Shown piece by piece: positions 1 through 64,000 of a stretch of 64,000 nt of DNA; the first letter of the stretch is position 1; every line of letters begins with the position of its first letter. This DNA is from Cyclobacteriaceae bacterium. GTDB taxonomy: Bacteria > Bacteroidota > Bacteroidia > Cytophagales > Cyclobacteriaceae. The DNA is taken from contig JAHBTX010000002.1 of assembly GCA_019638395.1 (NCBI GenBank), forward strand, positions 496,001-560,000, written 5' to 3'. The notes beneath the pieces are model-generated. The model saw only the letters and a program-made list of their open reading frames with translations. It was not told the origin of the DNA and made no database searches. Made by a program: the position numbers and the translations under genes.

Positions 1-327
1 ACCTTTTATACCGGTTGAGAACGCCATAGCCAGCGCGAAGGTTAACAATAAGATGCCACTGAGTTTGGCGACCAACTCCGTTTTAAATCCCACCAGCAAA
101 CACACGGGAAAAATTACCTCGGCTGCAGTAGCCACAATGGCCGAGGGTGAAACCAAGACCTCGGGCAACCACGGATTAATTACTTGTGTGTAGGCCACAA
201 AGTTTTCCCAATTGCCCCACACCGAAATTTTTGCCGGCCACCAACCAAACCGATCCGCTACAGCGGAAAGAAATGAAAGCGAAAGTGCGAGGCGAAGAAA
301 GAGTTTGATGTTTTGGGTAGCGAACAT
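1..327 (-). CDS. DoxX-like membrane protein, 3' end outside window
   Basis: The reading frame runs leftwards from the ATG at 325-327 and leaves the window after 109 codons without a stop. The visible part starts with MFATQNIKLFLRLALSLSFL, a first membrane helix, then a WGNWENFVAY segment and two further hydrophobic stretches (around residues 63-80 and 88-105). This arrangement, with a tryptophan-rich loop after helix 1, resembles the DoxX/DoxD family of small four-helix inner-membrane proteins. Members are of mixed and often unknown role (quinol-linked oxidation, detoxification). The missing C-terminus prevents a firmer call. The gene lies 161 bp after the Mrr-like gene on the same strand, with a palindromic repeat between them, so it is probably transcribed separately. 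Confidence 0.7.
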   Translation of the reverse strand, partial: MFATQNIKLFLRLALSLSFLSAVADRFGWWPAKISVWGNWENFVAYTQVINPWLPEVLVSPSAIVATAAEVIFPVCLLVGFKTELVAKLSGILLLTFALAMAFSTGIKG

Positions 328-376
328 GATAGCGGAAGATTTGTAGCTAAAGGTAGGAAAACTAATATGCCTTCGA

Positions 377-426
377 CAGATTTTAAAATCTGCATTATCT
401 GTAGTTCGATATCACAGATGTCGAAC
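377..426. repeat. Palindromic repeat family C, copy 1
   Basis: A perfect 16-bp palindrome (377-392, core GATTTTAAAATC) is followed 11 bp later by an imperfect hairpin with arms GTTCGA and TCGAAC (404-426). The same architecture, palindrome plus short spacer plus hairpin, recurs at 42933-43012 and 50683-50731, and partly at 52289-52333. It fills most of the 161-bp gap between the Mrr-like and DoxX-like genes. Its function is unknown; it could be a transcript-end structure or a REP-like element. Confidence 0.6.
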
Positions 427-488
427 AGTTTATGGGAAGTAGTAGTGCAATTGCTACTTTGTTGGCAACTGGGCTGCTTCTCCACTCT

Positions 489-1376
489 TTATAAGTTGGT
501 GAGCCAGTCACCTTTGATTTCAACTGTCTCAGTTAATTTTGTGTCAACACCCAATTTTAATTCTTTCATTTTATCACAAAGAAGTTCTCCGTCAATCAGG
601 TCAATTGGTGGAGCTCCGTCTCTGGTCGCTTCTTTAATTGCTTCTCTCGTAAAGGTCCCTGTTGTTATAACAAGTCCTTTGTCTGCACGTCCTTGCATTG
701 CTCCTCTAAAGTCTCGAATTTGACTTGGTGTTACGGAACCTCTGTACCGCTTGCACTGAAAAATAACATGAAAACTTAAGAGTCCGCTAACTCTAACAAT
801 TCCTTTTCCATCAATCCCTCCGTCTCCTGATTTTCCAGTCACCTCAACTTGAAAGAATCCACTTTCTCTTAGTAATCGTTGAGCAAGTCTTTCAAAAGCT
901 GCTGGTGTTATATTGTAAAGAATATTTAATAATTTCTCCTTCCATTCTTCGGTGTCGTCAACTTCATCACCAACTTCTTGTTCTATTTCGTCAGTCGTTT
1001 TCTTTGTTATCCTTGGTTTTGGTTCGGTAAGCTTATTCTGTTCTCTAACCGCTCTCGCAATTTCAATATGGTCAAGTTTGTCAACGTCAATGTCTGCCTT
1101 TGATAACGCCCAAATACCCCGTGAAGAATTTTCAAGAAGTCCAAACTTCTTTAAATATGTCCTGCTCCATGCAAGTCTATAATCAACTTCATTTGTTGTT
1201 CCTTCTTCCCCATGTGGAATTTGTAGAATGTCGTCAGGTAGTTTAGCAATTTCATACACTTTACTATTTATCTCCTCAACTGTTCCTGAACCACCTAACT
1301 GAATTAATGCTTTGACTGTCGGAATAATAAGTTGGTCAAACGAAGGTAAATTACTGTTCAGTTTTTTTCTTGCCAT
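489..1376 (-). CDS. Mrr-type restriction endonuclease (orphan)
   Basis: 295 residues with the two-part layout of the Mrr family. Residues 1-95 form a winged-helix region (Mrr_N, with the LAWSRTYLKKFGLLE segment around 68-82). A charged linker follows (115-145), then a PD-(D/E)XK-type nuclease domain (150-280). The catalytic signature is visible: E162 in the helix before the core, D189 in GDGGIDG and Q207-x-K209 in FQCKRY. Known Mrr enzymes cut modified DNA and act in the cytoplasm as type IV restriction. No methyltransferase or specificity gene lies nearby, which fits type IV. Start ATG at 1374-1376, 42 bp after the isomerase stop. Codons look more AT-rich than in the neighbouring housekeeping genes, suggesting acquisition. 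Confidence 0.88.
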   Translation of the reverse strand: MARKKLNSNLPSFDQLIIPTVKALIQLGGSGTVEEINSKVYEIAKLPDDILQIPHGEEGTTNEVDYRLAWSRTYLKKFGLLENSSRGIWALSKADIDVDKLDHIEIARAVREQNKLTEPKPRITKKTTDEIEQEVGDEVDDTEEWKEKLLNILYNITPAAFERLAQRLLRESGFFQVEVTGKSGDGGIDGKGIVRVSGLLSFHVIFQCKRYRGSVTPSQIRDFRGAMQGRADKGLVITTGTFTREAIKEATRDGAPPIDLIDGELLCDKMKELKLGVDTKLTETVEIKGDWLTNL

Positions 1377-1418
1377 GTCTTTATAGCTTGTTTGTCCCGA
1401 AGCCTTGCTGCCAAGCTG

Positions 1419-2282
1419 TTACACATCACAAATCCCAACCCCCTGCTTCAACGATGCCAACTTATCGGGGCGTTTGGGAATAAACTCCTGGCCTACAAAA
1501 CCGGTATAACCGGTTTCAACTATAGCCTTCATAATAGCCGGGTAGTATAACTCTTGTGTATCGTCAATTTCGTTGCGGCCCGGTACACCACCGGTGTGGT
1601 AATGGCCAATGTATTTATGGTGTTTACGGATGGTGGCAATTACATCGCCTTCCATAATCTGCATGTGGTAAATATCGTACAATAACTTAAAGTTGGGCGA
1701 GCCTAATTTCTCAGCCAGCGCTACACCCCAGGCGGTGTGGTCGCACTGGTAATCTTTATGATCCACTTTGCTGTTGAGTAATTCCATCTGCACCAGGATG
1801 TTATGTTGCTCAGCAATTTTCATAATCGGAGCTAAACCTTTGGCGCAGTTTTCAATGCCTTGTTCGGCACTCAGGCCATTGGCATTGCCGCTAAAGCAGA
1901 TTACACTTTTTAATCCCGCGGCAGCGGCTTTGGGAATACTGATGCTATAGTCTTTTAATAATTTTTCGTGCAGCGATGGATCGTTGAAGCCTTTGTTCAA
2001 TCCGACATCGGTAGCATAAGCCATTGCGCAGGTAAGTCCGTGCTTTTGTACAACAGCCCATTGGTCGGCACCCAATAACTCAATCGACTTTAGCCCGATT
2101 TCTTTAGCAGCTTTTGCCAGATCTTCGAGTGGTATGGAGTTGTAACACCATTGGCACACAGAGTGGTTGATTTTATTGTTGAGCGTTTCAGGAAGTTTGT
2201 GCATGGCTTTTACCATTTCGGGTAAAGCTACAACGCCTGCTGCGGTAGCGGCAATGGATTTAAGAGCTTGTTTGCGATTCAT
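1419..2282 (-). CDS. Secreted TIM-barrel sugar isomerase/epimerase (hydroxypyruvate isomerase-like)
   Basis: About 287 residues of the AP-endonuclease family 2 TIM-barrel fold. Metal-binding positions are recognisable in VQMELLN, the DIYHMQ segment, the HYHTGG segment and GFVGQEF near the C-terminus, as in hydroxypyruvate isomerase and xylose-isomerase-like epimerases. The N-terminus MNRKQALKSIAATAAGVVAL looks like an export signal of twin-arginine type with an R-K pair. I start at the ATG at 2280-2282, not at a TTG eight codons upstream, because the signal begins there. A near-identical copy of this start (MNRKQAIK then stop) lies 114 bp upstream. The substrate is not determined by the sequence. 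It is followed by the Mrr-like gene on the same strand. Confidence 0.8.
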   Translation of the reverse strand: MNRKQALKSIAATAAGVVALPEMVKAMHKLPETLNNKINHSVCQWCYNSIPLEDLAKAAKEIGLKSIELLGADQWAVVQKHGLTCAMAYATDVGLNKGFNDPSLHEKLLKDYSISIPKAAAAGLKSVICFSGNANGLSAEQGIENCAKGLAPIMKIAEQHNILVQMELLNSKVDHKDYQCDHTAWGVALAEKLGSPNFKLLYDIYHMQIMEGDVIATIRKHHKYIGHYHTGGVPGRNEIDDTQELYYPAIMKAIVETGYTGFVGQEFIPKRPDKLASLKQGVGICDV

Positions 2283-2396
2283 AGTTGTAAGGATTATATC
2301 ACGCAAAGGCGCAAAGACCGCAAAGAATTCTGTTTTTGCTTTGCGTACTTGGCGCCTTTGCGTGGCTATTTATTTAATTGCTTGTTTACGATTCAT
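2258..2396 (-). repeat. Duplicated gene start flanking a palindromic insert
   Basis: The 25 bp that encode the isomerase start (2258-2282) are repeated at 2372-2396 with 22 of 25 matches. Between them lies a segment whose 13-bp arms, 2300-2312 and 2352-2364 (CACGCAAAGGCGC and its exact complement), form a hairpin rich in CGCAAAG motifs. On the minus strand the upstream copy reads MNRKQAIK and stops at once. This looks like an old insertion that duplicated its target. A related CGCCTCTGCGCCTTTGCGG half-motif lies near 45080. Confidence 0.6.
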
Positions 2397-2524
2397 GCGT
2401 GAGAGATTAATTGAAAACTAAGGTACGAGATTTAATCTGATCTTAAACACGTTACTGGTTTCTGGTCTCTCGTTTCTGGTTGTAAGTCCTAAATGATTAG
2501 ATTACTCCAAACCAACCAGTAGCC

Positions 2525-2542
2525 TCCCGATAGTTATCGGGA
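2525..2542. repeat. Short perfect hairpin after the amidohydrolase
   Basis: Arms TCCCGATA and TATCGGGA with a 2-base loop, 16 bp beyond the stop of the minus-strand amidohydrolase. No T-tract follows on the minus strand, so it is not a standard terminator, though it could protect the 3' end of the transcript. The preceding 2421-2520 stretch holds no gene, only GTTTCTGGT-like direct repeats. Confidence 0.45.
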
Positions 2543-2558
2543 AACGAGTAACCAGCAA

Positions 2559-3818
2559 CTATTTCTCATTCCTATAAACCACCCCATCCTTCATTACAAA
2601 CTTTACCTTTCTCAGGTCAGAAATGTTTTTGGTGGGATCGCCCGATACAATCAGCAGGTCGGCTTTTAAACCGGGCTTAATAAAACCAACCTGGTTTTCG
2701 AGATGAAACGCCCGCGCGTTTACACTGGTAGCTGCTTTCAATACATCTAATGTGGGCATACCGTACTCCACCATCAGTTCTATCTCCAACACATTTTCGC
2801 CATGCGGAAACACACCTACATCGCCACCCATGCCAATGGTTACGCCACTGGCCAGTGCTTCTTTAAAACTTTTTTTCTTGTTGGTAACATTGGCAGGTTC
2901 TGGTGTTACGCCTTTCTTCCAACCACGGTATTGCGAGATTACATCCACAGCGGCCAGTGTGGGAATAAATGTAACGTTGTGTTCTTTCATCAGCTTACCG
3001 ATTTCAGCATCAATAAAATCACCGTGCTCAATGGTTTCGGCACCCGCTATCACCGCACGTTTAATAGCCTCTTTCGATTTTGCATGGCACACCAACACGC
3101 GACCACTGCTACGCGTTACTTCGTTAATCAACTTCAATTCATCTAATGTAAAAGCTGGTTGATCTTCTCCGTTTAATCCCCAGCGGTAATCGGCATACAC
3201 TTTAATAAAGTCGGCACCTTTGCCAATCTGATCGCGCACCACGCGAATCAAATCGTTGCCATCGGCTGCTTCTGCGCCCAGCATTATCTGTTGATCGTGA
3301 TCATAATTCTTCGGTCCGTACGAACCAGTCGAAACAATTGCCCGGCCCGCAACCATCAATCGCGGGCCTGGAATAATACCTTCGTTGATGGCACGCTTTA
3401 GCCCTACATCGGCATACCCAGCGCCTTCGGTGCCGAGGTCGCGCGCGGTAGTGAAGCCCGCCATCAAGGTATTTTTTGCATGAACGGTTGCGCGAGCGGT
3501 GCGATAGGTATCCGTTTCTTTCAGCACTTGTGTATCCCAATCGGTAATATTGTAGGGATATAACAACAGGTGCGAATGCCCTTCAATAAGTCCGGGTGTG
3601 AGCGTTGAGTTTGCAAAATTTATCTTGATTGCTTTGGCTGGTTCTTTAACAGAACTTTTGGAGCCGGCCGCAATTATCTTATCGCCTTCTACCAGTACAG
3701 CCCAACCTTCGTGCAACACTTCGCCATCAAAGATGCGATCGGCTGTGAGATAGTAGGTTTGTTGGCTGTAGCAAGTGTTGAAGGCTATCCATGCAATGAG
3801 AAGGAATAATGTTTTCAT
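2559..3818 (-). CDS. Exported amidohydrolase (imidazolonepropionase/prolidase-like)
   Basis: 419 residues. Residues 1-18 are a signal peptide ending at CYSQ, so the enzyme is probably periplasmic. The amidohydrolase superfamily metal set is complete: H81 and H83 in EGHSHLL, K206 in ADFIKVYAD (the usual carboxylated lysine), H245 in VLVCHAKS, H265 in TIEHGD and D333 in GMGGDVG. The C-terminal GLKADLLIV segment is the usual return to the beta-sandwich. Closest families hydrolyse Xaa-Pro dipeptides or cyclic amides; the substrate cannot be read from the sequence. The start ATG (3816-3818) overlaps by four bases (ATGA) the stop of a HicB-like remnant upstream on the same strand, so translation of the two may once have been coupled. 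Confidence 0.88.
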   Translation of the reverse strand: MKTLFLLIAWIAFNTCYSQQTYYLTADRIFDGEVLHEGWAVLVEGDKIIAAGSKSSVKEPAKAIKINFANSTLTPGLIEGHSHLLLYPYNITDWDTQVLKETDTYRTARATVHAKNTLMAGFTTARDLGTEGAGYADVGLKRAINEGIIPGPRLMVAGRAIVSTGSYGPKNYDHDQQIMLGAEAADGNDLIRVVRDQIGKGADFIKVYADYRWGLNGEDQPAFTLDELKLINEVTRSSGRVLVCHAKSKEAIKRAVIAGAETIEHGDFIDAEIGKLMKEHNVTFIPTLAAVDVISQYRGWKKGVTPEPANVTNKKKSFKEALASGVTIGMGGDVGVFPHGENVLEIELMVEYGMPTLDVLKAATSVNARAFHLENQVGFIKPGLKADLLIVSGDPTKNISDLRKVKFVMKDGVVYRNEK

Positions 3819-3994
3819 TGGATTGAAATTATGGTTGGAGCTTCCGAATCTTCAAAATGGCATTTTAATTGCTTCCGAAATATTTTCCTTGACTTCTTCC
3901 AAAGTCTCGCCTTCTGTAAATATTGAATACTCAAGGCTCGGGCTTCAAAACCACCATCAATTGATGGTTGAATCTGAAATTTTATTTCTTTCAT
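3815..3994 (-). pseudogene. HicB-like antitoxin remnant with two compensating frameshifts
   Basis: The frame from ATG 3992-3994 to TGA 3815-3817 is open for 59 residues. Residues 1-21 (MKEIKFQIQPSIDGGFEARA and L) and the last 16 (KCHFEDSEAPTIISIQ) match the small HicB-like family. The middle, about residues 22-43, is nonsense in this frame. One base over, the same DNA reads EYSIFTEGETLEEVKENISE then AIK, exactly the missing HicB core. A lost base near 3931 and an extra A in the AAAA run near 3865 would produce this. No HicA partner is adjacent. The last bases overlap the amidohydrolase start. Sequencing error is the alternative explanation. Confidence 0.65.
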
Positions 3995-4023
3995 TCACCC
4001 AATGTACCATGTTCACCAAAAAC

Positions 4024-4053
4024 AAAAAAACCTTCTGTAAAGAAGGCTTTTTT
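4024..4053 (-). terminator. Rho-independent terminator after tpx
   Basis: Stem CCTTCT (4031-4036) with AGAAGG (4041-4046), loop of four bases, flanked by a run of A on the left and CTTTTTT on the right, so it can work in both directions. It lies about 22 bp beyond the tpx stop on the minus strand. Confidence 0.8.
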
Positions 4054-4074
4054 CTATCATGTGATTGGTAATTT

Positions 4075-4572
4075 CTAAATCGCCTTCAAAGCCGAATCAT
4101 AATCGGGCTCTTCACCAATTTGTGGAACCAGTTCGGTATATTTTATTTTTCCGGTGGTATCAATTACAACTACAGCGCGTGCAAACAATCCTGCGAAAGC
4201 GCTGTCGATCAATTCAACTCCATAGTTTTTACCAAACCCACGGTTACGGAAATCAGAAACCAGAAAAACTTTGTCAATGCCTTCGGCACCACAAAAGCGT
4301 TTCTGGGCAAAAGGTAAATCTTTCGATACACAAAAGATCACCGTGTTATCAACAGATGCAGCCAGTTTATTAAACTCATGCACCGAAGCAGCACACACGT
4401 TGGTATCTACACTCGGAAAAATGTTCAGCACAATGTTTTTGCCTTTGTGATCGCTCAGCTTTACATCTTTCATATCAGCCGATGTAAAAATGAAATCGGG
4501 AGCGGAAGAACCGACAGCCGGTAAATTGCCAACAGTATTTGCATCGGCAGGACCAAGTTTGGTTAAGGCCAT
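4075..4572 (-). CDS. tpx: Thiol peroxidase (peroxiredoxin, Tpx type)
   Basis: 165 residues, the full length for Tpx. The peroxidatic cysteine is C60 in the family motif SVDTNVC, and the resolving cysteine is C94 in RFCGAEG, the pair that forms the intramolecular disulfide in atypical two-cysteine peroxiredoxins. Cytoplasmic; reduces hydrogen peroxide and alkyl hydroperoxides with electrons from thioredoxin. It stands alone between the HicB remnant and DUF4293 on the minus strand with its own terminator. Confidence 0.95.
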   Translation of the reverse strand: MALTKLGPADANTVGNLPAVGSSAPDFIFTSADMKDVKLSDHKGKNIVLNIFPSVDTNVCAASVHEFNKLAASVDNTVIFCVSKDLPFAQKRFCGAEGIDKVFLVSDFRNRGFGKNYGVELIDSAFAGLFARAVVVIDTTGKIKYTELVPQIGEEPDYDSALKAI

Positions 4573-4624
4573 AGTATTAATTGTTTAGATGGATATTCAA
4601 TAAAACAGAAGCTGGGTAAAAATG

Positions 4625-5092
4625 TTAACGCAGGCGATCTGAATCGCGCACGAGTTTTTCATCTCTGCGAATAAACCGCACCGCCAGCCAATTGCAGGCT
4701 ACGCCAATAAACATAATCCACAAAACCGGGGGCAAATGAGCTGAGCCAGCTCCATATTCGTTTGATATTTGTGTAAAGAAATAAACAGCCGAGCCTAAAG
4801 CTGCCGCAAGAATTAATGAATTAAGCGTGCCCAACTTAATTTGGGTAATGCGATTATCGAACCGCCTGATTTCTATAACGGCAATGGTGGCGGCAGCAAT
4901 CATTAAGATAGCCGTAAGGGAATAGGGAAAATAGGCGGTGGTGCGTTGCCCGGCTTCAATAGTTGAAAAGTGTAACGGAAAAAGTTGAATTTCTTTTGCT
5001 CCTTCCACAACTTTAAGAAGCGGCAGAAAGAGGCTTACTACCATACTGGCCACCACTAATCCGAGAAACACCGTTTGTATTCTTTGCCACAT
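4625..5092 (-). CDS. DUF4293 membrane protein
   Basis: 155 residues with four predicted membrane helices (about 8-27, 55-73, 89-107, 124-142). The start MWQRIQTVFL is characteristic of DUF4293, a family largely restricted to Bacteroidota and of unknown function. Charged residues follow helix 2 (EIRRFDNR) and the C-terminus (RRDEKLVRDSDRLR), consistent with these faces being cytoplasmic. Transcribed away from the thiolase gene; a TAGTTTTG box lies 25 bp upstream of its start. Confidence 0.85.
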   Translation of the reverse strand: MWQRIQTVFLGLVVASMVVSLFLPLLKVVEGAKEIQLFPLHFSTIEAGQRTTAYFPYSLTAILMIAAATIAVIEIRRFDNRITQIKLGTLNSLILAAALGSAVYFFTQISNEYGAGSAHLPPVLWIMFIGVACNWLAVRFIRRDEKLVRDSDRLR

Positions 5093-5116
5093 AGAAGGGT
5101 TGCGTTAACTTGCCTG

Positions 5117-5124
5117 CAAAACTA
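5117..5124 (-). promoter_or_regulatory. Bacteroidota -7 promoter box for DUF4293
   Basis: Minus-strand TAGTTTTG matches the TAnnTTTG consensus of Bacteroidota primary sigma factors exactly. It sits 25 bp before the DUF4293 ATG in the divergent region with the thiolase gene. TTTG tetramers lie upstream at 5136-5139, closer than the usual -33 spacing. Confidence 0.5.
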
Positions 5125-5154
5125 CTTAAATAGCGCAAAGCCCGAATCAATTCT

Positions 5155-6369
5155 ATGACAAAATCAGTTTATGTGCTGGATATTTTACGCACCCCGATTG
5201 GAAAGTTTGGCGGTGCATTGGCTTCGGTGCGCCCCGATGACCTCGCGGCTGGCGTTATTAAAAAATTAATTGCCCGAAATCCGACTGTGGATGTTAACCA
5301 ACTGGAAGATGTGGTGTTTGGTGCAGCTAACCAGGCCGGTGAAGACAATCGAAATGTGGCGCGCATGGCTTTGTTGCTGGCTGGTTTACCGAAAGAGATT
5401 GGCGGTGTAACTGTAAATCGTTTATGTGCTTCGGGTTTGCAAGCTATTATGGACGCCACGCGGGCAATTGCCAATGGCGATGGCGATTGTTACATAGCCG
5501 GAGGCGTGGAAAGTATGAGTCGCGCACCGTTTGTAATGGCTAAAGCCGAAGAACCCTTTTCGCGCAAAGCCGAAATTTTTGATACTACTATCGGCTGGCG
5601 ATTTGTTAACTCAAAACTTTCAAAGTTGTATCATCCATATTCGATGGGTGAAACGGCCGAGAACGTGGCGGAGAAATGGAAGATTACGCGCGAAGCACAA
5701 GACACGTTTGGCCTGGCATCGCAACAGAAATATTTTGCTGCACATAAGGCCAATCGGTTTAAAGAAGAGTTGGTGTCGGTATCCGTTACCAAAGGCAAAG
5801 AAACATTTGAGTTTACGCAAGATGAATACCCACGCGAAACTTCGCTTGAAAAACTTGCCCAGCTTAAACCCGCTTTCCGCGAAGACGGAACTGTAACAGC
5901 CGGAAATTCTTCCGGTATTAATGATGGCGCGGCAGCGGCTTTATTGATTAGTGATGCTTACGCGAAAACAATTTCACAAAAACCATTGGCTCGGGTAGTG
6001 GCAATGGCTGTTGCCGGAGTTGATCCGGCCTATATGGGTGTAGGCCCGGTACCTGCTGTGAAGAAAGCATTGCAACGGGCCGGTCTAAAAATTTCCGATA
6101 TCGGTTTGTTCGAATTGAACGAAGCGTTCGCGGCACAATCGCTTGCCTGCATACAAGATTTAGGAATTAATCCAGAACTGGTGAATGTAAATGGTGGAGC
6201 CATTGCCATCGGACATCCGTTGGGATGCAGTGGTGTTCGCATCAGCGCAACCCTCATCCACGAAATGCAAAAACGAAAAGTTAAATACGGAGTGGCCACC
6301 ATGTGCATTGGTGTAGGGCAGGGTGCTGCAGTGGTGTACGAAAATTGTCAATTGTCAATTGTCAATTGA
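5155..6369 (+). CDS. Acetyl-CoA/3-oxoacyl-CoA thiolase
   Basis: 404 residues, typical thiolase length. The acyl-carrying nucleophile is C91 in NRLCASGLQA, and the second-site pair H354 (GHPLGCSG) and C384 (ATMCIGVGQG) is present. GEDNRNVARMA near residues 62-72 is typical of the PcaF/PaaJ 3-oxoadipyl-CoA branch, but general acetyl-CoA acyltransferases share it, and no aromatic-degradation genes are nearby. Cytoplasmic; cleaves or forms 3-oxoacyl-CoA. The last eight residues, NCQLSIVN, are encoded by a 7-bp tandem repeat rather than by family sequence. The stop lies inside the repeat, 8 bp before truA. Confidence 0.93.
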   Translation: MTKSVYVLDILRTPIGKFGGALASVRPDDLAAGVIKKLIARNPTVDVNQLEDVVFGAANQAGEDNRNVARMALLLAGLPKEIGGVTVNRLCASGLQAIMDATRAIANGDGDCYIAGGVESMSRAPFVMAKAEEPFSRKAEIFDTTIGWRFVNSKLSKLYHPYSMGETAENVAEKWKITREAQDTFGLASQQKYFAAHKANRFKEELVSVSVTKGKETFEFTQDEYPRETSLEKLAQLKPAFREDGTVTAGNSSGINDGAAAALLISDAYAKTISQKPLARVVAMAVAGVDPAYMGVGPVPAVKKALQRAGLKISDIGLFELNEAFAAQSLACIQDLGINPELVNVNGGAIAIGHPLGCSGVRISATLIHEMQKRKVKYGVATMCIGVGQGAAVVYENCQLSIVN

Positions 6370-6374
6370 CAATT
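6344..6374. repeat. ATTGTCA tandem repeat and 18-bp palindrome across the thiolase stop
   Basis: Three head-to-tail copies of ATTGTCA (6344-6364) lead into a perfect 18-bp palindrome at 6357-6374. The palindrome contains the thiolase TGA (6367-6369) and ends three bases before the truA ATG. It forms a hairpin at the junction of the two genes. Confidence 0.75.
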
Positions 6375-6377
6375 TAT

Positions 6378-7121
6378 ATGCGTTACTTCTTCGAAATATC
6401 CTACAACGGCACCCCGTATCACGGTTGGCAGAATCAACCCAATGCCATTAGTGTGCAGCAGGTGGTGGAAGATTGTTTCACCAAAGTGTTTCGCAAAAAA
6501 ATTGATATTGTGGGTAGCGGCCGCACGGATACCGGTGTGCACTGCGTGCGGCAATTCTTTCATGCTGATATTGATGCAAAGCTGAATGAAGAAGAATGGT
6601 TGCCAAAACTTAATTCCATTCTTCCGCGCTTTATTGCGATTAATTCAATTCGGTTGGTAAAACCCGATGCCAGTGCCCGGTACGATGCGCAAGCACGCAC
6701 CTACGAGTATCATATAACACGCGTTAAAAATCCGATTTTGCTTGAACGTGCCTATTATTTTTTCAGACCGTTGGATATGGAAACAATGGAACGCGCTACC
6801 AGTTTGCTTTTAGGCGAACACGACTTTCAATGCTTCAGCAAAACAAACACCGATGTAAATCATTTTATTTGCACCATTAAATCGGCCCGCTGGAATCAAA
6901 AAGGCGACATGCTCGTTTTTACGATTTCCGCAAACCGGTTTTTACGGGGTATGGTACGATCAATTGTGGGAACTTTGCTGAACGTGGGCTCTGGTAAAAC
7001 AACCTTAAAGCAGTTTGAGCAAATATTAAAAAGTAAAGATCGCAAGCAGGCCGGTATGAATGTGCCAGCCGATGCCTTGTATTTGGTGAACGTAAAGTAT
7101 CCGAAATCAATTTTTTTATAA
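6378..7121 (+). CDS. truA: tRNA pseudouridine(38-40) synthase TruA
   Basis: 247 residues, standard for TruA. The catalytic aspartate is D51 in the family motif GRTDTGVH. The N-terminal RYFFEISYNGTPYHGWQ and the later RFLRGMVRSIVGTLL segment are also family signatures. Cytoplasmic; modifies U38-U40 in the anticodon arm of many tRNAs. I start at the ATG at 6378-6380: an upstream in-frame ATG at 6303 would add 25 residues read across the thiolase tail and the repeat, with no family similarity. Confidence 0.95.
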   Translation: MRYFFEISYNGTPYHGWQNQPNAISVQQVVEDCFTKVFRKKIDIVGSGRTDTGVHCVRQFFHADIDAKLNEEEWLPKLNSILPRFIAINSIRLVKPDASARYDAQARTYEYHITRVKNPILLERAYYFFRPLDMETMERATSLLLGEHDFQCFSKTNTDVNHFICTIKSARWNQKGDMLVFTISANRFLRGMVRSIVGTLLNVGSGKTTLKQFEQILKSKDRKQAGMNVPADALYLVNVKYPKSIFL

Positions 7122-7130
7122 TTCTATTAA

Positions 7131-7180
7131 CCTGTAAGGTTTATAATTTAAGTAGCTAAAAAAAGCCTTACAGATTTTTA
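7131..7180 (+). terminator. Possible weak terminator after truA
   Basis: CTGTAAGG (7132-7139) pairs with CCTTACAG (7166-7173) around a long 26-base loop, followed by ATTTTTA. The large loop makes it weak. It separates truA from the ABC exporter gene at 7189. Confidence 0.35.
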
Positions 7181-7188
7181 ACGTTAAG

Positions 7189-8961
7189 ATGGAAAAAGAA
7201 AAAGTAAGCAGTGGTAATATCATCGACTGGAAAGTTGTAAAACGCATTCTGGAGTTTATCCGGCCATACCGTGGCCGGTTTTATTTCTTAATAGCACTTA
7301 CTGTATTGTTGGGTGTACTAACTCCCGTGCGTCCGTTGCTCATTCAATACACATTGGACAGGCACGTGGCTGTTGGCGAGTACTGGAGCATGGTTTATGT
7401 TATGCTTGTAATTCTTGTGCTGCTATTGGCACAATCGGGCGTGCAGTATGTGCATACCTATTTGTCGGGCCGAATCGGGCAATATGTAATTCGTGATATA
7501 CGCATCAAACTGTATCAGCACATCGTTAACCTTCGGTTAAAGTTTTTCGACAAAACGCCCATTGGCCGATTGGTAACACGCACCATTTCGGACGTAGAAA
7601 CGCTGGCAGATGTTTTTAGTGAAGGCCTTGCTGCCATGGCGGGCGATCTGCTGCAAATCATCTTTATTCTGGGATTTATGTTTTATATGGACTGGCGCCT
7701 GGCCTTGGTTAGCCTCTCCACCATACCGCTTATGCTCTTATCTACCTATGTGTTTAAAGAGAAAATAAAAGTGGCGTTTAACGATGTGCGCAATGCTGTT
7801 TCTAACCTAAACTCGTTTGTGCAAGAACACCTTACGGGAATGAGCATTGTACAGATGTTTGGAAGTGAGAAGAAGGAGTTTGAAAAGTTTAAAGAGATAA
7901 ACAAGGAGCATCGCGATGCGCACCTGCGCTCGGTACTGTATTATTCCATTTACTTTCCGGTAGCAGAAGTTATTGCGGCTATGGGTATAGGGTTGTTGGT
8001 TTGGTATGGGGCTAAGTCGGCCATTCATTTTGAGCAAACGGGTATTACTATTGGCACGCTCACGGCTTTCATCATGTACATTCAAATGTTCTTTAGGCCC
8101 ATTCGTATGATTGCCGATCGGTACAATACCTTACAAATGGGGGTGGTAAGTTCATCGCGCATTATTACCCTGTTGGACGATAATACCGATGCAGTAACCA
8201 ACGGTACATACCAACCCACACAGGTAGCCGGTCAGGTAAGCTTTAATAAAGTTTGGTTTGCCTATAACGATCATGATTATGTGTTAAAAGATATAAGTCT
8301 GCAAATCCATGCGGGCGAAACGGTAGCACTGGTTGGTGCTACAGGTGCAGGTAAATCATCTATTATTAATCTGCTTAACCGGTTCTATGAAATTAACCGG
8401 GGCGAAATTCAATTAGATGGTGTAGATATAAAACAATATGATCTTGCCACGCTACGAAAAAACATTGGGGTAGTACTTCAAGATGTTTTTTTGTTCTCCG
8501 ATTCGATTCGCAACAACATTACCCTGGGTAACCCCGATGTTACCGATGACATGATTTTGCGCGCTGCCGAATTGGTAGGGGCCCGCAAGTTTATCGATCG
8601 GCTGCCTGGCGGGTTAAACTACAATGTAATGGAGCGTGGCGCTACTTTATCTGTTGGGCAACGCCAACTACTGTCGTTTATACGAGCCATGGTGTATAAC
8701 CCTAAAATTCTGGTTTTAGATGAAGCTACCTCATCGGTAGATACCGAGACCGAAGAAATGATACAAGAAGCCATCTCAAAAATGATGACGGGCCGCACCG
8801 CCATTGTTATTGCGCACCGGCTTTCTACCATTCAAAAAGCCGATAAGATTGTAGTGTTGGAGAAGGGCGAGATTAAAGAACAGGGAACTCACGAAGTGTT
8901 ACTGGTAGCTGATGGCCTTTATACCCAACTACACAAAATGCAGTATAAAGAAGTAGTATAA
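7189..8961 (+). CDS. ABC exporter half-transporter (BmrD/TM288-like subunit)
   Basis: 590 residues: a six-helix exporter membrane domain (about 25-320) followed by one ATPase domain. Walker A is GATGAGKS (383-390), Walker B ILVLDE (507-512) with the catalytic glutamate intact, and IAHRLST carries the switch histidine. The ABC signature is LSVGQ (487-491), with valine in place of the usual glycine. Inner-membrane export of lipid or drugs is the family role. An altered signature with normal Walker B is what one subunit of a heterodimeric exporter shows; the gene at 10485-12272 has the opposite defect. The SPATSS-like stretch is EATSSVDTET. Confidence 0.9.
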   Translation: MEKEKVSSGNIIDWKVVKRILEFIRPYRGRFYFLIALTVLLGVLTPVRPLLIQYTLDRHVAVGEYWSMVYVMLVILVLLLAQSGVQYVHTYLSGRIGQYVIRDIRIKLYQHIVNLRLKFFDKTPIGRLVTRTISDVETLADVFSEGLAAMAGDLLQIIFILGFMFYMDWRLALVSLSTIPLMLLSTYVFKEKIKVAFNDVRNAVSNLNSFVQEHLTGMSIVQMFGSEKKEFEKFKEINKEHRDAHLRSVLYYSIYFPVAEVIAAMGIGLLVWYGAKSAIHFEQTGITIGTLTAFIMYIQMFFRPIRMIADRYNTLQMGVVSSSRIITLLDDNTDAVTNGTYQPTQVAGQVSFNKVWFAYNDHDYVLKDISLQIHAGETVALVGATGAGKSSIINLLNRFYEINRGEIQLDGVDIKQYDLATLRKNIGVVLQDVFLFSDSIRNNITLGNPDVTDDMILRAAELVGARKFIDRLPGGLNYNVMERGATLSVGQRQLLSFIRAMVYNPKILVLDEATSSVDTETEEMIQEAISKMMTGRTAIVIAHRLSTIQKADKIVVLEKGEIKEQGTHEVLLVADGLYTQLHKMQYKEVV

Positions 8962-9011
8962 CGTTTAACCTTGTAAATCTACTGCTTGCCCCGCAGTGTC
9001 TGCAAAAGCAT

Positions 9012-9019
9012 TATATTTG
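9012..9019 (+). promoter_or_regulatory. TAnnTTTG promoter box immediately before an ATG
   Basis: TATATTTG matches the Bacteroidota -7 consensus exactly and ends 5 bp before the ATG of the barrel gene at 9025. Transcription would start at or within a base or two of that codon, giving a leaderless or nearly leaderless message. This also argues against the in-frame upstream ATG at 8986. Confidence 0.5.
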
Positions 9020-9024
9020 CTTTA

Positions 9025-9738
9025 ATGCGTTTAAAAAAGTGTACTTTCTTTTTGTTTTTAAGCTTACTATCGGGTGCGTTAATCTGTAAGGGGCAGGTAC
9101 GTAAAAGCATTAAAAGCGGCACCTTTCGGCAGCCGGTGGTAAGTCGTAGCAAGGCTAAAATAGTATGCCCTATTTTTGAAACCAGCCAGTACCCCTACCA
9201 GGGTATCGGCTTTAAAATGGGCGATCCGTTTGCGCTTACCTATAAGTTTTATCCCAACAAAAACTGGGCTTTTGCTGCCGATGGTGGTAAAGCCGCCAGT
9301 GGACTTTATAACCGGTATTACCGAAACGCATTTGATACTTACCTACCCGATTCATTAAATGATGTTCAATCAATTTCTTACCTCTCGCATAGAGCAAACT
9401 CCGATTGGTTTTTAGAGGCCAAATTTTTATACCAATGGAATGCCGATAAAATTTCGAAGGGACTTCAGTTTTATACAGGCTTAGGCTGGCAATGGCGCAG
9501 CACCCGGCTTACTTACGATTATTTGTATGAAGATTCAGGCCCATCGCAGGAAAGCAACTTGCGCAAGTTTAGCCGCGATCGGTTTACGTATGGCCCCGTT
9601 GGTATTTTGGGCTTCGAGTATTCTTATTTCTCGTTACCCGTTTCGGCATTTATCGAAATAGAGTGGTTTACCGATGTACTGCTCGACCCTGGCTATCAGC
9701 GCTTTCAGGGTGGCGTAGGTTTACGCTACGTATTTTAA
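9025..9738 (+). CDS. Outer-membrane beta-barrel protein, first of tandem pair
   Basis: 237 residues. Residues 1-23 form a signal peptide (CTFFLFLSLLSGALICKG). The remainder has alternating aromatic/polar strands and ends in GGVGLRYVF, with the terminal phenylalanine expected for insertion by the BAM complex. The motif GIGFKMGDP followed by LTYKFYP recurs as GIGLRLGDP...VTYKKY in the next gene, so the two are paralogues. No enzymatic motif is seen and the specific role is unknown. I take the ATG at 9025 because the signal peptide starts there and a promoter box lies directly upstream. Confidence 0.75.
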   Translation: MRLKKCTFFLFLSLLSGALICKGQVRKSIKSGTFRQPVVSRSKAKIVCPIFETSQYPYQGIGFKMGDPFALTYKFYPNKNWAFAADGGKAASGLYNRYYRNAFDTYLPDSLNDVQSISYLSHRANSDWFLEAKFLYQWNADKISKGLQFYTGLGWQWRSTRLTYDYLYEDSGPSQESNLRKFSRDRFTYGPVGILGFEYSYFSLPVSAFIEIEWFTDVLLDPGYQRFQGGVGLRYVF

Positions 9739-9856
9739 CGGTATTTTCATCTTTAGCTTTAGCAGCAGGTATATCATTTGCTGATTTATAGTCGTTGGGT
9801 GTTCAACAACCCAGATAAACATTTAAAAACGACTTTAAATTAAAAATCTGATTGTT

Positions 9857-10444
9857 ATGAAGCGATTCGTTTTCCTCATTGTGTTGATTATTTCCACAAC
9901 AGCAATGGCACAACAACATGGTATCGGCCTTCGCCTGGGCGACCCTACGGGCGTTACGTATAAAAAATATTTAGGGCGTACACGGGCTGTAGAGTTTGGT
10001 ATTGGTTCTGTACCGGCACAATGGCACAACAACTATTACATCAACTCGTTTGAACGATACCCGCGCTTTGATAATTATCGCTATCAGAATCATTCAGTAC
10101 AAAGTACTGTTTACCTGCAAGGGCGATATCTTTTCCAGTATAATATTCCGGTTGAAAATATGGAAGGAAGCTTAGCCTGGTATTGGGGTGCAGGTGCTTT
10201 GTTAAAGGCCGCTCAAATTCAGTATCGCTTTCAAAACCGCGAAGCCCCGTTTGCTTCAGGCCGGGGCAGCGTGAATGATCTCGACTTTGGGGCCGAAGGG
10301 ATTATAGGAATAGAATACACCTTTCAAGATACACCGCTCACTGTATTTGGAGAAACCAGTCTGTTGCTGGAGATAGCTGACCAACCCGCCACCATGCGCG
10401 CGTTTGGTGGTCTGGGTGTACGGTATAATTTTTTTAGGAGATAG
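9857..10444 (+). CDS. Outer-membrane beta-barrel protein, second of tandem pair
   Basis: 195 residues. Signal peptide MKRFVFLIVLIISTTAMAQQ, then a barrel-like series of amphipathic strands with YYINSFERYP, VYLQGRYLFQYNI and a C-terminal FGGLGVRYNFFRR. It shares the N-terminal GDP-x-x-VTYKKY motif and the overall spacing with the preceding gene but is about 40 residues shorter. Probably located in the outer membrane; no ligand can be proposed. The 118-bp gap from its paralogue contains no terminator. It is convergent with the ABC gene at 10485, with 40 bp between stops. Confidence 0.75.
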   Translation: MKRFVFLIVLIISTTAMAQQHGIGLRLGDPTGVTYKKYLGRTRAVEFGIGSVPAQWHNNYYINSFERYPRFDNYRYQNHSVQSTVYLQGRYLFQYNIPVENMEGSLAWYWGAGALLKAAQIQYRFQNREAPFASGRGSVNDLDFGAEGIIGIEYTFQDTPLTVFGETSLLLEIADQPATMRAFGGLGVRYNFFRR

Positions 10445-10484
10445 TGAAGGCTACAAGACGCCTGATTGAAAAGTTTGAAGTCAT

Positions 10485-12272
10485 TCAATCCGCCACTTCG
10501 TCCACCAGCATTTGTTTCTCGTACAACTCGCGGTAAGCACCGGTAGTGGCAATCAAATCATCGTGCGTACCGGTTTCCACAATGCGGCCTTCATCCAACA
10601 CAATAATCTTGTTGGCCAGTTTTGCTGAAGACACGCGGTGTGAGATAATAATGCTGGTGCGACCTTGCATAATTTTTTTCATACTGTTGAGTATGGTGTT
10701 TTCCGTTTTGGTATCAACAGCCGAAAGTGCATCATCCAGAATCAGAATCTTCGGTTCACGCACCACAGCTCTTGCAATCGAAACCCGCTGTTTTTGTCCG
10801 CCCGAAAGCGTAATGCCCCGTTCACCCACGCGCGTATTAAAACCTTGCGGAAAGTCAATAATGTTGGAATACACATCAGCATCTTTTGCTGCCTGAATAA
10901 TTTTTTCTTCTGCTGGCTCCGAAAGTCCAAAGCCAATATTATTAAAGATTGTATCGCTAAAAAGAAAAACATCTTGTGGCACAATGCCGGTTTGGCTACG
11001 CAGATTATTCAGGTTGTAATCTTTAATTGGAACACCATCAATCCGTACCTCACCTTCGGCAACATCAAACAATCGGCTAATCAGGTTGGCAATAGTAGTC
11101 TTACCCGATCCCGTTGTTCCGATGATGGCCAGCGATTCGCCCGGCTCAATAGTAAACGAAACATTTTTAAGCGCCTGAATTCCCGTGTCCGGATAAACAA
11201 ACGAAACGTTATCGAATTCTACTTTGCCTTGCAGGGTACGAACCAGATTTTTGGTTGAAATAATGTTGGTTCTGCTTTTTAAAAATTCGTTGATACGTTT
11301 TTGCGAAGCCTCTGCCCGTTTAACCAGGCTGCTGGTCCAACCCAACGAGGTAACTGGCCAGGTAAGCAGGTTTACATAAATGATAAACTCCGCAATGTGG
11401 CCGAAGGTAAGAGTACCATTTATTACTTCTACGCTGCCCGCATACACCGTTAATACAGTACTTAGTCCAATCAAACCCATTATAAGTGGGAAGAATAACG
11501 CCTGCATGCGCGTAAGTTTTAGCGATTGATTTTTATACTCTTCACTTTCGGAAGCGAAATGTTGTACCGATTCCCGTTCGCGCGTAAATGATTTTAATAC
11601 CCGTATTCCGGAAAAGGCTTCTTGTACAAAGGTGCTTAACCGCGACTGACTTTTTTGTATCTGTTCGCTCCGATGCTCGATTATGTTATTCACATAAAAA
11701 ATACTGATAGAAAGTAATGGAAGCGGAATGAGGGAATACAAGGTAAGTTTGGGGCTTATCTGAAACATAACGGGTATCAGCATGATAAACAACGTGATTA
11801 ATTGCATACCGTACATGATTGAAGGGCCCAGGTACATGCGTACGCGGCCTACATCTTCGCTAATTCGGTTCATTAAATCGCCCGTGCTGTTTTTGCGATA
11901 AAAGCTAAGCGGCAGCGATTGGTAGTGTTCAAAGATTTCATTTTTCAGATCGTACTCCACCAGCCGGCTCATTACAATCAGGGTTTGCCGAACAAAATAC
12001 AGAAACACTCCGCGCAACAAGGCCATTATTAAAATGAGGATGGCATAGAACAAAATGCCGCGTGAAAAAACTTTAAAGAAATCGGCTTGTAATTCCGTTT
12101 TTTCAAACGATCCATATACCCGAATGTTATCTACTACCAAATCAATAGAATGGCGCACCATCTGGGCGGGTAAAATCTGAAACACGTTGCTGATAATTAC
12201 AAACAACAACCCCAACAGCATGTGCCATTTGTACTTTAGCAGGTATTTGTTCAGGTACTTAAGTTCTTTCAT
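10485..12272 (-). CDS. ABC exporter half-transporter with degenerate Walker B (BmrC/TM287-like)
   Basis: 595 residues: six-helix membrane domain (about 15-330) and ATPase domain. Walker A is GTTGSGKT (385-392), the signature LSGGQKQR is canonical, but Walker B reads ILILDDALSAVDT, with aspartate where the catalytic glutamate normally stands. In heterodimeric exporters such as TM287/288, BmrC/BmrD and LmrC/LmrD, exactly one subunit has this change. The partner would be the 7189-8961 product, whose signature motif is the altered one. Sits in the inner membrane. Unlike the usual head-to-tail operon, here the two genes are convergent with two barrel genes between them. Confidence 0.9.
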   Translation of the reverse strand: MKELKYLNKYLLKYKWHMLLGLLFVIISNVFQILPAQMVRHSIDLVVDNIRVYGSFEKTELQADFFKVFSRGILFYAILILIMALLRGVFLYFVRQTLIVMSRLVEYDLKNEIFEHYQSLPLSFYRKNSTGDLMNRISEDVGRVRMYLGPSIMYGMQLITLFIMLIPVMFQISPKLTLYSLIPLPLLSISIFYVNNIIEHRSEQIQKSQSRLSTFVQEAFSGIRVLKSFTRERESVQHFASESEEYKNQSLKLTRMQALFFPLIMGLIGLSTVLTVYAGSVEVINGTLTFGHIAEFIIYVNLLTWPVTSLGWTSSLVKRAEASQKRINEFLKSRTNIISTKNLVRTLQGKVEFDNVSFVYPDTGIQALKNVSFTIEPGESLAIIGTTGSGKTTIANLISRLFDVAEGEVRIDGVPIKDYNLNNLRSQTGIVPQDVFLFSDTIFNNIGFGLSEPAEEKIIQAAKDADVYSNIIDFPQGFNTRVGERGITLSGGQKQRVSIARAVVREPKILILDDALSAVDTKTENTILNSMKKIMQGRTSIIISHRVSSAKLANKIIVLDEGRIVETGTHDDLIATTGAYRELYEKQMLVDEVAD

Positions 12273-12460
12273 CAGAATAGCGGCTAAGTCAAACGGATTG
12301 GGCGATTGTCGGGTTCATTCAGACGCGCAAAAATAGTTAAACCGGAATTATGCATTTAAAATATCTTATCAGAACTGGTTGATCCGGTGTATTCTAATTT
12401 TAAATACATCTTGGTTAAAAATGTAGCGTTCAAATCTGTGCATCAGTGGCTGCGGTTGCG

Positions 12461-12468
12461 TACTTTTG
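12461..12468 (+). promoter_or_regulatory. TAnnTTTG promoter box for nusB
   Basis: TACTTTTG matches the Bacteroidota -7 consensus and ends 24 bp before the nusB ATG at 12493. It lies within the 220-bp divergent gap (12273-12492) between nusB and the ABC gene. Confidence 0.5.
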
Positions 12469-12492
12469 CGCCTTTCAAAACGTTCTTTCGTC

Positions 12493-13620
12493 ATGCTTAA
12501 CAGACGTACCATCCGCATTAAAATTATGCAAAGCCTTTTTGCTTTTGAGCAATGTAAGGAAGCCAACCATTTGCTTGCCCACGATTTAATTGACGAGAGA
12601 TTTCAGCCCGATCTTAACTCCATGCAGCCGCAGGACAAAGAACTGCTACGTAAGCAAAAAAAGGTGGCGCTACAGCTTTTCGAGCGCAGTTTTAAAGGCA
12701 AACCGGTTGAAGAAAGTCCCGATTCAAAAATAACCGAAGTGGTGGCAGCAGCATTTGAACTGTTCAACAAGCAGGTTAAAAAAGATCAAAATTTTTTAGC
12801 CAAAAACATTGTGTTGGAAATTGAAAAACTAACCAACCTTTACCACGATGTTTTAAGTTTATTAACCGAGTTTGCCGAATTGGCCGCAGCCGAAAAAAAG
12901 GTGGACCATTCACATTTTTCCCAACAAGCACTTATACTGGCCATCCGCAATAACACCGAGCTAAAAGCCAGCCTCTTAAAAACAGGAAACATGTGGCAAA
13001 AACATAAAAACAGTGTACGCAGTTGGTTTAAAGAAGTAATTAAAGAAGATGATGCTTACCAGGAATTTATAGCCGGTAAAAAGCCATCAGCAGAAGACCA
13101 GAAGTCAATTATCAAACACCTGGTGCGCAAACGCATATTAGGAGCCGGCCCGATAAATGATTTTTTTGAAGCGGAAGACATTCGCTGGGCCGAAGACCGC
13201 GAGATAATTAAAAGCCTGGTTGACAAAACCATTAAATCGTTTGACGGCACACAAATAGTGTTGCAAAAACTTTCGTTGGATTGGGAAGATGACAAGCAGT
13301 TTATCAACAAACTTTTTATCAACACGATAGCGTTAGACGATAAATACAAACAACTAATTGCCCAAAATACCCGCAACTGGGAGGTAGATCGACTGCCATT
13401 AACCGACCGGGTAATTCTGGAAATGGCTTTAGCCGAAATGGTAAGTTTTCCTAACATTCCCGTTAAGGTTACCATTAACGAATACATTGAACTTACCAAA
13501 GAATACAGCACCCCGAAAAGCCGCCAATTCATTAATGGCATACTCGATGTAATGTCCAAATCCATGCAAGATTCCGGTGCCATTAAAAAGAGTGGCCGCG
13601 GGCTTATTGATAACAAGTAA
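12493..13620 (+). CDS. nusB: Transcription antitermination factor NusB, long Bacteroidota form
   Basis: 375 residues, more than twice the E. coli protein. The N-terminal MLNRRTIRIKIMQSLFAFEQ is the RNA-binding NusB start. A long charged middle region (about 35-260) is specific to the Bacteroidota form. The C-terminal 275-360 carries the conserved WEVDRLPLTDRVILEMALAE and VTINEYIELTKEYSTPKSRQ segments of the helical NusB fold. NusB binds NusE/S10 and boxA of rRNA leaders. The ATG at 12493 is preferred over one nine codons earlier because family homology starts with MLNRRTIR. A strong terminator follows at 13623. Confidence 0.93.
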   Translation: MLNRRTIRIKIMQSLFAFEQCKEANHLLAHDLIDERFQPDLNSMQPQDKELLRKQKKVALQLFERSFKGKPVEESPDSKITEVVAAAFELFNKQVKKDQNFLAKNIVLEIEKLTNLYHDVLSLLTEFAELAAAEKKVDHSHFSQQALILAIRNNTELKASLLKTGNMWQKHKNSVRSWFKEVIKEDDAYQEFIAGKKPSAEDQKSIIKHLVRKRILGAGPINDFFEAEDIRWAEDREIIKSLVDKTIKSFDGTQIVLQKLSLDWEDDKQFINKLFINTIALDDKYKQLIAQNTRNWEVDRLPLTDRVILEMALAEMVSFPNIPVKVTINEYIELTKEYSTPKSRQFINGILDVMSKSMQDSGAIKKSGRGLIDNK

Positions 13621-13622
13621 CT

Positions 13623-13670
13623 AAACCTTCCAGGACTTTTTGATGGATGCAAAAAGACCTGGAAGGTTTT
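13623..13670 (+). terminator. Strong terminator after nusB
   Basis: AAACCTTCCAGG (13623-13634) pairs perfectly with CCTGGAAGGTTT (13658-13669), and the loop adds a further CTTTTTG/CAAAAAG pairing. A T-run closes the stem. It lies directly after the nusB stop. Confidence 0.85.
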
Positions 13671-13717
13671 ATAAAAGGCCTTTAAGTTTTATCTTTACGA
13701 TCCCTAAAATCTAAGTT

Positions 13718-14029
13718 ATGGGCAAAAAAGGAAGTAATGCATTAATGGCATTTTTAGCCGGGGCAGCTGCAGGCGCAATTCTGGGAATTTTATATGCCCC
13801 CGATAAGGGTTCTAACACGCGCGAGAAACTGTCATTTCAGTTGGATAAATACAAAAAAATGCTGGAAGAGTTTCTGGCCGATATCGTATCGGGTAAGGAA
13901 ACACCGTTAACCACCGAGGCAAAATCGCAAGGCCAGAAAGTAGTATCAGAAGCAAAAGATAAAGCCCAACGCCTGCTGGATGACGTAGATGAGTTGTTAG
14001 AGCAGATTCGTGGGAACAAGAACAGTTAA
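13718..14029 (+). CDS. YtxH domain protein
   Basis: 103 residues. The glycine/alanine-rich membrane anchor (ALMAFLAGAAAGAILGILYA, residues 8-27) followed by PDKGSNTREKL is the YtxH signature. A long amphipathic helix follows (35-98), ending in DDVDELLEQIRG. YtxH-family proteins are small stress- or envelope-associated proteins of unclear function. Alone in its transcript as far as spacing shows; a TATCTTTA box, close to the TAnnTTTG consensus, lies at 13690-13697. Confidence 0.85.
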   Translation: MGKKGSNALMAFLAGAAAGAILGILYAPDKGSNTREKLSFQLDKYKKMLEEFLADIVSGKETPLTTEAKSQGQKVVSEAKDKAQRLLDDVDELLEQIRGNKNS

Positions 14030-14115
14030 TGATATGTTAATCTGCCGGCAACGCAATCCTTTGCCACCCGAACAACCTAATTTTGAAACCTAACTGAAAC
14101 TAAACAATAACAAAT

Positions 14116-14655
14116 ATGAAAATCACAATCAGAGTACTAACAGCATTGGCGCTGGTAGTTGTGATGATGAGTTGCAACGACCGGGCTGCTGAGAAAAGAA
14201 TTGCCGAACTGGAAAGCCGCCTGGCCCAGATGGAAGGAAACAAAGGCGCAACCTCAACCCCGGTAACAGCCACCGAAACACCTACCCTGCCCGAAGAAAA
14301 GCCGGAAGGCCCGTTGCCGGTAGCACAGTTCGAAAAAATTGAACATGATTTTGGTACCATTAACGAAGGTCAGAAAGTTAGCTACACTTATAAAATTAAA
14401 AACACAGGCGAAGCTCCACTCATTATTCAAAGTGCACAACCCTCGTGCGGTTGCACCGTTCCTAAATGGTCGCAAGAGCCCATTCCAGTAGGTGGAACGG
14501 GAGAAATTACGGCCGAGTTTGACAGCAGCGGCAAGCCGGGCATTAACAACAAAACCATTACGGTTACCGCTAATACCTGGCCTAAAGTTACTACCCTTCG
14601 GTTTAAGGCGATGGTGGTAGAAAAACCAACAGGCGCAAACGGGCCAGTGAAATAA
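14116..14655 (+). CDS. DUF1573 lipoprotein
   Basis: 179 residues. Signal peptide ending in the lipobox VMMSC (C20), so a lipoprotein. A short coiled segment (AAEKRIAELESRLAQMEG) and a proline/threonine-rich linker (45-65) precede one DUF1573 domain (70-172), an immunoglobulin-like fold with the family motif HDFGTINEGQKVSYTYKIKN (residues 77-96) and PSCGCTVP. DUF1573 is very common in Bacteroidota; its function is not established. A terminator follows. Confidence 0.9.
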   Translation: MKITIRVLTALALVVVMMSCNDRAAEKRIAELESRLAQMEGNKGATSTPVTATETPTLPEEKPEGPLPVAQFEKIEHDFGTINEGQKVSYTYKIKNTGEAPLIIQSAQPSCGCTVPKWSQEPIPVGGTGEITAEFDSSGKPGINNKTITVTANTWPKVTTLRFKAMVVEKPTGANGPVK

Positions 14656-14676
14656 CAGACAATAACCAATATTAGG

Positions 14677-14717
14677 AACATCCCAGGCTGTAAAGCTTGG
14701 GATGTTTCATTTTTTAC
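14677..14717 (+). terminator. Terminator after DUF1573 gene
   Basis: AACATCCCAGGC (14677-14688) pairs with GCTTGGGATGTT (14695-14706), with one mismatch and a six-base loop, followed by TCATTTTTT. Confidence 0.8.
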
Positions 14718-14786
14718 CCATCCATAATTACGGTTTAATGCATAATCCCGGTTTAATGGGTAACTTAGCGGCCCAAAATTTATATT

Positions 14787-15113
14787 ATGATTTATTCAAT
14801 TTTAGTTCAGGCGCAAACTCCGGGTGGAAGCGGGTTAACCACGCAACTGCTTTTTATGGGAGCATTGATTGCTGTGTTTTATTTTTTCATGATTCGGCCG
14901 CAACAGAAAAAAGCGAAAGACCAGAAAAAATTCACCGAAGAAATTAAGAAAGGTGATTATGTAGTTACCATAGGTGGTTTGCATGGCCGTGTGGCCGAAA
15001 TAGAAGACGATACGTTTATTATTGAAGTTGAGCGCGGTGGAAGATTAAAATATTCCAAGTCAGCCGTTTCAATGGAATCAACAAAAGCTGCGGCTGGTAA
15101 AAAACCTGCCTGA
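14787..15113 (+). CDS. yajC: Preprotein translocase subunit YajC
   Basis: 108 residues. One membrane helix (about 19-37, LLFMGALIAVFYFFMI) followed by the family signature RPQQKKAKDQKKF and the beta-domain GDYVVTIGGLHGRVAEI. YajC is an accessory inner-membrane partner of SecDF/SecYEG. The start is the ATG at 14787. Followed after 32 bp by the YbbR-like gene and then coaE on the same strand, an order often found in Bacteroidota. Confidence 0.95.
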   Translation: MIYSILVQAQTPGGSGLTTQLLFMGALIAVFYFFMIRPQQKKAKDQKKFTEEIKKGDYVVTIGGLHGRVAEIEDDTFIIEVERGGRLKYSKSAVSMESTKAAAGKKPA

Positions 15114-15145
15114 GCAATTTTTAACTTACTTAATCCGGTAAGCGT

Positions 15146-16096
15146 ATGAATTTGGTAAAGCTATTGGTTAACCTCTTTCAATTTAACCGGACAAACTGGA
15201 AGGCGGTATCGTTGTGCGTGTTGGCAGCGGCCGTCTTCTGGCTTTTTAATGCCTTTAATAAAAGTTACTCAACAGTACTAAAGTTTCCGCTTCGGGTTAC
15301 CTATAACGAAACGCGCTTTGTGCCAATAGGCAACTTACCAAACGAATTAAAACTAAACGTACAAGGTAATGGCTGGGATTTGTTTCGTAAAAGTATTGGC
15401 ATTGGTTTGCCGGAGTTAACCCTGAACATAGAACGCCCGCTTGAACTTAGAAAAATTCCGGGTGTAGCACTACCACCCTTGCTGGCAGCTCAATTAAATG
15501 GTTTGGTTGTTAACCATGTTCTTAACGATACACTTCGTGTACAATTTGATGAACGCGATGTACATACTTTCAGGCTTGTGCCCGACCTTACCGATGTTTG
15601 GTTTCGCGAAGGCTACGGCCGTACCAGTCCCGTAATGCTAACACCAGACTCAGTTAGAATTGAAGGCCCGCGAACGCTATTACACAGTTTACCCGATGCC
15701 ATTATTATAAAAATGCCGCAGGTTACGTTAGACGAAAATTATAAAAGTGCCATTGCCGTAAGCCTGCCCGATTCGTTACCATTGGCAGTAACACCTGATG
15801 CCGTAACCATAATGTTTGAAGTAGGCGTTGTGCACACACTAACCTTGCGCCTTCCGGTTGAACTTCGAAACAAGCCCAAATTGAAAGCCCTTGCAGCCGA
15901 TAGCTGCCGGGTTACGGTGCGGGTTGCGGGTTCGCAACTTGCACAACTCGAACCGCAACTTAAACAACTGGTTGTTTGGGTTGATCTGAAAAACAAACCT
16001 CAGGGCTTGGGTGCTTTTCGTGTATTGCCAGCCCTAAACCAGTTGCCCGATGGTGTAGAGCTTATCGGCATCGATTCGCTTGAAATAAAATTTTAA
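15146..16096 (+). CDS. YbbR/CdaR-like domain protein
   Basis: 316 residues. One N-terminal membrane helix (about 18-36), then extracytoplasmic repeats of YbbR type: segments such as FPLRVTYNETRFVPIGNLPN, VMLTPDSVRIEGP and VTPDAVTIMFE. In Firmicutes CdaR proteins regulate the diadenylate cyclase CdaA. No cyclase gene is visible here, so the Bacteroidota role is open. Positioned between yajC and coaE with short gaps (32 and 10 bp), consistent with an operon. Confidence 0.8.
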   Translation: MNLVKLLVNLFQFNRTNWKAVSLCVLAAAVFWLFNAFNKSYSTVLKFPLRVTYNETRFVPIGNLPNELKLNVQGNGWDLFRKSIGIGLPELTLNIERPLELRKIPGVALPPLLAAQLNGLVVNHVLNDTLRVQFDERDVHTFRLVPDLTDVWFREGYGRTSPVMLTPDSVRIEGPRTLLHSLPDAIIIKMPQVTLDENYKSAIAVSLPDSLPLAVTPDAVTIMFEVGVVHTLTLRLPVELRNKPKLKALAADSCRVTVRVAGSQLAQLEPQLKQLVVWVDLKNKPQGLGAFRVLPALNQLPDGVELIGIDSLEIKF

Positions 16097-16106
16097 TTTT
16101 TAAAAC

Positions 16107-16703
16107 ATGGTAAACCCATTACAGGTTGGGATTACGGGAGGCATTGGTTCGGGTAAAAGTCTGGTGTGTAAAATATTTAATACGCTGGGCGTACCTTCTT
16201 ACGATGCAGACAGCCGAGCGAAAATAGTAATGACCACTGACGGAATACTGGTAGAAGCAATCAAAAAAGAATTCGGAGTTTTGTCGTACGATGCAACGGG
16301 TACGCTTAACAGACAGCATCTGGCCACTACCGTATTTAATCAACCCGATAAGCTAAAGCGCCTGAACGAATTGGTTCATCCGCGGGTAGCCTTAGATTAT
16401 GAACGTTGGGTGCAAAGCCAGGCAACTGTTAAATATGTGTTAAAAGAAGCGGCTCTTTTGTTTGAGTCCGGCTCTGATCAAACGCTGAATAAAATAATTG
16501 TAGTAACGGCACCAGAAACACTTCGGGTGCAGCGGATATTACAACGCGACCCGCATCGCAGTATTGAACAAACCAAGGCGATTATTCGTAATCAAATGGC
16601 GGAAGCAGAAAAAATTAAAAGAGCAGATTACGTAATTACCAACGATGAAACCCAGTTACTTATTCCGCAAGTGCTTAACCTTCATTACCAGTTTATTGTT
16701 TAG
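16107..16703 (+). CDS. coaE: Dephospho-CoA kinase
   Basis: 198 residues, usual length. The P-loop GITGGIGSGKS is at residues 8-18. YDADSRAK (substrate aspartate region), the VHPRV segment, LKEAALLFESG and RILQRDPHRS are typical CoaE features. Catalyses the last step of coenzyme A synthesis, phosphorylating the 3'-hydroxyl of dephospho-CoA with ATP. Third gene of the yajC - YbbR - coaE run; the efflux operon starts 34 bp later. Confidence 0.95.
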   Translation: MVNPLQVGITGGIGSGKSLVCKIFNTLGVPSYDADSRAKIVMTTDGILVEAIKKEFGVLSYDATGTLNRQHLATTVFNQPDKLKRLNELVHPRVALDYERWVQSQATVKYVLKEAALLFESGSDQTLNKIIVVTAPETLRVQRILQRDPHRSIEQTKAIIRNQMAEAEKIKRADYVITNDETQLLIPQVLNLHYQFIV

Positions 16704-16737
16704 TTTTTATTTCCCACTCTCATTGATACGACTAAAT

Positions 16738-17799
16738 ATGATGAATTCCCTTCGCTGTGCTGCCTGCTTAACAGCATGTATTCTAATGGCATCTTGCCAG
16801 GGTAAAAAAACACCCATGCTTACAAACAACAACCGCAATGCAGGCCCCATGGTGGTAGATGGTTTTTTGGTTACTCCGCAAAATATCAGCGACAAGTTAG
16901 AAGTACCGGGTTCGCTTATGCCTGCCGAAGAAACGCAAATACGAACCGAAGTTAGCGGCCGGGTAGTACGATTGAATATTCAAGAAGGTACTACGGTGCG
17001 CCAGGGCGAATTGCTGGTAAAACTTTTTGATCAGGATTTACAAGCCACCTTAAAAAAATTGCAGGTTCAATTAGAAATAGCTAAGAAAAACGAAGAGCGC
17101 TTACGCGAACTTCTTGCCATTAATGGCATTAGTCAACAAGATTATGATTTGAGTAAATTAAATGTTGAAAACCTGAATGCCGATATTGAATCAACACAGA
17201 TTGCAATTTCGAAAACAGAAATTCGGGCCCCCTATCAAGGTAAGGTTGGTTTGCGAAACGTAAGCCTGGGCTCCTACCTGTCGCCATCGGATATTATAAC
17301 CACTATTCGTCAGGTAGATCAACTAAAACTGGAGTTTTCAATTCCTGAAAAATATGCCAAGGATGTGAAAGCCGGAAGCAAGGTTGTTTTTAGAGTAGAT
17401 GGTGGAAGTCGCGAGCACATTGCATCTGTTATTGCTACCGAAAGCGGAGTAGATCAAACTACCCGTACGTTGCGTATCCGTGCCTTGGTTACTAACATAC
17501 ATCCTGAATTGGTGCCGGGTGTTTTTGCAAAAGTGCAACTGCAATTAGGCAGCAGCGAAAATGCGTTAATGATTCCTTCGCAAGCGGTGTTACCCCAAAT
17601 ACGCAATAAGCAGGTAATTGTGTTTCATAAAGACAGTGCAAACTTTACCATCGTGCAAACCGGCATCCGCGATTCGGTGTATGTACAGATTGTAAGCGGT
17701 ATTAAACCGGGCGATACAATTGTAACCACCGGCTTAATGGCTATCAGGCCAAATGCAAAAATTAAAATCGGAAGTTTAAGTCGTTATCAATCTAAATAA
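16738..17799 (+). CDS. RND efflux periplasmic adaptor lipoprotein (AcrA/MexA family)
   Basis: About 354 residues. Start chosen at ATG 16738 (a second ATG follows immediately at 16741), because MMNSLRCAACLTACILMASC is a lipoprotein signal with lipobox LMASC. Earlier in-frame codons lie inside coaE. Order: first half of the lipoyl domain (TQIRTEVSGRVVRLN), a helical hairpin (about 95-155, LKKLQVQLEIAKKNEERL), second lipoyl half (IRAPYQGKVGL), beta-barrel (LKLEFSIPEKYA) and membrane-proximal domain. Links the RND pump to TolC in the periplasm. First gene of a three-gene operon, 8 bp before the pump. Confidence 0.93.
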   Translation: MMNSLRCAACLTACILMASCQGKKTPMLTNNNRNAGPMVVDGFLVTPQNISDKLEVPGSLMPAEETQIRTEVSGRVVRLNIQEGTTVRQGELLVKLFDQDLQATLKKLQVQLEIAKKNEERLRELLAINGISQQDYDLSKLNVENLNADIESTQIAISKTEIRAPYQGKVGLRNVSLGSYLSPSDIITTIRQVDQLKLEFSIPEKYAKDVKAGSKVVFRVDGGSREHIASVIATESGVDQTTRTLRIRALVTNIHPELVPGVFAKVQLQLGSSENALMIPSQAVLPQIRNKQVIVFHKDSANFTIVQTGIRDSVYVQIVSGIKPGDTIVTTGLMAIRPNAKIKIGSLSRYQSK

Positions 17800-17807
17800 C
17801 CGGGCTT

Positions 17808-20800
17808 ATGAATATTTCAGAATTAAGTTTAAAGCGCCCCGTACTCGCATTTGTTATGAACATCATATTGGTGGTGTTTGGTATTATCGGATTTCAGGCG
17901 TTGGGCGTGCGCGATTACCCGGCTATCGATCCACCCGTTATCAGTGTGAGCACTTCTTACTCCGGAGCCAATGCCGATATTATCGAATCGCAGATTACCG
18001 AGCCAATTGAAAAAGCCGTGAATGGAATTGCGGGTATTAAAAACATCACCTCATCATCCAGCGTAGGTCGTAGCAACATTAACATAGAATTTAACCTGGA
18101 GGTGGACCTGGAAGCGGCCGCTAACGATGTGCGCGACAAAGTTTCGCAAGCTACACGCCAGCTACCAGACGATTTGCCAAGCCCACCCACAGTTTCGAAA
18201 GCCGATGCCAACTCCGGCCCCATTATTAGCATGACGGTGCAAAGCAATACGCGCAATCACCTGGAGTTAACCGAGTATGCCAACAATGTATTGGTAGAGC
18301 GCCTGCAAACGATACCCGGTGTTAGTGGCATTCAAATTTGGGGCGAGAAGCGTTTTGCTATGCGCATTTGGATTGATCCGGCAAGATTAAGTGCTTACAA
18401 CTTAACAGCATTGGATGTTCAGCAGGCATTAAATCGCGAAAACGTAGAATTACCGGCTGGTAAAATTTCGGGTAATGCAACAGAATTAACCGTGCGCACC
18501 TTTGGCCGGTTGTTTACCGAAGAAGAATTCAACAATGTAATTATCAAATCTTCGCCCGATAGCGACATTCGCCTGCGCGATATTGGTGAGGCTGTGCTTG
18601 GCCCCGAAAACGAAGAATCGATACTGCGCGAAAGTAACATCGCCATGGTGGGGATGGCCATTGTACCGCTGCCCGGATCAAATTATGTTTCTATTTCCGA
18701 TGAGTTCTACAAGCGGATGGAACAAATTAAAAAAGAGGTACCCAGCGATATCCGGTTGGACATTGCTATGGATCAAACCGTGTTTATCAAGCGCTCTATT
18801 CTGGAAGTGGAAGAAACTTTATTGATTTCTTTCTGCCTGGTTGTGTTAATCATTTATCTTTTCTTCCGCGATATGCTGATTGCCTTGCGACCGCTAATTG
18901 ATATTCCGGTATCGTTGCTGGCTACCTTCTTTATCATGTATCTGTGTGGGTTCTCGATTAATGTGCTTACCATGCTGGGCATTGTGCTGGCTACCGGGTT
19001 AGTGGTAGATGATGGTATTGTAGTAACAGAAAACATTTATAAAAAATTAGAAGGCGGCATGAACAAATACCAGGCCGCGCTGGAAGGCTCAAAAGAAATT
19101 TTCTTTGCTGTTATTTCCACTTCTATTACACTGGCCATTGTGTTTCTGCCTATCCTGTTTCTGCAGGGTTTTACAGGCCGCTTGTTTACCGAGTTTGGGG
19201 TAGTGGTAGCCGGTGCCGTATTGGTTTCGTGCTTTGTGTCGCTTACACTTACACCGGTACTAAGTGTTAAACTTACACGCAGCCACCACAAGCGCTCGTG
19301 GTTTTATAATGTAACCGAACCGTTTTTCGAAAAGATGGAAAGCGGGTATGAACGATTGCTGGGTAAATTTATGCGCGTAAGGTGGACAGCCGTAGCAATT
19401 ATTCTGGCTTGTTTGGGTATTACCTACCTCATTGGCATCAACATTCAATCTGAACTTGCACCACTCGAAGACAGAAACCAGTTTCGCTTACAACTAACAG
19501 CTCCTGAAGGTACTGCCTATGAGTATATGGATAACTATGTGCGCGAAATGGTTGACTTTGTGATTGACTCTGTGCCAGAACATAAAACCGCTCTTTCTGT
19601 AACGGCTCCTGGCTTTACGGGCAGTGGTTCTGTTAACACCGGCTTTGTTCGGGTTACCTTGGTAGATCCAAACCAACGCACACGCTCGCAGCAAGAAATT
19701 GTAGATGCCGTAAGTCGCAACCTCAAAAACTTTCCGCAAGGCCGTGCATTTGCAATTCAGGAACAAACAATTTCGGTGGATAGGCGGGGCGGATTACCCG
19801 TACAATTTGTAATTCAAAACAACAACTTCGATAAACTGAAAGAAGCTATACCCCGCATGTTGCTGGCTGCCAATCAACACCCCGATTTACAAACAGTAGA
19901 TATTGACCTGAAGTTTAACAAACCGGAATTACGGGTATCCATCAATAGACTAAAAGCAACGCAGTTGGGTGTAAGTGTGCAAGATATTTCGCAAACACTG
20001 CAACTTGCTTATAGCAACCTTCGCTTCGGATACTTTACCCGCGATGGAAAACAATACCAGGTAATGGGCCAGGTTTCCAAACCAAACCGCGATGATCCTG
20101 CCGACTTGAAAAATCTGTATGTGCGTGCCCGCTCGGGCGAATTAGTTTCGATTGATAACCTTGTTACAATAGAAGAATCTACTACACCGCCAACACTATA
20201 TCGCTTTAACCGTTTTAAGTCAGCCACTATATCAGCAGGGCTTGCACCGGGCAAAACAGTTGGTGATGGTATAAAAGCCATGCAACAAATTGCCAGCGAA
20301 CAGTTAGACGATTCCTTTACCACTTCCTTATCGGGTGTATCGCGCGACTTTGCCGAGAGTTCGGGGAATACGGCTTTTGCATTTGTACTGGCATTGGCAC
20401 TGATTTACCTGGTATTGGCAGCACAGTTTGAAAGTTTTATCGATCCGTTTACCATTATGCTAACCGTGCCATTGGCCATTTGCGGAGCCTTGATTTCGCT
20501 TTGGGTTTTCGGACAAACACTTAACATCTTCTCACAAATCGGAATGATCATGTTAATTGGGCTGGTAACCAAAAACGGTATTTTAATTGTTGAGTTTGCC
20601 AATAAGAAACGCGAAGAAGGATTGAGTAAAATGGAGGCAGTGGTGGAAGCATCGCGCTTGCGCTTACGCCCTATTCTTATGACCAGTTTGGCTATGGCAT
20701 TAGGCTGTTTGCCCATTGCCTTATCATTAGGCGCGGCCTCAACCAGCCGCAGGCCATTGGGTATTGTAATTGTGGGGGGAGTTATCTTCTCGCTTATATT

Positions 20801-20918
20801 AACCCTGTTTGTAATTCCAGCCATGTACACGTACTTATCGCGGCAACGCAGGCATAACCCGCTTGATGAACCACTAACCGTGCCTTTGCAAAAAACAGAA
20901 CTTGCGTATGAAGCTTAG
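17808..20918 (+). CDS. RND multidrug efflux permease (AcrB/MexB type)
   Basis: 1036 residues, full length for HAE-1 pumps. It starts MNISELSLKRPVLAFVMNII, the usual first helix, has two large periplasmic loops, and carries the proton-relay pair in helix 4 (ATGLVVDDGIVVTENIYKK, two adjacent aspartates). Also visible are GFSINVLTMLGI and the C-terminal helix GIVIVGGVIFSLILTLFVIP. Exports hydrophobic compounds using the proton gradient as a trimer. Its last 11 bases overlap the TolC gene start, so the two are probably translationally coupled. Confidence 0.95.
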   Translation: MNISELSLKRPVLAFVMNIILVVFGIIGFQALGVRDYPAIDPPVISVSTSYSGANADIIESQITEPIEKAVNGIAGIKNITSSSSVGRSNINIEFNLEVDLEAAANDVRDKVSQATRQLPDDLPSPPTVSKADANSGPIISMTVQSNTRNHLELTEYANNVLVERLQTIPGVSGIQIWGEKRFAMRIWIDPARLSAYNLTALDVQQALNRENVELPAGKISGNATELTVRTFGRLFTEEEFNNVIIKSSPDSDIRLRDIGEAVLGPENEESILRESNIAMVGMAIVPLPGSNYVSISDEFYKRMEQIKKEVPSDIRLDIAMDQTVFIKRSILEVEETLLISFCLVVLIIYLFFRDMLIALRPLIDIPVSLLATFFIMYLCGFSINVLTMLGIVLATGLVVDDGIVVTENIYKKLEGGMNKYQAALEGSKEIFFAVISTSITLAIVFLPILFLQGFTGRLFTEFGVVVAGAVLVSCFVSLTLTPVLSVKLTRSHHKRSWFYNVTEPFFEKMESGYERLLGKFMRVRWTAVAIILACLGITYLIGINIQSELAPLEDRNQFRLQLTAPEGTAYEYMDNYVREMVDFVIDSVPEHKTALSVTAPGFTGSGSVNTGFVRVTLVDPNQRTRSQQEIVDAVSRNLKNFPQGRAFAIQEQTISVDRRGGLPVQFVIQNNNFDKLKEAIPRMLLAANQHPDLQTVDIDLKFNKPELRVSINRLKATQLGVSVQDISQTLQLAYSNLRFGYFTRDGKQYQVMGQVSKPNRDDPADLKNLYVRARSGELVSIDNLVTIEESTTPPTLYRFNRFKSATISAGLAPGKTVGDGIKAMQQIASEQLDDSFTTSLSGVSRDFAESSGNTAFAFVLALALIYLVLAAQFESFIDPFTIMLTVPLAICGALISLWVFGQTLNIFSQIGMIMLIGLVTKNGILIVEFANKKREEGLSKMEAVVEASRLRLRPILMTSLAMALGCLPIALSLGAASTSRRPLGIVIVGGVIFSLILTLFVIPAMYTYLSRQRRHNPLDEPLTVPLQKTELAYEA

Positions 20919-22227
20919 TACAGTTGCCATTTGGGTGGCGTTTAGTTCAGTTGCCTTTTCGTCATATTCTCAGAAGCAGATTTTATTAACTGATGTAATT
21001 GCCCTGGCATTGGAAGATGGCTACGATGTACGCCTTTCGAAGAATGCATTAGATGCAGCAGCTACTGATAATGAATTTGCTGTTGGTGGTTTTTTGCCCC
21101 AGGTAAATGGAAATGCATCTACCACGTGGAATAACAATAACCAGAAACTTGAGTTTCAGGATGCCGCGCGCAACAACAGTGGTAAGGCGGAATCGAATAA
21201 TACCGCAGCAGGTGTGCAACTAAACTGGCTGTTGTTTGACGGTGCCCGCATGTTTGCTACCCGTGCCCGCTTAGCCGAAATTGAAAAACAAGGCGAAATA
21301 AATGTGAAGAACCAGATGGTAAATACCATTGCCCAGGTAATCACCAATTACTATAACATTATTCAGCAAAAGCAGCAATTAAAAGCATTGGTTGAATTAA
21401 TGTCGCTTAATGAAGAACGGGTTCGGTTAGCCGATCGAAAACTATCGGTTGGCGCGGGCATTAAACAGGAACTGTTACAAGCCAAACTGGATTTGAATGC
21501 CCAACGCACACAATTTATCAATCAACAAACCGCCATTGAACAACTAAAGAATCAGCTAAATGTGCTGGTGGGCATGAAGCTGCCCATAGCATTTGAAGTT
21601 GCAGATTCAATTGAGATCAATCTCAACATTACGCGGGAAGCTATTGCCGATAATATAGAGAGCAAAAATTTCTTGTTACAATCGCTGCGGCAAGGTATGT
21701 CGATAGCACAACTACAACAACGTGAACGTTTTGGGGAGTATTTTCCAACTGTATCATTCGGGGCAGCTTACAATTATTCCTTTACCGATAATAAAAAGTT
21801 AATCAACCCTTTTCAGGCACTTACCAACCGAAGCAATGGCTATAACTACGGGTTTACTGTAGGGGTTCCGATTCTGAATAATTTTAGTACCCGTAGAAAT
21901 GTACAGCAAGCTCAGATCAATTTTAACCGACAAGAATTATTGTATGATCAGCAACGGGCTGTAATTAATACCTCCGTTCAAAACGCTTATGTAAATTATG
22001 ATAATGCCCGTAAGGTTTTATTAATAGAAGAAGAGAACATTTTGCTGGCAAAAGAAAATGCCAACATTGCGATGGAAAGCTTTAAACGAGGTGTAAGCAC
22101 CTTTATTGAACAACGCACCGCCCAGCAAAGCCTGGAAGATGCCTACAATCGTTTAATAAACGCACGCTACTTAGCCAAAGTAGCTGAAACCGAACTATTA
22201 CGATTGAGTGGCGACTTACTTAAGTAG
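20908..22227 (+). CDS. TolC-family outer-membrane efflux channel
   Basis: 439 residues. Signal peptide MKLSTVAIWVAFSSVAFSSY ending before SQKQ. Two copies of the long TolC helical repeat (about 25-215 and 230-430), with typical GAGIKQELLQAKLDLNAQR and RGVSTFIEQRTAQQSLEDAY segments. ATG at 20908 is used; a TTG two codons earlier is less likely. Forms the trimeric outer-membrane duct for the upstream adaptor and pump. Confidence 0.93.
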   Translation: MKLSTVAIWVAFSSVAFSSYSQKQILLTDVIALALEDGYDVRLSKNALDAAATDNEFAVGGFLPQVNGNASTTWNNNNQKLEFQDAARNNSGKAESNNTAAGVQLNWLLFDGARMFATRARLAEIEKQGEINVKNQMVNTIAQVITNYYNIIQQKQQLKALVELMSLNEERVRLADRKLSVGAGIKQELLQAKLDLNAQRTQFINQQTAIEQLKNQLNVLVGMKLPIAFEVADSIEINLNITREAIADNIESKNFLLQSLRQGMSIAQLQQRERFGEYFPTVSFGAAYNYSFTDNKKLINPFQALTNRSNGYNYGFTVGVPILNNFSTRRNVQQAQINFNRQELLYDQQRAVINTSVQNAYVNYDNARKVLLIEEENILLAKENANIAMESFKRGVSTFIEQRTAQQSLEDAYNRLINARYLAKVAETELLRLSGDLLK

Positions 22228-22242
22228 TGTTTTCATGCAAAA

Positions 22243-22272
22243 GAAATAAAACTTCCAAGTGAATCTTGGGAA
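22243..22272 (-). terminator. Terminator after the RluD-type gene
   Basis: On the minus strand TTCCCAAG pairs with CTTGGAA around a short loop and is followed by GTTTTATTTCTTTT. It lies about 24 bp beyond the stop at 22296 and can also separate the convergent efflux operon. Confidence 0.6.
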
Positions 22273-22295
22273 ATGAAACGTACTTCAATTACCCC

Positions 22296-23342
22296 TCAAT
22301 TATACTTCACATAATTCTCCCACTTCTCAATCACCTCAACAAAGTCGGTGGGGAGTTCGGAATCAAATTGCATAAACTGGTTATTAGCGGGGTGCACAAA
22401 GCCCAGCGTTTTGGCATGCAATGCCTGGCGCGGTATAACTTTGAAGCAGTTTTCAACAAACTGCTTATACTTCGAAAAAACCGTTCCTTTTATAATTTCA
22501 CTTCCACCATACATGGCATCGTTAAACAACGGGTGGCCCAGGTATTTCAGGTGTGCCCGTATCTGATGCGTGCGGCCTGTTTCCAGTTTACATTCAATCA
22601 ACGAAACGTAACGCAAGTCTTTTAATAGTTTAAAATGTGTTATGGCATGCCTGCCGAAATCACCTTCAGGAAAAGCCACGGTTACACGCCTGTCTTTTAA
22701 ACTTCGACCTACGTGAACATTAACCGTGCCTTGTGGCGGATCGGGTATGCCCCATACTATTGCCTGATACGTGCGTTCAATACTATGATCGAAAAACTGT
22801 TTGGCCAGTGCGTTCATAGCCATTTCTGTTTTAGCAATTACCAACAAACCCGAAGTATCTTTATCAATACGATGTACCAATCCGGGCCGGCCTTCATTAC
22901 CTTGCATCTCGGGTAAATTCTGGAAGTGCCAGGTAAGTGCATTTACCAATGTGCCGCTCCAGTTTTGATAGGCCGGATGTACCACCATTCCGGCAACTTT
23001 ATTTACAACCAGCACATGTTCATCTTCAAATACAATGTTGAGCGGAATGTTTTCCGGAACCACATCTGTATCGCGTGGCGGCTCCGGTAACGAAACGGTA
23101 ATTACATCGTGCGGATGTATTTTATAATTTGGTTTAATGGGTTTGTCGTTTACTTTCACAAAGCCATCATGAATACCTTCCTGAATTTTGGTTCGGGTTA
23201 CGTTGGGTAGCCGATCCATTAAGAATTTATCAATACGTAACAGGCTTTGCTTAGCATCGGCTACGATGCGATGGTGCTCAAACAAACCATCTTCATCGTC
23301 TTCCAGTAAATCTTCTGAGTGCGTCACGGTATAAAAAATCAA
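22296..23342 (-). CDS. RluA/RluD-family 23S rRNA pseudouridine synthase
   Basis: 348 residues. An S4 RNA-binding domain (about 34-95, with LDR-like RIDKFLMDRL) precedes the catalytic domain. The catalytic aspartate is D160 in the family motif LVHRIDKDTSGLL; RTHQIRAHL and HAKTLGF are further signatures. Cytoplasmic; RluD isomerises uridines in helix 69 of 23S rRNA. The N-terminal 30 residues (ELEDDEDGLFEHH-like acidic stretch) are longer than in E. coli. Site specificity cannot be proved without alignment. Confidence 0.9.
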   Translation of the reverse strand: MIFYTVTHSEDLLEDDEDGLFEHHRIVADAKQSLLRIDKFLMDRLPNVTRTKIQEGIHDGFVKVNDKPIKPNYKIHPHDVITVSLPEPPRDTDVVPENIPLNIVFEDEHVLVVNKVAGMVVHPAYQNWSGTLVNALTWHFQNLPEMQGNEGRPGLVHRIDKDTSGLLVIAKTEMAMNALAKQFFDHSIERTYQAIVWGIPDPPQGTVNVHVGRSLKDRRVTVAFPEGDFGRHAITHFKLLKDLRYVSLIECKLETGRTHQIRAHLKYLGHPLFNDAMYGGSEIIKGTVFSKYKQFVENCFKVIPRQALHAKTLGFVHPANNQFMQFDSELPTDFVEVIEKWENYVKYN

Positions 23343-23357
23343 TCCCCCAAAGGTAGC

Positions 23358-23516
23358 TTATTTACTACTGACAACGGCAGGTTTGCGGCTGCGGCAAGCT
23401 GCGCTACAATACAAAACTTCGTTCCAAACCTTTTCCCACTTCTTTCGCCATGTAAAGGGGCGGGCACACGTTTTGCAGGTTTTTTCGGGTAAATCAGATT
23501 TTTTTATTCCACGCAT
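23358..23516 (-). CDS. DUF2256 small zinc-ribbon protein
   Basis: 52 residues from ATG 23514-23516 (MRGIKKSDLPEKTC). Two cysteine pairs, CKTC and, after WRKKWEKVW, CSAAC, would bind one zinc ion. KxDLPxKxCxxCxRPFxWRKKW is the DUF2256 pattern. An upstream in-frame ATG (23556-23558) would overlap the start of the divergent TIGR03643 gene and adds no family sequence. Function unknown. DUF2256 genes are often found near photolyase/cryptochrome genes; a photolyase lies 27 kb away in this window. Separated by 15 bp from the RluD-type gene. Confidence 0.85.
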   Translation of the reverse strand: MRGIKKSDLPEKTCKTCARPFTWRKKWEKVWNEVLYCSAACRSRKPAVVSSK

Positions 23517-23556
23517 AAAACCGTAACAAATTGGTTGCTGCAATGTTATGTGAATC

Positions 23557-23826
23557 ATGCCTACTTCTGAAGAAACAGACAGAATAATTGCAATGGCCTG
23601 GGAAGATCGAACACCATTTGAGGCGATCTTAATTCAGTTCGGGCTTACGGAAAAACAAGTGATTGAACTGATGCGCAGGAATCTAAAACCTTCCAGCTGG
23701 CGCTTATGGCGAAAGCGGGTGCAAGGCAGAAAGACAAAATTTCAGAAACTACGTTTAGAAGAAGTAACACGCTTCAAGTGCGCCCGCCAACGGAATATCA
23801 GCTTAAACAAAATCAGCAAGCGGTAA
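23557..23826 (+). CDS. TIGR03643 family small protein
   Basis: 89 residues, basic. The start PTSEETDRIIAMAWEDRTPF, followed by FGLTEKQVIELMRRNLKPSS and WRLWRKRVQGRKTKF, matches the TIGR03643 family of unknown function. The first half looks like a helix-turn-helix (AWEDRTPFEAILIQFGLTEK), so nucleic-acid binding is a fair guess. Divergent from the DUF2256 gene with 40 bp between the two starts; the two families are frequently neighbours, and the short shared promoter region suggests joint control. Confidence 0.85.
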   Translation: MPTSEETDRIIAMAWEDRTPFEAILIQFGLTEKQVIELMRRNLKPSSWRLWRKRVQGRKTKFQKLRLEEVTRFKCARQRNISLNKISKR

Positions 23827-23866
23827 GATTTAAGTTTTGTAATTTACCGCATCAAATTTGTTCAAG

Positions 23867-24727
23867 ATGAAACACGGGTTGATTCTAACTGTAAGTTTAA
23901 TGGTAATGTGTTGTTCCGGCAAAAAAAATTCCGATACGTTTTCTTCGGCCCAAGAAAAAGGAATAGTAGATATAAAACTGGAAGAAGCATCGGGCCTGGT
24001 GGCAAGTGCCGCACACCCCGGCTATTTCTGGACACACAACGATAGCGGCAATGGTGCCGAATTATTTTTGATTGATTCAACCGCACAGATTGTTGCAACT
24101 ATGCCATTAGCCCATGTGCGCAACCGCGATTGGGAAGATATTACACTAGGCCCAGGCCCGGAACCAGATAAAACATACCTGTATGTGGGCGATATTGGCG
24201 ATAACAATGCACAATACCCGTATAAAATAATTTACCGTTTAGAAGAGCCCGCTCAGATAGAAAACAAAGTGATTGAAAAGTTTGATACACTTTACATTCA
24301 ATTACCCGATGGTACACGCGATTCAGAAGCATTGATGATTGACCCCATTACCTCGCGTATGTTTATTATATCGAAACGTGAAGATTCGGTAAGGTTGTAT
24401 CAATTTGCCAATACTTGGAGGTCGGGAGATACGCTTACCGCAGAATTAAAAATTAAAATGCCTTTCTTCAATACAGTTGCGGCCGATGTTGCTGTTGATG
24501 GTAGCGAGGTGATCTTAAAAAATTACGATCATGTTTACTATTGGAAACGCAACGGCTCGGAGCCTATACCTGATCTGCTGCTGCAATCTCCAATCGAATT
24601 AAAATACAAGCCCGAAAAACAGGGTGAAAGTATTGCCTGGAGTAGGGATGGTTCAGGCTATTATACCTTAAGTGAATCAAGCACGCAGGAACGAGCACGA
24701 TTGCTATTCTATAAGAGAAATAGATAG
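23867..24727 (+). CDS. Secreted beta-propeller-like lipoprotein, unknown function
   Basis: 286 residues from ATG 23867. MKHGLILTVSLMVMCCSGKK is a lipoprotein signal (cysteines at 15-16). The rest has repeated beta-strand motifs of propeller type: ASGLVASAAHPGYFWTHNDS, WEDITLGPGPE, YLYVGDIGDN, SEALMIDP and ESIAWSRDGSGYYTLSES. Such proteins in Bacteroidota are usually annotated only as hypothetical. The HNDSGNGAELF and DIGDNNAQ segments could bind calcium, but this is a guess. Convergent with the polyprenyl synthase, 17 bp between stops. Confidence 0.75.
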   Translation: MKHGLILTVSLMVMCCSGKKNSDTFSSAQEKGIVDIKLEEASGLVASAAHPGYFWTHNDSGNGAELFLIDSTAQIVATMPLAHVRNRDWEDITLGPGPEPDKTYLYVGDIGDNNAQYPYKIIYRLEEPAQIENKVIEKFDTLYIQLPDGTRDSEALMIDPITSRMFIISKREDSVRLYQFANTWRSGDTLTAELKIKMPFFNTVAADVAVDGSEVILKNYDHVYYWKRNGSEPIPDLLLQSPIELKYKPEKQGESIAWSRDGSGYYTLSESSTQERARLLFYKRNR

Positions 24728-24744
24728 CTAATTGCCCGGCTCAG

Positions 24745-25707
24745 CTACGATTGCCGGTTAATCAACTCTTGTGTAAACTTAATCAGGTTTTGCTTTTGTG
24801 CTGATTCGGGCAAAACATTGAGTTTTTCAAATCCTTTGGTGAAGTAATCCGCAATTTTTTTCTCAGTGAGTGCTGCAATACCCAGTTGATCGTAAATGGC
24901 TGTTATAGCTTTTACCTTTTTTTGTTTGTTGAACTTTTTAGCGCTCAACCAAAATTCAAGCTCGCGTTTGTGTTGGCCGCGGGCTATTTCTCTTGCCTTT
25001 ATAAGTAGGTAGGTTTTTTTATTGGCAATAATATCGCCACCTACTTGTTTGCCAAACTTTTTCTTATCGGCATATACATCCAACAAATCATCTTTTAACT
25101 GAAAGCCAATCCCGATAAGGGTACCAAATTCGCGCAAGGCAACTCGGTCGGCTTCGGGAGCTTTGGCTAATAATGCACCCAACTCAAGACTAAACCCTAA
25201 CAACACTGCTGTTTTCAGTTTAATCATTTCAATGTACTGCGCTTCGGTTACTTTGTTTTTGGTTTCAAATTCCATGTCCCACTGCTGTCCTTCACATACT
25301 TCGGCTGCGCATGTGTTGAACAGACTTAATGCTGTGGGTAAAATTTCTTTATCCAAATCCAGAAACATATCATACACTTTTACCAACATCACATCGCCCG
25401 AAAGGATGGCTGTGTTTACATTCCATTTTTCGTGTACGGTAGATTTGCCCCTGCGCAAGGGAGCATTGTCCATAATGTCGTCATGCATTAAGGTGAAGTT
25501 GTGAAATGCCTCTACCGCTGCGGCATATTTTAGAATTTTTTCAACATCGTTTTTATACAACGAATAAGCCAACGCGGTTAGCAACGGACGCATGCGCTTA
25601 CCACCCAGCGCCATGATGTAGCGAATGGGTTCGTATAACGATTTGGGTTGTGAGCCAAATGCTAGTTTTTTTATTTCTGACTCAAGATGAGACAACAGAT
25701 CCTTCAT
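24745..25707 (-). CDS. Polyprenyl synthetase (trans-isoprenyl diphosphate synthase)
   Basis: 320 residues. First aspartate-rich motif DDIMD (76-80) with the following RRGKST, second motif LKDDLLD (about residues 208-214), plus GGKRMRP for diphosphate binding. Cytoplasmic head-to-tail condensation of IPP onto allylic diphosphates, supplying quinone tails or similar; chain length is not predictable by eye. Lies 80 bp after RNase R on the same strand and may share its transcript. Confidence 0.93.
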   Translation of the reverse strand: MKDLLSHLESEIKKLAFGSQPKSLYEPIRYIMALGGKRMRPLLTALAYSLYKNDVEKILKYAAAVEAFHNFTLMHDDIMDNAPLRRGKSTVHEKWNVNTAILSGDVMLVKVYDMFLDLDKEILPTALSLFNTCAAEVCEGQQWDMEFETKNKVTEAQYIEMIKLKTAVLLGFSLELGALLAKAPEADRVALREFGTLIGIGFQLKDDLLDVYADKKKFGKQVGGDIIANKKTYLLIKAREIARGQHKRELEFWLSAKKFNKQKKVKAITAIYDQLGIAALTEKKIADYFTKGFEKLNVLPESAQKQNLIKFTQELINRQS

Positions 25708-25787
25708 TAGTGATATAAAAATTGAAGATTTTTCGTAGTAAAATTAGTCTTAGTAAGCTTAAGCGATTCGTTTTGTTTTACCGAAAT

Positions 25788-27965
25788 TTAAAAATCTTCT
25801 TCTGTGTAAAACGGTTTGGTTTCAAAGCTCAAATCAATCATTCTGCGATCGACATCGGTCTTTTTAATTCGCACCTGAACTTTATCGCCCAGGCGGTAGA
25901 TTTTTTTTCTTCTGCGTCCAATTACCCGATAATTTTTTTCGTCAAATTCATAGTAATCATCCTTCATATCGGCCATGCGTACCATACCCTCACATTTGGT
26001 TTCTACAATTTCCACAAACACACCAAAGTCGGTTACTCCTGAGATGATTCCATCGTAAACTTTGTTTTCTGCCATGCTCATAAATTCCACCTGCTTGTAT
26101 TTGATGGAAGCACGTTCGGCATCGGCTGCGCGTTTCTCCCGCTCCGATGAATGAACACATTTGTCTTCGTATTGTTTTTTATTAACCGATTTTCCTTTGT
26201 CTAGATAGTGTTGCAACAAGCGGTGTACCATCATATCCGGGTATCTGCGGATAGGCGAAGTAAAGTGGGTATAGTGATCGAACGCTAATCCAAAGTGACC
26301 TTTGGCATCGGTCGTGTATTTTGCTTTCGCCATAGCCCGTACAGCCAACGATTGTAATACATTTTGTTCGGGTTTACCTTCAATCGTATCCATCAGGTTG
26401 TTTAGCGAGCGTGAAATGGAGGCGCTCTCTAATTGTAAAGTATGACCAAATTGTTTGGCAAAACGAGCAAAGTCTTGCACTCTTTCCTGATCGGGTAAGT
26501 CGTGTGTACGGTAAACAAACGTATTTTTCTCTTCGCCTTTTTTCATTTTGAAAACATACGTAGCCACTGCACGATTGGCCAACAACATGAACTCCTCAAT
26601 CAGTTTGTGTGCGTCCTTGCGAATTTTAGGAACCACAGCCAAGGGTTTTCCACGTTCGTCAAGCTTAAATTTCACCTCGGTGGTTTCGAAGTTTACAGCT
26701 CCTTTCTTAAATCTTTCTTTGCGAAGAATGTGGTGAAGCTCATTCAGGATCTTAAGCTCATCAGCAAACGTACCCACTCCGGTTTCAATTACTTCCTGTG
26801 CTTGTTCGTAAGTAAACCGATGATTGGAATGGATAACGGTTCTGCCAAACCACTCTTTGTGAATTTTTCCTTTCTTGTCCATTTCAAATACGGCTGCAAA
26901 GGTTAGTTTGTCTTCATGCGGCCGTAACGAACACAATGCATTCGATAAACGCTCGGGTAGCATGGGCACAGTACGATCCACTAAATAAACAGAAGTTGCG
27001 CGATCAAACGCATCTTCATCCAAGGCTGTACCGGGTTGTACGTAATGAGTTACATCGGCAATGTGTACGCCAATTTCGTAGTTGCCATTCTCCAGTGTGC
27101 GGAACGAAATGGCATCATCAAAATCTTTGGCATCTTCCGGATCGATGGTAAACGTAAGTACCTCGCGGAAATCCCAGCGCTTTTTTACTTCTTCTGGGGT
27201 AATGCCTTCACTTATTTTTTCTGATTCCTGTAGCACATTTTCCGGAAAACGGAAAGGCAACTCGAACTCTGCCATAATGGAATGAATCTCGGCTTCGTTC
27301 TCACCGGTTTTACCCAGTATTTCAACCACTTTAGCTTCCGGACTTTTATCGCGATCGGCCCATTTTACTACTTCAAACAATACTTTATCGTTGGCGGTAG
27401 CGCCTTTCAGATTTTCAGGATAGATGAAAAAGTCCTGATAGATTTTTTTGAAGTCGGGTACCACAAACCCGAAGTTGCGCGATAGTTCAATGCGACCCAC
27501 AAACCGATTGCGTCCACGTTTTACAATGGAAGCTACCCGACCTTCCGGATTTTCGCCTGTACGTTTATTAAAAACTTCTACCTCCACAGTATCGCCATGT
27601 ATGGCTGTGGCCAGATCGGTAGAACGAATGTATATATCCTTCTTGCCTTCTTCGCCTATGTTTACATAAGCAAAGCGTGGATTCACATGATCTACTACAC
27701 CGGTGAGCGTGCCCGTAGTTTTAGTGATTTTGAAGTGGCCGTTGCTGAGTTGCTCAACAGTGCCATCATCAACCATTACATCCAGCAGCTTAAATAAATC
27801 TTCAATTAGTGATTTTTTCTTCAGTCCGAATTTCCGGATCAATTGTTCTACGCTGTATGCTTTTCCATTCGATTCTTCCAGAAACTGAATCAGGGAAGAA
27901 TACAAGCCACTGCGCTCTTTCTTATCGCGTTTGGCTTTCTTTTCTTTAAATTTCTTTTTACTCAT
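25788..27965 (-). CDS. rnr: Ribonuclease R
   Basis: 725 residues with the full RNase R order: N-terminal helix-turn-helix and cold-shock domains (about 15-230), RNB catalytic domain with DPEDAKDFDDAI (metal-binding aspartates, around residue 275) and TSPIRRYPDMMVHR, then a C-terminal S1 domain (about 635-715, VYDGIISGVTDFGVFVEI). The lysine-rich N-terminus MSKKKFKEKKAKRDKKERSG suits RNA binding. Degrades structured RNA 3' to 5'. The start lies one base after the stop of a RelE/ParE-like toxin gene, so its translation may be coupled to the toxin-antitoxin pair. Confidence 0.95.
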   Translation of the reverse strand: MSKKKFKEKKAKRDKKERSGLYSSLIQFLEESNGKAYSVEQLIRKFGLKKKSLIEDLFKLLDVMVDDGTVEQLSNGHFKITKTTGTLTGVVDHVNPRFAYVNIGEEGKKDIYIRSTDLATAIHGDTVEVEVFNKRTGENPEGRVASIVKRGRNRFVGRIELSRNFGFVVPDFKKIYQDFFIYPENLKGATANDKVLFEVVKWADRDKSPEAKVVEILGKTGENEAEIHSIMAEFELPFRFPENVLQESEKISEGITPEEVKKRWDFREVLTFTIDPEDAKDFDDAISFRTLENGNYEIGVHIADVTHYVQPGTALDEDAFDRATSVYLVDRTVPMLPERLSNALCSLRPHEDKLTFAAVFEMDKKGKIHKEWFGRTVIHSNHRFTYEQAQEVIETGVGTFADELKILNELHHILRKERFKKGAVNFETTEVKFKLDERGKPLAVVPKIRKDAHKLIEEFMLLANRAVATYVFKMKKGEEKNTFVYRTHDLPDQERVQDFARFAKQFGHTLQLESASISRSLNNLMDTIEGKPEQNVLQSLAVRAMAKAKYTTDAKGHFGLAFDHYTHFTSPIRRYPDMMVHRLLQHYLDKGKSVNKKQYEDKCVHSSEREKRAADAERASIKYKQVEFMSMAENKVYDGIISGVTDFGVFVEIVETKCEGMVRMADMKDDYYEFDEKNYRVIGRRRKKIYRLGDKVQVRIKKTDVDRRMIDLSFETKPFYTEEDF

Positions 27966-27966
27966 A

Positions 27967-28260
27967 TTAAATTATCTTGAGTTGTTTTGGATCTTTTCGA
28001 TTATCCCAACAAGCTAGAATGATCACAGTGTTATTTTCAATTTTGTAAAACAGACTATTGTGTTTGGTAAGTACGCATCGATGAATAGCGTCAGTTATTT
28101 CAGGATACATGCCGGGATTATGTACAATTAGCTTGAGTACTAATTCTGTTCTGGAGATAAGGTGATTTACCTCACGCTGACTCCAATGAATTTCTAAATA
28201 ATTAATTACTTCTTCGTAGGATTTTTTTGCGGCATTTGTCCAACTGATTTGAAAGGGCAT
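27967..28260 (-). CDS. RelE/ParE-family toxin
   Basis: 97 residues. ISWTNAAKKSYEEVINYLEI at the start, NPGMYPEI in the middle and the HNSLFYKIENNTVIILACWDNRKDPKQL ending (two parts of one strand pair) are the RelE/ParE toxin superfamily pattern. The NRKDP ending resembles the ParE branch, but without structure I cannot tell mRNA cleavage from gyrase poisoning. Overlaps its antitoxin by one base (TAATG) and lies one base before rnr. Confidence 0.85.
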   Translation of the reverse strand: MPFQISWTNAAKKSYEEVINYLEIHWSQREVNHLISRTELVLKLIVHNPGMYPEITDAIHRCVLTKHNSLFYKIENNTVIILACWDNRKDPKQLKII

Positions 28261-28511
28261 TAAAGGCGTTGGTATTTACTTTTAATTTCAGCAATAAATG
28301 TTTCCGAGGAACTAAGTTTACCGCTTTTAATTTCTTGAAGCGAAGTATTAATGGTTTGCTTTACCGAATCGGGTACGGCACTCCATTCTTCAGATTCAGT
28401 AATGCCCAGAATAATTTTGATTTCTTCCAGCACGTTTTCGTCTGAAGTTTCAATTATCTTTTCTACTATTCTATATTTATCTATCGCGTTCACGCCAACA
28501 AAGATACGCAT
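28260..28511 (-). CDS. Antitoxin of RelE/ParE pair
   Basis: 83 residues from ATG 28509-28511. IDKYRIVEKIIETSDENVLE followed by EIKIILG and later SLQEIKSGKLSSSETFIAEI is the layout of short helical antitoxins found upstream of RelE/ParE toxins in Bacteroidota. A GTG six codons downstream (before NAIDKYR) is an alternative start. Lies 5 bp after the exonuclease stop; the three genes plus rnr appear co-transcribed. Confidence 0.8.
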   Translation of the reverse strand: MRIFVGVNAIDKYRIVEKIIETSDENVLEEIKIILGITESEEWSAVPDSVKQTINTSLQEIKSGKLSSSETFIAEIKSKYQRL

Positions 28512-28516
28512 TTCAA

Positions 28517-29227
28517 TTACACATACAGTATATTCTGCTGGCCTATAATTGGCAGTCCCTTCATTTTCAAATACAATTGCGCTACGGCCACAACATCGCC
28601 CACGCAATATTCAGCAATTTTATTCAGGTCGCCTTGCTGGTGATAAACTTCGCTTACCATCGAGCCATCCATTACACCTTTGCTGGTAGGAACTTCAAAA
28701 ATCGCGGCAAGTAAATCGAGTGATGTATAATGTTTATAATCACCAAACTTCCACATTTCCATGGTGTCAAGGTGGTTAACTTCCCAGGGTTTTTTGCCCG
28801 ACACATTTAAAACACCAGGAATGGGTAAACCGTTCACCAGCGCTCTGCGGCAGATATATGGAAAGTCGAACTCTTTACCATTATGGGCGCACAACTTTGT
28901 TGCCGGGCCCATCTTCTCTAACGTATCACTAAACTCTGAAAGCAATTTCTTTTCGTCATGATCAGCAAAGTATCGCGTGCGCAATCCTAACACACCGTTT
29001 TGTTCGGTGTATTTACCAATGCCGATGACAATAATTTTTCCAAACTCAGCATAAATGCCAGCCCGATCCTGAAACAGATCTTCATCGGTTTGGCCTTCTT
29101 CGCGTTTAAAGAAATTTGCTTTACGCGCCCATTGGGTTTTTAGTCGCTCGTTTAGTTGTTTATACTGATCAACCACCCGCACCGTTTCAATATCAAGAAA
29201 CAAAACATCTTTCAGATCGGACTGCAT
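28517..29227 (-). CDS. DnaQ-fold 3'-5' exonuclease (DNA_pol_B_exo2 type)
   Basis: 236 residues. The three exonuclease motifs are visible: FLDIET (D12, E14), LCAHNGKEFDFP (around 113-124) and AEYCVGDVVAVAQLY (around 208-222). The order and length match the predicted PolB-like exonuclease family (pfam10108). Stand-alone, with no polymerase domain, so a repair or trimming role is likely but unproven. First gene of the run exonuclease, antitoxin, toxin, rnr. Confidence 0.88.
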   Translation of the reverse strand: MQSDLKDVLFLDIETVRVVDQYKQLNERLKTQWARKANFFKREEGQTDEDLFQDRAGIYAEFGKIIVIGIGKYTEQNGVLGLRTRYFADHDEKKLLSEFSDTLEKMGPATKLCAHNGKEFDFPYICRRALVNGLPIPGVLNVSGKKPWEVNHLDTMEMWKFGDYKHYTSLDLLAAIFEVPTSKGVMDGSMVSEVYHQQGDLNKIAEYCVGDVVAVAQLYLKMKGLPIIGQQNILYV

Positions 29228-29276
29228 AGTAGTAACATAACTTTTTTAAAGATACGGATTATTACCAAAGCCTTTT

Positions 29277-29681
29277 TCAAGAGTGCAGCACTCCTTCTTT
29301 ATCCAGCTCTTTAATAAAGGTAAGATTAGCTTCGCAGATGGAGTCGGGCACAAAAACAAACCTGCGGTCGTAAATCTGCGTGCCGATATAATAACTCACC
29401 CAGTATTCATTGTTGAGGTGAAAAAGTTTTTCATCCAACGGTTCTACCAGTACGGCTTCGTTGGCCGGGACAGTTTCCAGAAAATGACGCAAGGTTGAGG
29501 TGCGTTGCGTTTCACCTTCCTTTTCGCCATAGCCACTGCTTGCTACCAACGTGTTTTCAATGGTAAACGAATTCTTATTAATCAGGTAAACTTTCCATTC
29601 ACTCTGGTTCAGCATGTTCTTTTCGCGTGTAACGGCCAGCGTTACATTTTTTACTTCTGGTATTTCAATATCTTTTTTCAT
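29277..29681 (-). CDS. Conserved Bacteroidota hypothetical protein
   Basis: 134 residues, no signal peptide or membrane helix. Beta-rich, with VTLAVTREKNMLNQSEWKVY, the RTSTLRHFLETVPANEAVLV stretch and DRRFVFVPDSICEANL. I recognise it as a conserved hypothetical family of this phylum, sometimes mislabelled as a phenylalanyl-tRNA synthetase fragment, but it has no synthetase motif. The neighbours lipB and exonuclease give no functional clue. Lies 23 bp after lipB on the same strand. Confidence 0.7.
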   Translation of the reverse strand: MKKDIEIPEVKNVTLAVTREKNMLNQSEWKVYLINKNSFTIENTLVASSGYGEKEGETQRTSTLRHFLETVPANEAVLVEPLDEKLFHLNNEYWVSYYIGTQIYDRRFVFVPDSICEANLTFIKELDKEGVLHS

Positions 29682-29704
29682 TACAAATTTCTTTTATAGC
29701 TGCA

Positions 29705-30415
29705 TCAAAAAATCTCCATTTCAAAAACATCGGCCAGCTTCTTTTTCAAAACAGTTTTTACCAATTCAAAATCCTGGGTAGTACTTAACTCCTTTTCCAT
29801 AGAGGTAACAGCTTTATCAGCAATACCACAAGGCACAATGTTAGTAAAGTACTTCAGATTAACATTAACATTAAAGGCCAGCCCGTGCATGGTTACCCAG
29901 CGACTCGTTTTTACTCCCAATGCACAAATCTTGCGGGCTTGTCTTTCAGACTCGTAATCGAGCCACACACCAGTAAGTCCATTTATTCTTCCACTCTTGA
30001 TTCCAAAGTCTTTCAACGTTTGGATTACTGCTTCTTCCAGCAGGCGCATGTATTTGTGAATGTCCGTGAAAAAATTTTCAAGATCAATAACGGGATAGAC
30101 CACAATTTGCCCTGGCCCATGATACGTTATGTCGCCTCCGCGATTGATGTGATAGTAGGTGGCATCAATGGTGTGCAGGTCTTCCTTTTTTAAAAGTAAG
30201 TTTTGTTCTTCTCCGCTTTTGCCCAGCGTATATACGTGTGGATGTTCGCAAAAGAGTAAATAGTTTTGAGTTGTTAAATTCGAGTTGGCAGTACGATTAG
30301 AAGTCTTTACATCCAGTATAGATTGAAACAACGTGGTTTGATAATCCCAGGCTTCTTTGTAATCCATTAAGCCCAGATCAATAAACTTGGTTTTTTTGTT
30401 AATGAATAAATTCAA
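29705..30415 (-). CDS. lipB: Octanoyl-[acyl carrier protein]:protein octanoyltransferase LipB
   Basis: 236 residues. HRGGDITYHGPGQIVVYPV is the family signature, the catalytic lysine is in GVKTSRWVTMHGLAFN and the acyl-thioester cysteine in NIVPCGI. Transfers octanoate from ACP to lipoyl domains. I keep the TTG start at 30413-30415: the next ATG (MDYKEAWDYQ, 16 codons on) would cut off KTKFIDLGL, which is conserved in LipB. The TTG overlaps the DUF5615 stop (TTGA), so lipB translation is probably coupled to the toxin gene upstream. Confidence 0.93.
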   Translation of the reverse strand: MNLFINKKTKFIDLGLMDYKEAWDYQTTLFQSILDVKTSNRTANSNLTTQNYLLFCEHPHVYTLGKSGEEQNLLLKKEDLHTIDATYYHINRGGDITYHGPGQIVVYPVIDLENFFTDIHKYMRLLEEAVIQTLKDFGIKSGRINGLTGVWLDYESERQARKICALGVKTSRWVTMHGLAFNVNVNLKYFTNIVPCGIADKAVTSMEKELSTTQDFELVKTVLKKKLADVFEMEIF

Positions 30416-30768
30416 AATCGTGTTTGTCGTATAAAGTTCTCTTCGATAACGATTATTGATCTTTCGAAGTCGAGTTGCTTATTGTTAAGTATTTCAATTA
30501 CTAACCTGGCAGGTGTAGTTGATTTGAAATTTTGTAATCTAAAATACAAGACCCCATTTTCAGGAACTATACCCTCCTTAAAAATTAAATGCCCAAAATC
30601 ACGATCAAAAGTTAAGATTAAACGACCTTCTCGATTGGCAAGTAAAATTACATCCTTATCGGAAATGCTTGGGTAAAGTTTTAGGATGCTAAGGGTATCT
30701 AATCCTGCTGAGTTTAATTGATCAATGCTGGCGTTTGGAAAGTTTTCGTCAGCAAGTAATTTAATCAT
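30412..30768 (-). CDS. DUF5615 PIN-like toxin
   Basis: 118 residues. MIKLLADENFPNASIDQLNS with the acidic pair in ADEN, then TFDRDFG in the middle, is the DUF5615 PIN-like nuclease pattern (metal-binding D7, E8 and D53-D56 region). Predicted RNase toxin partner of DUF433. The start overlaps the DUF433 stop by four bases (ATGA) and its own stop overlaps the lipB TTG. Activity has not been widely tested for this family. Confidence 0.8.
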   Translation of the reverse strand: MIKLLADENFPNASIDQLNSAGLDTLSILKLYPSISDKDVILLANREGRLILTFDRDFGHLIFKEGIVPENGVLYFRLQNFKSTTPARLVIEILNNKQLDFERSIIVIEENFIRQTRF

Positions 30769-31001
30769 ACAGAAATTTTATGATCAAATATTAACCCTTC
30801 TTTTACTCCATCTTGAGCAAAAGCAAAGGCAGCTTGAAGGTCTTCCTTGGTAAGGGATGGATAGTTCTCCAACACTTCAGCCTCTGGCCACCCGTTGGCA
30901 AACAAACCCAAGATAAATTCCACTGATAACCGTGTTCCTTTAATCACCGGTTTACCAGCAAGAATATTTTTGTCTGAGACAATACGTTCGCGCCAATTCA
31001 T
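30765..31001 (-). CDS. DUF433 antitoxin
   Basis: 78 residues. NILAGKPVIKGTRLSVEFIL followed by GWPEAEVLENYPSLTKEDLQ is the DUF433 signature, a short winged-helix-like domain regarded as the antitoxin of DUF5615/VapC-like toxins. First gene of the three-gene overlapping run DUF433, DUF5615, lipB. A second such pair lies at 39333-39889. Confidence 0.85.
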   Translation of the reverse strand: MNWRERIVSDKNILAGKPVIKGTRLSVEFILGLFANGWPEAEVLENYPSLTKEDLQAAFAFAQDGVKEGLIFDHKISV

Positions 31002-31047
31002 AAGGCAAAGGTAATAAAATCATTATTTAAATTCTTTGCCCGCCAAA

Positions 31048-32046
31048 CTACTTCATTCGCCCCAATTCTTCCTTAACATGTTCTATCGCTTCCAGCGGTT
31101 CGGCTTCCACACCATTTTCTTTAGCCAGGTAAAAGGATATCCAGTCTGTAAGATGGATCAGGTAATAATATTGTTCCAGTAACGATGCGCCCTCGGCAAC
31201 AATATCTATAATATTGTTGGATCGTTTCTCAAAAACCGGTCGGCAGATTTCCATACGTTTTTCTACACGCTGATGATCGTGATCGGAATACAGATAAATT
31301 ACCTGTGCATGTTGCAGTACAGCTTCCGGAAATTGCCAACCTGCAATTTCATTATGGTTCATCTCCGGAAAGGTATTTACGTGTGCCAACTGCTTGGCAT
31401 TTTCGTTTATCTGATTCTGAAAACGAATAGCCATCGCCTTTAATCGTTCATCGCAATAGATAATGGGTAACTTGCCTTTCAGTTTTTTAGCAATCAACTC
31501 AGCTTCCGATTCCACGGCTTTTTCACATCGGTTAAGATGTTCAATGGCATTTTCGGTTTCTTTTATAAAAGCTGCGCCAATCAGGTTGGTGTGGTACAAG
31601 GCATTCAGCAGCGAGATCATCATGTAGCCCAGATTACCACGTGGACTTTTTGATTCGCCCGGAATCTGAATCCAGTATAAATTATATTCTTTGGCAAGCT
31701 CCAGCAACTTGCCCCCTGAAGTAATACAAATAATGTGTGCGCGCTTCAGCATAGCTTTTTGCACAGCGGCCAGCGTTTCTTCGGTATCGCCACTGTACGA
31801 GCAGGCTATAAATAACGTATGCGGACTAACAAACTGCGGAATGTTATAGCCTTTGCAAACCGTTATCGGAATGGGCACGCGCCCAAACGTGAGCGATTCC
31901 ACCAGGTTGGCCCCGATACCCGAGGCCCCCATACCTGTAATAAGAATGTTGCGGATGTCGCTGCCCGGTCGCACCAGATCCACCGATTGCCCAATCTTTA
32001 ATGCGTGGGCCAATTGTAATGTAAAACCTTCTATTAGTTTCTTCAT
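31048..32046 (-). CDS. Bifunctional phosphoglucose/phosphomannose isomerase
   Basis: 332 residues, two SIS domains. GMGASGIGANLVES and CSYSGDTEETL bind the sugar phosphate; EMNHNEIAGW contains the catalytic glutamate and histidine. This size and motif set match the small bifunctional PGI/PMI family rather than classical phosphoglucose isomerase. Cytoplasmic interconversion of glucose-6-P or mannose-6-P with fructose-6-P. Own promoter region in the 88-bp divergent gap with the VOC gene. Confidence 0.92.
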   Translation of the reverse strand: MKKLIEGFTLQLAHALKIGQSVDLVRPGSDIRNILITGMGASGIGANLVESLTFGRVPIPITVCKGYNIPQFVSPHTLFIACSYSGDTEETLAAVQKAMLKRAHIICITSGGKLLELAKEYNLYWIQIPGESKSPRGNLGYMMISLLNALYHTNLIGAAFIKETENAIEHLNRCEKAVESEAELIAKKLKGKLPIIYCDERLKAMAIRFQNQINENAKQLAHVNTFPEMNHNEIAGWQFPEAVLQHAQVIYLYSDHDHQRVEKRMEICRPVFEKRSNNIIDIVAEGASLLEQYYYLIHLTDWISFYLAKENGVEAEPLEAIEHVKEELGRMK

Positions 32047-32134
32047 TCTTTCCGTAACTTAACCTCAAAGGTAAGCAGATTCATGAAGTGATGAAATCGA
32101 AATACTTACCAATACTCTTAAACTACATGCATTA

Positions 32135-32572
32135 ATGAAAAAGTTTCTGTTCACGTTTTTGATTAGTAGTGCAGCAATTGCAGTTCATAGCCAGGTGCGG
32201 CTAAACCACATTGCAGTTTATGTGCAAGACTTAAAAACCAGTCGGGCTTTTTACGAGCAAATAATTGGGTTAGATACTATTCCAGAGCCCTTTCACGATG
32301 GTAAACACACGTGGTTTGAGGTAGGCCCCAAAAGCCATTTGCATTTGATTGAAGGCGCACGCACCAAAATCACCTTTGATAAAAATATTCACTTGTGTTT
32401 TAGCGTACCATCTGTTGATGCGTTTGTAGAACTACTGAAGAAAAATAAAATTGAGTTTGAAGATTGGAGCGGCAGTAAAGGAACCATTACCAAACGCGTG
32501 GACGGTGTGAAGCAAATTTATTTTAAAGACCCTGATGGTTATTGGATTGAGATAAATGATGCCCGCGAATAA
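32135..32572 (+). CDS. Secreted VOC (glyoxalase-fold) protein
   Basis: 145 residues. Signal peptide MKKFLFTFLISSAAIAVHSQ (1-20), then one VOC domain: LNHIAVYVQDLKTSRAFYEQ, a second strand set with LHLIEGARTK, and YFKDPDGYWIEIND. Metal-ligand positions H25 and E142-like residue are plausible. Export to the periplasm is unusual for glyoxalase-like enzymes, though it occurs in Bacteroidota. Substrate unknown. Seven bases before yraN. Confidence 0.85.
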   Translation: MKKFLFTFLISSAAIAVHSQVRLNHIAVYVQDLKTSRAFYEQIIGLDTIPEPFHDGKHTWFEVGPKSHLHLIEGARTKITFDKNIHLCFSVPSVDAFVELLKKNKIEFEDWSGSKGTITKRVDGVKQIYFKDPDGYWIEINDARE

Positions 32573-32579
32573 TTGGAGC

Positions 32580-32933
32580 ATGAACGATAAGCAACAAAAA
32601 GGAAAAGAAGGCGAAGATCTGGCGGCAGCCTTTCTGCAACAGGCGGGTTACGAAATAGTGGAGCGCAACTATCGCTATAAGCGATCGGAAATTGATTTAA
32701 TTGTACGCAAAGCCGGCTGGCTGGTGTTTGTAGAAGTAAAGATGCGATCCAGCAATGCCTTTGGTTACCCCGAAGAGTTTGTGGATTACAACAAAGCAAA
32801 AAATATTGTGTATGGTGCCGAACACTACACATACGAAAATAAATACGAAGGAAATGTGCGCTACGATGTAATTGCCATCAGCATGAAATACGGCAAGCCT
32901 GAGATCAGGCATTTTGAAGATGCATTTTATTGA
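32580..32933 (+). CDS. yraN: YraN/UPF0102 family nuclease-fold protein
   Basis: 117 residues from ATG 32580. QKGKEGEDLAAAFLQQAGY, ERNYRYKRSEIDLIV and LVFVEVKMR give the PD-(D/E)XK core (E47-x-D49 region and ExK). UPF0102 proteins resemble Holliday-junction resolvase folds but activity is not established. An ATG at 32556 would overlap the VOC gene and adds only MMPANNWS, so I prefer 32580, seven bases after the VOC stop. Confidence 0.88.
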   Translation: MNDKQQKGKEGEDLAAAFLQQAGYEIVERNYRYKRSEIDLIVRKAGWLVFVEVKMRSSNAFGYPEEFVDYNKAKNIVYGAEHYTYENKYEGNVRYDVIAISMKYGKPEIRHFEDAFY

Positions 32934-33073
32934 GGCTGGTTCTTACTTACTTGTAACTCTTTCAGCTTGATTGATAAATTTTTTCCTCGCTTATGGAATA
33001 CTAACTTTTTTGCATCTTAAGGCAGTGACCATTTTAAACGGATTGAATTAAGTACTTGGTAATCACAAACTTT

Positions 33074-36000
33074 ATGAAAACGCAACTACTGGTCATTTTA
33101 GCAACCTTGTTAATCAGTATCGATTTTGAACCTAAAAACCCACCAATGCCTTACGATTATGAAAAAGCCTGGCAACAGGTAGCAGAATTTGAGAACAAAG
33201 GATTACCCGAATCGGCCTTAAAAGTGGTAAACACTATTTATGATGAGGCTAAAAAAGAACAGAACGCACCTCAGTTGGTAAAAGCAGTTATTCACCAACT
33301 AAAATTTACCGATTACAAAGAAGAGAACGCATTTGTCAAAAACCTCAATCGCTTACGAGACGAAGCCAACACCGCTGTATTTCCAGCCAAGCCATTGCTG
33401 CACTCCATGCTGGCTGAAATGTATTGGCAATATTATCAGAACAACCGGTACCGGTTTAACAACCGCAGCGAGGTTGTCGAAATAAGGCAAGACGATATTG
33501 AAACGTGGGGGTTGAATAAAATTGTAGAAGAAACATTTCAACAGTATAAACTTTCTTTACAGGAAGCAGAAAAAAGTAAAAACACCCGCATTGATTTATG
33601 CGAACCGGTATTGCACACCGGTAACGCCCGTGGCCGCAGTTACCGACCTACACTGTTTGATTTTCTAGCCCATCGTGCGCTCACTTTTGCTTCGGGCAGC
33701 GAGGCCGCCATTACACAACCCGTTTATGCATTTGTATTGGATCAGGAAAATTATTTAGCCGATGCCACTACGTTTGCCGGATTAAACATCACCACACCAG
33801 ATACTTTTTCACTGAAGTATTTTGCTACTCAGCTTTTTCAGGAGTTAACACGTTTTCACCTTACCGATAAAGATCCAGAAGCATTGGTTGATCTGGAAAT
33901 AGAGCGCCTGATTTTTATGCACACCAACTTGGTGTTGCCCGATAAGGATAAGTTGTATCGAAGTGCGTTGGAAAAATTAGAACAACACTATCAGGCACAT
34001 CCTATTTCAACCCGCGCTACTTATTTATTGGCTCAAACCTATGTGGAGCAAGGTCAAACCTATAAGCCCTTGCAATCCGATGCACACAAGTGGGATTTAA
34101 AGAAGGCATTTGAAATTGCCGAGACTGCGAAGAAACGTTTCCCCGATTCGGACGGAGCCATACAATGCGAAAACCTGCAACGCGATCTGCAAACAAAAAC
34201 AATCAGCGCGGTTATTGAAGAGAATAACATCCCCGGAGAATTGTTTCGGGCATTGGTACGCTATAAAAATGTAACCAATTTACATTACCGCATTATTAAA
34301 ACAACCCGCGAAGAGGTTCAGACCCAACGCAGAAAATGGGAACGGAATTACGATGTGGATCGGGAAGAAAAATTTATTGAATTCTTTCTACCCAAAACAC
34401 CGGTAAAGACTGGCAAGTTTACCTTGCCCGATGATGGCGACTATCAGCAGCACAGTCTGGAAGTAAAATTGGATGCGCTGCCCGAAGGCGAGTACATGGT
34501 TTTGTTTAGTCATAGCTCCGACTTTGCTATCAATAAAAATGGATTGGCTTATGCATTCACATCGGTTTCAAACATCAGTTACATTCACCGTTCTACAAAA
34601 GATGGCAACACCGAAGTGTTTGTGCTCAATCGCAAAAGCGGCCAGCCGTTAGCGGGAGTTTTGGCTGAACTTTATTCTTATACCTACAATTCGCGCAAGC
34701 AACAATATGAGGCAAAAAAAATTGGAACATATACTTCTAATTCGAAAGGATATTTTAAAGTTCCGTATTTGAAAAATGAACATTACAATTTCTCCATCAA
34801 CTTCAGCTATAAACACGATCGCAACAGCACCGAACCCATTGATAAATATTCTTACTATGGCGGAAACATTCATCAAAATATAGAGCACGGTAGGCAAAAT
34901 GTGGTTAAAACATTTTTCTTTTTGGATCGGGCAATCTACAGACCTGGACAAACCATTTATTTTAAAGGACTGGTGGTTAACACTGATGGTAAAACTTCTG
35001 AGCTTGGACAAAAATCCATTCATACCGTAAGGTTGTACGATGTGAATCATAAGGAGCGTGGTAGTGTTGAGGTAACAACTAATGAATACGGTACGTTTAG
35101 CGGAACATTTACGGCCCCCGCTAGCGGACTTACCGGCCAAATGAGTTTGGAAACCGGAAGTGGCACGGTTTATTTTTCAGTAGAAGAATACAAGCGACCA
35201 AAATTTGAAGTTGACTTTGAGCCGGTAAAAGGTTCGTTCCGGTTAGATGAAACCATTAAAGCAGAAGGTTTTGCACGCGCCTATTCCGGAGCTAACATTG
35301 ATGGCGCAGCTGTAAGTTATCGCGTGGTGCGCATGGCGCGTTATCCGTATTGGTGGTGGTGCCGCTGGGGTTACTACCCATCCTCGCCCGAAATGGAAAT
35401 TACAAACGGTAAAACGGAAACCGATGCCGATGGAAAGTTTGTGGTAAACTTTAACGCATTGCCCGATCGCAATGTAGATCGTGCAGCCGACCCGGTTTTT
35501 GATTATACGATTTATGCAGATGTAACAGATATAAACGGAGAAACGCACAGTAACTCTACAACCATTTCGGTTGGTTATAAAGCCTTGCAAGTAGGTGTTT
35601 ACATCGGCAACATCAATAAAGATCAGATAACTGCTGCCAAAGAGTTTACCATTTCAACTACCAACCTTGCCGGTCAGTTTGAAGCCGCAAAAGGGAATAT
35701 TAAAATCTTTGAACTTAAGTCGCCAGCCAAAGCGTTTCGTCCCCGCCTGTGGGAACAACCCGATCGCGCTCTTTATTCGCGCGAGCAATACTATCAGTTC
35801 TTTCCGGTGGATCTGTTTGAAGATGAAACCAATAAGTTCAATTGGGCGCGGGCTAAAGAAGTTTTCGATCTGAATTTTAATACCGCAGAAAAGAAAACTT
35901 TTGCCCTCGAAAATCTCAACAAGTGGAAATCGGGTGAGTATGTCTTGGAAATAAAAGCACAGGATGCTTCCGGCCAGGAAGTAAAAGAGGTGAGTTACTT

Positions 36001-39000
36001 TACCGTGTCAGCACCTTCTGATAAAACCGTTCCCACTCCGCAGGTAAAATATTTTCAATCGCTAAGGATGTCGGCTGAGCCAGGTGAAAAAGCCGCGTTT
36101 ATTATCGGCACGGCCGATAAAAAGATTATTGCCTTGTATGAAGTAGAACGCGATGGCGAATTATTGAAGCAGGAATGGCTTGAATTAAAAAATGAACAGC
36201 GGATGTTTGAAGTTCCGGTTACAGAAGCTGATCGCGGTAATCTGGGTATTCACCTTACGTTTATAAAAGACAATCGCTTGTATAAACAAAGCGAAACCAT
36301 TTCGGTGCCATTCTCCAATAAAAATCTGAACATCGCTTTTGAAAGTTTCAGAGACAAACTGCAACCGGGCCAACAAGAGCAGTGGAAAATCAAGATTAAA
36401 GGTAACGGAGCCGAAAAGGTAGGTGCTGAAATGGTGGCTACACTTTATGACGAGTCGCTGGATCAATTCCGCAGCAATAGCTGGTATGCCAATTTCTTCA
36501 ACTCGCATTATGCGCGATTAGGGTGGAGTAGCACAAATGGATTTAATCGAAAAGATCTTTCGGTATTCAGCAAAGATTGGAATCCAGATTACGACCGATC
36601 ACCGGAAGGAGCCTACTTCGATAGCTTTAATTGGTTTGGGTATAGCTTCTATGATTTTTATTATGGAGGAAGACGTGAAGGTGTTGCATTAAGATTGCGT
36701 GGTAATGCAAAGATGTCTAAGAAAGAACTTTCGTTTAGTGTTGCCGAGGCAGCGCCTGCTGGGGTAGTAGAAGTTGCCGATGAGGAATCATTAGCTGAAG
36801 ATATATCTATAAAGTTTGGTGTTGAGGTATCGGAGGAGCGACTATCTCAGAAACAACCTGAAACCATGCAGAAAGAAGACTTTTCCGCAGTAAAAGTGCG
36901 CACCAACTTTAATGAAACCGCATTCTTCTATCCACACTTGCAAACCAATGCCGAAGGTGAGATCATTATCAACTTCACTATTCCCGAAGCACTTACGCGA
37001 TGGAAGATGCTGGGCTTTGCCCATACGCCCGATTTAAAATCAGGCTCCATCATAAATCATTTGGTTACGCAAAAAGAGTTGATGTTAGTACCCAATCAGC
37101 CACGCTTCTTCCGCGAGAACGATAAAATGATTTTTGCGGTGAAGGTGAGCAGTTTGGTAGATGCCGAATTAAGTGGTCAGGCTCAACTTGAATTCTTTGA
37201 TGCGCTTACGATGAATTCGGTGGACATGCAAATGAAGAATCAGGATAAGTCAAAACCATTTTCATTGAAGCCGCGCCAGAGCACCAACCTGGAGTGGAGC
37301 ATAGAAATCCCGGAAGGTGTGCAGGCCATCACCTATCGGGTAGTAGCCAAAGCAGGAAATTTTTCGGATGGTGAAGAGATGACTATTCCGGTGGTTACAA
37401 ACAGGATGTTGGTAACAGAATCTTTACCGTTACCAATCCGCGGAAAACAAACCAAAGAATTTAAGTTTGAGAAGATGGTGAACAACAAATCCAACACGTT
37501 GCGCCACCATCGCTTTACATTGGAGTTCACTTCAAATCCGGCCTGGTATGCTATTCAGGCATTGCCATACCTGATGGAATATCCCTACGATTGTGTAGAG
37601 CAAACCTATAGTAAATTTTATGCGAATAGTATTGCATCGCATATTGCCAATTCTAATCCCCGAATTAAGCAAGTGTTTGATACGTGGAAGAACATTCAAC
37701 CCGATGCATTGCTTTCTAACCTCGAAAAAAATCAGGAATTGAAATCGGCTTTGCTGGAAGAAACTCCGTGGGTGTTGCATGCCAAAGATGAATCGCAACG
37801 TAAGCGCAATGTGGCGTTGTTGTTTGATTTGAATCGCATGGCAAACGAACAGGATCGCGCACTCGATAAAATTATCAAAGCACAGAATGCAAGTGGTGGG
37901 TTTAGTTGGTTTCCGGGTTTTAAAGAAGACCGGTACATGACGCAGCATATCATCAGTGGTATGGGTCATTTAGATGTGTTAGGTGTACGTGCTGTACGCG
38001 AAGATGCCCGTATCTGGAGCATGGTAACCAAAGCAGTTGGTTATTTGGATTACCAATTGAAGGATGATTACGAAAAATTGAAAGCTCAGGCCAAGCGCGG
38101 ATTAACCAAGTTGGAAAATGATCATTTAGGGTATAGCCAGATTCATTACTTGTACATGCGCAGTTATTTTAAAGATGTGGAGGTTCCTAAGGATATGAAT
38201 GAAGCTTTTAATTACTATTTGGGACAAGCAAAAAAATACTGGTTACGTAAAGGACTCTATATGGAAGGTATGTTGAGTTTGGCGTTACACCGATTTGGTG
38301 ATAAAACAACTCCGGCAGCCATGATTAAATCGTTTAGTGAACGTGCTTTGCGTTCGGAAGAAATGGGTATGTATTGGAAAACGGATCGCGGGTATTACTG
38401 GTACCAGGCACCAATTGAAACACAAGCACTGATGATTGAAGTGTATGATGAAGTGGCGAAAGATTTAAAATCAGTAGAAGAATTAAAAGTCTGGTTACTG
38501 AAACAAAAGCAAACGCAAGATTGGAAAACCACGAAAGCCACTACCGAAGCTTGTTATGCACTGTTGCGTAGAGGTGCAGATGTGTTAACCAATACCAAAT
38601 TGGTGGATATTAAAGTTGGCAACGAAATAATCGATCCAACCAAACGTGAAGACATAAAAGTAGAAGCGGGTACCGGCTATTTTAAAACCGCGTGGCAGGC
38701 AGGGGAAATTAAATCCGACATGGGTAAGATTACGATTTCAAAAACCGATGATGGTGTGGCCTGGGGCGCTGCGTACTGGCAATACTTTGAACAGTTGGAT
38801 AAAATTACGTCTGCTGAAACTCCATTGAAGTTAAAGAAGCAACTGTTTAAACAAGTGAATTCTGATCATGGGCCGGTAATTACACCTATTACAGAAAAAG
38901 CTCCACTGCAAATTGGTGATCTTGTAAAAGTGCGGATTGAGTTGCGCGTAGATCGCGATATGGAATACGTACACCTGAAAGACATGCGTGCCGCTGGCTT

Positions 39001-39241
39001 TGAACCGACCACTACAATCTCAACTCATAAGTATCAGGATGGATTGTATTACTATGAAAGCACGCGCGATCTGGCCACCAACTTCTTTATCGGGTATTTG
39101 GGTAAAGGAACATATGTGTTTGAATATGATTTACGCGTATCACAAAAGGGCGATTTCTCGAATGGCGTAACAAAGATTCAATGTATGTATGCACCAGAGT
39201 TTGCCAGTCATTCGGAGGGGATACGGGTGTTGGTAAAGTAA
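33074..39241 (+). CDS. Giant alpha-2-macroglobulin family protein with thioester motif
   Basis: 2055 residues from ATG 33074; an upstream TTG would add six residues. N-terminal signal (MKTQLLVILATLLISIDF). A helical N-terminal region (about 30-370) is followed by macroglobulin (MG) domains (DRAIYRPGQTIYFKGLVVNT is the MG2 signature near 620), a bait-like segment (1140-1250), the A2M domain (NFNETAFFYPHLQTNAEGEI) and the TED domain with CVEQ (C1507) in YPYDCVEQTYSKFY, the intact thioester motif. Bacterial homologues trap proteases and often partner PBP1C; no pbpC is adjacent. Anchoring is uncertain because no lipobox is seen. Followed by a hairpin terminator. Confidence 0.93.
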   Translation: MKTQLLVILATLLISIDFEPKNPPMPYDYEKAWQQVAEFENKGLPESALKVVNTIYDEAKKEQNAPQLVKAVIHQLKFTDYKEENAFVKNLNRLRDEANTAVFPAKPLLHSMLAEMYWQYYQNNRYRFNNRSEVVEIRQDDIETWGLNKIVEETFQQYKLSLQEAEKSKNTRIDLCEPVLHTGNARGRSYRPTLFDFLAHRALTFASGSEAAITQPVYAFVLDQENYLADATTFAGLNITTPDTFSLKYFATQLFQELTRFHLTDKDPEALVDLEIERLIFMHTNLVLPDKDKLYRSALEKLEQHYQAHPISTRATYLLAQTYVEQGQTYKPLQSDAHKWDLKKAFEIAETAKKRFPDSDGAIQCENLQRDLQTKTISAVIEENNIPGELFRALVRYKNVTNLHYRIIKTTREEVQTQRRKWERNYDVDREEKFIEFFLPKTPVKTGKFTLPDDGDYQQHSLEVKLDALPEGEYMVLFSHSSDFAINKNGLAYAFTSVSNISYIHRSTKDGNTEVFVLNRKSGQPLAGVLAELYSYTYNSRKQQYEAKKIGTYTSNSKGYFKVPYLKNEHYNFSINFSYKHDRNSTEPIDKYSYYGGNIHQNIEHGRQNVVKTFFFLDRAIYRPGQTIYFKGLVVNTDGKTSELGQKSIHTVRLYDVNHKERGSVEVTTNEYGTFSGTFTAPASGLTGQMSLETGSGTVYFSVEEYKRPKFEVDFEPVKGSFRLDETIKAEGFARAYSGANIDGAAVSYRVVRMARYPYWWWCRWGYYPSSPEMEITNGKTETDADGKFVVNFNALPDRNVDRAADPVFDYTIYADVTDINGETHSNSTTISVGYKALQVGVYIGNINKDQITAAKEFTISTTNLAGQFEAAKGNIKIFELKSPAKAFRPRLWEQPDRALYSREQYYQFFPVDLFEDETNKFNWARAKEVFDLNFNTAEKKTFALENLNKWKSGEYVLEIKAQDASGQEVKEVSYFTVSAPSDKTVPTPQVKYFQSLRMSAEPGEKAAFIIGTADKKIIALYEVERDGELLKQEWLELKNEQRMFEVPVTEADRGNLGIHLTFIKDNRLYKQSETISVPFSNKNLNIAFESFRDKLQPGQQEQWKIKIKGNGAEKVGAEMVATLYDESLDQFRSNSWYANFFNSHYARLGWSSTNGFNRKDLSVFSKDWNPDYDRSPEGAYFDSFNWFGYSFYDFYYGGRREGVALRLRGNAKMSKKELSFSVAEAAPAGVVEVADEESLAEDISIKFGVEVSEERLSQKQPETMQKEDFSAVKVRTNFNETAFFYPHLQTNAEGEIIINFTIPEALTRWKMLGFAHTPDLKSGSIINHLVTQKELMLVPNQPRFFRENDKMIFAVKVSSLVDAELSGQAQLEFFDALTMNSVDMQMKNQDKSKPFSLKPRQSTNLEWSIEIPEGVQAITYRVVAKAGNFSDGEEMTIPVVTNRMLVTESLPLPIRGKQTKEFKFEKMVNNKSNTLRHHRFTLEFTSNPAWYAIQALPYLMEYPYDCVEQTYSKFYANSIASHIANSNPRIKQVFDTWKNIQPDALLSNLEKNQELKSALLEETPWVLHAKDESQRKRNVALLFDLNRMANEQDRALDKIIKAQNASGGFSWFPGFKEDRYMTQHIISGMGHLDVLGVRAVREDARIWSMVTKAVGYLDYQLKDDYEKLKAQAKRGLTKLENDHLGYSQIHYLYMRSYFKDVEVPKDMNEAFNYYLGQAKKYWLRKGLYMEGMLSLALHRFGDKTTPAAMIKSFSERALRSEEMGMYWKTDRGYYWYQAPIETQALMIEVYDEVAKDLKSVEELKVWLLKQKQTQDWKTTKATTEACYALLRRGADVLTNTKLVDIKVGNEIIDPTKREDIKVEAGTGYFKTAWQAGEIKSDMGKITISKTDDGVAWGAAYWQYFEQLDKITSAETPLKLKKQLFKQVNSDHGPVITPITEKAPLQIGDLVKVRIELRVDRDMEYVHLKDMRAAGFEPTTTISTHKYQDGLYYYESTRDLATNFFIGYLGKGTYVFEYDLRVSQKGDFSNGVTKIQCMYAPEFASHSEGIRVLVK

Positions 39242-39271
39242 AAATCATATCTTGAACAGATTTGGATGACC

Positions 39272-39314
39272 AAAAGGGATTGAACTCTTGATATAGAAAG
39301 AGTCAATTCCTTTT
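39272..39314 (+). terminator. Hairpin after the macroglobulin gene
   Basis: AAAAGGGATTGAACTCTT (39272-39289) pairs with AAGAGTCAATTCCTTTT (39298-39314), imperfectly, around an 8-base loop. CTTAATTTT follows. Likely terminator. Confidence 0.55.
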
Positions 39315-39332
39315 CTTAATTTTAACTGATTA

Positions 39333-39560
39333 ATGGAAAAATATCTCGATCATATTACAATTGACAAAGAAATCCGTTTTGGTAAGCCAACCATAAAGGG
39401 AACCCGTATTGCGGTTTCAGATGTGTTGCAGTGGTTTGCATCGGGTATGACAGAAGAAAAAATTTTAGAAGATTATCCATACTTATCTAAGGAACAAATA
39501 AGGGCTGCATTGCTTTTTGCGGCACATAAAGAAGAACTCACTAAGATTATCGCTGCCTGA
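39333..39560 (+). CDS. DUF433 antitoxin, second pair
   Basis: 75 residues: DKEIRFGKPTIKGTRIAVSD followed by WFASGMTEEKILEDYPYLSK is the DUF433 pattern. The two DUF433 proteins in this window share the GKPxIKGTR core but differ elsewhere, so they are not a recent duplication. The stop overlaps the next ATG by one base (TGATG). Confidence 0.85.
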   Translation: MEKYLDHITIDKEIRFGKPTIKGTRIAVSDVLQWFASGMTEEKILEDYPYLSKEQIRAALLFAAHKEELTKIIAA

Positions 39561-39889
39561 TGAAGTTATTGTTGGATGCGAATCTCTCATGGAGATTGGT
39601 AAAACCACTTCAAAGCCATTTCACGGTAAATCATATATTGGATTTCTTTAAGCATAATGAACGAGATTATATTCTGTGGGATTTTGCTAAAAGAGAAGAC
39701 TATACCATTATTACTAACGATGAGGATTTTGTCCACATCCTCTTATCCAGAGGATGGCCGCCAAAAATAGTTCTGATCAAAACTGGAAATCAATCTAATG
39801 ATTTTATTCTTAATCTTCTTATCGCTAAGAAGACAGAGTTAGAAGCTTTTCACAATAAAGGTGACTTAGGTCTGTTGTTAATAGCATAA
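39560..39889 (+). CDS. DUF5615 PIN-like toxin, second pair
   Basis: 109 residues. MKLLLDANLSWRLVKPLQSH with D6 at the usual first acidic position, and YTIITNDEDFVHILLSRGWP with TNDEDF in the middle, are the DUF5615 layout. Predicted nuclease toxin. The stop codon abuts the stop of the convergent permease gene with no spacer (39889/39890). Confidence 0.82.
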   Translation: MKLLLDANLSWRLVKPLQSHFTVNHILDFFKHNERDYILWDFAKREDYTIITNDEDFVHILLSRGWPPKIVLIKTGNQSNDFILNLLIAKKTELEAFHNKGDLGLLLIA

Positions 39890-42301
39890 TCACTCTTTCA
39901 AATTCTCCACCGGATTTACAAATGTAGCTCGGATGGTTTGCGAGCCAATCGTGATAACAGCGAACACAATCAGAATCAATACTCCGATGATAATTACACT
40001 AAAGTCGAATGAAGTGTGATAGGCTATTAACTGCAGCCACATGTTGTTGGCTAAATAGGCAAGCGGTACAGCAACCACAATCGAAATAAACAACAACACA
40101 AGAAAGCTCTTTGATAACAATAGAATCAGCGAACCAATATCCGACCCCAATATTTTTCGAATTGAAATTTCTTTCATGCGGGTTTCCATGGTATACGTGG
40201 CCATACCCAATAAACCCAGACAAGAAATCAAGACGGCTAACGATGCAATTACCGTCAGTACCGAAACAATATCACCAAAAATGATTTCATAAAATTTCTT
40301 CACTTCGGAGTCAACTGTTTTATAATCGATTTTAAGATCGGGGTTAATAGTTGCCCAAGCCTTTTCAATAGACGCAATGGCTTGCTCATACGAACTCAAA
40401 TACGAAACCTGCAACACATTGAATTGAGTAGGATCGTACAGTAATGCCATAGGCGAAATTTGCCGCGTTAGGTCGCGATGGTTATAGCCCGACACCACTC
40501 CAATGATGGTGCGCACAACCGAATCACGCTCTTGTACGAGTTGTTGCCCGATGGCATCCTGAGTTGAACCAAAATTGAATTTGGTAACCGCTTGTTCGTT
40601 AAGTACAATGTATTCCCTGTTGATGCTATCTGCTCCAGCCTGAAAGAAACGACCTGCCAATAATTTAATATCCATGTTGCTCAGGTAATCTTCATCCACC
40701 AGAAAGTAATCCAATTGTAATCCTTCGGTATCGCTCAGGTTACGTTTTAACGTAGTACCATACGATGTGCCAGCCGAAGGCAAATGCGAAGAGGCTGTTA
40801 CATGGGTAATGTTGTTATGCTTTGCCAGTTCATTCTTAAGATGTTGTGCCGAAGTATTATTGAGTTTAATAGAAATATTCTGCGCCATGTTAAACCCATG
40901 ACTCTGTCCCATAAACAAGTTAAACTGATTATAGAGAACAATTGCCGACAGAATAAAGAAGAGCGAAAGTGTAAACTGTGCAACCAATAACGTTTTGCGC
41001 AAGCCCATGCGCGAGAATAACTTCATGTTACCAAAGCCCTTCAAAACTTTTACCGGTTGAAACCCGGATAGCACCACGGCCGGAAAGAAGCCGGCCAATA
41101 TCCCAACCACTAATGCGAACACCGCAAAACTTACCAGCACCAACAGGTTCGACTCAAGGTCCCAATGGAACATGCGCGCAAAGTTGAGTTGTAGAATAAC
41201 AGGCTTTAGTACAATCAGAAATGCGAAGCCAAATATCAATGCTATGAATGCTATAAAAATCGATTCACTTATAAATTGTATAAACACTTGCCAGCGTGCG
41301 GCCCCGGTAACTTTTCTAATCCCGATTTCGCGTGCGCGGGTTAGTGAACGTGCAATGGAAAGATTTGTAAAGTTGAAACAAGAGGTAAGCAAAATCACAA
41401 GACCTAAACCGCCCAGGAAGTAGATAAAAAACCAAGGTAAACTTGGGCCGATAGGATTGTTGGTTAGCGGTCCCGGTGTAATACCCATTAAAGGCTGCAA
41501 ACCAAACTTCATGCGCGAGGCATTCGGATCGGTTAAGCTGCCAATGTGTTGGGCATAAATTTTATCGAGGTTGGCTTGCACGCTTTCGCGCGATTGTGAA
41601 GCATCTGTTAAAATATAAGTCCAGCCATTCCAGTAGTTGGTCCAATCGGTAAGGTTATTCTTGCTGGGCAAACTGTTTACAGTAGAAATGCTGGCCAGCG
41701 CTTCAAACACAATGTGCGATTTGTTTTTAGTCTCCTTTAATACACCTGTAACAGTATAGATGCCGATGTCGCCTACTTTAATCGTTTGCCCCAACGGGTT
41801 TTCATCTTTAAAAAGTTTATTGGCTGCTGCGCGTGTAAGCACCACCGAGTAAGGTTCTTTTAATGCGGTAGCTGCATCGCCATATTGAAGTTCGTATTCA
41901 AAAAATGTGAGGGCTTCCGCATCGGCAAAAAATCCCGCCAACGGAATGTTTACATTTTGATTTTCAAATTCCAACCAGCCGTTACCAAAGCCACGCATAA
42001 TTCTCACCGTCTTTTCAATGCCTGTATATTTTTCCTGCAACTCCTGGCGCAGTGTCATAGGTGAGGCCGCATTGGGCTGATCATCATTGATTACACCCTG
42101 TTGATCTACATGGTGTGTTGTAACCCGATAAATGCGATTGCGATTGGAATTATGTCGGTCGTAATTAAGTTGATCGGCCACCAGCATGATCACCGTCATG
42201 CATACCGACATGCCAATGGCAAGACCAAACACATTAATAGCCGAAAAGAATTTATGGCGCATTAAACTGCGCATGGTTGTTTTAATGTAATTACGAAACA
42301 T
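39890..42301 (-). CDS. FtsX/MacB-type ABC transporter permease (orphan)
   Basis: 803 residues from ATG 42299-42301 (MFRNYIKTTMRSL); an earlier in-frame codon adds 11 residues of no family similarity. Layout: helix 1 (AINVFGLAIGMSVCMTVIML), periplasmic MacB-like domain, a first FtsX core with three helices (GIRKVTGAARWQVFIQF), a second periplasmic part, and a second FtsX core ending in VNPVENLKE. Members of this Bacteroidota family usually work with a separate LolD/MacB-like ATPase; none is adjacent. Role in lipoprotein, peptide or lipid export is possible. Confidence 0.88.
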   Translation of the reverse strand: MFRNYIKTTMRSLMRHKFFSAINVFGLAIGMSVCMTVIMLVADQLNYDRHNSNRNRIYRVTTHHVDQQGVINDDQPNAASPMTLRQELQEKYTGIEKTVRIMRGFGNGWLEFENQNVNIPLAGFFADAEALTFFEYELQYGDAATALKEPYSVVLTRAAANKLFKDENPLGQTIKVGDIGIYTVTGVLKETKNKSHIVFEALASISTVNSLPSKNNLTDWTNYWNGWTYILTDASQSRESVQANLDKIYAQHIGSLTDPNASRMKFGLQPLMGITPGPLTNNPIGPSLPWFFIYFLGGLGLVILLTSCFNFTNLSIARSLTRAREIGIRKVTGAARWQVFIQFISESIFIAFIALIFGFAFLIVLKPVILQLNFARMFHWDLESNLLVLVSFAVFALVVGILAGFFPAVVLSGFQPVKVLKGFGNMKLFSRMGLRKTLLVAQFTLSLFFILSAIVLYNQFNLFMGQSHGFNMAQNISIKLNNTSAQHLKNELAKHNNITHVTASSHLPSAGTSYGTTLKRNLSDTEGLQLDYFLVDEDYLSNMDIKLLAGRFFQAGADSINREYIVLNEQAVTKFNFGSTQDAIGQQLVQERDSVVRTIIGVVSGYNHRDLTRQISPMALLYDPTQFNVLQVSYLSSYEQAIASIEKAWATINPDLKIDYKTVDSEVKKFYEIIFGDIVSVLTVIASLAVLISCLGLLGMATYTMETRMKEISIRKILGSDIGSLILLLSKSFLVLLFISIVVAVPLAYLANNMWLQLIAYHTSFDFSVIIIGVLILIVFAVITIGSQTIRATFVNPVENLKE

Positions 42302-42329
42302 AGCGTGATAATTTTGAAAGTGAAGGCTA

Positions 42330-42368
42330 ATCAAAAACCGAACCTCTTATGCCGAGGTTCGATTTTGA
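42330..42368 (-). terminator. Terminator after the small membrane protein gene
   Basis: Arms CGAACCTC (42339-42346) and GAGGTTCG (42354-42361), extended by ATCAAAA/TTTTGAT outside. Read on the minus strand, GGTTTTTGA follows the stem. Confidence 0.75.
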
Positions 42369-42434
42369 TTTGAAATACTCGAAATGAAAAACCTGTGTGT
42401 TGAAATCTGAACAGGACTTAGACAAAACCGAACA

Positions 42435-42785
42435 TTATTTATTCAGTTCCTTTTTGATTACATAGTAATAAATCAAAAACCCAAGCGAAACAGATAGCGC
42501 AAATAAGCCATAAGGCAATGGCGAATCCGGACCGGTAGGAATAAATTCCATAATTACCAATGCCAGCCCGGCAAAGAAAATGATCAGGCCCCACTTCAGT
42601 GAACTATACCTGCCATCGCTTGTATGTTGCTTAAAAATGGCTTGTGTGTCATCGTTTACAAATCCCTTCTCAATCATTTTCTTTTTAAGAATGTAGTCAG
42701 TCATTACTTTGGTAAATAGATAAATGGCTGTACCAAAACTTCCGATAATGGTAATCGGCATAAAGATATCTCTCAGGTAATTCAT
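42435..42785 (-). CDS. Small membrane protein (DUF6249-like)
   Basis: 116 residues from ATG 42783-42785 (MNYLRDIFMPITIIGSFGTA). Three hydrophobic segments (about 8-27, 65-83, 92-108) with a cytoplasmic loop containing KKKMIEKGFVNDDTQAIFKQ. It resembles small DUF6249-type membrane proteins that in Bacteroidota often accompany ECF sigma genes; such a gene starts about 370 bp away in the other direction. Function unknown. In-frame codons further upstream are unlikely, because the family begins near the first helix. Confidence 0.7.
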   Translation of the reverse strand: MNYLRDIFMPITIIGSFGTAIYLFTKVMTDYILKKKMIEKGFVNDDTQAIFKQHTSDGRYSSLKWGLIIFFAGLALVIMEFIPTGPDSPLPYGLFALSVSLGFLIYYYVIKKELNK

Positions 42786-42932
42786 ATTTAATTGTGATTT
42801 AGTTTCTGATTTGTTTGGGGCGTAAGACACAAGCCTTGAAAGTAATGTTGCAGGGAATTGAAAAATATTTTTAAAGAGTGATCATGCAAGAAAAACCAGC
42901 AAGGATTCGAAACCACATAATTACTTTATGCT

Positions 42933-43012
42933 GTTCGCCATTTGTAATGGCGAACGTTAGATGGTAATGATTTTAAAATCGGGCTTATCTGGAGTCGGGA
43001 TTATAAATCCGG
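42933..43012. repeat. Palindromic repeat family C, copy 2 (most complete)
   Basis: Hairpin GTTCGCCATTTG/TAATGGCGAAC (42933-42955), then the palindrome GATTTTAAAATC (42969-42980), then a second hairpin CGGGATTATAAATCCGG (42996-43012). It occupies the centre of the 366-bp gene-free gap 42786-43151. The rest of the gap holds GCCAGTAACCAGCC-like short repeats (43081-43110) and the sigma gene promoter region. Confidence 0.6.
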
Positions 43013-43151
43013 AATAGCAAGTGCCTCCATGAGTGAAGCGTACAATATAGTATCCGGATTAAATAATTAAACGCCAACCTGCCAGTAACCAGCCACGAGC
43101 GACCAGCAGTCTTTTTTTACCTAACTTCCTGCAACATCCGTACAAGTCCAC

Positions 43152-43727
43152 GTGTCTAACCCCGAAATGATTGACGACAAGGCCCTGGTGGCACAGGTTT
43201 TAAGTGGCGACCGGCATGCATTCCGTATGCTGATTAAACACCACGAAAGACTGGTGAGCCACATGATTGGCCGGTTGATTGATAAACCGGAAGACCGCGA
43301 AGAACTTTGTCAGGATGTGTTTTTGAAAGTGTACGAGAAGTTGAATGAGTTTACGTTTCAATCGAAGTTAAGCACATGGATTGCCACTATTGCGTATAGA
43401 CATGGCATTAACCATTTGCGCAAGCGAAGGATTAAGATCAGCGATTTGCCCGAAGATGAAACGAGTATTGAACGATTTATTGCCATTGATGACGCCAGCG
43501 AAAACCTGGCTGACAAGGAAATGGATCAAATTGTATTGAAGTTGGTTGAGAAACTTCCGCCACAGTATAAAGCCATCCTCACGTTATATCATGTGCAGGA
43601 AATGAGTTATCCGGAGATTGTAGAAATAACCGGTTTGCCCGAAGGTACCGTGAAGAATTATTTATTCCGGGCGCGACAGTTGTTGAAAGAAAAAGTAAAA
43701 CAGTACCTTGGCAAAGAAGCAGTATGA
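43152..43727 (+). CDS. ECF RNA polymerase sigma factor
   Basis: 191 residues, sigma-70 region 2 (about 25-95, with DREELCQDVFLKVYEKLNEF and the WIATIAYRHGINHLRK helix) and region 4 (about 130-185, LPPQYKAILTLYHVQEMSYP then GLPEGTVKNYLFRARQLLK). No region 3, hence ECF type. The GTG at 43152 is used; an ATG five codons later (MIDDKAL) is equally possible. Overlaps by four bases the gene of a one- or two-helix membrane protein, the likely regulator. Confidence 0.92.
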   Translation: MSNPEMIDDKALVAQVLSGDRHAFRMLIKHHERLVSHMIGRLIDKPEDREELCQDVFLKVYEKLNEFTFQSKLSTWIATIAYRHGINHLRKRRIKISDLPEDETSIERFIAIDDASENLADKEMDQIVLKLVEKLPPQYKAILTLYHVQEMSYPEIVEITGLPEGTVKNYLFRARQLLKEKVKQYLGKEAV

Positions 43728-44092
43728 AAGAAGAAGAATTGCAAAACAAAATTGAAGCCCGAATGCCAGTGCAGAGCGATGATGGCGAAGCCTATAAGCA
43801 TGTGTTTACTGCTTTAAAACAAGAGCCAGCATTTTATGTATCGTTACCTTTTGCCGATCGCATTATTGCCAGAATAGAAAAACGCGAAGAGCAGCGCGAT
43901 TTCCGGTGGTTGGCATTTGGAATTTTCCTTTCGGTGATTGCCTTGATTGTAGCGCTTGTTATAACAAACGCATGGACAGTAGGTGTGTTTTCGTTTATCT
44001 CCGGGTACCCGGGACTGGTAGTTTTTGGAATTGCGTTTATTTTGTTTTTGCAGTGGGTGGATAGACGAGTTTTGCGAAAGCATTTGGAATGA
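43724..44092 (+). CDS. Putative membrane anti-sigma partner
   Basis: 122 residues. A cytoplasmic N-terminal half (1-58, with YKHVFTALKQEPAFYVSLPF and ADRIIARIEKREEQRDFRW) is followed by two hydrophobic helices (about 60-81 and 90-108). No zinc-finger anti-sigma motif is present. The ATGA overlap with the ECF sigma gene is the main argument that it controls this sigma factor. A protein with the same general plan follows the other sigma gene in the window (60992-61591). Confidence 0.65.
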   Translation: MKEEELQNKIEARMPVQSDDGEAYKHVFTALKQEPAFYVSLPFADRIIARIEKREEQRDFRWLAFGIFLSVIALIVALVITNAWTVGVFSFISGYPGLVVFGIAFILFLQWVDRRVLRKHLE

Positions 44093-44109
44093 TGAGCGCA
44101 ACAACCTCC

Positions 44110-44233
44110 CTATGAAATGTCATTCCGGATGAGCGTGACGAATCGAATTATGAGATCGAATTTATTAAGCAATTGATAAACTTCTTCTAAGCACTCGCGA
44201 ATTCCGGAATCCCCGGTTAGGTATGCACAAGAT
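44110..44233. repeat. Repeat unit A, copy 1
   Basis: Begins CTATGAAATGTCATTCCGGA and carries GCGAATTCCGGAATCC near its right end (44197-44212); the two inner ATTCCGG motifs are inverted and can pair across about 65 bp. The unit is about 123 bp. It is followed directly by CTATGAAA of unit B. The gene-free stretch 44093-44556 consists of A1, B1 and A2. Confidence 0.75.
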
Positions 44234-44380
44234 CTCTATGAAAAGCTCTTCATACTTAACTCATCAACACTTCATCGGGATCGCGGTATGGGTTTGAAGT
44301 CTAATCCTTGGTTACTTAAAAACCAGCACCCAACCGCGATGACTGCCTTGTAATGATTGCGCAATGTACTCAGACACTTG
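44234..44380. repeat. Repeat unit B, copy 1
   Basis: Starts with the half-palindrome CTATGAAAAGCTCTTCATAC. Carries TCGGGATCGCGGTATGGG (44275-44292) and the inverted match CCCAACCGCGATGAC (44329-44343), forming a hairpin of about 13 bp arms, then GCCTTGT. Same order as in B2 (44920-45046) and B3 (48922-49050). Confidence 0.75.
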
Positions 44381-44502
44381 CTATGAAATGTCATTCCGGA
44401 TGCGCGAGTGAATTGCAATTGGATGGGCCTTGCTAAATAATATTAAACATCTTTATTCAAAGATGGCGAATTCCGGAATCCCGCGGAAGTAGCACAAGCT
44501 TG
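44381..44502. repeat. Repeat unit A, copy 2
   Basis: CTATGAAATGTCATTCCGGA at 44381-44400 and GGCGAATTCCGGAATCCCG at 44465-44483, ending AGCACAAGCTTG. The following CTATGAAAT (44503-44511) is the left half of the A/B junction palindrome, but here the GIY-YIG gene region comes next instead of unit B. Confidence 0.75.
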
Positions 44503-44556
44503 CTATGAAATACAACCGAATAAAGGTATATTTTAAGATGTATAATTGGCTCATGT

Positions 44557-44883
44557 TTATTTATCATGTTCTTTATACAACACAAACTCCTTTTCATCGA
44601 ACCAATCTTTACTTAAATCAGTCCAATCTGGATTAAGCCCGTTTATTAAATTAACCTTCCAACCTCTGTTGTATTTTTTAATTTGCTTTTCGCGGTGTAT
44701 AGCTTCTTTAACATTTGAATATTCTTCGAAATAGACCAACTGATCACAATTATAGCGTGCTGTGAAACTTTTTTTGTTTCTCTTCACCTTATGATCAAAT
44801 ACACGATCTTCCAGATTATTTGTTATCCCCGTATAGAGTACGGTGTGTCGTTTATTTGACATGATGTAAACGAAGTACTGCAC
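44557..44883 (-). CDS. GIY-YIG nuclease family protein
   Basis: 108 residues. QYFVYIMSNKRHTVLYTGIT carries the GIY-YIG core (VYI, then YTG), NNLEDRVFDHK supplies the arginine helix, and VKEAIHREKQIKKYNRGWKV the catalytic glutamate region. It is a stand-alone domain as in the UhbA/UPF0213-like group, with no extra DNA-binding domain. A single-strand or nicking endonuclease is the family expectation. It lies between repeat A2 (ends 44502) and repeat B2 (starts 44920), exactly where other copies have A joined to B. Confidence 0.9.
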   Translation of the reverse strand: MQYFVYIMSNKRHTVLYTGITNNLEDRVFDHKVKRNKKSFTARYNCDQLVYFEEYSNVKEAIHREKQIKKYNRGWKVNLINGLNPDWTDLSKDWFDEKEFVLYKEHDK

Positions 44884-44919
44884 AAATTAAATTTAATGAA
44901 AAACCATCGCTTGAATATA

Positions 44920-45046
44920 CTTTTTATAGCCGGCTCACCTATTCTCATCGGGATCGCGGTATGGGTTTGAAGACTTGGTTTTAGCTATCTAAATCGGTTG
45001 CCCAACCGCGATGACCGCCTTGTGATAAGTTGTGCAAGCATCCATA
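44920..45046. repeat. Repeat unit B, copy 2
   Basis: Starts CTTTTTATAG (44920-44929), matching CTTTTCATAG in the A4/B3 junction, then GGCTCACCTATTCTCATC, GGATCGCGGTATGGG and CCCAACCGCGATGACC with GCCTTGTGATAAG. The remaining gap to 45178 has a CGCCTCTGCGCCTTTGCGG motif (near 45080) and the region upstream of the amidohydrolase; no gene is visible. Confidence 0.7.
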
Positions 45047-45178
45047 AACAAAGCATTTAAGAACAATCAAAACTTAGCGCCTCTGCGCCTTTGCGGTTAA
45101 TGTTTTACCTCCCATCAAAATCCCGTAACCTTTTGCCCATTTCTCAGTAAATCAATCCTGTTTTAATCCCCAAACTGC

Positions 45179-48100
45179 ATGACTAAATTTTTTACCCCGC
45201 TTTGCGCGATGCTCTTAATTGTAAGCATCGCCACGCTGGCCCAGGAACCCAAAAAGGAGGAGAAGGCCGACACCACCAAAAAAGAAAAACCCAAACCCAA
45301 AAAGAAAGACTTGCCGCTTGAAGTTGGCAGACGGGTGCCCATCAAAACCAATGAAGGCACGTGGATGAGTCTGGACGTAAGCCCCGATGGCAAAACCATT
45401 GCCTTCGATTTTCTGGGCGATATTTTTACCATGCCCATTACCGGTGGCAAACCCACCCAGTTTACAAGTGGCATGGCGTTCGACTCGCACCCTAAGTTTA
45501 GCCCCGATGGCAAAAAGCTGTTGTTCATCAGCGATCGCAGTGGCGGCCAAAACATCTGGTGGTTTGCACTCGACAAGTCTGATTCACTTCAGGTAACAAA
45601 AGGCAACAACGAAAATTATCAATCGGCCGAGTGGACTCCCGATGGTACGTACATTATCGGCTCGCGCGGTACACGCAATCTTAAGTTGTGGATGTTCCAT
45701 AAAGATGGTGGCTCAGGTGCGCAACTCATCAGCAAACCCGATAACCTGAAAACACACGAACCTGCTTTTGGTCCCGATGGTCGTTACATCTGGTTTTCGC
45801 TACGCAACAACGCGTGGAATTACAATGCACAGTTGCCGCAATATCAATTAGGCGTTTACGATCGCGAAACCGGTGAATCGCAAAACGAAACAGCTCGCTA
45901 TGGTTCTGCTTTTTCACCCACACTTTCGCCCGATGGCAAGTGGTTGGTGTACGGCTCACGCTACAACGATAAAACCGGTTTGCTGCTTCGCGATTTAAAA
46001 ACCGGTGATGAAAAGTGGTTGGCTTATCCCATTCAACGCGATGAACAAGAATCCATCGCACCCATGGGTGTGTTGCCGGCTATGTCGTTTACACCCGATA
46101 GCAAAAATGTTATTGCCTCGTATGGTGGTAAGTTTTACAGCATCCCGGTAACGGGTGGTAACGCGGTAAACATTCCGTTCGAACTGGAGACAGAATTTTT
46201 AATGGGCCCAACGTTGGCCGATTTTAAATACCCGATCAAAGACGATAAAGATATCATAGCTACACAGATTCGCGATGCGGTGGTTTCGCCCGATGGTAAA
46301 CAAGTTGCCTTTACCGTATTGAACCGGTTATACACGATGGATCTTCCGAACGGAACACCAAAGAGAATCACAACCAACAATTTTACAGAAGCATTTCCAG
46401 CGTGGAGTCAGGATGGTGCACAATTGGCGTGGGTAAGTTGGGAAGGTACCGGTGGTAACATTTATAAAATCAACTTCAAAGCAAAAGGTGCCAAGCCTGT
46501 AAAGCTTACGCAAGCTGCTGCTGTGTACAGCGAGCCCGCCTGGTATGGAAACAAGATTGTATTCCTGAAAGGAACGGCCAACAACTTTCGCGAAAGCGAA
46601 GGCCCATTTGCGTTTGCCATGCAGGAAGACCTGCTTTGGATAAGTGGCGATGGTGGTGCCATCAACTTTATAGCGAAGTCGCGCGGCCGAAGTACACCAC
46701 ACTTTACAAAAACTTCCGATCGCATTTACTTATATGGTGGCAAGGGCTTGGTGTCCATTCGCTGGGATGGTACCGATGAAAAAACACATTTGAAAGTTAC
46801 CGGTATTACTGTGTATGGCTCGGTGGCCGATGAGAATCATTGCATGTTGGTAGAAACTGCAGCTGAACCACAACGCCAGCCTTCCAATGCATCAGTTGTA
46901 TTGATGGCACCCGAAGGCGATCAGGCCTTGGCTAAAATCAACAATGATATTTATGTGGTTACCGTTCCGAAAACCGGAAGCGAAGCGCCTACCATTTCCG
47001 TAGCCGATGCGGCCAGTGCACAATTTCCGGCACGCAAGCTTACCAAGTTGGGCGGTGAGTTTCCAAGCTGGAGTAGCAATGCAAAAAATGTGTACTTCAC
47101 CTTGGGTAATGCCTTCTTTACGTACAACATTGAAGAAGCGAAACTGAAAGAAGAAGAACTGAAGAAGAAAAAAGCAGCGGAAGAAAAAGCGAAAGAAGCA
47201 GGTGAAACTAAAAAAGAAGAAGCGAAGCCTGAAGATAAAAAAGAGAGCGACAAGAAGGATGAAAAGAAAGACGAGAACTATAAGCCAGCCGAACTTCGCA
47301 TTAAAGTAACCATCCAAAAAGATATTCCGGTTGGTAAAATCTTATTGCAGAATGCACGCATTGTTACCATGAAAGGTGATGAAGTAATTGAGCGTGGCGA
47401 TGTGTTAATTGAAAATGCACGCATCAAACAAGTGGGTGCTGCCGGTTCTATTTCGGTAGATGCTTCCGTGCAGAAAATGGATTTGAGTGGCAAAACCATT
47501 GTTCCCGGTTTTGTAGATACGCATGCACACATGTGGCCGGCCTGGGGTATTCATAAAAATCAGGTGTGGGTTTATGCGGCTAATCTGGCTTATGGTGTAA
47601 CCACCACGCGCGATCCGCAAACTTCTACTACCGATGTATTAACCTACAGCGACATGGTAGAGACGGGCGACATCATCGGGCCGCGCGTTTATTCTACCGG
47701 GCCAGGTGTGGGTTATTGGATGTATAACCTGAAAGATGCTGAGCAAGCCAAAGATATTTTGAAACAGTATTCAGAATATTACAACACCAAAACCATCAAG
47801 ATGTATTTAACCGGTAACCGCCAGCACCGGCAGTGGATTATTCAGGCTGCGAAAGAACAAAACCTGATGCCGACTACCGAAGGTGGTCTTGACTTTAAAC
47901 TCAACCTTACCAATTTGATTGATGGTTATCCCGGTCATGAACATTCATTCCCTATCTATCCGCTGTATAAAGATTTTACAACGGCAGTAGCCGCTTCGGG
48001 CATGACATACACACCTACGTTGCTTGTATCGTATGGCGGACCGTGGGCCGAGAATTTTTATTACGCTACGGAGAATGTAAATGGCGATACCAAGTTGAAT

Positions 48101-48589
48101 CACTTCTTTGCTAAATCCGAGCTCGATCAGAAATCGCGCAGAAGACCAGCGTGGTTTATGAAAGAAGAGCACGTGTTTGAAGACCATGCACGGTTTGTAA
48201 ACGATCTGGTGAAAGCCGGGGGTAATGCGGGCATTGGTTCGCACGGACAATTGCAAGGTTTGGGTTACCATTGGGAATTGTGGAGCGTAGGCTCTGGTGG
48301 TTTGAGTAACCACAATGCGTTAAAGGTTGCCACCATACAAGGTGCAAAAGCCATTGGGTTAGATGGTGATTTGGGAAGCATTGAAGCCGGCAAACTAGCC
48401 GACTTAGTAATCCTCGATCAGAATCCGTTAACCAACTTGCGCAACACCAACACCATTAATAAAGTAATGAAGAATGGCCGGTTGTATGATGGCAATACCT
48501 TGGACGAAGTATATCCAACGGTACGCAAAGCTCCATCGTTTGGTAACGAACAGGAAGCACCTGCGGCTACCTTGCCGGGATTGAAGTAA
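45179..48589 (+). CDS. TolB-like propeller fused to amidohydrolase
   Basis: 1136 residues. Signal peptide MTKFFTPLCAMLLIVSIATL, a lysine-rich stretch (25-47), then PD40/TolB-like beta-propeller repeats (about 60-640: LDVSPDGKTIAF, PKFSPDGKKLLFISDR, AEWTPDGTYI and others). A highly charged K/E linker (about 655-705) leads to an amidohydrolase domain (715-1110) with H782/H784 in DTHAHMW, K874 in TIKMYLTG and H920/H922. The usual final aspartate appears to be H1022 in GIGSHGQ. Predicted periplasmic hydrolase or peptidase. Such fusions are frequent in Bacteroidota; substrates are unknown. Monocistronic, terminator at 48617. Confidence 0.9.
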   Translation: MTKFFTPLCAMLLIVSIATLAQEPKKEEKADTTKKEKPKPKKKDLPLEVGRRVPIKTNEGTWMSLDVSPDGKTIAFDFLGDIFTMPITGGKPTQFTSGMAFDSHPKFSPDGKKLLFISDRSGGQNIWWFALDKSDSLQVTKGNNENYQSAEWTPDGTYIIGSRGTRNLKLWMFHKDGGSGAQLISKPDNLKTHEPAFGPDGRYIWFSLRNNAWNYNAQLPQYQLGVYDRETGESQNETARYGSAFSPTLSPDGKWLVYGSRYNDKTGLLLRDLKTGDEKWLAYPIQRDEQESIAPMGVLPAMSFTPDSKNVIASYGGKFYSIPVTGGNAVNIPFELETEFLMGPTLADFKYPIKDDKDIIATQIRDAVVSPDGKQVAFTVLNRLYTMDLPNGTPKRITTNNFTEAFPAWSQDGAQLAWVSWEGTGGNIYKINFKAKGAKPVKLTQAAAVYSEPAWYGNKIVFLKGTANNFRESEGPFAFAMQEDLLWISGDGGAINFIAKSRGRSTPHFTKTSDRIYLYGGKGLVSIRWDGTDEKTHLKVTGITVYGSVADENHCMLVETAAEPQRQPSNASVVLMAPEGDQALAKINNDIYVVTVPKTGSEAPTISVADAASAQFPARKLTKLGGEFPSWSSNAKNVYFTLGNAFFTYNIEEAKLKEEELKKKKAAEEKAKEAGETKKEEAKPEDKKESDKKDEKKDENYKPAELRIKVTIQKDIPVGKILLQNARIVTMKGDEVIERGDVLIENARIKQVGAAGSISVDASVQKMDLSGKTIVPGFVDTHAHMWPAWGIHKNQVWVYAANLAYGVTTTRDPQTSTTDVLTYSDMVETGDIIGPRVYSTGPGVGYWMYNLKDAEQAKDILKQYSEYYNTKTIKMYLTGNRQHRQWIIQAAKEQNLMPTTEGGLDFKLNLTNLIDGYPGHEHSFPIYPLYKDFTTAVAASGMTYTPTLLVSYGGPWAENFYYATENVNGDTKLNHFFAKSELDQKSRRRPAWFMKEEHVFEDHARFVNDLVKAGGNAGIGSHGQLQGLGYHWELWSVGSGGLSNHNALKVATIQGAKAIGLDGDLGSIEAGKLADLVILDQNPLTNLRNTNTINKVMKNGRLYDGNTLDEVYPTVRKAPSFGNEQEAPAATLPGLK

Positions 48590-48616
48590 GATTTTTTCAG
48601 GTTTGAATTTTGAAAG

Positions 48617-48645
48617 AGCCGCCTCAGCAATGGGGCGGTTTTTTG
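48617..48645 (+). terminator. Terminator after the propeller-amidohydrolase gene
   Basis: AGCCGCCTC (48617-48625) pairs with GGGGCGGTT (48632-48640) using two G-U pairs, loop of six bases, followed by TTTTG. Confidence 0.75.
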
Positions 48646-48674
48646 TTTGGATAGAATTATACCGAACAAACTCA

Positions 48675-48797
48675 CTATGAAATGTCATTCCGGATTCGCG
48701 TGATATTTGTTGAATGAAATCATGTTCTTTAAATTAAGGGTAAACTCAATTTGAACACTGGCGAATTCCGGAATCCCGAGAAAGCAGCACAAGTTTT
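48675..48797. repeat. Repeat unit A, copy 3
   Basis: CTATGAAATGTCATTCCGGA then TTCGCGTG, and GGCGAATTCCGGAATCCCG, ending AGCACAAGTTTT. Directly followed by copy 4, a period of 123 bp. The gene-free stretch 48590-49242 contains the terminator, A3, A4 and B3, then AT-rich upstream sequence of the AlbA_2 gene (49051-49242) in which I see no further element. Confidence 0.78.
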
Positions 48798-48921
48798 CTA
48801 TGAAATGTCATTCCGGATTCGCGTGAGAATGGCTGAATGAAATCGTGCTTCTTAAACAAAGGATGAACTAAATTTTAACATTGGCGAATTCCGGAATCCA
48901 GCAGAATTAGTAACAAGTTTT
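48798..48921. repeat. Repeat unit A, copy 4
   Basis: Same ends as copy 3 and the same inner TGAATGAAATC motif, the most similar pair of the family. It ends AACAAGTTTT and passes straight into CTATGAAAT of unit B3. Confidence 0.78.
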
Positions 48922-49050
48922 CTATGAAATGCTTTTCATAGTTAGTTCACCTCTTCTCTATTGGGATCGCGGTATGGGATTGACGTTTTCGATTTCATGT
49001 AAGTGGAATGAGTTACCCAACCGCGATGACCACTTCGTAGTAGGAGGTGT
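48922..49050. repeat. Repeat unit B, copy 3, joined to A
   Basis: Begins with the palindrome CTATGAAATGCTTTTCATAG, the clean A/B junction, then TTCACCTCTTCTCTATTGGG, ATCGCGGTATGGG and CCCAACCGCGATGACC. It represents an A-B junction without the GIY-YIG gene. Confidence 0.75.
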
Positions 49051-49242
49051 ACCCGCTAATCCCAATGCCGTGCATAGGGTTAAAACATTTAAATTCCCAA
49101 TTCCATACGGCTTTGAAAAATATATTTCTCGGTTTGATTTGTTTGATAGGGCGGGGTTGTTATAACTTACATGAGTGAGCTGCTTATAAAGTATAAGACA
49201 ACTTAGTCATACGTTATTTCCAGCCACAAAATACGACACCAC

Positions 49243-50376
49243 ATGAACCTGAAAGGGAAAATCTTAAAATTGATTGAATCAAAAAGAGAAAGTGACTATT
49301 GGGATTTTAAACAAGAACCCCATGACAATAATGCTTCTCTATTACATGATATTTTATGTTTATCAAATTGTAATCACCGCGGCAATAGATATTTGATTTA
49401 TGGAGTTACTGATCCTAAAGAAGGAACAGAGATTATTGGGTTAACTGAAAATCAAAGTAATCGCAAGTCCCAGGTTGAGTTTATAGATTTTCTAAGGTCA
49501 AAGCCATTTGCCGGGGATTGTAGGCCAGAAGTTGAATTACATACAATTCAAATTGATGGGAAAGATGTGGATGTATTGGTAGTCTTTGATAATCCGAACA
49601 AGCCGTATTATTTAACTCATGATTACAGAGAAATGGACAAAAATGTAAAGGCAAATTTTATCTACACTAGAACTAACGACACAAATACTCCGATAGATAG
49701 GTCCGCTGATATTGGAGTAATAGAGAAAATGTGGAGACAGAGGTTTGGAATAGATTTGTCTCCATTAGAGCGGATGAAACTATTATTACTTCAACCTCAA
49801 GATTGGTTTAAAGATATTGGCAATAAACCTTATTCGTATCATCTCGATTTTCCTGAATTTAGAATTGAATTCTCTGAAGTTCATGCGTTTTATGAGGTAT
49901 ATAGTTTCTTTTTCACAAATGAAAAATCCTTTTTAGGGACTGCTACTTTTAAATATCACTCCACAACTTTATTTGAATTAGAGTACATGTATTGTGATGA
50001 GATGAGAATTGCGTTGGCTGTACCAGAGACCGCTAATGTGAGATTAAAAGAATATGAAAACTGGTTTTACTATTATGACTTACAGGAACTTAATGGAATA
50101 TTTCTTCAGTTCATGACCAATAAATTGACACATTTACATTCAAGAGGTTCAACTTTTCCCTTTGTACTTTTTGACAAGAAATCTGAAAAAGCGGAGTTCA
50201 TAGACTATGTTGTGAATAACGAAGATACTTTTCATAAAATTGTGCCTAGTTACTGGGGGGAACATGCAAAAAAAGAAATGAAGGAACAAAAAAAGGGCCT
50301 TACAATTGATCCTATTTTCATTGATAGGATTACTCAATTCCATGAGAGGTGGGTGGAGCATTATAAATGTACATGA
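49243..50376 (+). CDS. AlbA_2 (Schlafen-type) domain protein
   Basis: 377 residues. Residues 1-165 form an AlbA_2/Schlafen domain: ESKRESDYWDFKQEPH with the acidic entry motif, LLHDILCLSNCNHRGNRYLI and YGVTDPKEGTEIIGLTENQS. The C-terminal part (about 185-377) has aromatic-rich strands and no family I recognise. AlbA_2 proteins include nucleases, transcription regulators and phage-defence components. The gene is clearly AT-richer than its neighbours and lies alone after the repeat cluster, so acquisition is likely. No ATPase or second defence gene is adjacent. Confidence 0.75.
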   Translation: MNLKGKILKLIESKRESDYWDFKQEPHDNNASLLHDILCLSNCNHRGNRYLIYGVTDPKEGTEIIGLTENQSNRKSQVEFIDFLRSKPFAGDCRPEVELHTIQIDGKDVDVLVVFDNPNKPYYLTHDYREMDKNVKANFIYTRTNDTNTPIDRSADIGVIEKMWRQRFGIDLSPLERMKLLLLQPQDWFKDIGNKPYSYHLDFPEFRIEFSEVHAFYEVYSFFFTNEKSFLGTATFKYHSTTLFELEYMYCDEMRIALAVPETANVRLKEYENWFYYYDLQELNGIFLQFMTNKLTHLHSRGSTFPFVLFDKKSEKAEFIDYVVNNEDTFHKIVPSYWGEHAKKEMKEQKKGLTIDPIFIDRITQFHERWVEHYKCT

Positions 50377-50426
50377 AGTTATGATTGATAGTCCGTCTTT
50401 AATTATAAAAGATAAAGAAACCAAAT

Positions 50427-50600
50427 ATGAAAACATGGATCACCCCAACCAAAAATCAAGCTATCTTAATTTGTTTAGTAACGGGATTTTTATTCTTGCG
50501 CACATTAGCAACAACAGATTTTCTTACAAGCACTAGTTTTAGCAATCGGCAATATTCCATCTTTCAAAGCGGAGTCTTCGCAAACGCAAACTTCAATTAG
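50427..50600 (+). other. Doubtful short reading frame with one hydrophobic helix
   Basis: ATG 50427 to TAG 50598-50600, 57 codons: starts MKTWITPTKNQAILICLVTG and continues with FLFLRTLATTDF. One plausible membrane helix but no recognised family. It lies in the 436-bp gap between the AlbA_2 and photolyase genes (50377-50812), whose remainder is palindromic repeats. It may be a gene remnant or chance. Confidence 0.25.
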
Positions 50601-50632
50601 TACATAGATTCATAAAATTCTCGCTGCTTAAT

Positions 50633-50658
50633 CGCGGAGTCCGAGGCGAGACTCCGCG
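50633..50658. repeat. Perfect hairpin CGCGGAGTC/GACTCCGCG
   Basis: Nine-bp perfect arms around an eight-base loop, in the gap between the AlbA_2 and photolyase genes. No T-tract follows, so it is more likely a REP-like element than a terminator. Confidence 0.55.
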
Positions 50659-50682
50659 TGGAAGTGAGTCGACCAGGATACT

Positions 50683-50731
50683 AAAGATTTTAAAATCTTT
50701 GGTAATTGGGTTCGGGATTACAAATCCCGAA
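50683..50731. repeat. Palindromic repeat family C, copy 3
   Basis: Perfect 18-bp palindrome AAAGATTTTAAAATCTTT (50683-50700), then GGTAATTGGG and the perfect hairpin TTCGGGATT/AATCCCGAA (50711-50731). It lies 81 bp before the photolyase start; a partial copy lies just after the photolyase stop. Confidence 0.65.
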
Positions 50732-50812
50732 AAGCAATGGTATTTCTCTGATCCCTATGTGGTTAAAAGTAAAAACTTAAAACACTTTCCTGTATTCCCT
50801 GTTTTATCAAAC

Positions 50813-52273
50813 ATGGAACTCGCCCTTGTTTTCCCGCATCAATTATATCCAAAATCACCAATCGTTAAGCCCGGCCGTACCGTGGTGTTGATTGAAGACG
50901 AACTGTATTTTTCGCAATACGCATTTCATAAGCAAAAATTAGTGTTGCATCGGGCTTCCATGAAAATGTATCAGCAGGGGCTCGAGAAGAAAAGCCATAA
51001 GACTCTGTACATTAATGCAAAGCAATCCGATTTAAAAGCTTTATTTAAAGGCTGGAAAAAACAAGGCGTAAAAGAAATTCATTACATCGAAACAAATGAT
51101 TATTTGTTGGAGCGCAGGCTTACCCGATTTGCCAAACAAACCGGAATAAAACTCAACCAAACACCTTCGCCCAATTTTCTCACCGCAGCCAATCAGTTGG
51201 ATTCCTTTTTCCCGAAAGGAAAGAAATACCTGATGGCTGATTTTTATATCCGCCAGCGCAAGCGATTAAATATTTTAGTGGAAGACAACGCGCCTGTGGG
51301 CGGCCAATGGAGTTTTGATGCCGACAACCGCAAGCGCATCCCGAAAGGATTGAAGTTGCCAGCTATTTATAAGCCGAAAGCAAACTCATATACAACAGAA
51401 GCAAAAGAATATGTAGCCCAACATTTCCCAAATAACCCAGGCTCTCTTGAATCATTTACATACCCGGTAACGTTTGCTGAAGCCGAAAACCTGCTGGAAG
51501 ATTTTCTGATTAACCGCATGCGCGATTTTGGTGCCTATGAAGATGCTATTGTAAAAAATGAGTCCATCTTGTTTCATTCTGTGCTTACGCCTGCGCTTAA
51601 CATCGGGTTGCTATCGCCACAACAAATTCTGGATAAAACGTTTGAGCTGCATCGCACCGAAAAATTTCCGTTAAATAGTCTGGAGGGTTTCGTGCGACAA
51701 GTTATTGGCTGGCGCGAATTTATGCGCGCGGTTTACCTGCGCGAAGGTGTAAAGCAACGCACCACCAATACACTTGGTTATACCCGAAAAATTCCAGCCT
51801 CATTTTACAACGGTACTACGGGCATTGAACCGATTGATCAAACCATTAAAAAAGTTTTGCAAACGGGTTATTGCCATCACATAGAACGGTTGATGATTCT
51901 CGGCAACTTCATGCACTTGTGTGAATTCGATCCCGATGAAGTATATCGCTGGTTTATGGAATTGTTTATTGATGCTTACGATTGGGTAATGGTGCCAAAC
52001 ATTTATGGTATGAGTCAGTATGCCGATGGCGGAATGATGACCACCAAGCCGTATGTATCGGGGAGTAATTATGTATTGAAAATGAGCGATTACGCCAAAG
52101 GCCCGTGGTGCGAAGTGTGGGATGCCTTGTATTGGTTCTACATTGAAAAGCACCGTGAACAATTTGTGCGCACCCCGCGCATGAGTATGATTGTAAACCT
52201 GCAGCAGAAGATGGATGCTACGAAAATGAAACATCATCTCAAGTTGGCTAAGGAGTTCTTGAAAAGGATTTAG
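50813..52273 (+). CDS. Cryptochrome/photolyase of the bacterial (6-4) group, lacking the Fe-S ligands
   Basis: 486 residues from ATG 50813 (MELALVFPHQLY). N-terminal Rossmann-like DPRP domain, FAD-binding helical domain with RQVIGWREFMRAVYLR, GYCHHIERLMILGNFMHL (the paired histidines used for (6-4) repair, residues 355-356) and MSQYADGGMMTTKPYVSGSN. In PhrB/FeS-BCP enzymes four cysteines hold a [4Fe-4S] cluster, one before the helix of the paired histidines and three in a YCxGC...CPF stretch. Here the first position is proline in TGIEPIDQ, and the stretch is shortened to MSDYAKGPWCEVWDALYW, so no cluster can form. DNA-repair photolyase remains the best call. The frame extends upstream of 50813 through the repeat but without homology. 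Confidence 0.88.
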   Translation: MELALVFPHQLYPKSPIVKPGRTVVLIEDELYFSQYAFHKQKLVLHRASMKMYQQGLEKKSHKTLYINAKQSDLKALFKGWKKQGVKEIHYIETNDYLLERRLTRFAKQTGIKLNQTPSPNFLTAANQLDSFFPKGKKYLMADFYIRQRKRLNILVEDNAPVGGQWSFDADNRKRIPKGLKLPAIYKPKANSYTTEAKEYVAQHFPNNPGSLESFTYPVTFAEAENLLEDFLINRMRDFGAYEDAIVKNESILFHSVLTPALNIGLLSPQQILDKTFELHRTEKFPLNSLEGFVRQVIGWREFMRAVYLREGVKQRTTNTLGYTRKIPASFYNGTTGIEPIDQTIKKVLQTGYCHHIERLMILGNFMHLCEFDPDEVYRWFMELFIDAYDWVMVPNIYGMSQYADGGMMTTKPYVSGSNYVLKMSDYAKGPWCEVWDALYWFYIEKHREQFVRTPRMSMIVNLQQKMDATKMKHHLKLAKEFLKRI

Positions 52274-52288
52274 TTTGCTAAGCTGGAT

Positions 52289-52333
52289 GGCATTTGCAAT
52301 GCCGACCATAGTTGCTAAAGATTTTTTAATCCT
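52289..52333. repeat. Palindromic repeat family C, partial copy 4
   Basis: Hairpin GGCATTTGCAATGCC (52289-52303), a 15-bp spacer, then AGATTTTTTAATCCT (52319-52333), a degenerate form of the family palindrome. With copy 3 it brackets the photolyase gene. Confidence 0.5.
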
Positions 52334-52405
52334 CTGCTTAAAAAATATTATCTCAAAATGGATTTGCCTTAAAGGGTAAGTTTCTTATATCTTACAACAC
52401 GTGAT

Positions 52406-52434
52406 GGCTTTAAGCCAGAGCATTGCTTAAAGCC
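52406..52434. repeat. Inverted repeat GGCTTTAAG/CTTAAAGCC
   Basis: Nine-bp perfect arms around an 11-base loop, ending 24 bp before the ATG of the broken lipoprotein gene. GTTAGGC follows at 52440-52446. Confidence 0.5.
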
Positions 52435-52458
52435 AAACGGTTAGGCACAATTACAAAA

Positions 52459-53013
52459 ATGAGACAAACTCTAATTTACTTCGGACTAATAATGTTACTT
52501 TCGACTTGCGGACAAAAAAGCGAGCTGATAAAGCGTAATTGGCTTATCTTGGATGGAACCTACATCGGACAGCCCATTGACTTTCGTAGCGTGGACTTAA
52601 TAGAGCCTTGGGCCATAAACGGTAATGCGATTAAGAGTTTGAATTTCTCGAAAGATGGAACAATCATTTTACCAGGAATCAATTCGCCAAATATTTCTGC
52701 TAAGTGAACAGTAGAAGGTGGACAAGTAAGATTCTCAGTAGACTCATCAAGGTACTCTATTTACAATAGAATTGATAGAGATTTGTCCTTTTTAGACACT
52801 AGCGACTCAGTTTCACACAAAGAAATTATAGACGAACCAAAACAGAAAATTATCAATCCGATCACGACAAACGAATTTAAAAGAGCGATGGAGGTATATG
52901 GACAAGCGTTTGACTTCTACATTTCACGTGACACATTAATACTCAAAGGAAATAAAGGATATATTAGAGCGATACGTGATAGGACTATAGATGACTTATT
53001 TAAGAATTTGTAA
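52459..53013 (+). pseudogene. Lipoprotein gene interrupted by one in-frame TGA
   Basis: The frame starts at ATG 52459 (MRQTLIYFGLIMLLSTCGQK, lipobox LSTC) and meets TGA at 52705-52707 after SPNISAK. It then stays open in the same frame for 102 codons (TVEGGQVRFSVDSSRYSIYN ... FKRAMEVYGQAFDFYISRDT) to TAA 53011-53013. A single TGG to TGA change would explain it. About 184 codons in total. No family recognised; the GTYIGQPIDFRS segment suggests a secreted calycin-like or DUF protein, which is a guess. A second start at TTG 52783 could produce a truncated C-terminal piece. Codons are AT-rich. Confidence 0.7.
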
Positions 53014-53050
53014 CGGTGTCTAACAAAAATTTTAGCTACTTCTAAACCCA

Positions 53051-53072
53051 TGGACTGTGTCCTCACAGTCCA
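53051..53072. repeat. Perfect hairpin TGGACTGTG/CACAGTCCA
   Basis: Nine-bp arms with a four-base TCCT loop, in the 177-bp gap after the broken lipoprotein gene. No T-run follows. Confidence 0.5.
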
Positions 53073-53190
53073 CCAAAATCAAACACAATTTAATAGACCT
53101 AACCTCAAGATACCTTCCTTTGTGCTTTACCAACCCCCAGAAAACCATTAGCCATCACAAACTAGCAATCAAAAATTCTTTACTTTCGGG

Positions 53191-53700
53191 TTGGTGAAAC
53201 GTGTAACGGTAATATTGTTTCTGAGCTTACTCCTGATTCAGGTGGCCGGATGCTACATTTATTTTGTAGGCCGGTTGGCGGCCATCCGCACCGAGATGCG
53301 CGAACAGTTGAAGCTTTTACCCGAAGCACAACTCACCAGGTTTCAGTTTACACCCGAAGAATTTGTAAGAGTGCGGGTAGAAGATCATGAAATAAAAGTG
53401 GCGGGCAAGATGTATGACATTGCCCGTGTAACCGAACAAGCTGATCAGGTAATTGTATTAGCGCTGCACGATGAAGCCGAAGACAACCTGCTCGCTTTTC
53501 TTTCCGAAATGGTTTCACGCTCAGCCAATGACAAAAAGCCAGTGCCCGTTGAAGTGGAGCAATTGCTCACGCTGAGTTTTTTACCAACATCATTCATCAC
53601 ACTCCAGAACACTTACACGGATATTTCTCACACCACACCTTACAAAGAGTTTGGTTCAATCGTTTTCTTTACCTGCGAGTTGCCACCACCCCGAGGCTGA
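53191..53700 (+). CDS. Hypothetical anchored protein before a TonB receptor
   Basis: 169 residues. One N-terminal membrane helix or signal (KRVTVILFLSLLLIQVAGCYIYF, in which AGC could serve as a lipobox) followed by a soluble part of 130 residues rich in charged residues and without a recognised domain. Start TTG 53191 or GTG 53194; TACTTTCG (53181-53188), one base off the TAnnTTTG promoter consensus, lies directly before it, again suggesting almost no leader. It precedes the TonB receptor by 74 bp on the same strand and may belong to that uptake locus. Confidence 0.65.
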   Translation: MVKRVTVILFLSLLLIQVAGCYIYFVGRLAAIRTEMREQLKLLPEAQLTRFQFTPEEFVRVRVEDHEIKVAGKMYDIARVTEQADQVIVLALHDEAEDNLLAFLSEMVSRSANDKKPVPVEVEQLLTLSFLPTSFITLQNTYTDISHTTPYKEFGSIVFFTCELPPPRG

Positions 53701-53774
53701 GTTTTCATTTTACTCAGGGTTGTCTTATATGTCAGCCTAAAAATATTTCTTTAACCTCACATTTTATAAAAAGA

Positions 53775-55985
53775 ATGAAACTCATTCACCTTATGGGAAT
53801 GTGTTTGTTTTCTGTTGCCGCCATGGCACAAACAGAAACAGATACAACCAAAACTTATTTGGATGAAGTGGTGGTATCGGTTAACCGGTGGGAACAAAAT
53901 CAACGCGAAATTTCCACACGGGTAACGAAGATTACACCTGCTTTTATCCAGCTTCAAAATCCACAAACCAGTGCCGATTTACTTGGGCTCTCTAATCAGG
54001 TTTTTATTCAGAAAAGTCAGTTGGGTGGCGGCAGCCCGATGATTCGCGGCTTTGCTACCAACCGCATTTTATTAGTGGTTGATGGTGTGCGCATGAACAA
54101 TGCTATTTTCCGCTCGGGCAATTTGCAAAATGTAATTTCATTGGATGCCAACTCCATTCAAAATACTGAAGTTGTATTTGGTCCGGGCTCGGTAGTGTAT
54201 GGCAGCGATGCCATTGGTGGCGTCATGAACTTTACTACACTTACGCCAACACTTTCCGATTCGGGCTTAAAATTTTCAGGCGATGCATTTACACGTTATG
54301 CTTCCGCGAATGAAGAAAAAACCGGGCATGTAGATTTTTCAATCGGACTGAAAAAGTGGGCCTTTGTAACGAGTATTACCAAAAGCGATTTCAGCGATTT
54401 GAAAATGGGATCGCATGGCCCGATTGAATACACCCGACCCGATTACCAGGTGCGCGATGAGAATGGAAACGATATTACCGTTATCAATCCCAATCCGAAC
54501 GTACAGATTGCTAGCGGCTATAATCAGTTTAATGGTATGCAGAAAATCAGGTTTGCACCCAATGCCAACTGGGATTTTAACTATGGATTCCACTATTCAA
54601 AAACATCGGATGTTCCTCGTTATGATCGGTTGATTCTGAAAAACGGTTCGAATGTATTTACCAGTGCCGAGTGGTATTACGGACCGCAGAAGTGGTTGAT
54701 GCATTCACTGCAAGCACAGTTTAATAAGCACACCGCTATCTCCAATCAGATAAAGCTTACTGCTGGCTATCAGGATTACGAAGAAAGTCGGCACAACCGA
54801 AACTTTACCGGTGGCAATCGCAACCGAAGGACTGATCGCTTTGAACGTGTAAAGGCATTTTCTGTAAATGTAGATGCCGATAAACAACTGAATGAAAAGG
54901 CAAACCTGTTTTATGGATTGGAGTATGTAACCAATACAGTGGGTTCGACAGCCGAACGGGTAAATCTTGTAGATGGCACCGTAAGTGGTATATCCACTCG
55001 TTATCCGGATGGCTCAACGTGGCGTTCGATGGCCGCGTATGCCAGCATGCGCTATACGATTAGCAGTAAATGGATTGTAAACGGTAGTGCCCGCTATACA
55101 CATGTTTACACACATGCTCCGTTTGATACTGAGTATTTTGATTTTCAGTTTACTGAAGCCACATTGAAGAATGGCGCCACCAATGGAAGTTTGGGAGTGG
55201 CGTTCAATCCCACATCAAAGTGGAAGATTTATGCAAATGCGTCCACAGGTTTTCGGGCTCCCAATGTAGATGATATTGGTAAAGTGTTCGATTCGCAACC
55301 CGGCACTGTTGTAGTGCCCAATCCAACTTTAAAACCAGAGACTGCTTACAATACAGAAATTGGTTTTACAGGTAAAATTGGTGGTTTAACGCTTGACGCA
55401 TCAGCCTTCTATACTTTGTTGGACAATGCCATTGTACGCGGCCCGTTTACCTTCAATGGCCAAACGCAAATTGATTACGATGGTACACTCAGCGATGTGC
55501 TGGCTTTGCAAAACATCAGTGAATTAACTGTGCGCGGGGTGCAGCTTGGTTTGCGTTGGGATTTCAATGAGAATTTTCAATTAGCATCGAACCTGAATCT
55601 GCAAAAAGGAAAGGAAAAGAATGTAGAAACCGGTGAGAATGTTTCGCCCACACATGTGGCACCCTCATTTGGGTCAACCCGATTTTCGTTTACCAACAAA
55701 AAGATTCGGTTAATGCTGTATGCCAACTACAATGGCGAAATAGAGTTTAAAGATCTGGCATTAAGTGAACGGGCCGATTCCCATTTGTATGCAAAAGATG
55801 CTGATGGAAATCCGTATGCACCGGCCTGGGCCACCCTCAATTTTAAATCATCTTTTGAAGTCGCAAAATTGGTTACGATAGATGCCGGTATAGAAAATAT
55901 TCTGGATAAGCGTTACCGCCCATACTCATCGGGCATTACCGCTCCCGGAAGAAATTTCATATTTGCATTGCGGGTAAAGGTTTAA
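53775..55985 (+). CDS. TonB-dependent outer-membrane receptor (hemin/siderophore type)
   Basis: 736 residues. Signal peptide MKLIHLMGMCLFSVAAMAQT, a TonB-box-like stretch TYLDEVVVSVNRW (28-40), plug domain (about 45-165, with GGGSPMIRGFATNRILLVVD and GPGSVVYGSDAIGGVMNFTT), then a 22-strand barrel (ending FIFALRVKV). The FRAPNVDDIGKVFDSQPGTV segment and the plug resemble hemoglobin/hemin receptors. Transports iron compounds across the outer membrane with TonB energy. A PepSY membrane protein follows at 56230, a common partner in iron acquisition. No carboxypeptidase-like N-terminal domain, so it is not SusC. Confidence 0.92.
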   Translation: MKLIHLMGMCLFSVAAMAQTETDTTKTYLDEVVVSVNRWEQNQREISTRVTKITPAFIQLQNPQTSADLLGLSNQVFIQKSQLGGGSPMIRGFATNRILLVVDGVRMNNAIFRSGNLQNVISLDANSIQNTEVVFGPGSVVYGSDAIGGVMNFTTLTPTLSDSGLKFSGDAFTRYASANEEKTGHVDFSIGLKKWAFVTSITKSDFSDLKMGSHGPIEYTRPDYQVRDENGNDITVINPNPNVQIASGYNQFNGMQKIRFAPNANWDFNYGFHYSKTSDVPRYDRLILKNGSNVFTSAEWYYGPQKWLMHSLQAQFNKHTAISNQIKLTAGYQDYEESRHNRNFTGGNRNRRTDRFERVKAFSVNVDADKQLNEKANLFYGLEYVTNTVGSTAERVNLVDGTVSGISTRYPDGSTWRSMAAYASMRYTISSKWIVNGSARYTHVYTHAPFDTEYFDFQFTEATLKNGATNGSLGVAFNPTSKWKIYANASTGFRAPNVDDIGKVFDSQPGTVVVPNPTLKPETAYNTEIGFTGKIGGLTLDASAFYTLLDNAIVRGPFTFNGQTQIDYDGTLSDVLALQNISELTVRGVQLGLRWDFNENFQLASNLNLQKGKEKNVETGENVSPTHVAPSFGSTRFSFTNKKIRLMLYANYNGEIEFKDLALSERADSHLYAKDADGNPYAPAWATLNFKSSFEVAKLVTIDAGIENILDKRYRPYSSGITAPGRNFIFALRVKV

Positions 55986-55991
55986 AATGAT

Positions 55992-56045
55992 AGTAGGCGT
56001 CAAGACGGCTGTAGCCTTAAGTAAACAGCCGCCAGACGCCTCTAC
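55992..56045 (+). terminator. Long imperfect hairpin after the TonB receptor
   Basis: AGTAGGCGTC plus GACGGCTGT on the left pair with ACAGCCGCC plus AGACGCCTCTACT on the right. No clear T-tract, but the position just after the receptor stop suggests a transcript end. AGACGCCT-type motifs also occur near 10455. Confidence 0.5.
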
Positions 56046-56084
56046 TTATTTAAGTTTGTGTAACTAAGTTGAAAATTTAAATCG

Positions 56085-56210
56085 AGGTTGTCTCAAAAGT
56101 TGAAATAAGAGCGTGCATCATTCCGGCCTTGTGCCGGAATCCAGATGAGCACCACTGAAACGCGATCGCGGAATAAATCCGCCATGACAGAACGACTTTT
56201 GAGACAACCT
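56085..56210. mobile_element. MITE-like element with 16-bp perfect terminal inverted repeats
   Basis: AGGTTGTCTCAAAAGT (56085-56100) and its exact complement (56195-56210) bound a 126-bp segment without coding capacity. Inside are two small hairpins, ATTCCGGC/GCCGGAAT and GCGGA/TCCGC. No clear target duplication is visible (flanks AAATCG and TAGTCT). It lies 20 bp before the PepSY gene start and could affect its expression. Confidence 0.65.
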
Positions 56211-56229
56211 TAGTCTCTTAAAAAAATAT

Positions 56230-56766
56230 ATGGCACTTCAGAATCTTGTTAATCGGCTCAGGCAATTCAGAACCTGGCATCATTGGGTAGGTATTAGTGT
56301 GGTGTTGTTTATGCTCATTACCAGCATTACCGGAGTGCTATTGGGTTGGAAAAAAAATGTAGAAGTATTGCAGCCCGCTACACTAAAAGGTGGAACTACA
56401 AACCTTAATGCGTGGGTAAGTTTTGACAAAGTTGCCATAGCGGCTTCACGTGCGGTTGATTCAGTAGTGGGTCGCGCAATTGAAATAGATCGCATGGATG
56501 TGCGCCCCGATAAGGGTATAATTAAGGTATTATTTAAAGAAGGATATTGGGAAGCACAAGTTGATGGCGCTAATGGAAAAGTTTTATCGGTAGCCCAACG
56601 CCATGCCGATTGGATTGAACACATACACGATGGCTCCATCATTAGCGATGGTTTTAAGTTACTTTACACTAACTATATCGGTCTAGGCTTATTAATGCTT
56701 TCGATAACCGGGTTCTGGTTGTGGTATGGCCCGCGCAGAATTAGAAAAGTGAAGCAAGGTTCTTAG
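56230..56766 (+). CDS. PepSY-domain membrane protein
   Basis: 178 residues. First helix WVGISVVLFMLITSITGVLL (residues 20-39) after a HHW motif, periplasmic PepSY-like domain (about 60-145, KGIIKVLFKEGYWEAQVDGA NGKVLSV-type strands), second helix about 150-168 (LGLLMLSITGFWLWYG). Shorter than full PepSY_TM proteins. Frequently linked to iron/heme uptake, which fits the receptor upstream. The stop overlaps the convergent PH-domain gene by four bases. Confidence 0.85.
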   Translation: MALQNLVNRLRQFRTWHHWVGISVVLFMLITSITGVLLGWKKNVEVLQPATLKGGTTNLNAWVSFDKVAIAASRAVDSVVGRAIEIDRMDVRPDKGIIKVLFKEGYWEAQVDGANGKVLSVAQRHADWIEHIHDGSIISDGFKLLYTNYIGLGLLMLSITGFWLWYGPRRIRKVKQGS

Positions 56767-57173
56767 TCAGGCACGATAATTTCAATAGCGGGGTTTACTT
56801 TTCGCAATTCATCTAAAAATTCCTGTTTGTGTTTTGGCGAAATCAAAACCGAATCATACTTATTGTAAAAAATCTCCAGCCTGTCTAGCGAAGCAGCCGG
56901 TGAACTAAAGATGTTGTTCGATTTTTGGATTTTACGAATAGCATCTATTGCAATAAATTTATTGATAATAAAGCCACTTTTAATTCTTAGTTTATCATCT
57001 TCAATCTGATAATAGGTGTTGGTGATTAAATGACTAATCAAAAGCATACTAAACAGATGTATTGCCACACCCAACCATGCGCCTTGCATAACCATTATAG
57101 TGCCTGTGATCCCGAAAATCAATACAAGAGGAATCACTATCTCTAACCCTATTTTAGAATAAAACCGTTTCAT
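56763..57173 (-). CDS. Small membrane protein with PH-like (bPH) domain
   Basis: 136 residues: two N-terminal helices (about 10-27 and 32-51), then YYQIEDDKLRIKSGFIINKF and the PH-like strands ending RLEIFYNKYDSVLISPKHKQ. This is the layout of bacterial PH (YokE/bPH) domains. Function unknown; inner membrane. Convergent and overlapping at the stop codons with the PepSY gene (TTAG shared). Confidence 0.78.
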   Translation of the reverse strand: MKRFYSKIGLEIVIPLVLIFGITGTIMVMQGAWLGVAIHLFSMLLISHLITNTYYQIEDDKLRIKSGFIINKFIAIDAIRKIQKSNNIFSSPAASLDRLEIFYNKYDSVLISPKHKQEFLDELRKVNPAIEIIVPD

Positions 57174-57300
57174 TTTACCGCAGGTGTTGAAATTTTCTAC
57201 ACAGTTTTAAATTGCCATACCGCTAAAATAACAAGAATTCGGGTTTTGGTTAACGGTCATACTTTTTGATGATCAGTCAAACAAACCAAACTTTTGTTTT

Positions 57301-57891
57301 ATGATTAAGAAAGCAGCAGTACTTATTGTTTTATTGGTAACTTCAATTGGGGCCTTTAGTCAAACAGCCTTTGGGTTAAAGGGTGGTTTAAATCTTAGTA
57401 CCATCAACTGGAACGATGCACAGGCAACATACAATGGCCGCTCCGGCTACCATGCCGGGATATTTCTTCGCAGCCGACATGAAAAAATAGCCTTTCAACC
57501 AGAGGTTTTGCTTTACACTCAAAAAGGTGATTTGCAAAGTTCAGTGTTTGGTACCGCGCAGGAAAGTTTTACGTATGTAACAGTACCCGTACTATTTAAA
57601 TTTTATCCTGTTGGCGGATTAAATCTACATGCCGGACCACAGTTTGGATTTCTGGTAGATGGCGAACGCAAATACGATACGGTATTTGGTGGTGGTTCTG
57701 AAGATATTACCGAATCCTATAAAAAGAGCGATGTAGCAGTATCGGCCGGCTTGGGTTACGACTTCAAGTTTGGATTAAGTGTAGATGCGCGCTATAACAT
57801 AGGCGTAAAAGATATTAACAATGCAGCAAACGGAGACGATGCGAAAAGCCGTGTGTTTATGATTTCGCTGGGTTGGAATTTTTTGAAGTAA
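57301..57891 (+). CDS. Outer-membrane beta-barrel protein (PorT-like OMP_b-brl)
   Basis: 196 residues. Signal peptide (KKAAVLIVLLVTSIGAFSQ), then GLKGGLNLSTINWNDAQATY, the typical opening of the OMP_b-brl_2/PorT-like barrel family, followed by PVLFKFYPVGGLNLHAGPQF and AGLGYDFKFGLSVDARYNIG. Eight-strand barrel expected; ligand unknown. A bidirectional hairpin follows at 57915. Confidence 0.85.
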   Translation: MIKKAAVLIVLLVTSIGAFSQTAFGLKGGLNLSTINWNDAQATYNGRSGYHAGIFLRSRHEKIAFQPEVLLYTQKGDLQSSVFGTAQESFTYVTVPVLFKFYPVGGLNLHAGPQFGFLVDGERKYDTVFGGGSEDITESYKKSDVAVSAGLGYDFKFGLSVDARYNIGVKDINNAANGDDAKSRVFMISLGWNFLK

Positions 57892-57914
57892 CCGAAAAAA
57901 TTTCATTAACGATT

Positions 57915-57946
57915 AAGCAAGGCAAACCGCCTTGCTTCATTGTTTT
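57915..57946. terminator. Terminator after the OMP gene
   Basis: AAGCAAGGC (57915-57923) and GCCTTGCTT (57929-57937), perfect nine-bp stem with a five-base loop, followed by CATTGTTTTG. It may also serve the convergent methyltransferase. Confidence 0.8.
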
Positions 57947-57972
57947 GTACATATTACGTGTAAAGATGCGGG

Positions 57973-58515
57973 CTAAGCTGACGGTGCAAGGTGTATCTTT
58001 TTAAATACCTCCCACACTACAATGCCCAAACAAACCGAAATATTTAGCGAGTGCTTTGTGCCGAGCTGTGGTATTTCCAAGGCCTGATCGCCCAGGGTAA
58101 TGGCTTCTTCGCTAACGCCATTTACTTCGTTACCAAATACAAGGCAATATTTTGCATGGGCAATTGCTTCGAAGGTTTGCAGTGCAATGCTATCAGTAGT
58201 TTGTTCCACTATTACAATTGTGTAGCCTTCGGCTTTAAGCTTTTGTAGTGCTGCATACGTGCTTTCGGAGTATTCCCAAGCAACAGACTCCGTTGCCCCT
58301 AATGCAGTTTTTTGAATTTCGCGATGCGGGGGCGTGCCGGTAATACCGGTTAAAATAATTTTTTCAATCCGAAAAGCATCGGCTGTGCGAAAGGCCGAAC
58401 CTACATTATGCAAACTGCGCACATTATCCAATAAAATACAAACCGGAATTTTTTCAGCGTCTTTGAATTCTGAAACAGACATACGGCCAAGTGCTTCGAG
58501 GGAAAGTTTTTTCAT
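57973..58515 (-). CDS. SpoU/TrmH-family RNA methyltransferase
   Basis: 180 residues from ATG 58513-58515. The three SpoU motifs are present: LLDNVRSLHNVGSAFRTAD (motif 1, with the asparagine and arginine), LVFGNEVNGVSE (motif 2) and IPQLGTKHSLNISVCLGIVV (motif 3). Trefoil-knot SAM-dependent 2'-O-methyltransferase of tRNA or rRNA; the target cannot be told from sequence. Five codons upstream another ATG exists but adds MLNFT only. Next gene upstream on this strand is DUF5519, 8 bp away. Confidence 0.9.
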   Translation of the reverse strand: MKKLSLEALGRMSVSEFKDAEKIPVCILLDNVRSLHNVGSAFRTADAFRIEKIILTGITGTPPHREIQKTALGATESVAWEYSESTYAALQKLKAEGYTIVIVEQTTDSIALQTFEAIAHAKYCLVFGNEVNGVSEEAITLGDQALEIPQLGTKHSLNISVCLGIVVWEVFKKIHLAPSA

Positions 58516-58523
58516 TGTAAAAT

Positions 58524-58943
58524 TCAGCAACCCTGTTTTAAATCGTAGCTACACCTCAATAACTCTACAGCAATTTGTTTGTCTGCTGCGGTTTTAATCC
58601 AAAATGAAATCCAACCGGAGTTTTTAAATACATGATGATCCTCAATCGGATACTGTTGCATCAACAAAGCCTTTTGCTCGCGGCTAAGTAAAATGTCTAA
58701 CAAACCGTTACTGTGAATATGCCCTACCTCACGATTATTAATATTAAACTGAATGCCTCCAAACTTATGAGCCTGCACGGTGGTAGTGGGCCATGCGCGC
58801 ACTTCGTTCTCAATTTCGTCTATGTAATCGGGTAAGTTTTTGTTATAAAGCAGACTTATCACTTTCAGGCTGGCATCAAAAATATGAGGCAACAGCGGCA
58901 CGTGTTTGAGAAACCCAACATTTTTTACAACCCAATCAAACAT
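58524..58943 (-). CDS. DUF5519 (luciferase-like domain) protein
   Basis: 139 residues. EIENEVRAWPTTTVQAHKFG, then FNINNREVGHIHSNGLLDIL and HHVFKNSGWISFWIKTAADK match DUF5519, sometimes called luciferase-family domain, though light emission is not implied. Histidines at HIH and HH are conserved. Its start overlaps the SRPBCC gene stop by eight bases, so both are likely translated together. Confidence 0.8.
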   Translation of the reverse strand: MFDWVVKNVGFLKHVPLLPHIFDASLKVISLLYNKNLPDYIDEIENEVRAWPTTTVQAHKFGGIQFNINNREVGHIHSNGLLDILLSREQKALLMQQYPIEDHHVFKNSGWISFWIKTAADKQIAVELLRCSYDLKQGC

Positions 58944-59880
58944 CTTGTTCGCTTAGAATTTTAATGTGCTCCATCACCCGTAAGTGTACGTTGCGGGTAA
59001 TACTCTCGCTCCACAAATTAAAATACCAACCCGGAAATACATACAGTTTATACCAGGAGTTTCCAATTACGGTAGTGGTACCATCGCCATTATTTTTTAA
59101 AATAAACTGGCCGCGCACAATATCAATGTGCCCCATAATTTCCGGGTCGTGCGGCTGGCTGATGATATCAAACGTAAGCTCATCGTTTGGTTTAAATACT
59201 ACCATTTTTTCATCAAACACATAGCCGTTCGAGAAAATGCATTTTCTCCCGGCACCGGCTTCGTAGCCATCAACCGTGCTTTGCACCGGGCTGGGCATAC
59301 CAATCTTAAATAGCCAGTAATTTTCCTTTGAGGTGATGGGTTTATATTCTACTACATGGGGCCACACTTTTTCGATAGGAGCATTAACAATCAACGTATC
59401 GGAAACCAATTGCAGATTTTTGTGCGATGAAAATGTATCGGCCAATAAAACCAACAACACAAAACCCACCAAACTTGAGTTAAGGGTATTGTTTTTTCGG
59501 TTATACACCATGCGGGCAAGTAAGGCCCCGGTTACAGTAAACACCAGCATGAGAGGCGATACAATAAGCAAACAGATAACACCCTCTTTTAAAAAGATAA
59601 AACTTGCCAAGCATGCTATCAGGGTACTAACAGCTGACCAACCAATGTACGCCCGGGTTTTAAGTTGTAACGGATGCCAATACCAGGCGCTAATGGCACC
59701 CATTATAATGGGAACGATTATAAAACTTGAAAAAATGAAAATGCCTGAGCCATTGCCCGTTTCATAACCTTCCAGGTAGGTTACCAGATACTTGCCGGCA
59801 CCAACCAAAACGATGGCAACCAGATTGGCCATAAGTATTCCGTAAACTATTCTGGTTTCGTTTTGAGGGGCAGTAGCCAT
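58936..59880 (-). CDS. Membrane protein with SRPBCC (START-like) domain
   Basis: 314 residues. Five hydrophobic helices in the first half (about 11-30, 45-66, 75-95, 100-120, 132-150), then an SRPBCC/polyketide-cyclase-like domain from about 160 (VSDTLIVNAPIEKVWPHVVE, then RGQFILKNNGDGTTTVIGNS). The fused membrane part plus ligand-binding cavity suggests a lipid- or quinone-related role, but nothing in the locus proves it. Starts at ATG 59878-59880. Confidence 0.78.
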   Translation of the reverse strand: MATAPQNETRIVYGILMANLVAIVLVGAGKYLVTYLEGYETGNGSGIFIFSSFIIVPIIMGAISAWYWHPLQLKTRAYIGWSAVSTLIACLASFIFLKEGVICLLIVSPLMLVFTVTGALLARMVYNRKNNTLNSSLVGFVLLVLLADTFSSHKNLQLVSDTLIVNAPIEKVWPHVVEYKPITSKENYWLFKIGMPSPVQSTVDGYEAGAGRKCIFSNGYVFDEKMVVFKPNDELTFDIISQPHDPEIMGHIDIVRGQFILKNNGDGTTTVIGNSWYKLYVFPGWYFNLWSESITRNVHLRVMEHIKILSEQDV

Positions 59881-60031
59881 AGCATTTTACTTTGATTGAG
59901 TGCTAATGTACCACTCTTGTTCAAAAAGGCAATCGAAACATACATGACCGCCCACCAACAATTTTTGCAAGATTTTTGGCTGGTTAAAAATTGCTTAGCT
60001 TGAACTCCAGTTCTGAAATTGAGTAAAAAAA

Positions 60032-60991
60032 GTGAAGCAGTTAAGTCTTTTTAAAATTGGGGTAACAGAGGAGATGGATACCGAGTTCCGGAGGGTTACC
60101 ATATTAACCAATATTGTTTATGCTTTGATCTTTTTCTTACTTCTGCCATATCTGGCTTACTTCCTGCCAAATTATTTGAAGGCAGAACATCTCCCCTTTC
60201 GGTCGGCCGTGCCGTGGTTAGCCTGGCTAAGTGCTATTATTGGCTTTGTACTAAATGCCCTGCGGCAACATGTGCTTTCCAAGGTGTTATTTATGGTTAG
60301 CTGGATTTTATGTGTAATTATTATTCCGGTTGTAACGGGCGAAAATCATGTGGTAGCGCTTTACATGCATCCGTTTTACGGTATCGCCACCACTATAATT
60401 GTGCACCTGATTTTTTCTTACAGGCGTGAAAAATACCTGTATTACTCTTTTCTGGCTGTGGCATGGGGCCTCATTATTTTTTCATACGACTTCATCATGT
60501 ATTACAATCCGGATTTACCGGTTCTATCATTTTTCCCAAACGGGTTTTCGCGGTGGCGGCTTATCATACTCATATTGGCCGCGTTTTTTAATGGCGCTAT
60601 TATTTACCTGATCCGACTAAATCATGATTTTTATGCTGCACTTCAAAAACGAAACGATACTATATCCGACCAATATAAACGACTGGAGTGCCAGCGCAAA
60701 GACCTGGAGGCTTTAAAACAAGACCTGGAAGAAAAAGTAAAAGCCCGCACCCAATTGTTATTGGAACAAAATAATAAGTTGCGCGAATACACTTTTTTTA
60801 ATTCGCACATTTTGCGTGCACCGGTTAGTCGCATTCGCGGATTGCTTTATTTACTATCCGTGGAAACATCGCCCGATGAAGAAAAACGAATCCGGTCGTT
60901 ACTGGCCGAGGGGATGACCGAACTGGATCAGGCCATAAAATCAATTAACGATAAGCTGCAACAAGCCGAACTTTTAGAAGATCCCAAATAA
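60032..60991 (+). CDS. Membrane protein with histidine-kinase phosphoacceptor box but no ATPase domain
   Basis: 319 residues, GTG start. Six hydrophobic helices (about 25-45, 60-75, 82-102, 112-130, 138-155, 176-195), a coiled coil (205-250, DLEALKQDLEEKVKARTQLL) and then NSHILRAPVSRIRGLLYLLS with the phosphoacceptor-type H259. The protein stops 60 residues later, after the second dimerisation helix, so the HATPase_c domain is missing. It may receive phosphate from another kinase or act without phosphorylation. No response regulator is nearby. The stop abuts the stop of the convergent gene. Confidence 0.8.
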   Translation: MKQLSLFKIGVTEEMDTEFRRVTILTNIVYALIFFLLLPYLAYFLPNYLKAEHLPFRSAVPWLAWLSAIIGFVLNALRQHVLSKVLFMVSWILCVIIIPVVTGENHVVALYMHPFYGIATTIIVHLIFSYRREKYLYYSFLAVAWGLIIFSYDFIMYYNPDLPVLSFFPNGFSRWRLIILILAAFFNGAIIYLIRLNHDFYAALQKRNDTISDQYKRLECQRKDLEALKQDLEEKVKARTQLLLEQNNKLREYTFFNSHILRAPVSRIRGLLYLLSVETSPDEEKRIRSLLAEGMTELDQAIKSINDKLQQAELLEDPK

Positions 60992-61591
60992 TCAAGGTTG
61001 TGAATTTAATTGTTGTATCAATCCATGCAGTTGATTGAGGTAGCGGCCATAACCAATGCGCTCTAACACAATGGCTATATAATAACAAGTGGGGGTTAAA
61101 ATTAATATGCTAATCAACAGGGCTATCCAAATGGATTTATTCTGCAGCATGTCCTCCACATTACGATCGATAGAAAGCCCCAGGAAAAAACCACACGTAG
61201 CTGCAAGTGGGTAAATAAACAGTGCTGACTTGCGTTGAAATTTTAACGATTGCTGAGTATTGTCGTAAATGGATTGCAGGGTGTGGCTCAGATTCTGATC
61301 CATCCGGAATGTGGTTTGAATATGATGAAGGGTTTTATAGTTGGCAACGAAATAAAAAATATAAACAATCATCATTACCACCATGGCAGCCTTTACAATG
61401 GGTTGCGGGATACTAAAAGCCAGGTAGGCAAAAGCTAATTCGAAGAACACAACAAAGCCCAACGCTACTTTGAAGCTGTGTATGAGTTTTTGCACGGGAT
61501 GTTTACTGGTTTTATAAATCTCGGCACCACCCACTACCGGCAGGGCAAGTTTTTCCCGTTCCAGTTTTTTCCATACTTCTTTCAGGTCCAT
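60992..61591 (-). CDS. Putative membrane regulator downstream of ECF sigma gene
   Basis: 199 residues with four hydrophobic helices (about 43-63, 68-86, 127-146, 154-172) and a cytoplasmic N-terminal 40 residues (LKEVWKKLEREKLALPVVGG). Lies two bases after the ECF sigma stop, so it is presumably co-translated and its partner. No known anti-sigma fold is recognised. The TTFRMDQNLSHTLQSIYDNT stretch between helices 2 and 3 is probably cytoplasmic. Confidence 0.65.
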   Translation of the reverse strand: MDLKEVWKKLEREKLALPVVGGAEIYKTSKHPVQKLIHSFKVALGFVVFFELAFAYLAFSIPQPIVKAAMVVMMIVYIFYFVANYKTLHHIQTTFRMDQNLSHTLQSIYDNTQQSLKFQRKSALFIYPLAATCGFFLGLSIDRNVEDMLQNKSIWIALLISILILTPTCYYIAIVLERIGYGRYLNQLHGLIQQLNSQP

Positions 61592-61593
61592 CG

Positions 61594-62073
61594 TTATTCG
61601 GCTTTAAGCTGCTTAATTAAAAGATCTTTTATGCGATGCAGTTTTACGGCTGTATTGTTTTTAGTAAGGCCGGTTATATCTGCAATCTCTTCGTTTTCAT
61701 AACCATCCAGGTGCAACGTAATGATCATACGATCCACTTCGGGGAGTTGCCGGATAGCTACGTACAGAGCTTCACTCTCGTCAGTATTGATTTTGGTTTG
61801 CGCCACATTAAGCGAAGCCAGGTCTTCATGGGGTATTACCACCACGGGTCTTCGTTTAAACGTGAGCACCGTATTTAACCCTACACGATAGAGCCACGTA
61901 GAAAACTTGGATCGGCCGTCAAAACGCGGATACGATTTCCAAGCCTGGAATACGATCTCCTGGTACAGGTCGCGCGAGTCTTCTTCCTGGTTTATATAGA
62001 GGCGAATTACTTTGTAAATGATACCGCGGTTTTCATTTACAAGTGCTACAAATTCTTTCTCCGACACTGGCAT
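61594..62073 (-). CDS. ECF RNA polymerase sigma factor
   Basis: 159 residues. Region 2: NRGIIYKVIRLYINQEEDSR then DLYQEIVFQAWKSYPRFDGR and FSTWLYRVGLNTVLTFKRR. Region 4: LPEVDRMIITLHLDGYENEE followed by IADITGLTKNNTAVKLHRIK, a standard helix-turn-helix for the -35 region. Ends 2 bp before its likely membrane partner gene and starts 10 bp after the TraB/GumN stop upstream on the same strand, forming a possible three-gene operon. Confidence 0.92.
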   Translation of the reverse strand: MPVSEKEFVALVNENRGIIYKVIRLYINQEEDSRDLYQEIVFQAWKSYPRFDGRSKFSTWLYRVGLNTVLTFKRRPVVVIPHEDLASLNVAQTKINTDESEALYVAIRQLPEVDRMIITLHLDGYENEEIADITGLTKNNTAVKLHRIKDLLIKQLKAE

Positions 62074-62083
62074 GCAAGCCGCG

Positions 62084-62977
62084 TTAATTAACGGGTGTAA
62101 CCTTATACCCTTGCTTTTGCAACAAGCTGATTAACCCATCCGGTCCTGTTAGGTGCAAAGCCCCCACCGCAATAAACTGCGATTCCTTTGCCATTAAACC
62201 GGGTAAGGTTTTCATCCAATTCAGGTTTCTATCTTTCAACAAAAAATCACTATTGTCCATATCTTTCGGCAAGCTTTCGGCATAGTGATACAATTGTTGC
62301 AGATCGTGATCTAAATAAATTTCCAAAAGTTTTGATTGCGCTTGTTCGTTGATTTTCTTTTGCTTTACAAAAATAACAAGCTGGCGGGCCTGCTCTTGTA
62401 GCGGAAAGTGGTTATACAACAAATCAAGCTGTTGTTCAAGTGTTTCTAAAGCAGTTACTGTTTTATGATTTCTTTTAGCAACAGCAGCAAGGTGTACATC
62501 CATGGGCAGGCCTGGATATTTTTTCAAAATCTCAGCATTTAGTTTTTGCGAATAAAGCAGAGTCATTAGCGCAATTACCGAACTGGGCTTAAGCTGATCA
62601 ATAGCAGCCAGGTTTACGCCCATTAAGGCTTCTAACTCTGCCGATACAAGGTTGGCTTCTTGTGGAGTAATCATGTCCGAAATTTTTTTGTCCGGCATAA
62701 TGGCCATCATGGCCATGTGCTGCAGTTTGGATGAATCTATCACCGCCTCTACCACCACTCCTTTCGCTTTGGCCATCGATTGATTTACTTGCGGTATTTC
62801 AGTGAGATAAGAGTTGGTAAGTAAATGATAGGTACCAAACAAGTACGAAGGTTCTTTCAGATCTTTTCCACTTACCTGCCATAACAAACCATTTTTTGAT
62901 TGGCCAAAGGCCACTTGGGTTACCAAAAGCCCAACTACAAATAAGAAAGCCTGAAGCAAACGAAACAATTGTGCCAT
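62084..62977 (-). CDS. TraB/GumN family protein
   Basis: 297 residues. Signal peptide (AFLFVVGLLVTQVAFGQS), then the family opening LWQVSGKDLKEPSYLFGTYH, the KGVVVEAVIDSS segment, and the C-terminal MAKESQFIAVGALHLTGPDG with GALHL. TraB-like proteins (Tiki-type fold) contain GTYH and GxLH motifs resembling metalloprotease sites; enzymatic activity of bacterial members is largely untested. Probably periplasmic. Precedes the ECF sigma factor on the same strand. Confidence 0.9.
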   Translation of the reverse strand: MAQLFRLLQAFLFVVGLLVTQVAFGQSKNGLLWQVSGKDLKEPSYLFGTYHLLTNSYLTEIPQVNQSMAKAKGVVVEAVIDSSKLQHMAMMAIMPDKKISDMITPQEANLVSAELEALMGVNLAAIDQLKPSSVIALMTLLYSQKLNAEILKKYPGLPMDVHLAAVAKRNHKTVTALETLEQQLDLLYNHFPLQEQARQLVIFVKQKKINEQAQSKLLEIYLDHDLQQLYHYAESLPKDMDNSDFLLKDRNLNWMKTLPGLMAKESQFIAVGALHLTGPDGLISLLQKQGYKVTPVN

Positions 62978-63132
62978 AGAATTATAAGTTAACTGATAAG
63001 TAACATCAGCTCTAAAAATATTACACGCCTCGATAAAATTTTTGGTAGTGCAAATTAACCCGTTACACCTGTTTATAAATGAAAAAGTAAAACTCTAAAC
63101 ATTTGTTAAGGGCTTTGATCTTGAAGGCAGCA

Positions 63133-63140
63133 TAGTTTTG
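63133..63140 (+). promoter_or_regulatory. TAnnTTTG promoter box for secreted SRPBCC gene
   Basis: TAGTTTTG matches the Bacteroidota -7 consensus; a TTTG lies upstream at 63114-63117. The ATG follows 25 bp later at 63166. Confidence 0.55.
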
Positions 63141-63165
63141 CTCTGGTAACAAAATAATTATCCTT

Positions 63166-63705
63166 ATGAAATTAATGGTTTTACTTTCTATTGTTTGCAT
63201 AGCCGGTGTAGCCCAATCACAATCGCTTCAGCAAAATTACCCGGTAAACTGGCCATCTGGCTACGAACCTGGCAAAAGCAAATTTTTTGTTCACAACGAA
63301 ATTGAGATAGCCGCAGCACCTGAAAAAGTTTGGGCTATTTTAGTTGAGGCTGTAGCGTGGCCCAATTGGTACGAGGGAGCACATGATGTTGTTATTTCAG
63401 AAGGCAGCTCAACCGCCTTACAACAGAATTCGGTTTTTACCTGGAAAACAATGGGGCTTCATTTTACATCAACCATTAAAGAATTTGAACCGGCTTCCCG
63501 ATTAAGTTGGGAATCAAAAAAGAAAAGTATTCAAGGGTATCATGCCTGGGTTATTATTCCAACGGCTACAGGTTGCCGGGTTATTACAGACGAATCGCAA
63601 AACGGGTGGCTTACATTTTTTGAAAAAACCTTTCAGGGCAAAAAGTTAAAACGCCTGCATGATGTGTGGCTAACAGCATTAAAGGCAAAGTCGGAGCAGT
63701 CCTGA
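63166..63705 (+). CDS. Secreted SRPBCC family protein
   Basis: 179 residues. Signal peptide MKLMVLLSIVCIAGVAQSQS, then an SRPBCC domain (about 40-172): HNEIEIAAAPEKVWAILVEA, WPNWYEGAHDVVI, the TWKTMGLHFTSTIKEFEPAS strand, and a long C-terminal helix (KKLKRLHDVWLTALKAK). Polyketide-cyclase/dehydrase-like pocket, here exported to the periplasm. Ligand unknown. A perfect bidirectional terminator follows. Confidence 0.85.
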   Translation: MKLMVLLSIVCIAGVAQSQSLQQNYPVNWPSGYEPGKSKFFVHNEIEIAAAPEKVWAILVEAVAWPNWYEGAHDVVISEGSSTALQQNSVFTWKTMGLHFTSTIKEFEPASRLSWESKKKSIQGYHAWVIIPTATGCRVITDESQNGWLTFFEKTFQGKKLKRLHDVWLTALKAKSEQS

Positions 63706-63708
63706 AGT

Positions 63709-63754
63709 TTTAACTGAGTGAACCAGTTTTACCAATGGTTCACTCAGTATTTCA
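63709..63754. terminator. Bidirectional terminator between convergent genes
   Basis: ACTGAGTGAACCA (63713-63725) and its exact complement (63736-63748), 13-bp stem with a 10-base loop, in the 52 bp between the SRPBCC and DoxX-like stops. Short T/A-rich flanks are on both sides. Confidence 0.75.
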
Positions 63755-63757
63755 GCT

Positions 63758-64000
63758 TCACCCGATTACACGATTATCTTTTGCCACATAGCGCGCAAAA
63801 CCCAGCAGTGCCCCCGTTACCATAATATTTCTGAAAACGTTCACCAATTCCAATTCTTTTTCCCGGGCAACGGCATCAGTCATCATCATTACGCTATCCA
63901 ACTCATGCCCCATTGAACGAGGCAAATGCACCAGCAGTGCCATGAGGATGACGTATAGCGCCATTAATGAATACGCCAGTTTATCATACTTACCCAGCAA
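63758..64000 (-). CDS. DoxX-like membrane protein, 5' end outside window
   Basis: The frame is open to the right edge, 80 codons visible before the TAA-side end at 63758. Two hydrophobic helices (AYSLMALYVILMALLVHLP and FRNIMVTGALLGFARYV) separated by a loop GHELDSVMMMTDAVAREKEL. NxxRNxMVTGALLGFARY near the C-terminus resembles the last helix of DoxX-family proteins. A TTG at the window edge should not be taken as the start. Confidence 0.6.
   Translation of the reverse strand: MLGKYDKLAYSLMALYVILMALLVHLPRSMGHELDSVMMMTDAVAREKELELVNVFRNIMVTGALLGFARYVAKDNRVIG

Follow-up and report, generated by a model that had tools for sequence, protein, structure and literature searches.

The window, as we call the whole stretch of DNA analysed here, comprises 64,000 nucleotides of a Cyclobacteriaceae genome (GCA_019638395.1, contig JAHBTX010000002.1, positions 496,001 to 560,000) and holds two clusters of hairpins, at 44110-45040 and 48665-49049. 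The clusters are built from two units. Unit A reads CTATGAAAT-GTC-ATTCCGGA ... TCCGGAAT-CC on the plus strand and unit B reads GTC-ATCGCGGT ... ACCGCGAT-CCC on the minus strand. Both have an unpaired GTC, a stem that begins with AT and a tail that begins with C, but their stem sequences differ, and the two face each other with the GTC ends outermost. The order in the first cluster is A1, B1, A2, a gene and B2. Hairpin A1 (44119..44210, plus strand; GTC tag at the 5' end, stem ATTCCGGA/TCCGGAAT, preceded by CTATGAAAT) is joined through a gene-free palindrome (CTATGAAAAGCTCTTCATAC, 44236..44255) to B1 (44280..44343, minus strand; GTC tag, stem ATCGCGGT/ACCGCGAT). Then follow A2 (44390..44479, plus strand), the left half of a junction palindrome (CTATGAAAT, 44503..44511), a GIY-YIG nuclease gene of 108 aa with a GTG start (44557..44883, minus strand), the right half of the palindrome (CTTTTTATAG, 44920..44929) and B2 (44953..45015, minus strand). 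The second cluster runs A3 (48684..48774, plus strand), A4 (48807..48897, plus strand, a direct repeat of A3 at 123 bp), a gene-free junction palindrome (CTATGAAATGCTTTTCATAG, 48922..48941) and B3 (48966..49030, minus strand).

A small palindrome around CTATGAAATGC(A/T)TTTCATAG therefore sits in the spacer of two A-B junctions, and at the third it is split, with the GIY-YIG gene between its halves. The first-pass annotation had described the gene as placed in this way, and that description is correct; of the two gene-free junctions it gave, the start at 48922 is right, whereas the other, put at 44234, lies by sequence at 44236-44255. A strict scan of the window (GTC, a 7-nt stem with A as its first base, the mate at most 100 nt away) recovered seven GTC hairpins of these units. 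The four A lie on the plus strand, the three B on the minus strand, and none falls outside 44119-45015 and 48684-49030; the six remaining matches were chance-like. Compared with shuffled sequences, the B hairpins and the junction fold better (z -3.0 to -3.9), and the A units, whose loops are long, only weakly so (z -0.45 to -2.8). A further inverted-repeat unit (GATTTTAAAATC ... GGGATTACAAATCCC) is present in two copies of 75% identity at 42960-43020 and 50677-50737, and by eye a similar unit stands beside A/B remnants at two other loci (L131, L133). At 39333-39889 lie two adjoining small genes that we take to be a toxin-antitoxin-type pair of the DUF433/PIN-like kind.

GIY-YIG is the only Pfam domain of the encoded protein (PF01541, E 2.8e-15, 56.8 bits against a curated cut-off of 22.6). 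In an alignment of 41 rows Y17, G19, R27 and N84 are invariant and Y6 and E65 reach at least 90%, and the residues that we take to be the catalytic Tyr, Arg and Glu are kept. The structure is predicted with a pLDDT of 94.6. The closest solved folds to the model are UPF0213 and Slx1, at 15-24% sequence identity; Slx1 is, from the titles of its structure entries, a nuclease of branched DNA, and to our knowledge neither is known as mobile or REP-linked. NCBIfam gave matches solely far under its cut-offs, PHROGs one weak family of unknown function, the PDB chain sequences one marginal match (UvrC, E 0.51), and Rfam and PADLOC no match. Homologs on plasmids are annotated merely as 'GIY-YIG nuclease family protein' or 'excinuclease ABC subunit C'.

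GTC hairpins of this kind do not flank four other GIY-YIG genes of the same genome (L002-L005), save for one chance-like match, and in a group of weak homologs (L040 and L042-L047, among 34 GIY-YIG loci scanned) GTC hairpins were absent except for chance-like matches. A second group of small GIY-YIG genes, weakly related to that of the window, has a tRNA gene no more than about 125 bp away at six of nine loci scanned (L002, L040, L043, L044, L046 and L047; not L004, L042 and L045). At L046 and L047 apparent copies of tRNA 3' ends were seen by eye behind the nuclease gene, and this group may target tRNA 3' ends. The C-terminus of the protein at L042 (genome G019) runs into what we take to be repeat sequence of the AQG/VEPVE type, possibly another palindromic repeat family read as protein.

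That A and B are repeats, as the first-pass annotation had held, is borne out beyond the window. The 4.78-Mb genome contains six exact copies of the A core and three exact copies plus one degenerate copy of the B core. Of 40 genomes of the genus six carry A units, and these are the six with the most similar neighbouring gene. An inverted GTC hairpin follows within 150 bp behind the tail in 16 of 29 distinct A units, and in a few more by eye. A close nuclease homolog (at least 77% identity) was found in three of the five A-unit genomes tested versus none of 31 genomes without A units (p 0.0014, for genomes of one clade that are not independent); G012 and G031 have A units, and no close nuclease was found in them. 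The distinction between filled and empty junctions likewise stands: the window has one filled and two gene-free junctions, and three gene-free places of the junction type were found by eye elsewhere in the genome, namely an A-B pair (L011), an A unit with a different hairpin (L006) and a B-like hairpin beside the palindrome (L017).

The gene of the window is intergenic, between what from the sequence looks like a sigma/anti-sigma pair and an amidohydrolase-like gene. Among the 12 of 23 loci viewed, the orthologous site is free of A/B repeats in G008, holds an A remnant and a gene-free A-B dimer in G023, an A-head remnant in G012 and a B unit in G031, and is A-B-A-gene-B in the genome of the window. 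The GIY-YIG gene of G023 (L019) has as its counterpart in the genome of the window, matched by eye through the neighbouring gene, a site with hairpins only (L017). The genes at L019 and L020 stand in a context other than an A-B pair. Upstream of the amidohydrolase-like gene in G353 (L129), an A head is followed, by eye, by a different, longer frame resembling an intron-type GIY-YIG endonuclease.

Hairpins of this form are linked to GIY-YIG genes well beyond the window. Among the stronger homologs in relatives (L018-L039, that of the window included), 18 of 22 carry, no further than 300 bp away, a plausible hairpin of that form, with various stems; at L027, L028, L031 and L035 there is no such hairpin or there are chance matches solely. 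Of 572 GIY-YIG loci in 84,980 species genomes, the best 80 were analysed; they come from many phyla. A GTC hairpin is present within 300 bp of the gene in 77 of these 80 and on both sides in 61, and GTC ranks first of the 64 possible tags; hairpins with the next tag, GAG, are for the most part these elements read from their other end on the opposite strand. The three misses (L053, L088 and L105) have, by eye, hairpins with a mismatch beside the tag. Hairpins within 100 bp on both sides flank 50 of the 80 GIY-YIG genes compared with 7 of the 830 further genes that these loci contain, and seven control tags gave no enrichment in the same test; the P values assume independent loci, an assumption that does not hold for relatives such as those in Chryseobacterium. 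Where tags flank both sides they point outward at 34 of 61 loci (11 in/in, 16 mixed), and pairs with the tags outside are the largest class of adjacent hairpin pairs in the 80 loci (61 of 129). The proposal of a nuclease and palindrome unit gains support from many phyla, with one correction: its constant part is a CGTC-type hairpin on each side and not the CTATGAAATG palindrome, which is restricted to the A/B family of the clade of the window.

The strength of the GTC signal depends on how the hairpin is defined. Our main definition (GTC, a run of five nt with A as its first base, the mate at most 60 nt away) was fixed after inspection of loci and of PMC3733652, and was then used unchanged for the other-gene control and the alphaproteobacterial set. 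It suits the ATTGC type, since the tag-side pairing there is just five pairs. With 6-nt stems the contrast is weaker (both sides within 100 bp, 11/80 versus 12/767) and the control tag GAC is also enriched (14/80 versus 38/745 within 200 bp). With perfect 8-nt stems GTC has the top near/far ratio of the 15 tags listed, 7.4, followed closely by TCG at 6.7, and with one mismatch and loops to 100 nt the signal is weak (ratio 2.3 for GTC versus 1.0-1.9 for eleven other tags). Fixed AT-tails with five-nt cores were found at 15 or 20 of the 80 loci, against 0-5 for other-tag controls.

A strong homolog is encoded in 46 of 144 alphaproteobacterial genomes. In 30 alphaproteobacterial loci, of which 29 are absent from the set of 80, GTC likewise leads the tags (22/30), and 12 of 14 two-sided loci have outward tags. 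Six of the eight remaining loci show, by eye, variant GTC hairpins; at L201 GCC replaces the tag, and at L202 nothing clear was seen. Among annotated plasmids 32 records match, and in all six regions opened such hairpins flank the gene on both sides by eye. One of them (L302), on plasmid p3 of Azospirillum lipoferum 4B, has the GIY-YIG gene between sufB and sufC of the suf cluster, with classical CGTC REPs on both sides, again by eye.

The hairpins are matched to the gene that they flank. Upstream and downstream stems of one gene have a similarity of 0.90, compared with 0.70 between loci (59 loci, reached in 0 of 10000 permutations). In genomes with several copies, most GIY-YIG paralogs have different hairpin types, for example ATCCCGG, ATCCTCG and ATTCTCG in a Jiella genome and ATTGCGAG, ATTCCTGC, ACTCTGAA, ATTCCCAT and ATCCTGAA in a 1.4-Mb Patescibacteria genome; some copies have one type in common (L186 with L187, and the tandem copies of L169). 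By a looser test, 35 of 45 gene copies in such genomes, a set that overlaps the first 80 at L151, L157, L163, L165 and L170, have a hairpin on both sides; the four with none all belong to G173, where one of five copies (L179-L183) has a hairpin of this kind. Between a protein and its nearest relative in another phylum, stem similarity is 0.750 against an expected 0.660 (0 of 2000 draws), based on 124 entries with a hairpin within 200 bp, including 13 of the 30 loci from relatives and leaving out L049, L078, L100 and L108, whose phylum has no name. Across phyla, hairpin type goes with the protein. Co-transfer of the gene with its REPs, rather than recognition, could also give this agreement.

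Copy number points in the same direction as linkage. Across 296 genomes of the class REPs were counted with the pattern GTCATTGCGAN{8,38}GCAATC, for which the reversed control was almost always zero. Three or more copies are present in 60 of the 95 genomes that encode a strong homolog, in 11 of the 60 whose homologs are all weak and in 13 of the 141 without a homolog, the line between strong and weak (E 1e-25) having been chosen after viewing the list. The association persists within families (odds ratio 5.4-6.6; none of 10000 shuffles reached the observed count). The largest exception is G095, with 454 ATTGCG-type hairpins in 3.9 Mb and no homolog at E 1e-10; its partner may have been lost, fragmented or diverged, or another enzyme may be involved.

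Filled and empty sites were also seen outside the genus. At a site in Chryseobacterium, viewed by eye in loci from 30 of 98 genomes, the flanking genes are presumably a ribonuclease-like gene and an inhibitor-like neighbour. In 8 of the 30 loci the site is filled with [GTCATTGCG ... gene ... CGCAATGAC] or something very similar, at least one of these copies (L240) apparently being broken by a stop. In five the same two genes stand without the nuclease gene, with hairpin remnants in two, and in 17 there is another neighbour. No target-site duplication was evident by eye at this site, whose flanks have strongly diverged. In Hanstruepera flava the unit splits what we take to be a sensor-kinase/regulator pair, whose genes lie within about 20 bp of each other in 11 of the 12 other loci viewed by eye (13 of 22 loci viewed altogether). 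Filled versus unit-free sites in Chryseobacterium and Hanstruepera flava indicate that REP-gene-REP is gained or lost as a whole block, and several relatives lack the entire block at the L058 and L070 sites. Its edges are the GTC tags, so far as can be judged from the diverged flanks.

The hairpins resemble the CGTC REPs, reported from five phyla in 2013 and described, in the passages of that paper cited here, as elements that "apparently lack a dedicated transposase" (Di Nocera 2013, PMC3733652). Those passages define them by an unpaired CGTC, TGTC or CCTC tag, a stem of 8-9 bp beginning with A-T pairs and a loop of 4-5 nt, with other sizes in few families, and state that HH dimers, with the tags outside, predominate. 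The likeness extends to the CGTC/TGTC tag, the AT-initial stem, the tags-outside dimers and, in some dimer spacers, small stem-loops; A. lipoferum and S. meliloti are common to the passages cited and to our GIY-YIG loci (PMC3733652). In both species the flanking hairpins are, by eye, classical CGTC REPs. The tag is CGTC in A. lipoferum, TGTC in A, and AGTC or GGTC in B. The stems of A (ATTCCGGA/TCCGGAAT) and B (ATCGCGGT/ACCGCGAT) are of the CGTC REP kind, and 16 of 29 A units and 61 of 129 pairs in the 80 loci form HH dimers, but the loops of A and B are tens of nt long. Given these long loops and the first tag letter of B, A and B are CGTC-like rather than strict members. In the HH arrangement the GIY-YIG gene occupies the place of the dimer spacer. 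The passages cited differ from our loci in reporting no partner enzyme; transposase genes were what was examined, and how CGTC REPs spread was left open (PMC3733652). Among the matches listed in open-licence literature, none linked GIY-YIG with REPs.

The nearest parallel in working would be the RAYT (TnpA-REP) system of the GTAG REPs, in which, in the portions cited, the gene is likewise flanked by short tagged hairpins in inverted dimers, and enzyme and REP co-evolve as the GIY-YIG loci parallel (PMC8266576, PMC3116915, PMC3733652). The RAYT, REPtron and REPIN elements have an HUH tyrosine transposase and a GTAG tag, and the loci here a GIY-YIG enzyme and a GTC tag; as both enzyme family and tag differ, the unit is not a RAYT. 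Flanking by REPs is common to both, and that the REPs here are cognate rests on the stem-match comparisons. The suggestion in the first-pass annotation of a RAYT/REP-like logic with a GIY-YIG enzyme gains support from the linkage, the matched flanking hairpins, the agreement of type with protein, the co-occurrence, and the presence and absence of the block.

Since the same pairing of gene and hairpin recurs in very different bacteria, the GIY-YIG family is a good candidate for the partner of the CGTC REPs. In our reading, small GIY-YIG nucleases probably act as partner enzymes of these REPs in the role that RAYTs have for GTAG REPs. For the window, the gene is probably the partner nuclease of the surrounding hairpins, and REP-gene-REP the autonomous unit of CGTC-type REPs. 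Such a unit would be a small GIY-YIG gene enclosed by two REPs, in most cases with their GTC tags outermost, and gene-free A-B pairs would be its non-autonomous form, like the HH dimers of CGTC REPs. The enzyme would recognise its own REP once this has folded as a single strand or extruded as a cruciform, which is a four-way junction, and would cut beside the GTC tag; when the cut is repaired or replicated, the unit or a bare dimer would be copied elsewhere. Given the Slx1-like fold, and as Slx1 acts on branched DNA, a hairpin or cruciform would be a plausible substrate. GIY-YIG enzymes hydrolyse DNA without a covalent intermediate, so movement should differ from the strand transfer of RAYTs and lean more on host repair. 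Several observations stand against this explanation. The tags do not keep to one orientation (of 61 loci, 11 are in/in and 16 mixed), and 13 of 141 genomes without a homolog have at least three REP copies, with 454 in G095. G012 and G031 have A units without a close nuclease, L027, L028, L031 and L035 lack such hairpins apart from chance matches, and only one of five copies in G173 has the hairpin. The signal is definition-dependent, and no clear target-site duplication was seen by eye.

The strongest rival, which we consider unlikely, is that the GIY-YIG genes are homing genes that land in REP clusters, the REPs themselves not being spread by the nuclease; the nuclease would cut REPs, and the gene would then be copied into REP dimers. 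GIY-YIG homing endonucleases include I-TevI and the free-standing Seg genes, with which the family here has in common the catalytic domain family and a small gene present or absent at orthologous sites. The genes here differ in being intergenic and flanked by REPs, with no intron seen and no separate DNA-binding domain in the 108 aa. Homing would account for the varied position and orientation of the gene inside REP arrays, for REPs found without the gene, and for two sites noted by eye, the different intron-type frame behind the A head at the orthologous site in G353 and the gene of G023 in an intergenic site where the genome of the window holds hairpins only. It sits less well with the co-occurrence of REP copy number and gene within families, with the preference for outside tags, and with the L058 and L070 sites, where relatives lack the whole REP-gene-REP block and not the gene alone.

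It is far less probable that REPs and gene are passive cargo of another transposase of the host, RAYT or other. Mobilisation by other transposases was offered as one possibility for CGTC REPs, but the same paper, in the parts cited, found that they flanked no tyrosine transposase gene and that other associations were fortuitous (PMC3733652); this reading would also leave the paralog-specific REP types and the co-occurrence with GIY-YIG genes unexplained. Equally improbable is an indirect linkage in which both accumulate in permissive intergenic DNA, the hairpins doing no more than terminate transcription or stabilise the mRNA of a selfish or repair gene. REPs are indeed intergenic and able to act at the RNA level, according to the portions cited (PMC3733652), but hairpins stand on both sides of just 7 of the 830 further genes in these loci, none of seven alternative tags is enriched there and the stems of the two flanks match, so this reading is already disfavoured.

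There is a wider claim, on which we are evenly divided: one of the two bacterial REP superfamilies would be a mobile system of its own, in which structure-specific GIY-YIG nucleases cleave the cognate hairpin or cruciform at its GTC tag and repair copies REP-gene-REP units and bare dimers around the genome, a nuclease-only transposition without transposase that would range from Patescibacteria and Bacteroidota to alphaproteobacteria. The sequences point to a non-transposase gene in the right place for a CGTC REP partner. With a candidate enzyme that has a clear repeat partner in many genomes, the spread of CGTC REPs becomes directly testable. If the explanation is true, it would give a role to common small nuclease genes annotated 'GIY-YIG nuclease family protein' or 'excinuclease ABC subunit C', and would mean that the REP lifestyle arose with two unrelated enzymes.
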